From assembly GCA_016763155.1 (NCBI GenBank), contig JAESUH010000187.1, positions 1 to 32,774 on the forward strand: 32,774 nt of DNA, in the 5' to 3' direction. Made by a program: the position numbers and the translations under genes. The notes below the pieces were generated by a model that saw only the letters and a program-made list of their open reading frames with translations, made no database searches and was not told where the DNA came from. This document shows, piece by piece, positions 1 through 32,774 of this stretch (its first letter is position 1; each line of letters begins with the position of its first letter). The DNA comes from Rhizobiaceae bacterium (GTDB lineage Bacteria; Pseudomonadota; Alphaproteobacteria; Rhizobiales; Rhizobiaceae).

Positions 1-126
<126 letters not shown>

Positions 127-138
127 GCGGGTAATAAG

Positions 139-903
139 ATGCGAATTTTGCTGGTCAATGATGATGGTATCCACGCGCGGGGGCTTGTCAGCCTTGAAAA
201 AATTGCTCGTGAATTCACTGATGATATCTGGATAGTTGCACCCGAAAGCGACCAAAGTGGCCTTGCTCATTCTCTGACTTTGAATGATCCGCTTCGACTT
301 CGAAAAATTGAAGACAAGAAGTTCGCCCTTAAAGGTACGCCAACGGATTGCGTGATTATGGGTGTTCGTGAATTGATGGACGGAGCTCCTGACTTGATCC
401 TTTCAGGTGTAAACTCCGGCCATAATATTGGCGATGATGTTACCTATTCGGGTACTGTAGCAGGCGCCATGGAAGGAACGCTGTTGGGCATTCGCTCCAT
501 TGCGTTATCGCAAGGATATAATTGGGCGGACGGCGTTCGCGCTGTGCCGTGGGAAGTTTCGGAAGCCCACGGACCGGGCGTTGTTGCAAAATTGTTGGAA
601 ACAGATTTTCCTGAAAAATCTTTTGTAAACATCAATTTTCCCAATTGTGGAATTGATGAAGTTACCGGCATAGAAGCAACCAGGCAGGGTGTGTTCACCT
701 ATGGTTTATCCATGGAGAAACGTCATGATGGTCGCGGTTTCCCCTATTATTGGTTGAGATTTGGCCGGGAAATTCCTGATCAAAAGTCACATGCAGACAT
801 TTCAGTTCTTCAGGAAAACAAGATTTCCGTTTCTGCGCTACAGCTTGATTTGACCCATGAGAGTTTCAGGTCCAGTTTGGAAGAACTGTTTTCTAAGGGG
901 TAG
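139..903 (+). CDS. surE: 5'/3'-nucleotidase SurE
   Basis: [41 protein letters not shown] SurE motifs. Confidence 0.97.
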
Positions 904-909
904 ATTTTC

Positions 910-1554
910 ATGGCAAACAACAAGGAAGCTCTCGCTGCATTTTTGCTGCGGTTGCGTTCTCAAGGGGTGACAGATCATACCCTGTTGTCAGCTTTTGAAA
1001 AAATTCCACGCAGAAACTTTGTGCCGATTATCCATTTGGATGATGCGTATGCACGTGGGCAAATGCCGATTGAATGCGGGCAGACAATGGCTTCTGCGGA
1101 CCATGTTGCAAAAATAATATCCAATTTGGAAATTGAGCCCTCGCACCGTGTTTTGGAACTTGGCACGGGAACCGGATATCAAACAGCATTGCTTTCGACT
1201 CTTGCCAATAAGGTTACATCTATCGAGCGCTTTCGCACATTATATGAAAAAGCCGAAACCAGGTTATCCAGTCTTGGAATTGAAAATGTCGTTATGATTC
1301 TAGGCGATGCTACGGCGCCGGATACTGAATGGGGGATGTTTGACCGCATTGTTTCGAATTGCGCATTTGCGCATGCTCCCAAGGAATATCTTGAATTCCT
1401 GATATCCGACGGCATTATGATGGCACCGGTTGGACCGCCAGACGGGTTGCAAAAAATTGGCAAATATCGAAAAATTGGCGTTCGATTTGAACTCACAGAA
1501 TTGATGGATATCAGAACCCAACCGTTCTTGCCGGGGATGGCATCTACAATTTGA
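910..1554 (+). CDS. pcm: protein-L-isoaspartate O-methyltransferase
   Basis: VLELGTGTGYQTALLS SAM-binding motif, RRNFVP, GQTMASADHVA; adjacent to surE. Confidence 0.92.
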   Translation: MANNKEALAAFLLRLRSQGVTDHTLLSAFEKIPRRNFVPIIHLDDAYARGQMPIECGQTMASADHVAKIISNLEIEPSHRVLELGTGTGYQTALLSTLANKVTSIERFRTLYEKAETRLSSLGIENVVMILGDATAPDTEWGMFDRIVSNCAFAHAPKEYLEFLISDGIMMAPVGPPDGLQKIGKYRKIGVRFELTELMDIRTQPFLPGMASTI

Positions 1555-1662
1555 TTACAGTTTAATCCCCAAAAAAATCAGTTTTTCTTTCTGGCTTAAC
1601 CCTCCAGTAACATTAACGCGCTTTAATATACGTGTTTAGTTCTATTAGCACGAGTATTGATT

Positions 1663-3441
1663 ATGCGTTCTTTGGTATTGCGTGGCCGCATCAAAAATCT
1701 ATCCCAGACAGCTTCGCTGCTGGTGATTTCTGGGTTGGTCGCTGGGTGTAGTTCAGGTTTTTCACGGTTTGAGAATTCGCTTATGGCAAGTTCCGCTCCT
1801 CAGGGTGCGTCTGCTGCTGTTAATCCGTACCCCGATGGTTTGGATAGAACCACCACAGCTTCGGTCAGAAGACGATTTTCTCCAATGGGAGATGTAGGTT
1901 CAAAAGCTCCGACAGCTGAACCAATTACGCCTCGTGGTGTTTATTATCATTCACCAGAGCCGCAATATGCGGCACGTCAATACCCACAAAAAACTGCTCA
2001 GCAGCAGCCTGTATATATTGCGCCGAAGGCGCCTCAGTATAAACCGCCGGCACCTCAGCCTTATCCTGTAGCCAATTATTCGCCGCCGATTCCCCAGTAC
2101 CAAGCCACGCCTAAGGTTGAGAAGAGGAATTTACCCAAGCTGAGTAATTCAGGATATACCAAACGCAGTTTGGATATGGTGAACACCTCTTCTGTTGATC
2201 GTGAAATTGAGACCGGTAAATCTACAATCCGCACAATACAGGCGTTTCCTGGAGATATGAATTCTTCCCAGCCTTATCCTGGGAATGCGAAAGTAACTAT
2301 TCCCAAGCCTTTGCAGCCGAAAATTGCCAGCGCTGGCAATCGTGCAAATGGTTGGAGCCGCATTGGCGGCACGGTTATTTCCGTGCGTAATGGCGAGACC
2401 CTATATAATATTTCAAAACGCTACGGTGTTCCAGTAAGCGCGCTGATGAAGGTGAATGGATTTTCTAATGCTGATCAGGTGCAAGCTGGCCAGCAAATTG
2501 TAATTCCGAACTTCATCTATTCGAAGACCGCTTCTGTTTCTGCGCCTGATAATGATCCCAAGACACGGGCATCAACTTCTCATACGGGGATGATTGGCGA
2601 AATAAGAAATATTCAGGCTCCAATTCCTAGCCGTCGCCCTTCAAGTCAGGTTGCGCGGTATGTTGAACCGATCCATGATGAACCACAGGAAGATTTTGAT
2701 AAACCGGATTATTCTCTTGTCACCGGTTCTATCAGACCCAATCCAATCAAAAGCAGCAGCATCTATGTGGTGAAAAGTGGAGATAGCCTCTCCAGAATTG
2801 CTTCGAAAAACGGTGTAAGTGTTTCAGCACTTAAATCTCACAATAAACTGAACGATTACTCCATAAAAATCGGTCAGAAATTGAGAATTCCGTCTGCTCG
2901 TTCCGTGACTAATGTTGCTGCATTAAATGATGGTTTTGGGGTTGATCCGATTATTACCGGTAGCATCAAGCCAACAGTTAGCCCGGCCAAGCGCAAAGCA
3001 AAGAAAATTAGCGAAGTCAGCCAGCCATTCCCTGGGGATGTAGCGCCAAAACGCACCGGAATTTCTGAGTTTCGCTGGCCAGTACGTGGTCGTGTTATCT
3101 CCAAATTTGGAGAAAAGAACGGTTCTGCAAGGAATAAAGGTATCGATATTTCTGTGCCAGAGGGAACAGCAGTTCGTGCTGTTGAAAATGGCGTGGTGTT
3201 ATATGTGGGTAACGAAGTTGAAGAGTATGGCCGCCTGATTTTGGTGCGTCATGAGGATGGCTGGGTATCAGCCTATGCACACAATAAAACCTTTGAAGTT
3301 ACCAAGGGTGAAACCATTCGCCGTGGTCAAATTATAGCCAGATCAGGTCGTACTGGAACCACAAGCCAGCCAAAACTACATTTTGAGCTGCGTAAGAATG
3401 CCAAGCCGGTTAACCCGCTGAAGCATTTGGGAAGAGCCTGA
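1663..3441 (+). CDS. NlpD-like lipoprotein: two LysM domains plus M23 peptidase domain
   Basis: Lipobox-like LVAGCSS, two LysM repeats (ISVRNGETLYNISKRYGV; YVVKSGDSLSRIASKNGV), C-terminal M23 GIDISVPEGTAVRAVENGVVLYVGNE...HFELRKNAKPVNP. ATG at 1663 preferred over TTG at 1657. Confidence 0.9.
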   Translation: MRSLVLRGRIKNLSQTASLLVISGLVAGCSSGFSRFENSLMASSAPQGASAAVNPYPDGLDRTTTASVRRRFSPMGDVGSKAPTAEPITPRGVYYHSPEPQYAARQYPQKTAQQQPVYIAPKAPQYKPPAPQPYPVANYSPPIPQYQATPKVEKRNLPKLSNSGYTKRSLDMVNTSSVDREIETGKSTIRTIQAFPGDMNSSQPYPGNAKVTIPKPLQPKIASAGNRANGWSRIGGTVISVRNGETLYNISKRYGVPVSALMKVNGFSNADQVQAGQQIVIPNFIYSKTASVSAPDNDPKTRASTSHTGMIGEIRNIQAPIPSRRPSSQVARYVEPIHDEPQEDFDKPDYSLVTGSIRPNPIKSSSIYVVKSGDSLSRIASKNGVSVSALKSHNKLNDYSIKIGQKLRIPSARSVTNVAALNDGFGVDPIITGSIKPTVSPAKRKAKKISEVSQPFPGDVAPKRTGISEFRWPVRGRVISKFGEKNGSARNKGIDISVPEGTAVRAVENGVVLYVGNEVEEYGRLILVRHEDGWVSAYAHNKTFEVTKGETIRRGQIIARSGRTGTTSQPKLHFELRKNAKPVNPLKHLGRA

Positions 3442-3459
3442 ATCTAGGGGCAGGCCTGA

Positions 3460-4299
3460 TTAAAGCTGAATAACATCGCCCTCGCGGGCGACTCCGCTCT
3501 TGGGTTGGGTCTTTTTGATTTCGGCTTCAATCAGGTCCAGTTCGCTATCAACGCGAAATGGCATGTGATGATAAGCAAGATAGGCACCGGCATTGGCCAG
3601 TTTGCAAAGGCGCATGCCTTCTTCAAAGGTTGAGTGCCCATAACCGACAAAATCGGGAAATTCTTCATCCGTCAGGCTGCTGTCGTAGATGAATAAATCC
3701 ACATCCTGGATCAGCTTGATGATATCTTGATTAACCTCACCGGGGATGCTCTCTGTATCGGTCACATAGGCAAAGGAGCGCCCGTCAAAATCCACTCGGT
3801 AGGCGGTTGCTCCGCCGGGGTGATTGAGCGGTGCTGTGGTGATTCTGATTTCAGGTGTGAGATCAAATGCTGCCCATCGAGGGACATGGAGATATTCCAC
3901 ATCAGCTGTAAATACACTTGGTCCGACCGGGAAATAGGGAGGCCGCATTAATTCTTCCACAGTCTCCCTTGTGGAGCTGCTACCTTCAAGCGTGCCGCAC
4001 CAAACCTGAACGTTGAATTTGTCGCAAAAGAAGGGTGCAAAGAACGGGATGCCTTCCATGTGATCGTAATGGGCGTGGGATAAAAACAGATCAATGTTTC
4101 CCTTTCCAACGCCATTGCAAATCTTGCTGCCTAATTCGCGAATGCCTGTTCCTGCATCAAATATAATCGTATGGCCACCGCAGTTGAGTTCCGTGCAATT
4201 GGTATTGCCACCTGTGCGAAGATAAAGCTCTCCGGGTGCAGGAAGGGTGCCGCGTGTTCCCCAAAAAGTAATTGAAAATTCTTTTTTTGCTTTGGTCAA
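3460..4299 (-). CDS. metallo-beta-lactamase fold hydrolase
   Basis: HAHYDHMEG (HxHxDH), NHPGG, VTDTES, YHHMPF metal-ligand motifs. Confidence 0.88.
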   Translation of the reverse strand: MTKAKKEFSITFWGTRGTLPAPGELYLRTGGNTNCTELNCGGHTIIFDAGTGIRELGSKICNGVGKGNIDLFLSHAHYDHMEGIPFFAPFFCDKFNVQVWCGTLEGSSSTRETVEELMRPPYFPVGPSVFTADVEYLHVPRWAAFDLTPEIRITTAPLNHPGGATAYRVDFDGRSFAYVTDTESIPGEVNQDIIKLIQDVDLFIYDSSLTDEEFPDFVGYGHSTFEEGMRLCKLANAGAYLAYHHMPFRVDSELDLIEAEIKKTQPKSGVAREGDVIQL

Positions 4300-4349
4300 T
4301 TGTCTCTAGCCTTTGGTCGCGCGTCCAATTGCGGGTAATTTTATCTGGA

Positions 4350-4817
4350 TTAGCTTGATTGCGATTTCAGTTGTTGGCGTGCTTCACTGAGTTCTGCTGT
4401 GGTTTTACTCAGGCGCAGAGCAAGTTCACGCATTACTTCGATGCCCAGTTGCGGTGCGTCTTCAATCAGCCCCAGGAAGTGTTCTTTCTTGATTTTCAAT
4501 GTATCAAGCTCTCCCTCGGCTTTAATTGTCGCGGTCCTTGGCATGTCGCACAAAATTGCAATCTCGCCAATAAAATCATTCTCTGACAGTTTTGCAACCG
4601 ATACATCATTTCCCCCAATTGAAACGATAACATCTGCAATGCCGGATACAACAACATAGGCAGCGTCTCCCACATCTCCTTGCTTGAAAACAGTCTGTCC
4701 ATCGTGGAATACCTGACGGTCTGACGCAAAGGCAAGAAGTTTCAACTTGCCCGGATCGATGGCTGAAAACAAGGGTATCCTTCGCAGTAGAGTGACTTCA
4801 TCTTCAAGCGTGGACAT
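4350..4817 (-). CDS. stand-alone cyclic nucleotide-binding (CNB) domain protein without recognisable HTH
   Basis: Phosphate-binding cassette FIGEIAILCDMPRTATIKA, preceded by a CNB beta-barrel (FKQGDVGDAAYVVVSG); only about 155 aa. Confidence 0.88.
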   Translation of the reverse strand: MSTLEDEVTLLRRIPLFSAIDPGKLKLLAFASDRQVFHDGQTVFKQGDVGDAAYVVVSGIADVIVSIGGNDVSVAKLSENDFIGEIAILCDMPRTATIKAEGELDTLKIKKEHFLGLIEDAPQLGIEVMRELALRLSKTTAELSEARQQLKSQSS

Positions 4818-4888
4818 GGGCTACTCCATTACAATTGCAACATTTGGCAAGTGATTGCCAAGAGGCGCAGAATTTCAAATGATTTCTA

Positions 4889-7672
4889 TCAGACATTCAA
4901 CAATTCCTGAAATTGAGGTTGGGATTTGTTCATGTCGTCAGGATTTCCATCTGCAATCAGCTCCCCGTCAGAAAACAACAATACCCGATCAAATAACAGG
5001 GATATCTTTGGGTTTATTGGGACCCAGATTACACCGCAAGGGTGACCATCGGTATTTCGTGCACGTTTAAGCACGTTTTCAATGATATTACGCTGGCTAC
5101 GTGAATCCAGCGAGTTCAGGGCGCGGTTTACAATTAAGAAATCAGGTTTTTTCAACAATGCGCGGGCAAGGTGCAATTTTTGGCGCTGAATTTCTGAAAG
5201 CCGTTTGCCTCCGGTCCCGATATTGAAATCAAGGCCAATGTGGAAGATATCATCAGTCAAGCCCATTTCGTCGAGCAGGGCCTTGATGGCTTCATCCACC
5301 CGCCCGCTGCCTTCGGCAACATTGGTGGCAACACGGCCAAGAAGCACGTTATCCAGCACGGAAGCGGCAGGATTATAAGATTCCGTTTCAAAAAACGCCA
5401 CAGGCGGAACTTTAAGTTTGCTAAGAATCAGACGAATGCTTTTGCGAGCCTCCAATATGCGGGCGCGCAAATCATCGGTCAGGAGACCCAGACGGTTTTT
5501 GTTTTCCGTGTAGGAAAACGGAAGTTTCATGATCAGCAGGCGGTCTTCCTTGTCAATTTTTGATATGCTCAAATTACCAATTCGGGTCAACGCAGCCTTA
5601 TATTCAGGTAAATCTTCTGCATCCATATAGTTCAATTGATCGAAGAATGGATTATCCGGTGCCAAATCTCCAAACAGATCAACGGTGGTGGCAGCAACTT
5701 CCTTACCCATCTCAAAGAGAGCATCTTCAAGATCGTTTTCAACCAGAATACTCTGGACAATCGGATTGGAGGCAAGGTTTTCCGGTTTGTAAGCTGAATC
5801 AAGTGCTGTTCCAAACAGCAGGTTTTCAGCGACGCTGGCCTGTATATTATAACTATTTGGCTCAAATGGCTCCACAAAGTCTTCAAAACCCAACTCGCTC
5901 AGGCGAGCCTTGAAACGTTTTCTGGCAATGATCAACTGATCACACAAATCGCCATATTCTGCCGGGTCGAGCGTGCCGCGCAGTCCAAATCCGCGAATAT
6001 CTTCTTCCAGTTGAACATCCACCAATATTGACCGAATTTCTTCAATCAGTTCGGAAGGGCCTTTAACGCCTGCACGATCGTAATCGACCCAGTTTGCATT
6101 GAAATCCAATTCAATATTGGCAGCGCGCCGGGTCTCTGCCAGTTGGTTCATATATAGCGCTTCTTCTGCGCCAGTGAGATCACGATCCACAATTGGTTGA
6201 TTCTTGAGCACATAAGTAAGGGCGTTCAAAATTGAAGTCTGAGGAAAGAATGTACCGCCATCCACATAGGAAATGCGCCGTCCGGTAACATATTCCGGCA
6301 GGTCATCAATGGGGGTGCCATTCACATATACCCGGCCAGAGGTGGGCTTTAGAACTCGCGCCAACACTTCTGCCATGTGATGTGAGCCACTATTGACTGC
6401 GCCAACTATTGCAAGTTGTTCGCCGATATTAATGGTTACACTGGCTTTTTCAATCAGCTTGGTCCCGGTTTCATCAGTCACGGCAAGGTTTGAGATATCA
6501 AACCCTTTTGATAATTGAGGAACGGGGCCTGTTGCCGTTATTTGTGTCTCGGGGTCTTGTAAATCGTCTGCTGCAAACTGTTCCAGGATTTGTTCATAGC
6601 GGACTTCAACCGTCAGGCGACGTTGGTCATAGTCAATCAAGCCACGAATTGGATCCGGCAAATCCTTATAGGCTGCAATCACAGCAACCAATTGCCCGAT
6701 ATCCATCGTGCCAGTGATCGCCAGATATCCGCCCACTGCATAAAACAGGAATGCAAGAAACTGGATCAGTAGGTTATTGATGAATTTGACACCAAATTTC
6801 CGTTGAAATAGTTCAAACCGGATAAAATACAACCGTCCTAATATGTCGGAAATGTTTGCCCGCTCATAATTGGTCGTGTCGTTTGTGTGGGCATCCTGAA
6901 TACCATCAACAATTTCACCCAGCCGCCCGGCAAGTTCGCGTGAGGCAATCTGGCGTTGTTTGCCCAGTTGAATTAGCCGCCTGCGCAATCGCGGAACCAG
7001 CCATGCCTGAATAACCACGATGACAAGGGTTGCAAAACCCAGCATCGTATTTTGTAGAAAAATGAATGTAAGGCCCGTAAGTGCCTGGCCACCTAAAAAT
7101 AATGGAAGCGTATAAGCATCCCCGATGAATTCACCCATCGGTTCAACTTCATCCTTGATCATGGTGGCGACTTCGGAAGATTTTGTGCGACGGAATCGGG
7201 GCAGGGGATAACGCAACACCCGATCAAATAGTTGAAAGCGCAGACGGCGCAATATGCGCTCTCCCATGCGCCCTTTAAATGTATTGATATATAATTTAAA
7301 GAGGCCGTTCGCTGCTACCAGACCCAAAAAGGTCAGGCTAAGAGCCAACAAAAACGGAATGCGTTCCAGTTCAAACCCGGAAAATAGCAGAATGGGTTCG
7401 CCCAAAATCCAGTCGGGTACCGGCAAATATGTTTGGAGAAAATGACCGACATCGTCGGGACTTTCAAACCCGAGACCCTGAATTGGGCCGTTGACTATCC
7501 TCTTTGGCAGTTCGAGAGACAAAAAATAAGTCGGCATCGAAAGCAGAATGATGATGAGCATCCAAATCTGTTCTTTGCGCGAATGCCGCCATACATATTT
7601 AAGAAGATTGGGTTCCATCGTGTCCAGACTGCTTCTCTTTGTCAGTTTTCGGATAGTTTCAAATTTTTGCAC
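4889..7672 (-). CDS. ABC exporter-like transmembrane protein with a degenerate, expanded nucleotide-binding domain
   Basis: N-terminal type IV ABC exporter-like TMD; degenerate Walker A (GAVNSGSHH), signature-like LSEIQRQKLHLARALLKKPDFLIVNRALNSLD. GTG start at 7672 or ATG at 7618. Confidence 0.82.
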   Translation of the reverse strand: MQKFETIRKLTKRSSLDTMEPNLLKYVWRHSRKEQIWMLIIILLSMPTYFLSLELPKRIVNGPIQGLGFESPDDVGHFLQTYLPVPDWILGEPILLFSGFELERIPFLLALSLTFLGLVAANGLFKLYINTFKGRMGERILRRLRFQLFDRVLRYPLPRFRRTKSSEVATMIKDEVEPMGEFIGDAYTLPLFLGGQALTGLTFIFLQNTMLGFATLVIVVIQAWLVPRLRRRLIQLGKQRQIASRELAGRLGEIVDGIQDAHTNDTTNYERANISDILGRLYFIRFELFQRKFGVKFINNLLIQFLAFLFYAVGGYLAITGTMDIGQLVAVIAAYKDLPDPIRGLIDYDQRRLTVEVRYEQILEQFAADDLQDPETQITATGPVPQLSKGFDISNLAVTDETGTKLIEKASVTINIGEQLAIVGAVNSGSHHMAEVLARVLKPTSGRVYVNGTPIDDLPEYVTGRRISYVDGGTFFPQTSILNALTYVLKNQPIVDRDLTGAEEALYMNQLAETRRAANIELDFNANWVDYDRAGVKGPSELIEEIRSILVDVQLEEDIRGFGLRGTLDPAEYGDLCDQLIIARKRFKARLSELGFEDFVEPFEPNSYNIQASVAENLLFGTALDSAYKPENLASNPIVQSILVENDLEDALFEMGKEVAATTVDLFGDLAPDNPFFDQLNYMDAEDLPEYKAALTRIGNLSISKIDKEDRLLIMKLPFSYTENKNRLGLLTDDLRARILEARKSIRLILSKLKVPPVAFFETESYNPAASVLDNVLLGRVATNVAEGSGRVDEAIKALLDEMGLTDDIFHIGLDFNIGTGGKRLSEIQRQKLHLARALLKKPDFLIVNRALNSLDSRSQRNIIENVLKRARNTDGHPCGVIWVPINPKISLLFDRVLLFSDGELIADGNPDDMNKSQPQFQELLNV

Positions 7673-7682
7673 TTAATACAAG

Positions 7683-9461
7683 TTAGGTGCTTTCCAACAA
7701 CTTTTCCAGAGTTTTCATATTTGTCATGGCTACGACTTCAATTGGCATTGTAATATTGTGGACATAGATTTCGGAGGTTTCGCCCAATTTGTCGATTGCT
7801 TCTTTGCCACCTTTAATCTGGTCCAGTTCAGCGCATTTTATCAATTCGCTGGACGCGACGATTTTGCATTGAAGTTCTTTCGTCGCGGATTCCAGACGTG
7901 CCGCAACATTTACAGTATCGCCAATCGCAGTAAGCCTGCTTGGCGTTACCTGATCGGAGGTTTTGCCAATACGCCCCACAACGGCTGTACCCACATGAAT
8001 GCCAATGCCAATCTTGATTGGTTCATCAATATGCTGGGTAAGCATCTGGCTGACCCGCTCCGTTGCGGCCTGAGCATTACAAGCTGCATAAAGTGCGTCG
8101 CGACAAGCTTGGGACGGAGAAGATGACAGGCCGAAAAGCGCCATCATTCCATCTCCCATAAATTTATCCACATAGCCGTTTTTGCCCTCAATTTCGCGGG
8201 TGATTTCATCAAAAAAGCTGTTGAGAATGAAAACGATATCATAGGGCAAGCTTTTTTCAGATATTTTGGAAAACCCGCGTATATCCAAAAATAATACGAC
8301 AATTTCGCGCTCCACCCCCCAGCCAAGCGGGTCTGTATGGCGTGAAGTGGCAACGCTGCTTTGTGTTTCAATCAATGGGCGAATTTCAATGTCTCCGCGC
8401 ACTCTTGCCTGACAAGCAAGACGAATATCTGCGTCAGCGTTTAATTTCGTGAGTAATTTGGTTTCTGATTCCGTTGGCGGGCTCAGGTTTTCTTTGCCAC
8501 TAACCACCAGGGTTCGGCAGGTCGAACATCTTGCGCGTCCTCCGCAAACAGACATGTGGGGTATTCCTGCAAGTCTGCTGACATCCAAAATAGTGGAGCC
8601 CGGCGGTGTGGATACAACACTGCCATCGCCATAGGTAACGGAGACTGAGTCGCGAAATCTGGAAATCGTATAGCGAATGAGGAGTACCAATAATATGAAC
8701 ACTGCCATGCCCATGATGTTGTTTTGGGCAAAACTTTCCCACTCAGCCAGCGTTTCGCGGATGAATTGGATGATTTCACGAATTTCCTGATCTTCGGCTG
8801 AAAGTTGTCCTCCCCCACCATTTGAACCGGATGCCGAATTCGCAATTTTTTGGGCAGCATCAGCCTGACGCCGCGCGGCTGCAATCCAGCCAGAAATAGA
8901 AATTGCCGGCACCAGCACTGTCATACTCAATAATAAGGGAAAATATTTGGTGTAATTATTACGGATGCGCAGCCAGAAATGAATTCCGAGGCAGCCATGC
9001 GTCCAAACGATCAACATCAGCGCGGTTTGTTGTAATGCGGCACCCGACCAGATGAGCGATAATTCCTGAGAATAATTGACATCGATACCAAGTTCCACCT
9101 CCGCCCAGCGCGCGTAGACCAGATGGGACGCAAGCCAGAATGGTATTGAGAGCCCCAGTAGAATTTGCGCCCATTCCCATGCGGGTAGGCGGTAGGTGTT
9201 TAAGGTTGCAACCCGCCATAGGCCTAACCCGGCATGAACACTCAGGGCGCCGTATAAAACAAAGATGCCCACATAGGATTGCCAAATCGTTGCTTGCCAA
9301 ACCAGAACAGTTTCCATCGCAGCAATTGAAACATGGCCAAGTGCATGATTGAGGAAATGTAAGGTGACATAAAACATCAGCACCAGACCGCTAAACAGCC
9401 GCGCGCGCTGTAGGGCTGAGCCTCTTCCGGTCAGGTCTATGGTATCAAGACTGTTTGCCAC
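7683..9461 (-). CDS. class III adenylate/guanylate cyclase with N-terminal multi-TM domain and 2Fe-2S ferredoxin domain
   Basis: His-rich TM region (LHFLNH, VHAGLGLWR, WTHGCLGIHFWLR), ferredoxin motif CGGRARCSTC...LAC (CX5CX2CX34C), cyclase motifs LFLDIRGFS, GYVDKFMGDGMMALFG, TAIGDTVNVAARLE. Confidence 0.93.
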   Translation of the reverse strand: MANSLDTIDLTGRGSALQRARLFSGLVLMFYVTLHFLNHALGHVSIAAMETVLVWQATIWQSYVGIFVLYGALSVHAGLGLWRVATLNTYRLPAWEWAQILLGLSIPFWLASHLVYARWAEVELGIDVNYSQELSLIWSGAALQQTALMLIVWTHGCLGIHFWLRIRNNYTKYFPLLLSMTVLVPAISISGWIAAARRQADAAQKIANSASGSNGGGGQLSAEDQEIREIIQFIRETLAEWESFAQNNIMGMAVFILLVLLIRYTISRFRDSVSVTYGDGSVVSTPPGSTILDVSRLAGIPHMSVCGGRARCSTCRTLVVSGKENLSPPTESETKLLTKLNADADIRLACQARVRGDIEIRPLIETQSSVATSRHTDPLGWGVEREIVVLFLDIRGFSKISEKSLPYDIVFILNSFFDEITREIEGKNGYVDKFMGDGMMALFGLSSSPSQACRDALYAACNAQAATERVSQMLTQHIDEPIKIGIGIHVGTAVVGRIGKTSDQVTPSRLTAIGDTVNVAARLESATKELQCKIVASSELIKCAELDQIKGGKEAIDKLGETSEIYVHNITMPIEVVAMTNMKTLEKLLEST

Positions 9462-9498
9462 TGTGTGGGAACTTTCATATTGGCAATTGAATGATTAT

Positions 9499-9510
9499 GT
9501 TACGTGTAAC
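9499..9510. promoter_or_regulatory. inverted repeat GTTAC-GT-GTAAC in divergent cyclase intergenic region (possible operator)
   Basis: Perfect 5-bp arms with 2-bp spacer, upstream of the cyclase starting at 9461(-). Confidence 0.3.
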
Positions 9511-9674
9511 TGGACTAAAAATTTACGGCAATTAGGCTAATATGTAACTGTAATATAGCCATTTTCTACTAACCTTTGAAAGCAAATGTTGAATTTTGCA
9601 TCCACACACCACATCTGATGGTGCTATAACCGGTTTCAAGATTTTTAGACTTTAGACCCGTTTATCTGAAAAAT

Positions 9675-9690
9675 ATTCAACATTTTGAAT
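9675..9690. promoter_or_regulatory. inverted repeat ATTCAA-CATT-TTGAAT just upstream of the 9699 start (possible operator)
   Basis: Perfect 6-bp arms with 4-bp spacer, 8 bp upstream of the ATG. Confidence 0.3.
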
Positions 9691-9698
9691 GGAACAAC

Positions 9699-10937
9699 AT
9701 GTCTCAAGACGCACTTCTAACGCCTATTCGGGAATGGTTGATCGACCAGTCTTTGGGTGATTCTGACATTGTTTCTCTATTTGAGACCCTATGTCTGCGC
9801 CTTACTGCGATTGGAATTCCCATTGTACGCGGCAGGCTTATTTGGTCTACGCTTCACCCACTGTTTCAGGCTGAAACAGTGATGTGGGATCGTGGAAAAC
9901 CTGCGGTTCTCGAACAATTTGTTCATCAGGATGAAGAGACCAGCACATGGTCACGCAGCCCGATGAAATACGTTATCGAAAATGAGATTGAAGTATTTCA
10001 GCGCAGGCTGGACGGTCCGAATGAGCTGCTTGACTATGACATGCTTCATGATTTGAAAAAGCAAGGCGTCACGGATTATCTTGTTTTGGCAACCAAGCTT
10101 GAAACGCCGCACACCAGAAGGCAAAATCAAACAGGTGCGCGTGGGATAATTGTGACCTGGGCCACCGACCGTCCATCAGGGTTTTCCGCAGATGATCTGA
10201 ACTCACTACAACAAATCCAGAAACGATTTGCTGTCGCATGTAAAACCCTTGTCCAGTCGCGTGTTTCAAAAAACATTACCCGAACTTATCTTGGCGATCG
10301 GGCCGGGCAAAGTGTGTTGGATGGGCAAATTCGCCTAGGTGACGGGCAAAAAACCAAGGCAGTGGTTTGGTTTTCTGATCTTCGCGGCTCCACAAGTCAT
10401 GCGGAAACAATGGAATCAGATGCCTATTTCAATATGCTCAATAGCTATTTTGAAACCACCGCTGGAAGCGTTGTGAATAATGGTGGAGAGGTGCTGGATT
10501 TCATCGGAGACGGTGTCCTGGGTATTTTTCCTTATGACAGTGATGAGGATCTGCCTGTGGCTGCAAATCAAGCCCATTTGGCGCTGGATCAGACAATCGC
10601 CCGGGCAAATGATGTGAATGCCGAGCGTCAATCTGCAGGTCTGCAACGCTATAAGTTTGGTGTGGGGCTGAATGTGGGAGAAGTCATGTTCGGCAATATT
10701 GGCATTCCTGAGCGCTTGTCGTTTTCTGTGATTGGCCCTTCTGTCAATGAAGTGTCCAGAATTGAACAAATGACTAAATTCCTGCAAAAGCCTGTTCTGG
10801 CTGGCAAAAAACTAGCTTCTCTTGCTCCAAAACGTTGGCAATCTGTGGGACCCCATAAATTGGAAGGGGTGCTTGAGCCAGTGGAACTGTTTAGCTTTAA
10901 ATGTGCGGCCAATGAATGCAGTTCCTCGCTCTTATAG
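9699..10937 (+). CDS. class III adenylate/guanylate cyclase domain protein
   Basis: VVWFSDLRGSTSHAE, GGEVLDFIGDGVLGIFP, FGVGLNVGEVMFGNIGIPERLSFSVIGPSVNEVSRIE. Confidence 0.93.
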   Translation: MSQDALLTPIREWLIDQSLGDSDIVSLFETLCLRLTAIGIPIVRGRLIWSTLHPLFQAETVMWDRGKPAVLEQFVHQDEETSTWSRSPMKYVIENEIEVFQRRLDGPNELLDYDMLHDLKKQGVTDYLVLATKLETPHTRRQNQTGARGIIVTWATDRPSGFSADDLNSLQQIQKRFAVACKTLVQSRVSKNITRTYLGDRAGQSVLDGQIRLGDGQKTKAVVWFSDLRGSTSHAETMESDAYFNMLNSYFETTAGSVVNNGGEVLDFIGDGVLGIFPYDSDEDLPVAANQAHLALDQTIARANDVNAERQSAGLQRYKFGVGLNVGEVMFGNIGIPERLSFSVIGPSVNEVSRIEQMTKFLQKPVLAGKKLASLAPKRWQSVGPHKLEGVLEPVELFSFKCAANECSSSLL

Positions 10938-11048
10938 CGTTGGATTGCTTTTCAAACAGGCGATCACGCTTTGTTTAATGGCGGAAATTTGGCAACCAAA
11001 CTAGATTTCCGTCTTGAAACACTATTTGGACAAGGCGTTAAAACCTAT

Positions 11049-11444
11049 ATGAATACCAACTTAATAATTCGCCTGCTGGTTGCTGCGGCCTGCATATATT
11101 TGCTGGAGGTCTCAGGCTTTTGGGTCTGGCTGGTAGCCCATCCGTTCTGGAGCTTTAAGGGCGTATTAATCGGTATTGCTGCCGGGATTGGTATTTTGCT
11201 CGTCGCCAAGTTGATTTTCAGATACAAGACAGGAAACAGAACCCTGACTCTGGGTCTGTTATTGCTGGCAGTCATCATTGCAGCAGCAGGAACATTTTAC
11301 GGAAAATCAGGCTTTGCCGCATCTTTTGGTGAAAACCGGACCGCCGGAGTATTTTGGTATTACGGCTATTTGGCCCTTACCACGGCAAGTTTCATGACGA
11401 TTTTTGAACTTTCCGGGTACATATTTGGTCAAAAATCACGCTGA
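11049..11444 (+). CDS. hypothetical small membrane protein (about 4 hydrophobic segments)
   Basis: Hydrophobic stretches LIIRLLVAAACIYLLEVSGFWVWLV, VLIGIAAGIGILLVAKLIF, TLGLLLLAVIIAAAGTFYG, YLALTTASFMTIFELSGY; start ambiguous (10971 or 11049). Confidence 0.65.
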   Translation: MNTNLIIRLLVAAACIYLLEVSGFWVWLVAHPFWSFKGVLIGIAAGIGILLVAKLIFRYKTGNRTLTLGLLLLAVIIAAAGTFYGKSGFAASFGENRTAGVFWYYGYLALTTASFMTIFELSGYIFGQKSR

Positions 11445-11446
11445 CA

Positions 11447-11461
11447 TGATTCGTTCGCCAA
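11447..11461. repeat. 15-bp direct repeat copy 1, TGATTCGTTCGCCAA
   Basis: Exact match to 11613-11627. Confidence 0.9.
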
Positions 11462-11514
11462 GGGTTGTCACTCTTGGAAGCGACTTACTTGATATCTATA
11501 CAAATGAATATTGT

Positions 11515-11588
11515 TGGAGGCCTCGCCCGGAATCGAACCGGGGTGCAAGGATTTGCAATCCTCTGCGTAACCATTCCCCAACGATGCC
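11515..11588 (-). tRNA. tRNA-Cys(GCA)-like gene, diverged copy (possible pseudogene)
   Basis: Reverse complement GGCATCGTTGGGGAATGGTTACGCAGAGGATTGCAAATCCTTGCACCCCGGTTCGATTCCGGGCGAGGCCTCCA; 68/74 identical to the 12735-12808 copy, with an A4-G acceptor mismatch and a G-G D-stem mismatch. Confidence 0.75.
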
Positions 11589-11612
11589 CCACCTTATTTG
11601 TGGCGAGCTGTT

Positions 11613-11627
11613 TGATTCGTTCGCCAA
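11613..11627. repeat. 15-bp direct repeat copy 2, TGATTCGTTCGCCAA
   Basis: Exact match to 11447-11461. Confidence 0.9.
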
Positions 11628-11634
11628 ATCCCCG

Positions 11635-12432
11635 CTAGAAGCGGAGAGACATGCAGGATAAGCCGCCATCCACTTTTGCTGCTTCGTTGGTATCAATAAC
11701 GATCAGCTTATAACCGTGGGCTTTTAATAGCGCTTCGGACTTGGGATAGCCCTTGCTGATGAACAAATAATCGTTGAACCGCACGATATTGGCAGCGCCT
11801 TCTTCACCCTTAGGGGCAATTATCAGCTGATAGTCGTCAAAACACCCAACTGCCGCAAGATTGGCGGTTGCAAATATTGTTTGCGAATCAAGTAGGCCGC
11901 ATTCAGTTTTGAAATGCAGAATGTTGGAAGGCGTTTTAATTCTCACCGGTGTATAGCCAAATTCACTAACAATTTTGGCAAGCCCGTCAAATCCTGCCTG
12001 ATTGGTCCGGGCGGATAATCCGATAAATGCATCTTTATCGCTTAATAGGACGTCTCCACCGTCAACCAGGCCATCTCCGGGTAATTCAATCACTTTTGAA
12101 AAGTGTTTTTCCAGAGCAGGGCGGATGTGGGCCGCTTCTCCGCGGCGACTTGGCGCACCCGGTCGAAGAACAATGGCTGCTTCTTTCAAACAAAGCGCCG
12201 AATCTTCAACAAATACAGAATCAGGGAAATCATCCAGCGGAGGCAAAAGGTCAACTTTTGCGCCAGCCTTCTTCAGTGCGGCAATATAATTTGAATGCTG
12301 TTGCGAGAATAACCCGGCATCAGGGTCTGGCCCGCTACCATCACGAAGGCCGTTTGTGACACTGGTGGCTGGCTGGCGAGTGATTGCGGTATTGAACGTG
12401 AAAGAACGTCTAGCAAACATAATAATATCCAT
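11635..12432 (-). CDS. dimethylarginine dimethylaminohydrolase / amidinotransferase-fold protein
   Basis: SVFVEDSALCL, GDGLVDGGDVLL, ILHFKTECGLL, C-terminal catalytic-Cys motif GGLSCMSLRF. Start set at 12432 (or 12420), because the longer ORF runs into tRNA-Asn. Confidence 0.88.
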   Translation of the reverse strand: MDIIMFARRSFTFNTAITRQPATSVTNGLRDGSGPDPDAGLFSQQHSNYIAALKKAGAKVDLLPPLDDFPDSVFVEDSALCLKEAAIVLRPGAPSRRGEAAHIRPALEKHFSKVIELPGDGLVDGGDVLLSDKDAFIGLSARTNQAGFDGLAKIVSEFGYTPVRIKTPSNILHFKTECGLLDSQTIFATANLAAVGCFDDYQLIIAPKGEEGAANIVRFNDYLFISKGYPKSEALLKAHGYKLIVIDTNEAAKVDGGLSCMSLRF

Positions 12433-12444
12433 GAAAGGAAAAGA

Positions 12445-12520
12445 TGGCTCCCCGAGCAAGACTCGAACTTGCGACAAAGCGGTTAACAGCCGCTTGCTCT
12501 ACCAACTGAGCTGTCGGGGA
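12445..12520 (-). tRNA. tRNA-Asn(GTT)
   Basis: Reverse complement TCCCCGACAGCTCAGTTGGTAGAGCAAGCGGCTGTTAACCGCTTTGTCGCAAGTTCGAGTCTTGCTCGGGGAGCCA folds as a cloverleaf with encoded CCA. Confidence 0.96.
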
Positions 12521-12734
12521 ACAGTTGCTTTCGTTAGCGCATATAACAAAGGCGATACCGATTTGCCAAGAGGGAAAATGCGCTTTTTTAAAAAAGTTTT
12601 TGCGACCCTTTGACAGTTTCTTAATAAAATTCCGTCCATAAGCAAATATCTGTCGTAAATAGCGATTTAGAGCATTGGCAAGGTGGATGGGCTCTGTTAT
12701 TGAGCAGCCGTTCGCGCAATATTTGTTGAGACAG

Positions 12735-12808
12735 GGCCTCGTGGCGGAGTGGTTACGTAGAGGATTGCAAATCCTCGCACCCCGGTTCGATTCCGGGCGA
12801 GGCCTCCA
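12735..12808 (+). tRNA. tRNA-Cys(GCA)
   Basis: GGCCTCGTGGCGGAGTGGTTACGTAGAGGATTGCAAATCCTCGCACCCCGGTTCGATTCCGGGCGAGGCCTCCA; complete stems and encoded CCA. Confidence 0.96.
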
Positions 12809-12909
12809 ACAACAAATAGCGCCAACAAATATTTCGCAGTGGCATCAAACTGCCCTTGGGTGGTATAGATAGCGCTGGCGATTCATTCCCTGGGCGGAGT
12901 ATTTGTAAT

Positions 12910-13575
12910 ATGATTGATTTCTCTAAAGCACGCACGATCATGGTGGACTGCCAGGTGCGAACGGTAGATGTAACCGAACTTGAATTGTTGTCGGCTATGT
13001 TATCTGTGCCACGAGAGGAATTTGTGCCAGCTGATGCACGTCCATTGGCTTATATCGACGAAGATATTCCTCTTAAATCCCTTGCAAACTCTGAGCGTTA
13101 TTTGATGGAGCCCGGTCCATTTGGCCGTTTGTTGCAATTGGCTGCTCTGCAAAAGGATGATGTGGTTTTGGATGTTGGTTGCGGCAGCGGTTATTCCTCT
13201 GCGGTGATGTCCTTGTTATGCACATCAGTTGTTGCGGTAGAAGAAGACGACGCGTTGGTAGAATTTGCTTCAAATAAATTGAACGAACTTGAATATCATG
13301 GGGCTGTGGTTGTCAAAAACCCACTGACCGAAGGATATCCAAGCGAAGGCCCTTATGATGTCATTTTCCTGGGTGGGGCTGTGGATAAAATTCCTGATGC
13401 TATTTTTGATCAATTGAAAGAAGATGGGCGTCTGGTTGCTGTTGAGGGAATGGGAAATGCTGCAATTGCGAAGCTGTATTTCAAGGAAGGTGGCAAGATT
13501 TCAGGCCAGTTTGCCTTTAATTGCTCAATTCAGCCACTGCCAGGCTTTCAAAATGAGCCGGAATTCGTATTTTAG
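12910..13575 (+). CDS. protein-L-isoaspartate O-methyltransferase family protein (second paralogue)
   Basis: VVLDVGCGSGYSSAVMS SAM motif, REEFVP; ATG at 12910 (MIDFSKARTIMVDCQVRT) preferred over 12856. Confidence 0.88.
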   Translation: MIDFSKARTIMVDCQVRTVDVTELELLSAMLSVPREEFVPADARPLAYIDEDIPLKSLANSERYLMEPGPFGRLLQLAALQKDDVVLDVGCGSGYSSAVMSLLCTSVVAVEEDDALVEFASNKLNELEYHGAVVVKNPLTEGYPSEGPYDVIFLGGAVDKIPDAIFDQLKEDGRLVAVEGMGNAAIAKLYFKEGGKISGQFAFNCSIQPLPGFQNEPEFVF

Positions 13576-13802
13576 GGCATCCTTTAGCGAAGCCAGACAC
13601 TTTCGAAAATAATCCCACTGATTTTGTTGCTAAATTGCAGCAATCTGGGGTTAATGATCATATTAACAGAAAATTAAGTTGAACATTTTTTGCGGAGAGG
13701 TATTTTACCAATGGATGGTCTCCATTGGCCCGAATGCCGTTTGAGCCGAGGTTTCGATAGTTCCACATTTTTGTTGCGTCACGAGTATAGGTAAAAGTAC
13801 AA

Positions 13803-15203
13803 ATGAGTGATATTGGCGGTAAATCCCTGCTTAGTTCTGCTAGACAAATTTCGATATTTGTCGGTCTGACTATCTCTGTATGCGGAATTCCCACAATAGT
13901 TTCGGCTGAAACGATCCACAGCGCGCTTGCATCCGCTTATTCGAATCATCCCACATTAAATGCACAACGTGCTGCAACCAGGGGCGTTGATGAAAACGTA
14001 GCCATTGCAAAATCTGGATGGCGTCCGCAAATTTTCGGCGGCGCTGACATAACCAGCAGAAATATCTCTACGCGCATTCCGACGTTTTCCTCGGGGAGTT
14101 CCACTCCTGGAGGCTTTGGCGTCACAATTTCCCAGTCGCTTTGGGATAGCAACAAGACGCTAAATAATGTGGATGCAGCCCGTGCGGCCGTGAGAGCCAG
14201 CCAGGAAGGTCTTCGAAATACCGAACAGAACGTGCTGTTTGATAGTGCCGCTTCCTATATGAATGTTCTCCGCGATCAGGCAATTGCCGGGTTTCGTGCC
14301 CAATCCCTAAAGTTTTTGAATGAACAGGTTCGCTCAGAACGTGCAAGATTTGAAGTAGGCGAGAGCACTCGCACAGACGTTGCCCAGGCAGAAGCAAGCC
14401 GGGCTGCCGCAGTTGCCCAGCTAAATCGTGCAGAGGCTAATTTAAATACTTCCCGCGCTGTTTTTCGCCAGAACATTGGGCGCGAGCCCAAGAATTTGAA
14501 AAATACTAGCGGCGTTGGTAAATTGCTTCCCCGTTCCCTTGGGGTTGCAACATCAATTGCTCTCAAGCGGCATCCGGCGATCAGATCTACCAAGCATTTG
14601 GTTGATCAGGCTTCTTATAACGTTAAATCCTCGGAAAGTGACCTGTTGCCAACCATTACGTTGGAAGGCGCAGTGCAACGTGATTATTTGAGAGATGGTA
14701 CGGGGCAAATTACGGACAGCGCCCAAATTACCGCAAGATTGCGTGTCCCTATTTATCAAGGCGGCAGGGTTTCTGGAATTGTTCGCCAGAACAAGGAAAG
14801 TTTGAGCCAGAAACGCATTGAAGTCGATCAAAGTGTTGATCAGGTGCGTGCTGCGGTGGTTTCCTCCTTTGGGCAATTGGAAGCTTCAAAAGCTTCTGTA
14901 ACTGCAAATCAGACGCAATTGCGTGCTGCAGAACTGGCTTTGTCTGGCGTAGTTGAAGAACGCAAAGTTGGACAACGAACAACTCTGGACGTGCTCAACA
15001 CCCAGCAATTGGTGATTACGGCTCAATTGTCACTTGCAAGCGATCGCCGCGATGTGGTGGTGGCAGGATATGCGCTTTTATCTGCTATTGGGCGCCTGAG
15101 TGCTGTAAATCTACGCTTGCGTGTGGCGCAATATGAGGCCGAAGAACACTTCGATGCCGTAAAAGATAAATGGTTTGGATTAAGAACTCCGGACAAACGC
15201 TGA
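13803..15203 (+). CDS. tolC: TolC family outer membrane efflux protein
   Basis: Signal peptide, ETIHSALASAYSNHPTLNAQRAA, GFGVTISQSLWDSNKT, repeated coiled-coil OEP architecture, VGQRTTLDVLNTQQ. Confidence 0.92.
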   Translation: MSDIGGKSLLSSARQISIFVGLTISVCGIPTIVSAETIHSALASAYSNHPTLNAQRAATRGVDENVAIAKSGWRPQIFGGADITSRNISTRIPTFSSGSSTPGGFGVTISQSLWDSNKTLNNVDAARAAVRASQEGLRNTEQNVLFDSAASYMNVLRDQAIAGFRAQSLKFLNEQVRSERARFEVGESTRTDVAQAEASRAAAVAQLNRAEANLNTSRAVFRQNIGREPKNLKNTSGVGKLLPRSLGVATSIALKRHPAIRSTKHLVDQASYNVKSSESDLLPTITLEGAVQRDYLRDGTGQITDSAQITARLRVPIYQGGRVSGIVRQNKESLSQKRIEVDQSVDQVRAAVVSSFGQLEASKASVTANQTQLRAAELALSGVVEERKVGQRTTLDVLNTQQLVITAQLSLASDRRDVVVAGYALLSAIGRLSAVNLRLRVAQYEAEEHFDAVKDKWFGLRTPDKR

Positions 15204-15391
15204 TTTTCATAAAACTGCGACATGCGGAATTTATCTGCCAAATTGCGTGATTTTTCAGTTGGTATCTATCCCCGACAGTAGGAATTTTTCCCCTTTTCAG
15301 CTATTTGAGAAGGTACAAGGCATTTGAAATTTGATTCGCCACGCAATGGTTGCGGTTCATTTTCTAAGAAGTACAACGTCGGAGAATTACA

Positions 15392-16102
15392 ATGGGTGAA
15401 GCAGTGGTGAAAGAACCTTCCATGGAAGAAATTCTTTCCTCTATCCGGAAAATTATTACGGATGATAGCAATGATATACTAGATCAGCCGGAGCCAGCCA
15501 ATATTGGCGCGCGTGAACCTGCTCCTTCTGCGATGTCATCTGCACCAGCACCGCAGGAATCAATTGCCCCGCGGCAGCCCGTATCAAGATCTCCAGATGT
15601 GCAGGATGCGCCTCAACCAATTCCTGCCCCGGTAGCAGCGAGGCCTGAGGCAATTGTACCTCCGCAAGAGATTTATGTGCCACCCGCACCATCACCGGAA
15701 GTTGTCGTGGAACTGGTGGAAGAAAAACCTGAAGCGGTTGCTCCGGTTTTTGAAGCACCTCGCCCAGCACCTGCCCCTGTATCTTCAACACCAGTGGCAC
15801 CCGTGGCCCGAGAAAATACTCCGGCACCTCAAGCAGAAGTTGTTTCTGCTCCTGCTCCAACCGCAGAGGCTACCTCTCGCGATGAAGCTGATACTTTTAA
15901 AGGCGCATTGATGTCGCCAGGAACGGATGAAATTGTGAGTGAAGCATTCGAGCGGTTAAAACGCGAAACAATGGAAAGCATCGAAGATAAAACAGAATCG
16001 ATATTGCGTCCAATGTTGAGCGAATGGCTCGATAACAATTTGCCAACTCTGGTGGAACGTCTGGTACGTGAGGAAATTGAACGCGTTTCTCGTGGACGCT
16101 AG
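15392..16102 (+). CDS. popZ: PopZ-like polar organizing protein (DUF2497)
   Basis: N-terminal EPSMEEILSSIRKIITDD, Pro/Ala/Glu-rich linker, C-terminal ILRPMLSEWLDNNLPTLVERLVREEIERVSRGR. Confidence 0.9.
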   Translation: MGEAVVKEPSMEEILSSIRKIITDDSNDILDQPEPANIGAREPAPSAMSSAPAPQESIAPRQPVSRSPDVQDAPQPIPAPVAARPEAIVPPQEIYVPPAPSPEVVVELVEEKPEAVAPVFEAPRPAPAPVSSTPVAPVARENTPAPQAEVVSAPAPTAEATSRDEADTFKGALMSPGTDEIVSEAFERLKRETMESIEDKTESILRPMLSEWLDNNLPTLVERLVREEIERVSRGR

Positions 16103-16273
16103 TCGCTTATAAGAGAGGCATTGAAGGTGAGTGCGCTCAGGTTTGATCTTTAGAAAATTCATAAGATCATCTGGGTGTCAATTTATTTGGTAATATGAGA
16201 ATATGCGGCGGGATATGACGATGTCCTATCCCTCGCCAACAGACAAATAAAGTTGTGTCAAAACACCGGAACT

Positions 16274-17101
16274 ATGGCTCACTATTTTAGAAATATTGCT
16301 GACTATTTTTCGTTTGTTTCTCGACGACGACAAGACACTCGCCATGCGGTGCTTCCCAGGAAAACCTATTTAGTCATCGGGTTTTCGATCATTGCGATGT
16401 TGGTATATCTGCTCGTCAGGTCTGTTGATCCGCTATTTTTGACGATAATGCTTGATCGAAGCTGGGAAAAGAACGCCTTTTTTGATTTTATCACTGAGGT
16501 GGGGAATTCCAACTGGCTCTTGATTTCAACCGGCATTGTGTTGGTCATTCTATCTTTTTTAACCGCTAATCGTTTTGGCGGTGCCAAGCATATGGTTTGG
16601 CACCGGGTGTTTTTATACGCGTATTTTTTGTTTACCAGCGTTGCCTTTTCCGGCGCCATTGTGAACTTGTTCAAACTGATTTTTGGCCGAACAAGACCAC
16701 ATTTATCCGACGGTACTGACATTTGGGCACCACTCAGTTTTGGTGACATTTTCATCAATGGCAGCTTTCCGTCCGGACATGCGACGACTGCAGGTGCGCT
16801 TGCTGTGGCGCTTAGCCTGCTTTTCCCCCGGGTTAAATGGTTGGTTGTGATGGTCTTTACGTTAGTTGCCATCAGTCGCCCCGGTGTTGGCATACATTAT
16901 CCTTCGGACGTGTTTGCCGGCGTCATGTTGGGCGGGGTTTTCACCTATTTTTATGCCCGCTATTTTGCTCGTAAGCGATTGCTGTTTGCCTTTGAAAGTA
17001 ATGGCGGAATAGTCCTTCGTGGTGAGGGAAGGGGCAAAATGAAGCATCTTGGCAGTATGATCCGGGAAGGGATTAAACCGCGTGACCATTCTAGTATTTG
17101 A
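16274..17101 (+). CDS. PAP2-family phosphatase
   Basis: [47 protein letters not shown] phosphatase motifs; ATG at 16274. Confidence 0.9.
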
Positions 17102-17891
17102 TTCTGGCATTGGAGGCCTGACTGTTTTACGCGAATTGCGGGTAATGATGCCGGATCAACACTTTGTTTATATGGCTGATGATGCTGCATTTCCTTTTGG
17201 CGACTGGTCGGCAGAAGACCTGCGAGCTCATATCTTGAAATTGTTTGACGAATTGATTGAAACATACGAACCGGAAATGGTCGTTATTGCCTGCAACACG
17301 GCTTCAACATTGGTGATGGAGGATTTGCGAGCTCGTTTCAGCGATGTTAAGTTTGTGGGCACGGTTCCAGCAATCAAACCCGCAGCGGAGAGAACCCGTT
17401 CCGGTCTTGTTTCTGTGCTGGCGACACCGGGCACAGTTGAGCGTGAATATACCAGAGATCTGGTTCGATCCTTTGCCAGCCAGTGTCATGTCCGATTGGT
17501 GGGAAGCGCTACTTTGGCTGTATTGGCGGAAGCTCATATTCGTGGTGAAACACTGGAAAGCGCTGAATTACTAAGCGAAATCTCGCCTTGTTTTGTCGAA
17601 CATAGCGATAAGCGCACGGATATTGTGGTGCTTGCCTGCACCCATTACCCATTTTTGACCAATGAATTTCGAAAACTGGCCCCATGGCCTGTAGATTGGC
17701 TCAATCCTGCTGAGGCAATCGCGCGCCATAGCCTCTCGCTTGTGAAGCAACCTAATGAGGCGCAGATTCTTAAGAATCTTGGCCAATTTGATGAAGCGAT
17801 TTTTACTTCCGGTAAGCCCGATTTCGCCACCAAAAGATTGTTGCATGGTTTTGGCCTGCGGGTAACTGCCGATAGCGCGCATTGTGCTTGA
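17082..17891 (+). CDS. murI: glutamate racemase
   Basis: [35 protein letters not shown] start, overlaps PAP2 3' end by 20 nt. Confidence 0.95.
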
Positions 17892-18086
17892 CTTGCGGGG
17901 GAATCGAGCATATTAAATCGCAGTCTCCAGACAGCAATGTGTGGAGCATTTAACGTGTCCCGTGAATTCATCGGCCAGTTTGCGCAGATGGTTCTGTCAG
18001 TTTCCTGAAATAGGGGAACAGAGGAGGGCGCGTTTCCTTAAACTCGTGCAATAATGTGCGGGTGTTTTACTTTTGAAGGAAATGCG

Positions 18087-18704
18087 ATGAGCAAGCGTCT
18101 TGCATCAAAATATAAAATCGATCGCCGTTTGGGCGAAAACATTTGGGGTCGTCCTAAATCACCGGTAAATCGTCGTGAATACGGCCCCGGCGAACACGGC
18201 CAGCGTCGCCGCAACAAACCATCTGATTTTGGCATTCAGTTGCGCGCCAAACAAAAACTTAAAGGCTATTACGGCAATATTTCGGAAAAACAGTTCCGTA
18301 AAATTTATGCTGAAGCCGTTCGTCAGCGTGGCGATACTTCTGAAAAATTGATTGGTCTGCTGGAAAGCCGGTTGGATGCGATCGTTTATCGTTCAAAATT
18401 CGTAGCAACAGTGTTTGCTTCTCGCCAGTTCATCAACCACGGTCACGTTACTGTAAACGGCCAAAAAGTTGATATTCCATCATACCGCTGCAAGCCAGAT
18501 GATGTGATCGAAGTGCGCGAAAAATCAAAACAGCTGGCATTTGTGCTGGAAGCTAATCAGTTGGCCGAGCGTGATATTCCTGAATATCTAAACGTTGACC
18601 ACGGTAAAATGACTGCAACTTATGTGCGTGTTCCTGATTTCTCAGACGTGCCATATCCAGTGGTTATGGAACCAAACCTGGTAATCGAGTATTACTCCCG
18701 TTAA
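18087..18704 (+). CDS. rpsD: 30S ribosomal protein S4
   Basis: [43 protein letters not shown]4 domain [34 protein letters not shown]. Confidence 0.98.
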
Positions 18705-18726
18705 GGGGCTGACAAATTTGAATTTG

Positions 18727-18752
18727 AAAGAGCCCCTGATGGGGCTCTTTTT
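18727..18752 (+). terminator. Rho-independent terminator of rpsD
   Basis: AAAGAGCCCC-TGAT-GGGGCTCTTT followed by a T-rich run; 22 bp after the rpsD stop. Confidence 0.93.
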
Positions 18753-18770
18753 GTTTGAGGTCTAATCATT

Positions 18771-19361
18771 ATGACGCAAAATCTGGTTGGATATTTTGGC
18801 TTTGGTTCGCTGGTAAACACCGCAACCCTACGCACAAACTATGTGGATACCATTCCCGTAGTCCTGAATGGTTGGCGGCGCCACTGGCAGGGGCGCCCGG
18901 GTATTGATGATCCTGAAATTGCTCTTCTCAGCATCCACCGCCATGAACAGAGCAAATTGCACGGCCTCCTTGTGGTTGATAATCTGGACAATCTGAAAAA
19001 GGTCGACGAGCGCGAAGAGGGCTATCAGCGGATACGCCTTAGCAGTGATGATCTTGCGATTGCTACTGGAACCCGGGAACTGCCGGAGGCCTTATATGTC
19101 TATGTGGCAAACCCGGCCCGTGAACCAGATTCCCGCCCACCCTTGTTGCAGAGTTATCTGGATGCGGTGATGCAGGGATATTTGCACCAATTCGGCGCCA
19201 GTGGCCTATCGCATTTCATTGAAACGACCATCGGATTTGACCGCGAAATCATTAAAGATCGTCATCAACCACAATATCCAAGAGCAATCATACTGGAAAA
19301 AAACCATGCTGATTTGTTCGATGATACATTGAGCGGTGCGGGGGTAATGTTTTCGGGGTAA
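18771..19361 (+). CDS. gamma-glutamylcyclotransferase-family protein
   Basis: VGYFGFGSLVN, GLLVVDNLDNLKKVDEREEGYQRIRL motifs of the GGCT/AIG2 fold. Confidence 0.8.
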   Translation: MTQNLVGYFGFGSLVNTATLRTNYVDTIPVVLNGWRRHWQGRPGIDDPEIALLSIHRHEQSKLHGLLVVDNLDNLKKVDEREEGYQRIRLSSDDLAIATGTRELPEALYVYVANPAREPDSRPPLLQSYLDAVMQGYLHQFGASGLSHFIETTIGFDREIIKDRHQPQYPRAIILEKNHADLFDDTLSGAGVMFSG

Positions 19362-19496
19362 ATGTTTCACTTATACCTTTAACCCTCAGATATCTTTTTT
19401 GTGGCAAATCCCGATTAATCTCTCTATACCTGCGGAACCAATTTTCAGGCAAATGCCTTCAAAATGTAATGCAGTATTCAAGGTAGGAAAACTAAA

Positions 19497-20876
19497 ATGG
19501 CAAATAACTGGCAGCCGGACTCCTGGAGAAATAAACCAATTATCCAGGTCCCAGAATATCCCGATCAAGCCGCATTGAAAACGGTTGAAGATCGGCTAAG
19601 CAGCTATCCGCCATTGGTTTTTGCCGGTGAAGCACGCGCACTTAAGAGCCATTTGGCCGAAGTGTCCAAAGGCAATGCGTTCCTGCTTCAGGGCGGAGAT
19701 TGCGCTGAGAGTTTTGCTGAACATGGTGCCGATAATATTCGCGATTTCTTCCGTGTGTTTTTGCAAATGTCTGTGGTTCTCACCTATGCAGCCGCTAAAC
19801 CGATTGTAAAAGTGGGTCGTATTGCTGGCCAGTTTGCTAAACCGCGTTCTTCTGATGTGGAAACACAGGGTGATGTTGTTCTGCCGAGTTACCGCGGCGA
19901 TATCATCAATGGTTCTGAATTTACTCCTGAATCTCGTATCCCTGATCCTGAACGTCAGATCATGGCTTACCGTCAATCTGCCGCAACGCTTAATTTGTTG
20001 CGCGCTCTTGCCCAAGGCGGCTATGCCAACCTTGAACATGTGCAACAGTGGACGCTGGATTTTGTCAAAGATGGCCCGCAAATGCAGCGTTATGCTGATC
20101 TTGCTGATCGACTGGGCGAAACCCTGCGCTTCATGAAAGCGATTGGCATTGACCCGGATACTCACCATCGCCTGCGCGAAACGGAAATGTATACCTGTCA
20201 CGAAGCCTTGTTGCTTGGTTATGAAGAGGCCCTGACACGGGTGGATTCAACCAGTGGCGATTATTACGCGACTTCCGGCCATATGGTATGGATCGGTGAT
20301 CGCACCAGACAGGCCGATCATGCCCATGTGGAATATTGCCGTGGCATTAAAAACCCTATCGGGTTCAAATGTGGCCCATCAACTACGCCGGATGGCATGT
20401 TGGAATTGATTGATATTCTCAACCCATCCAATGAGGCTGGTCGTATTACACTGATTACCCGGTTTGGCCATGAAAATGTGGGCGAGCATTTGCCAGCATT
20501 GATCCGTGCTGTCGAGCGTGAAGGTAAATCAGTCGTTTGGTCTTGTGACCCAATGCATGGCAATACAATTTCAGCGGGTGGTTATAAGACCCGGCCGTTT
20601 GATTTCGTATTGAAAGAAGTGCAGAACTTCTTCGCTATCCATCGTTCAGAAGGCACCTATCCTGGTGGTGTGCATTTTGAAATGACTGGCAAGGACGTCA
20701 CTGAATGTACTGGCGGTGCACGTGCTGTGACCGAGGCGGATTTAGGTTCTCGTTATCACACCCATTGCGACCCTCGTTTGAACGCCAGCCAATCGCTGGA
20801 ACTTGCGTTCCTGTTGGCTGAATTGTTGCAGGAAGATCGCAGCGCATCAAATGAGAAAATTTCTGCCTCTGCCTGA
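19497..20876 (+). CDS. class II 3-deoxy-7-phosphoheptulonate (DAHP) synthase
   Basis: [56 protein letters not shown]. Confidence 0.96.
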
Positions 20877-20892
20877 TTTGGGAGAATGAAAA

Positions 20893-21270
20893 ATGGCTAA
20901 AGGTTCATGTCTTTGTGGTGGTGTAAACTATGAGGTAAATGGGCCTTTACGCCCAATCACCGTGTGTCATTGCACCCAGTGTCGCAAACAGACCGGGCAT
21001 TTTTATGCGGCAACGGCAACAGATGCTGATAACCTCGTCATTCACGGGGAAGAGAACCTGACATGGTTTCATGCTTCAAAAGATGCGGAGCGGGGTTTTT
21101 GCAAAACTTGCGGCTCAGCTCTGTTTTGGCGTCATTCAGCTGAGAAACATATTTCGATTCTTGCCGGTAGTCTGGATGGCGAGACTGGCTTGAAAATTGA
21201 AAAGCACATTTTTGTCGCAGACAAAGGTGATTATTACGAGATTGAAGATGATGCTCCACAGACGCCATAA
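20893..21270 (+). CDS. GFA-family (glutathione-dependent formaldehyde-activating-like) protein
   Basis: GSCLCGGVNYEV, VCHCTQCRKQTG, FCKTCGSALFW zinc motifs. Confidence 0.92.
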   Translation: MAKGSCLCGGVNYEVNGPLRPITVCHCTQCRKQTGHFYAATATDADNLVIHGEENLTWFHASKDAERGFCKTCGSALFWRHSAEKHISILAGSLDGETGLKIEKHIFVADKGDYYEIEDDAPQTP

Positions 21271-21436
21271 TCATTCTATCTCCGTGTAAAATATAGATTT
21301 TCTTTGCCGAATGTTTATTCTTTCGCATTATTATCTATTGAAATGATTTGAAATTTGAATTGAGTTTTCTGCCCCCGTTTTATCAGTTAGTTAGGGGACG
21401 AAAACAAGTATTGGATAGATTCCAAAGGGGAATGAG

Positions 21437-23263
21437 ATGTGTGGCATTGTTGGCATTGTTGGGAAGACGGCTGTAGCGCCACAATTGGTGGATGCGTTGA
21501 AGCGGCTTGAATACCGGGGCTATGATTCAGCCGGTGTGGCAACACTCACAAATGGTTCATTACAGCGTAGGCGTGCTAAAGGTAAGCTGGTTAATCTGGA
21601 AAGCCGTTTGAATGCAGAGCCTTTGGAAGGCACCACTGGCATCGGCCACACGCGTTGGGCTACCCATGGCGTTCCTAATGAAAACAATGCCCATCCCCAT
21701 TTTGCGGAAAATGTTGCACTTGTGCATAATGGCATTATTGAAAATTTTCGTGATCTGAAAGATGAACTTGTCGCTGAGGGATTTGTATTCTCCTCCGAAA
21801 CCGACACCGAAGTTGTTGCCCATCTTGTATCCAAATATTTGAAAGAGGGCGCCGATACGCTGGAAGCAGCGCATAAGGCCATTAACCGCCTTGAAGGTGC
21901 ATTTGCACTAGCAATCATGATCAAGGGGGCCGATGACATCATCATTGGCGCACGAAATGGTCCGCCTTTGGCAATCGGCCACGGTGATGGTGAAATGTAT
22001 TTGGGTTCAGATGCGATTGCGCTTGCCCCATTCACCAACCAGATTACCTATCTTGAAGATGGAGACTGGTGCGTAGTTCGTCATGAGGGTGTTGAAATTT
22101 TTGATGTTGATGGCAATCCGGTTGAACGGGTCAAGCAATTATCCGTCGGATCAAGCCTGATGGTTGATAAGGGCAATCACCGCCATTTCATGCAAAAGGA
22201 AATCTACGAACAAGCAGAAGTAGTTTCCCATACTTTTTCCCATTATTTGGATTTTGCTGAGTGCAAAACCCGCATTAATGAGGATTTGCCGTTTAATTTT
22301 GCTGATCTCGACCGTATCGCAATTTCCGCTTGTGGCACGGCTTATCTGGCGGGCATGGTTTCTAAATACTGGTTTGAGCGTTATGCGAGATTGCCGGTAG
22401 ATATCGATGTGGCATCGGAGTTTCGTTATCGCGAAATGCCTTTGGCGAAAAACGGGTTATCTCTGTTCATCTCACAGTCTGGTGAAACTGCTGATACACT
22501 TGCATCGCTTCGCTATTGTCAGGAGCAGGGCCAACATATTGGCAGTGTGGTCAATGTGCGGGAATCTACGATTGCGCGCGAATCTTCCATCGTGTTCCCG
22601 ACCCTTGCTGGGCCGGAAATCGGTGTTGCATCAACGAAGGCCTTTACCTGCCAATTGGCAACCCTTGCCTCTATCGCCATTGCCGCAGGTCGTGCGCGTG
22701 GTGTTTTATCCGAGGCGCAGGAAGTTCAACTGGTGCGTGATCTGACTGAAGCATCAAAATACATCAATCAGGCGCTCAAGCTTGAAAGCGAGATTGAAAA
22801 AGTTGCTCACGATTTAGCCAAAGTTCACAATGTCCTCTATTTGGGTCGTGACACTAACTATCCACTTGCCATGGAAGGCGCACTGAAACTCAAGGAAATT
22901 TCCTATATTCACGCTGAAGGTTATGCTGCTGGGGAACTAAAACACGGGCCAATCGCATTGATTGATGAAGATATGCCAGTGGTAGTGATTGCACCTTTTG
23001 ATCGCATATTTGAAAAAACTGTTTCCAACATGCAGGAAGTTGCTGCGCGTGGTGGGAGAATTATTTTGATCACCGATGAGCGTGGTGCGGCTGCATCTTC
23101 GGTTAATGCCGAACATACCATCGTTATGCCTGATATGCCTGAAATTTTGACCCCGATTGTCTATTCACTGCCTATCCAATTGCTGGCCTATCATACGGCT
23201 GTGATCATGGGTACTGATGTTGATCAACCGCGCAATCTGGCGAAATCTGTCACCGTTGAATAG
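21437..23263 (+). CDS. glmS: glutamine--fructose-6-phosphate aminotransferase
   Basis: MCGIVGIVG N-terminal nucleophile Cys, GHTRWATHG, SQSGETADTLASLR, C-terminal DQPRNLAKSVTVE. Confidence 0.98.
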   Translation: MCGIVGIVGKTAVAPQLVDALKRLEYRGYDSAGVATLTNGSLQRRRAKGKLVNLESRLNAEPLEGTTGIGHTRWATHGVPNENNAHPHFAENVALVHNGIIENFRDLKDELVAEGFVFSSETDTEVVAHLVSKYLKEGADTLEAAHKAINRLEGAFALAIMIKGADDIIIGARNGPPLAIGHGDGEMYLGSDAIALAPFTNQITYLEDGDWCVVRHEGVEIFDVDGNPVERVKQLSVGSSLMVDKGNHRHFMQKEIYEQAEVVSHTFSHYLDFAECKTRINEDLPFNFADLDRIAISACGTAYLAGMVSKYWFERYARLPVDIDVASEFRYREMPLAKNGLSLFISQSGETADTLASLRYCQEQGQHIGSVVNVRESTIARESSIVFPTLAGPEIGVASTKAFTCQLATLASIAIAAGRARGVLSEAQEVQLVRDLTEASKYINQALKLESEIEKVAHDLAKVHNVLYLGRDTNYPLAMEGALKLKEISYIHAEGYAAGELKHGPIALIDEDMPVVVIAPFDRIFEKTVSNMQEVAARGGRIILITDERGAAASSVNAEHTIVMPDMPEILTPIVYSLPIQLLAYHTAVIMGTDVDQPRNLAKSVTVE

Positions 23264-23285
23264 CCTGATTTCGCGGACTTGTTAG

Positions 23286-23690
23286 ATGCAATTCACCTGG
23301 CTTGAAGAAATTGAACAGACCCGCCTTCAGGAGCTTTTCGAATTCTACAAAGAAGAGTGGTGGACAAAAGAGCGTTCCTTTCAGCAGGTAGTTCAAATGC
23401 TGGAAGGCAGCGATGTGATTATCGGCTGTTGCTCTTCGGATAACAAACTTATCGGATTTGCCCGCGTTCTAACCGATTTTACCTTCAAGGCGATGATCTT
23501 TGATGTGATCGTTCGTGAAGAGTTTCGTGGAAACCAGATTGGTTCTGCAATTATCAATCATATCTTCTCGCTGGATATTCTCAAGGACGTAACCAGCTTT
23601 GAACTGTATTGTCCCGACAGGCTAACGCCGTTTTATGAAAAACTGGGCTTTAACAAGGGCAGTGCAAACATATTATTCAAGGAACGGTAG
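23286..23690 (+). CDS. GNAT-family N-acetyltransferase
   Basis: IGFARVLTDFTFKAMIFDVIVREEFRGNQIGSAII GNAT core. Confidence 0.85.
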   Translation: MQFTWLEEIEQTRLQELFEFYKEEWWTKERSFQQVVQMLEGSDVIIGCCSSDNKLIGFARVLTDFTFKAMIFDVIVREEFRGNQIGSAIINHIFSLDILKDVTSFELYCPDRLTPFYEKLGFNKGSANILFKER

Positions 23691-23756
23691 TGGCATTGGG
23701 CGGATGTTAGACGTCCATACAATTCTTTTCGTCAGTATTGCCACAAAACGGTTTTA

Positions 23757-24482
23757 ATGTTGCGCCAACACCTTATATGTGTTGCTGAACAACAAATATG
23801 GGGTCAGAATTTGCCAAATAGCGTACAGGTAAAAGTTGGTGTGGTTGGCCGTCTTCGGAATTATTTCCTGACGGGACTGATCATTACTGCACCGGTGGCA
23901 ATCACCATCTATTTGACATGGACGCTAATCGGCTGGGTCGATGGCTGGGTCGAACCCTATATTCCTGCAGCTTACAATCCGAGCACATATTTGCCGTTTG
24001 ATGTTCCTGGCTTTGGCTTGGTTGTTGCTGTTTTTCTCATCATCATCATCGGCTTCCTAACTGCAAACTTTATCGGCAGAACCATATTGGGTTATGGCGA
24101 GCGGTTGCTTAACCGTATGCCGCTGGTGCGCACGATCTATTCAGGCCTAAAACAGATATTTGAGACGGTGCTCTCGGATACTACAAAATCATTTCAAACA
24201 GCAGCTATTGTCGAATATCCGCGCAAAGGGCTTTTCGCCCTATGTTTCGTCGCGACAGACACTAAGGGCGAGGTTGAGGTGAAAATGAATGCCTTGGGGT
24301 ATGAAACCGTTAGCGTGTTTTTGCCAACTACTCCTAATCCTACTTCGGGGTTTTTATTATTCGTGCCGAAGCAAGACCTGACAGTTCTTGATATGAGCGT
24401 TGAAGATGCGGCGAAACTGGTGATTTCTGCAGGTCTGGTGACCCCGGATGAACTGGCGGAAAAAGCCAAGAAAAAAACCTAG
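23757..24482 (+). CDS. DUF502 membrane protein
   Basis: LRNYFLTGLIITAPVAITIYLTW, PGFGLVVAVFLIIIIGFLTANFIGR, PLVRTIYSGLKQIFETVL; start uncertain. Confidence 0.88.
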   Translation: MLRQHLICVAEQQIWGQNLPNSVQVKVGVVGRLRNYFLTGLIITAPVAITIYLTWTLIGWVDGWVEPYIPAAYNPSTYLPFDVPGFGLVVAVFLIIIIGFLTANFIGRTILGYGERLLNRMPLVRTIYSGLKQIFETVLSDTTKSFQTAAIVEYPRKGLFALCFVATDTKGEVEVKMNALGYETVSVFLPTTPNPTSGFLLFVPKQDLTVLDMSVEDAAKLVISAGLVTPDELAEKAKKKT

Positions 24483-24545
24483 AGCGTTTCATTTTACGCA
24501 CTCCTTATCCGAAAACCGGCCGTCAGTATTCGGGAAGTGCTTTAG
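24479..24545. repeat. palindromic intergenic repeat resembling rhizobial/Brucella dispersed repeats
   Basis: CTAGAGC...GCTTTAG ends; nested arms GCACT/AGTGC (24498-24502 / 24536-24540) and CCGAA/TTCGG (24509-24513 / 24529-24533); CCGAAAACCGG...TTCGGGA core. Confidence 0.6.
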
Positions 24546-26650
24546 CCCGCTCGCAGCAGCCTGATTGCATCATCCTGCCCAAATAGGTAAAGTAAAAGCC
24601 GCAGCGCTTCGCCCTGTTCTTTTTCCAGATTTGGGTTGGTTTCGACTATCAACCGCGATTGATCTCTCGCCATTTCCAGAATGTCACCGTGAAATTCTAT
24701 TTCAGCCAAATTAAATCCGGGCATGCCTGATTGACGTGTGCCCAGCACTTCTCCTTCACCGCGTAATTTTAAATCTTCTTCTGCGATGCGAAACCCGTCT
24801 TCGGTTTCGCGCATGATATTCAACCGTGCTTTGGCGACTTCGCCAAGCGGGCCTTTATATAACAAAACACAACTGGACGCTTTATCGCCACGTCCAACCC
24901 GCCCGCGCAGCTGATGCATCTGGGCCAGACCGAAGCGTTCGGCGTGTTCAATCACAATGATTGTTGCATCGGGCACATCTACGCCCACTTCAATCACTGT
25001 GGTTGCCACCAGAATTTTCGTGGTGCCATCACTGAAATCCTGCATTGCCGCTGATTTTTCATCTGAACTCATGCGCCCATGAACGAGGCCAATGCCACTG
25101 CCAAATTGTTGCACCAAAGTTTCGTAGCGATCTTGTGCGGCGGTAAGTGGCAATTCTTCGCTTTCTTCCACTAGCGGACATATCCAATAGACTTTCTGTC
25201 CGGTTTTTACGGCGGTGCCGATACGCTCAATCAGAGCAGACAATCGCTCCAGCGGAAGCGCATTGGTTTGAATTGGAAGTCTGCCCGGAGGTTTCTCATC
25301 AAGCTGGGAGACATCCATGTCGCCAAAATAGGTGAGAACCAATGTGCGAGGAATTGGCGTAGCGGTCATTACCAAAATATCGACAGCTTCGCCCTTTTCT
25401 CCCAGAGCCAAACGTTGATGCACACCAAACCGGTGTTGCTCATCAATAATGGCAATTCGCAAATCATCGAACTTTACCGCATCCTGAAACAGGGCATGGG
25501 TGCCAATGATGATGCGTGTTTCGCCGGATGCAAGGCGTCCATAGATTTCCCGGCGTGAAACTCCCTTGTCCTTACCACTCAACACTTCAATAGAAATGCC
25601 GATCTCAGCACAAAGGGGGGCAAGGGTTGAATAATGTTGGCGTGCCAAAATTTCGGTAGGCACCATAATTGCCCCTTGGCCACCGGTTTCAATGGCGTTC
25701 AGAATTGCCAGCAACGCAACCACAGTTTTGCCGGAACCCACATCTCCCTGTAATAGGCGCAACATGCGTTCGGGCTTGGCCAGATCGCCGGTGATTTCTT
25801 TGAGTGAACGTTCCTGAGCGCCAGTCAATGTATAGGGCAGGTGAGTGCGCAGCTTGGCAGATAATTCTCCGCTGCCTGTACGCGCTTTACCGTGTAGTTT
25901 CTTCATTTTTGCTCGCATTAATGCGAGTGCCAATTGACCAGCCAAAAATTCATCCATCGCCAGACGTCGTCTTGACGGACTTTGTGGCGCTATATCCACT
26001 CCGTCGCTGGGGTGATGCACAAGTTCCAGAGACTGTTTGAAGCTTGGCCAATCTTCACGCACCATCAAATTTGCATCTATCCATTCATCAAATTCGGGTA
26101 ACATCCCAACGGTACGATGGATTGATCGCATTAATATCTTGGCAGATAGCCCAGCGGTGTTGCCGTAAATCGGTTCGACCAGAGGCATATCGGCAAATTC
26201 GGCTTCGCTCACCACATGGTCCGGGTGCGCCATGGTCGGATTGTCGTTGTACCACTCCATCTTGCCACTCACATAGCGCATCTCGCCAATTGGCAGTGCT
26301 TTTTCAATCCACGCCTGATGGGCGTGAAAGAATACCAGGGTCATGGTCGCACTATCGTCATGGACCTGAACCCGGTACGGAACGCGGCGGTTGCCACGCG
26401 GTGGCGGACTGTGGCTATCAACCCACACTTTCATGGTGACAATTGCTCCCTCAATGGCATCTGCAATCGCTGGCTGTTGACGACGATCAATGATTGAATG
26501 GGGAATATGAAACAACAAATCCACTAATCGCGCGGCATCTGCTTTCTCATTGCCAAAAAACAGACGATTAAGTGCCTTCTCCAACTTGGGGCCAATGCCT
26601 GCAAGGGAGGATACGGGAGCAAATAACGGATCAAGAATGGTTGGGCGCAT
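24542..26650 (-). CDS. recG: ATP-dependent DNA helicase RecG
   Basis: LLQGDVGSGKTVVALLA, IIDEQHRFGVHQR, MTATPIPRTL, QLRGRVGRG. Confidence 0.98.
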   Translation of the reverse strand: MRPTILDPLFAPVSSLAGIGPKLEKALNRLFFGNEKADAARLVDLLFHIPHSIIDRRQQPAIADAIEGAIVTMKVWVDSHSPPPRGNRRVPYRVQVHDDSATMTLVFFHAHQAWIEKALPIGEMRYVSGKMEWYNDNPTMAHPDHVVSEAEFADMPLVEPIYGNTAGLSAKILMRSIHRTVGMLPEFDEWIDANLMVREDWPSFKQSLELVHHPSDGVDIAPQSPSRRRLAMDEFLAGQLALALMRAKMKKLHGKARTGSGELSAKLRTHLPYTLTGAQERSLKEITGDLAKPERMLRLLQGDVGSGKTVVALLAILNAIETGGQGAIMVPTEILARQHYSTLAPLCAEIGISIEVLSGKDKGVSRREIYGRLASGETRIIIGTHALFQDAVKFDDLRIAIIDEQHRFGVHQRLALGEKGEAVDILVMTATPIPRTLVLTYFGDMDVSQLDEKPPGRLPIQTNALPLERLSALIERIGTAVKTGQKVYWICPLVEESEELPLTAAQDRYETLVQQFGSGIGLVHGRMSSDEKSAAMQDFSDGTTKILVATTVIEVGVDVPDATIIVIEHAERFGLAQMHQLRGRVGRGDKASSCVLLYKGPLGEVAKARLNIMRETEDGFRIAEEDLKLRGEGEVLGTRQSGMPGFNLAEIEFHGDILEMARDQSRLIVETNPNLEKEQGEALRLLLYLFGQDDAIRLLRAG

Positions 26651-26784
26651 GATAATTTTTTGCCAGATTGAGTGCGCTGCGTCTAGGCCATGAACTCATA
26701 AACAGGGTCAAACTGCAAACTAGGGTTTGCAGAGGTTTGAAAATAGTGTTCAAGAAGCAACAAACTAATTTGGAAAACTGTCAA

Positions 26785-27042
26785 ATGGATGCCAGACGCA
26801 AGCAGCTGCTATATCGAGCCAATCATCGTGGAATCAAAGAAATGGATATTCTGCTGGGTGGGTTTGCAAGCGCCAATTTGGGCGATTTAAGCGAAGCGGA
26901 AGTTGATACATTTGAGGCAATTGCCGAACATCCCGACCGGGATTTGCTAACTTGGTTTACCGGCGAAGTTAAAACGCCAGATGATGTGGCCGGTGCAATG
27001 TTTGACCGTATATTGGCTTTTCAGGCAGCAAGTGTGAAGTAA
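26785..27042 (+). CDS. sdhE: SdhE/YgfY-family FAD assembly factor
   Basis: RRKQLLYRANHRGIKEMDILLGGFA (RGxxE motif); ATG at 26785 preferred over 26668. Confidence 0.92.
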   Translation: MDARRKQLLYRANHRGIKEMDILLGGFASANLGDLSEAEVDTFEAIAEHPDRDLLTWFTGEVKTPDDVAGAMFDRILAFQAASVK

Positions 27043-27047
27043 TCAAA

Positions 27048-30000
27048 ATGTTGGAATTTCAACAATTAACCTCAGTCTTTGAAGAAGACCTGCCAACGAC
27101 GATAACCGGCGTGCCTGAAGGATTTGAAGGGCTGGCGTTGGCAAGGCTTGCAGCCCTTGCGGCTGAGAGTGGCAAGGCGTTAGCCTTTGTGGCCAATGAT
27201 CATTTACAACTGAATTCAATTTCCGAAACCCTGGGGTTTTATGCGCCCTGGCTTGAGGTGATTGAGGTTCCCGCATGGGATTGTCTGCCTTATGACCGGG
27301 TCTCCCCAAGTGGCGAGATTGTTGCCAAACGGGTGGATGCTCTTAGCCGGATTGCAGCGCTTGGAAAAGTCGAAAAACCACTGCTGATCCTAACTACCGC
27401 TAATGCACTGGTACAACGCAATGTAACAGCCGAGCGGATGGTCGATCAGGTGACCTATATGGCGCCGGGCAACCGCGTAAATATGGATAGGCTGGTCGAA
27501 TGGCTGGCCGGGAATGGATTTGAGCGGGTTCCTGCGGTTCGTGATCGTGGCGAATTTGCTGTGCGTGGCGGTATTCTGGATTTCTTTGCGCCTGGAACTG
27601 AAGAACCTGTCAGACTGGATTTCTTCGGCGATACGCTGGAATCCATTCGCAGTTTCGATGCAGCCAGTCAGCGCACCACAAGCCAGCTCAAAAACCTAAC
27701 CATCGCTCCCATGAGTGAAATTGTCTTTGGTGAAGAAGAAATTCGTCGCTTCCGCACCAATTATTTATCCCTGTTCGGGGCGGCAAACCGTGATGACGCA
27801 TTATATGTGGCAATCAGCGAGGGGCGGCGATTTGCAGGGATGGAGCATTGGATGCCTCTGTTCTACGAGGAGTTGGACAGCCTGTTTGATTATTTCAAAC
27901 AATGTCATATTGCCATCGGCCATAATGTAATGGAGGCGGTGCATGAGCGGCTTGATCAAATCAAAGATCACTATCAGGCACGCTTAGATGTGATCGATGG
28001 TAAAATGGATGGGGGAACTCCCTATAAGCCAATTGAACCGACTAGCCTTTATCTTGCTGAAAACGAAATCAAGCAGGGGCTGGATGACGCTGTTGCAAGC
28101 ATTCTTTCTCCGTTTAATACCATTGAAACCAGCCAGACCAGAGTGGTCTCACTTGGTGGCAAACAATCGCGTAATTTCTCCGTAGAACGTTCAACGGGCG
28201 CTAATGTATTTGAAGCGGTGACAAGTTTTGCCGCCGAAGAGCGCGGCCTTGGCAAAAAGGTAGTGATTGCTTGCTGGAGCACCGGATCACGTGAGCGGCT
28301 ATCCAATGTTTTGGCCGAGCACGGCATGGGTAATATTGTTCAGATTGAAGGTTTCGGCGCGCTCGAATCCTTGGGCAAGGGCAAAACCGCCTTGGCGACC
28401 ATGCCGATGGAACACGGGTTTTCCACGGATGAAATAAGCGTAATTGCAGAACAGGATATTCTCGGCGACCGATTGGTGAGGCGCACCAAACGCAAAAAGG
28501 GCAGCGACGTCATTTCTGAGGCCGCAAGTCTGGGTGAGGGCGATATCGTGGTTCATGTGGATCATGGCATTGCACGCTTTATCGGGCTGAAAACAATCGA
28601 AGCCATGGGTGCGCCCCATGATTGTCTGGAATTGCATTATGCAGGCGAAGACAAATTGTTTCTGCCAGTTGAAAACATTGAATTACTATCCAGGTTTGGC
28701 AATGCTGATAGCGAAGTTCAGCTTGATCGTCTGGGCGGTGCCGCATGGCAGGCACGCAAGGCCAAGCTGAAGAAAAACATTCTTGAGATGGCAGACCAGC
28801 TAATCAAGATTGCAGCTGAACGTGCCTTGAGAACCGCCGAACGGTTTGTTGCTACAGAAGGTGTCTACGACGAGTTTGTCACCCGCTTTCCCTATGATGA
28901 AACGGAAGATCAACAAAGCGCCATTGATGACGTGCTCGATGATCTGGCTTCCGGCACACCGATGGATAGGCTGGTTTGCGGGGATGTTGGTTTTGGTAAA
29001 ACCGAAGTTGCCTTGCGTGCGGCCTTTGTTGCGGCCATGGCAGGGCGTCAGGTGGCCATTGTCGTGCCTACAACCCTTCTTGCCCGCCAGCATTATAAAA
29101 CCTTCTCCGACCGCCTTCGTGGGTTGCCACTGAAAATTGCCCATGCCTCGCGTCTGGTAGGCAGCAAGGAACTTGCGGCAGCACGAGCTGGTGTTGAAGA
29201 CGGCACTGTTGATGTGGTGATTGGCACCCATGCACTGTTGAGCAATTCCATCAAATTCAAGCGACTTGGCCTTTTGGTGATTGATGAAGAGCAGCGCTTT
29301 GGTGTGAAGCACAAGGAACGGCTGAAAGAACTTCGTTCGGACGTGCATGTGCTTACCCTTTCTGCAACGCCAATTCCGCGTACACTGCAACTGGCCCTGA
29401 CGGGGGTTCGTGAACTATCGCTGATAACCACAGCTCCGGTAGATCGTATGGCTGTTCGAACCTTCATTTCTCCCTTTGATGGTCTTGTGGTGCGTGAAGC
29501 ATTGCTTCGCGAGCGCTATCGTGGCGGCCAGAGTTTTTATGTTTGCCCAAGGGTCGATGATCTGGCTGAACGAAAAGCGTTTCTTGACGAACACGTTCCA
29601 GAGTTAAAAGTTGCCATAGCCCATGGCCAGATGCCGCCGGGCGAACTCGACGATGTGATGAACGCGTTTTACGATGGTAAATATGACGTTTTGTTATCCA
29701 CTACCATTGTGGAATCCGGGTTGGATATTCCAACCGCCAATACTCTGATTGTGCATCGGGCAGATATGTTTGGTCTGGCGCAGCTTTATCAATTGCGGGG
29801 CCGGGTAGGGCGTTCCAAGGCTCGTGCTTATGCCCTTTTCACTTTGCCGGTGAACCGGGTTCTAACCAAAACAGCAGAACGTCGTTTGAAGGTTTTGCAA
29901 TCGCTTGATAGTCTTGGTGCCGGGTTTGAATTGGCGAGCCACGATCTTGATATTCGCGGATCCGGCAATTTGCTCGGAGAAGAGCAATCCGGACAAATCA

Positions 30001-30542
30001 AGGAAGTGGGCTATGACCTTTATCAGCAAATGCTGGAAGAGGCCGTTGCCGAACTTAAAGAGGGCGAGGACTACACTGGAAGTGATAAATGGTCTCCTCA
30101 AATTTCTGTCGGCACTCCGGTATTGATCCCAGAATCATATGTGCCTGACCTTACACTTCGTCTCGGGCTCTATCGTCGTCTGGCTGATCTGCACGAGATG
30201 CCGGAAATTGAAGCATTTGCAGCTGAATTGATCGACCGTTTTGGCAAATTGCCAAATGAAGTAGATCAATTGCTCAAAATTGTCTTCATCAAGGGGCTAT
30301 GCCTGAAAGCCAATGTCGAAAAACTCGATGCAGGGCCAAAAGGATTGGTGATCTCGTTCCGTAACAATGATTTCTCTAATCCGGCAGCTCTTGTGCAATG
30401 GATTGGTGAGCAGGGTAGTTTGGCAAAGATCAGGCCCAATCAGGCAATCGTCCTGCAACGCGATTGGGAATCAGCTGATAAGCGTCTCAAAGGTTCTGCT
30501 GTCATCATGAACAAATTGGCTAAATTTGCTGAGGCCGCCTAG
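27048..30542 (+). CDS. mfd: transcription-repair coupling factor
   Basis: 1164 aa; CID region, GDIVVHVDHGIARFIGL, LVCGDVGFGKTEVALRAAF, QLRGRVGRSKARAYA. Confidence 0.98.
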   Translation: MLEFQQLTSVFEEDLPTTITGVPEGFEGLALARLAALAAESGKALAFVANDHLQLNSISETLGFYAPWLEVIEVPAWDCLPYDRVSPSGEIVAKRVDALSRIAALGKVEKPLLILTTANALVQRNVTAERMVDQVTYMAPGNRVNMDRLVEWLAGNGFERVPAVRDRGEFAVRGGILDFFAPGTEEPVRLDFFGDTLESIRSFDAASQRTTSQLKNLTIAPMSEIVFGEEEIRRFRTNYLSLFGAANRDDALYVAISEGRRFAGMEHWMPLFYEELDSLFDYFKQCHIAIGHNVMEAVHERLDQIKDHYQARLDVIDGKMDGGTPYKPIEPTSLYLAENEIKQGLDDAVASILSPFNTIETSQTRVVSLGGKQSRNFSVERSTGANVFEAVTSFAAEERGLGKKVVIACWSTGSRERLSNVLAEHGMGNIVQIEGFGALESLGKGKTALATMPMEHGFSTDEISVIAEQDILGDRLVRRTKRKKGSDVISEAASLGEGDIVVHVDHGIARFIGLKTIEAMGAPHDCLELHYAGEDKLFLPVENIELLSRFGNADSEVQLDRLGGAAWQARKAKLKKNILEMADQLIKIAAERALRTAERFVATEGVYDEFVTRFPYDETEDQQSAIDDVLDDLASGTPMDRLVCGDVGFGKTEVALRAAFVAAMAGRQVAIVVPTTLLARQHYKTFSDRLRGLPLKIAHASRLVGSKELAAARAGVEDGTVDVVIGTHALLSNSIKFKRLGLLVIDEEQRFGVKHKERLKELRSDVHVLTLSATPIPRTLQLALTGVRELSLITTAPVDRMAVRTFISPFDGLVVREALLRERYRGGQSFYVCPRVDDLAERKAFLDEHVPELKVAIAHGQMPPGELDDVMNAFYDGKYDVLLSTTIVESGLDIPTANTLIVHRADMFGLAQLYQLRGRVGRSKARAYALFTLPVNRVLTKTAERRLKVLQSLDSLGAGFELASHDLDIRGSGNLLGEEQSGQIKEVGYDLYQQMLEEAVAELKEGEDYTGSDKWSPQISVGTPVLIPESYVPDLTLRLGLYRRLADLHEMPEIEAFAAELIDRFGKLPNEVDQLLKIVFIKGLCLKANVEKLDAGPKGLVISFRNNDFSNPAALVQWIGEQGSLAKIRPNQAIVLQRDWESADKRLKGSAVIMNKLAKFAEAA

Positions 30543-31174
30543 GTCTGTTGAGTAGTCACTAGCTGGCGATCAATAACTCGATATTGCCGCGTGGCAATGG
30601 CATCGCAATCACTTTGGTCATGGGTGACCATGAGGACACAACGCTGTTCTTCCTTGGCCAGTTTTTCAATCAGGGCCAACATTGCGGCTTTATTGGTGTC
30701 ATCCAGCCCGCTAAAGGGTTCGTCTAGCAGTAAAACAGGGGCATCACGCACCAATGCGCGTGCCAACGCCACACGCTGTTGTTGACCGCCGGACATTGTG
30801 TTGGCGATTTGATTTTCCAACCCGGTAAGGCCGACTTTTTTCAAAGCTTCTCCCACAATGGAAGGATCGACCTTTCCTTTAAGGCCCAGCCCCACGTTGC
30901 GGTTTGCAGAAAGGTGTTCAAATAAATTGTGGTTTTGGAATAGGGTTGTGACCGGACGAAGTTCTGGTGGGAGAGGTGTCAGGTCTTTGCCTTGCCACGT
31001 CAATTCGCCTCCATCCGCAATCAAGAAACCGGCGATCAATTCCAGCAAGGTTGATTTGCCAGAACCGCTCTCACCCATAATTGCGATGATTTCGCCCGGT
31101 TGCACATTGAGGCTGAACTCATATTTATCCGGTGAGCCCTTATAGTGAAATGTGAGGTGATCAAGTTTCAACAT
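30539..31174 (-). CDS. thiQ: thiamine ABC transporter ATP-binding protein
   Basis: GESGSGKSTLLELIAGF Walker A, TMSGGQQQRVALARAL signature, VLLLDEPFSGLD; adjacent to thiP-like permease. Confidence 0.9.
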   Translation of the reverse strand: MLKLDHLTFHYKGSPDKYEFSLNVQPGEIIAIMGESGSGKSTLLELIAGFLIADGGELTWQGKDLTPLPPELRPVTTLFQNHNLFEHLSANRNVGLGLKGKVDPSIVGEALKKVGLTGLENQIANTMSGGQQQRVALARALVRDAPVLLLDEPFSGLDDTNKAAMLALIEKLAKEEQRCVLMVTHDQSDCDAIATRQYRVIDRQLVTTQQT

Positions 31175-32774
31175 GGCTGGCCTTGCGTGAAATTGCGAAT
31201 AATCTGGGAACGGCGAGGAAAACGACCAAGGTCAGGACAAGCATAATCAACGCAACCCCGGCAGCATCATGGGTGCGGTAGGAGCCCATCATTTGATATA
31301 AATACCAAGGCAGCGTAGCAAAATCCTGACTGCCAAATAGTGCGATCACGCCCAAATCTCCCATCGACATGCAAAAAGAGAGCGCGCAGATATAACCGAT
31401 ATCACCGCGCAATAAAGGCCACTCCGCATAGCGCCAACGCTGTAAGGGTGAGAGCCCAAGAGAAAAGGACAATTTATCATAACGCAGCGCCGTCTTTTCC
31501 ATTGCGGGTGCCAGAATGGGCAATGCGAATGGTAAGGCCATAAATAGATTTGCGCTGATCAATGCAAACACAGCCCACAAATTTAAAGAGCCCGGCATTT
31601 GGCGCGCTAAAAGGAAAAACCCAAGGCCTAAAACCAATGAGGGCACGGCCAGATAAAGCATTGCAGAAAATGAAAGCGCCCGGTTAGCAATCTTTGATAA
31701 CATCGAGGCGCCCAATCTTGAATTGAGGGTGAAATTGCGTTTGGTAGCCGCGATTAACAATGCAACGACAATTGTTAGCAAGCTGGATGCCGTTGCAATG
31801 GCAATGGTGGTTATGAAGGCTTTTCTAAAGGCTGGTTCATTTAAAATTTTGCCATAATCCGCCTTTAGGCCATCCATAAAAATTGCACCCAATGGCAGCA
31901 GGAATAACAGACCAAGAATAAGGATCAGGCTTTTTTGGATTGTTCCGACAAGGCGGGGTTCCGGCCATTGGAAATTGCTCGTCTGAACTGAAATATTTTG
32001 TAACCCGGAGCGAAACCCCGATGCGAGCATCACCAAAACTGCGCAGATGATGAGTTGAAGCACGGCCAGATCCAAGGCCCGTGGAATATCAAAATCAAGC
32101 TTCAAAGCTTCATATATTGTCACTTCAAGCGTGTTGTAGCGGGGCGAGCCACCTAAAATCAACACAACTGCAAAGGAAGTGAAGCAAAGCAGAAATATTG
32201 TAACGGCCAGTCCGGGTATGGTTGTGCGGATGGCTGGCCATTCGATCAGATAAAACCGTTGCCATGGTGTCAGCCCAAGGCTGCGACAGAGCTTGCGTTT
32301 TTCCTCAGGAATGGTCGCAAACCGGTTGAGCAGGCTTCGTGCTGCAAATGAGCCGTTGAAATAGACATGGGCAATCAATATGCCTGTCAGGCCATATAAG
32401 AAGCTGCCGAAACTGTGATCAAACAATGCGCCGCTAGTTTGATTGAGCCAGCCATTTCTGCCGAACACGGTGACCAGTCCTAATACCAGCACCAAAGTTG
32501 GAATGACCAGTGCCGATGATAGAAGCGCAATCAGTATGCGCCGCCCCGGGAAATCTCCCTGATGATGCAGGCTCCAGGCCAGTATCAACCCGACCACTAA
32601 TGACAAGATTGTCGAGAGACTTGCCTGAAACAGGGTGAAGCCCACAACCGACCAGTCGCGAGCTAGAAGGCTATTAAAAAGGGTCGCGCTGGAAGTGGAA
32701 AAACCGGCTAATTGCCAAAGCAATACACCGATTAATCCCAACAGTGCTGCGCCAAGTAACGAGCCTGGAATAAG
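31161..32774 (-). CDS. thiP: thiamine ABC transporter permease (frame remains open to window edge; 5' end likely outside)
   Basis: Two-permease-domain polytopic protein; frame upstream of 32741 reads LIPGSLLGAAL without a stop to 32774; overlaps thiQ start. Confidence 0.88.
   Translation of the reverse strand, partial: LIPGSLLGAALLGLIGVLLWQLAGFSTSSATLFNSLLARDWSVVGFTLFQASLSTILSLVVGLILAWSLHHQGDFPGRRILIALLSSALVIPTLVLVLGLVTVFGRNGWLNQTSGALFDHSFGSFLYGLTGILIAHVYFNGSFAARSLLNRFATIPEEKRKLCRSLGLTPWQRFYLIEWPAIRTTIPGLAVTIFLLCFTSFAVVLILGGSPRYNTLEVTIYEALKLDFDIPRALDLAVLQLIICAVLVMLASGFRSGLQNISVQTSNFQWPEPRLVGTIQKSLILILGLLFLLPLGAIFMDGLKADYGKILNEPAFRKAFITTIAIATASSLLTIVVALLIAATKRNFTLNSRLGASMLSKIANRALSFSAMLYLAVPSLVLGLGFFLLARQMPGSLNLWAVFALISANLFMALPFALPILAPAMEKTALRYDKLSFSLGLSPLQRWRYAEWPLLRGDIGYICALSFCMSMGDLGVIALFGSQDFATLPWYLYQMMGSYRTHDAAGVALIMLVLTLVVFLAVPRLFAISRKASHVET

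Follow-up and report, generated by a model that had tools for sequence, protein, structure and literature searches.

An expanded ABC exporter relative with degenerate ATP-site motifs, paired with a cyclic-nucleotide-binding protein in Alphaproteobacteria

What can an ABC exporter relative do when its ATP site appears to be dead? This question is raised by an open reading frame in the window, i.e., the whole 32,774-nucleotide stretch of Rhizobiaceae DNA analysed here. An earlier note had described its product as an exporter-like protein with an apparently dead and internally expanded ATPase domain, and had suggested a non-transport, perhaps sensory or regulatory, role. The reading frame at 4889-7672 on the minus strand and all motif positions quoted in that note were found again, and the features of the protein are as follows.

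4889..7672, minus strand: pseudo-ABC exporter, 927 aa, from the reading frame, Pfam and motif reading; GTG start at 7672
6578..7615, minus strand: exporter-type transmembrane domain, residues 20-365 (Pfam ABC_membrane 4.9e-19)
6377..6403, minus strand: degenerate Walker A GAVNSGSHH, Lys replaced by Ser430 (motif reading and family alignment)
6206..6283, minus strand: Q-loop-like segment 1, residues 464-489 (alignment and profile comparison)
5801..5875, minus strand: Q-loop-like segment 2, residues 600-624 (profile comparison)
5402..6184, minus strand: all-helical family-specific insertion, residues 497-757, without PDB fold match
5327..5404, minus strand: Q-loop-like segment 3, residues 757-782 (profile comparison)
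5186..5200, minus strand: degenerate signature LSEIQ (motif reading and family alignment)
5105..5140, minus strand: degenerate Walker B/D-loop FLIVNRALNSLD, Asp replaced by Asn849 and Glu by Arg850 (motif reading and alignment)
5006..5035, minus strand: H-loop region GVIWVPINPK without His (motif reading and family alignment)

In the orthologue alignment, conservation at the N-terminus sets in at the position of Met19, and the ATG at 7618 is therefore a plausible true start instead of the GTG at 7672, giving 909 aa. The exporter-like transmembrane domain (TMD) claimed for the N-terminal half is borne out by Pfam ABC_membrane (residues 108-332, 69.5 bits against a cut-off of 28). The fold of an ABC nucleotide-binding domain (NBD) is found by Pfam ABC_tran (3.6e-12, split over two stretches, 47.5 bits against a cut-off of 25), by the AlphaFold model and by PDB sequence matches, which are exporters, e.g., ABCB4, PCAT1, BmrA and MsbA. 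Mean pLDDT of the model is 82, with about 90 through the NBD and the insert, the core NBD strands are present, and the Foldseek matches are ABC exporters, with TmrAB among the nearest folds. On these comparisons, the 927-aa protein is an ABC exporter relative by descent. It has the common TMD/NBD fold and the single-chain half-transporter layout of type IV (ABCB-like) exporters such as MsbA, TmrAB, PCAT1 and the PglK flippase, and differs from them in the loss of ATP-site motifs, in a helical insertion of about 300 aa with repeated Q-loop units, and in a near-constant partner that binds cyclic nucleotides (cNMP).

Judged by its motifs, the window protein fails every motif test for a functional ABC ATPase. 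Its Walker A (GAVNSGSH) departs from GxxxxGK[ST], Asn849 and Arg850 stand in place of the Walker B Asp and the catalytic Glu, LSEIQ replaces LSGGQ with both signature glycines gone, and Ile occupies the position of the H-loop His. The four motif readings of the earlier note were confirmed in this way, and its claim of a dead ATPase domain is supported for this protein. Among 177 relatives, the position of the Walker A Lys holds Lys in 42, Ala in 67 and Arg in 32. The adjoining residue (Ser/Thr, Mg-binding) is Glu or Asp in 122/177 members and the Walker B Asp is Asn in 134/177, which together look like a charge swap family-wide. The catalytic Glu is kept in 41 and the H-loop His in 22 of the 177. 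Loss of the Walker A and B residues is thus predominant but not universal, and orthologues with canonical motifs, which the earlier note had named as evidence against its reading, exist as a small minority, since Lys, Walker B Asp and Glu are all retained in five relatives (5/177) and one (L216) is nearly canonical, with GKT, DE, His and LSGAQ. The verdict on the window protein is unchanged by them. ATP might still matter in some relatives, because these few keep near-canonical sites.

From the Walker A Lys position (430) to the signature Ser (826), there are 396 residues. This spacing is about 100 residues in ordinary ABC exporters, and the window protein therefore carries about 300 extra residues, in agreement with the size noted earlier. 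Three candidate repeat units (U1, residues 440-597; U2, 590-750; U3, 735-846) were compared by using profiles built on 115 non-redundant family members. In each unit, a Q-loop-like sequence with a consensus resembling YNxxASVxENLLFG precedes a helical element, which closes with a GL-like motif. Profile-profile comparison gave E 2e-14 (score 83) for U2/U3, 1e-7 (score 46) for U1/U3 and 1e-6 (score 43) for U1/U2; as controls, U2/U3 scored at most 17.8 over 20 column shuffles, and the best membrane-domain window scored 13.7. The linker helices preceding Q-loops 2 and 3 are likewise duplicated (E 1e-13), and profile comparison of these helices with the signature helix gave no significant relatedness. 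A search with the insert profile on its own also recovers the third repeat (2e-8). On this evidence (E 1e-6 to 2e-14), the three Q-loop-like segments in series are true repeats, and the partial duplication of the NBD helical/Q-loop region suggested earlier is supported by the same comparisons. Modelled alone, the insert is all-helical (pLDDT 86); no match was obtained for its model among PDB folds (best E 0.74) or for its profile among PDB sequences.

The insert profile matches 131 of 385 sampled alphaproteobacterial genomes, i.e., about a third, and among 399 sampled Pseudomonadota genomes every match lies in the class of the window, Alphaproteobacteria. The family usually has one copy per genome, is widespread across alphaproteobacterial families, and is represented by hundreds of full-length orthologues, with full-length relatives abundant in Rhizobiales; viral contigs gave no relatives. 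Despite the class-restricted result of the sampling, one member with 49% identity (L072) stands in a record named Plasticicumulans lactativorans, a gammaproteobacterium, and was probably acquired by horizontal transfer. The family is one of ancient, mostly alphaproteobacterial pseudo-ABC exporters. The dN/dS against a same-genus orthologue is about 0.04, with 0.03-0.06 across all domains, values that are approximate as Ks is near saturation; the gene is under strong purifying selection.

The insert profile served to gather the family, and every member therefore has the insert by construction. On the tree of membrane domains, the Lys state at Walker A needs 19 changes, and the large Rhizobiales-type group of the window (37 tree rows) is uniformly without the Lys. 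This tree is unrooted, as rooting with ordinary exporters failed, the end branches of that outgroup having 5 to 10 changes per column, and the direction of change was therefore argued from motif states. Read in this manner, it is much easier to credit that the catalytic Lys was lost repeatedly than that it was gained repeatedly. Because 42/177 keep Lys and a few are nearly canonical, the motif states point to an expansion that is family-wide and to ATP sites that decayed afterwards, many times.

The gene next to the pseudo-ABC exporter shows the opposite condition.

4350..4817, minus strand: 155-aa protein of a single cyclic-nucleotide-binding domain, without DNA-binding domain (Pfam cNMP_binding 3.5e-19)
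4527..4574, minus strand: its intact phosphate-binding cassette FIGEIAILCDMPRTAT (family comparison)

Unlike the ATP site of the ABC protein, the cassette of the cNMP partner is kept: that of the window has both Glu and Arg as in a cyclic-nucleotide receptor, and Arg is retained in 166/167 and Glu in 151/167 of the partners. The partner is distinct from Crp/Fnr regulators, which have a C-terminal DNA-binding domain, because its 155 aa hold the cNMP domain alone. Of the 175 loci with room to judge it, 167 have such a gene, either as the next one downstream in the same orientation (152) or joined to the C-terminal end of the ABC protein (15); a first pass gave 112/116, and the fusion needs one change on the tree. 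In the fused members L158-L163, the cNMP cassette has diverged (Glu to Asp in several), and up to three copies are found per genome (G123). One clade (L150, L151, L152 and L155) has no cNMP receptor gene, and its sampled genome (G068) is also without the GT28-type enzyme described below; its members have extra residues in the signature region. The window's genome has eight ABC exporters and seven cNMP proteins, among which the pseudo-ABC exporter and its partner are the sole linked pair, and the partner, with a frame of 156 aa in this search, is the only one of the seven too short for a DNA-binding domain.

Two further genes adjoin this pair.

7683..9461, minus strand: CyaC-like class III adenylate cyclase with N-terminal membrane part, 2Fe-2S ferredoxin and cyclase domain (Pfam)
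3460..4299, minus strand: MBL-fold hydrolase, RNase Z/PhnP-like (domain searches)

On the minus strand, the cyclase gene (9461-7683) is followed by those for the ABC protein, the cNMP protein and the MBL hydrolase, and the four likely form an operon because the gaps are only 10, 71 and 50 bp. The cyclase matches Fer2 (1.3e-9) and Guanylate_cyc (5.2e-18) in Pfam and has its catalytic residues by eye; with a membrane part predicted from its sequence, its layout is that of Sinorhizobium meliloti CyaC, a membrane-bound, redox-sensitive 2Fe-2S cyclase (PMC10463352). The gene for the latter (smc01818) is chromosomal and stands beside regulator genes (PMC10463352), whereas the ABC orthologue of S. 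meliloti is on pSymB. A cyclase is found within 7 kb in 28/40 non-redundant Rhizobiales-type loci vs 13/75 class-wide loci, and this link is therefore mainly a Rhizobiales-type feature; the MBL gene is near the family in 28/40 vs 2/75 loci. A cyclic-nucleotide phosphodiesterase activity of the MBL hydrolase is only speculative.

Two of the nine cyclase matches in the window's genome flank the pseudo-ABC gene. The second cyclase-like protein, at 9699-10937 (+), is transcribed divergently (Guanylate_cyc 1e-7), and by eye it reads LDFIGDG instead of DKFMGDG, without the usual adenine-specifying Lys, and has Pro-Ser after Gly where the first cyclase has Asp-Thr; these two changes make prediction of its substrate ambiguous. 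Other observations on the neighbourhoods are two separate protein-L-isoaspartate methyltransferase-like genes in the window (910-1554 and 12856-13575, +), a CHASE2-domain cyclase and a FecR-domain protein near the family gene of a same-genus relative (L033, 156-3420), and a DUF3095 protein (L038, 354-1541) recurring near the family in 17 loci.

A GT28-type glycosyltransferase is present in 124 of the 131 family-positive genomes vs 3 of the 254 negative ones (Fisher p 7e-88, which overstates the association because the genomes are related, the pattern nonetheless spanning many families). Recurrent neighbours of the family gene are glycosyltransferases of the GT28/MurG and GT4 types, encoded within 7 kb of it in 46/75 non-redundant class-wide loci. 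In the window's genome, the glycosyltransferase trio is unlinked to the ABC gene and is kept as a set on contig C34, where its neighbour is an Opp-type importer, an arrangement also seen in Rhizobium and Sinorhizobium. The cNMP pairing and the co-occurrence with glycan enzymes suggest that the making of a surface polysaccharide includes a step under cyclic-nucleotide control. The near-constant pairing and this co-occurrence are new observations of the present analysis, and the open-access literature searched gave no description of the family, of its SMb or pRL11 (R. leguminosarum) tags, or of a link among ABC, cNMP and polysaccharide.

On pSymB of S. meliloti, the orthologue occupies 841.7-844.4 kb, and together with the cNMP gene the pair extends over about 841.7-845 kb. 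When genes are counted from nodP2, which is smb21223 (PMC5498481), the orthologue would fall near smb21266-21269, inside the region smb21252-smb21271. Nine genes of this region are ascribed to the phazolicin-protecting polysaccharide (PPP) in a published screen (PMC10128002), so that the orthologue and its glycosyltransferase neighbours would share a pSymB region with the PPP cluster. According to the same study, mutants of smb21252 and smb21265 (glycosyltransferase) are hypersensitive to phazolicin, insertions in the adenylate cyclase gene cyaA were depleted in the screen, PPP is linked to antimicrobial-peptide resistance and symbiosis, and its text assigns no function to the ABC and cNMP genes (PMC10128002). 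In S. meliloti 1021 pSymB (L234), the longest frame of the orthologue is 805 aa vs 916 in strain 2011, with a one-base length difference, which is either a sequencing error or a real frameshift.

With regard to the role proposed in the earlier note, the regulatory part is better grounded than before, because the family is almost constantly paired with a cyclic-nucleotide receptor. The non-transport part is not favoured; gated, ATP-independent transport is conceivable, since conservation within the family is highest in the TMD (mean majority-residue frequency 0.63 vs 0.44-0.58 in the NBD parts) and the family tracks a glycan-synthesis pathway. We give an even chance to the reading that the protein is a cyclic-nucleotide-controlled, ATP-independent ABC relative, i.e., a homodimeric switch whose pseudo-NBD docks the cNMP receptor and which serves a surface-glycan pathway. 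Motif loss, the triple repeat, purifying selection, partner pairing or fusion and glycosyltransferase co-occurrence are its parts read from the sequences. An ABC exporter ancestor would have gained two extra copies of the Q-loop/helical subdomain (about 300 aa), and its ATP sites would then have decayed repeatedly. The resulting pseudo-exporter is most likely a switch in the membrane that functions as a homodimer and offers its enlarged pseudo-NBD as a docking platform to the small cNMP-binding protein, to which it is fused in one lineage. Binding of a cyclic nucleotide (cAMP or cGMP, between which the R-T-A-T end of the cassette does not discriminate), instead of ATP hydrolysis, would set the state of the membrane domain, and in the lineage of the window the adjacent CyaC-like cyclase would supply the ligand. 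The output most likely serves the conserved surface-glycan pathway built by the GT28- and GT4-type glycosyltransferases, with the pseudo-exporter as the gated conduit or flippase that would move the glycan, or a lipid-linked precursor of it. The homodimer, docking, ligand gating, the transported substance and the kind of ligand are inferred. The most specific form is held more tentatively, as somewhat less probable than not: here the ABC exporter fold would have become a glycan translocator or switch that is gated directly by a cyclic nucleotide and works without ATP, and the decayed, expanded NBD would be the domain on which the receptor docks.

The main rival, which we consider unlikely, is a non-transporting receptor or scaffold, where the pseudo-exporter and the cNMP receptor activate or anchor glycosyltransferases and move nothing across the membrane. 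Allosteric activation of cellulose or Pel synthesis by c-di-GMP receptors is of this kind, and the loss of every catalytic motif in the window protein, the intact cNMP receptor domain and the near-perfect co-occurrence with the GT28-type enzyme agree with it. However, the well-conserved TMD fits a conduit at least as well, and no glycan exporter was found among the recurrent, annotatable neighbours of the family.

It is also distinctly improbable that the protein is still an ATP-driven exporter, binding ATP without the Walker A Lys and merely modulated by the cyclic-nucleotide domain. The predicted NBD fold is intact in the AlphaFold model, and some relatives keep Lys, Glu and His, one of them with GKT and DE; the lineage of the window, in contrast, is without Lys, Asp, Glu, His and both signature glycines, and an acidic residue at the Mg-binding Ser/Thr is the common state of the family (122/177).

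Very little credence is given to a heterodimeric exporter of the TmrAB or TAP kind, with the window protein as the degenerate half and the functional ATP site on its partner. Heterodimeric exporters commonly have degenerate sites and TmrAB is among the nearest folds, but there is no partner half-transporter within the window, another exporter-like reading frame is found within 7 kb in only 13/177 loci and within 1.5 kb in 3, and both faces of the ATP site are degenerate, including the signature that a partner would need.

Still harder to credit is a Pycsar-like anti-phage system consisting of a cyclase and a cyclic-nucleotide-gated membrane effector. PADLOC models match the cyclase as PycC (5e-27) and the cNMP protein as a TIR effector (2e-13); however, these matches are to generic cyclase and cNMP domains, most class-wide loci lack a cyclase, and the family is widespread in alphaproteobacterial families, usually single-copy and tied to glycosyltransferases. 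A decaying pseudogene or an assembly artefact, which the missing ATP motifs of the window protein could have indicated, is refuted by the hundreds of full-length orthologues and the dN/dS of about 0.04.

The cyclic-nucleotide-controlled switch can be compared with known systems. NHLP bacteriocin export likewise has an ABC exporter with a cNMP-binding protein (cyc_nuc_ocin), and TIGR03796 and TIGR03896 give weak matches at the window, far under their cut-offs (118 vs 853 bits and 33 vs 161 bits). NHLP ABC proteins, however, carry peptidase and working ATPase domains. CFTR and SUR are ABC proteins turned into a channel or a regulator, having the ABC exporter fold with a regulatory input and a degenerate site; they are eukaryotic, have two NBDs and still use ATP, and cyclic-nucleotide control of CFTR is exerted via PKA. 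The present family has a type of insertion absent from these proteins, and its control would be by a direct cNMP-binding partner.

If the proposed reading is true, bacteria would have made, independently, a conversion like those of CFTR and SUR, and the family would parallel polysaccharide secretion under c-di-GMP control, with a cyclic mononucleotide as the signal. It would provide a candidate direct target of cAMP or cGMP in alphaproteobacteria, whose genomes can encode many cyclases (28 reported in S. meliloti; PMC10463352) for few known outputs, and would give access to the little-characterised surface polysaccharide PPP. In an ABC exporter spread over an entire bacterial class, binding of a second messenger would have repeatedly taken the place of ATP hydrolysis, and near-canonical relatives would still exist for tracing this replacement.
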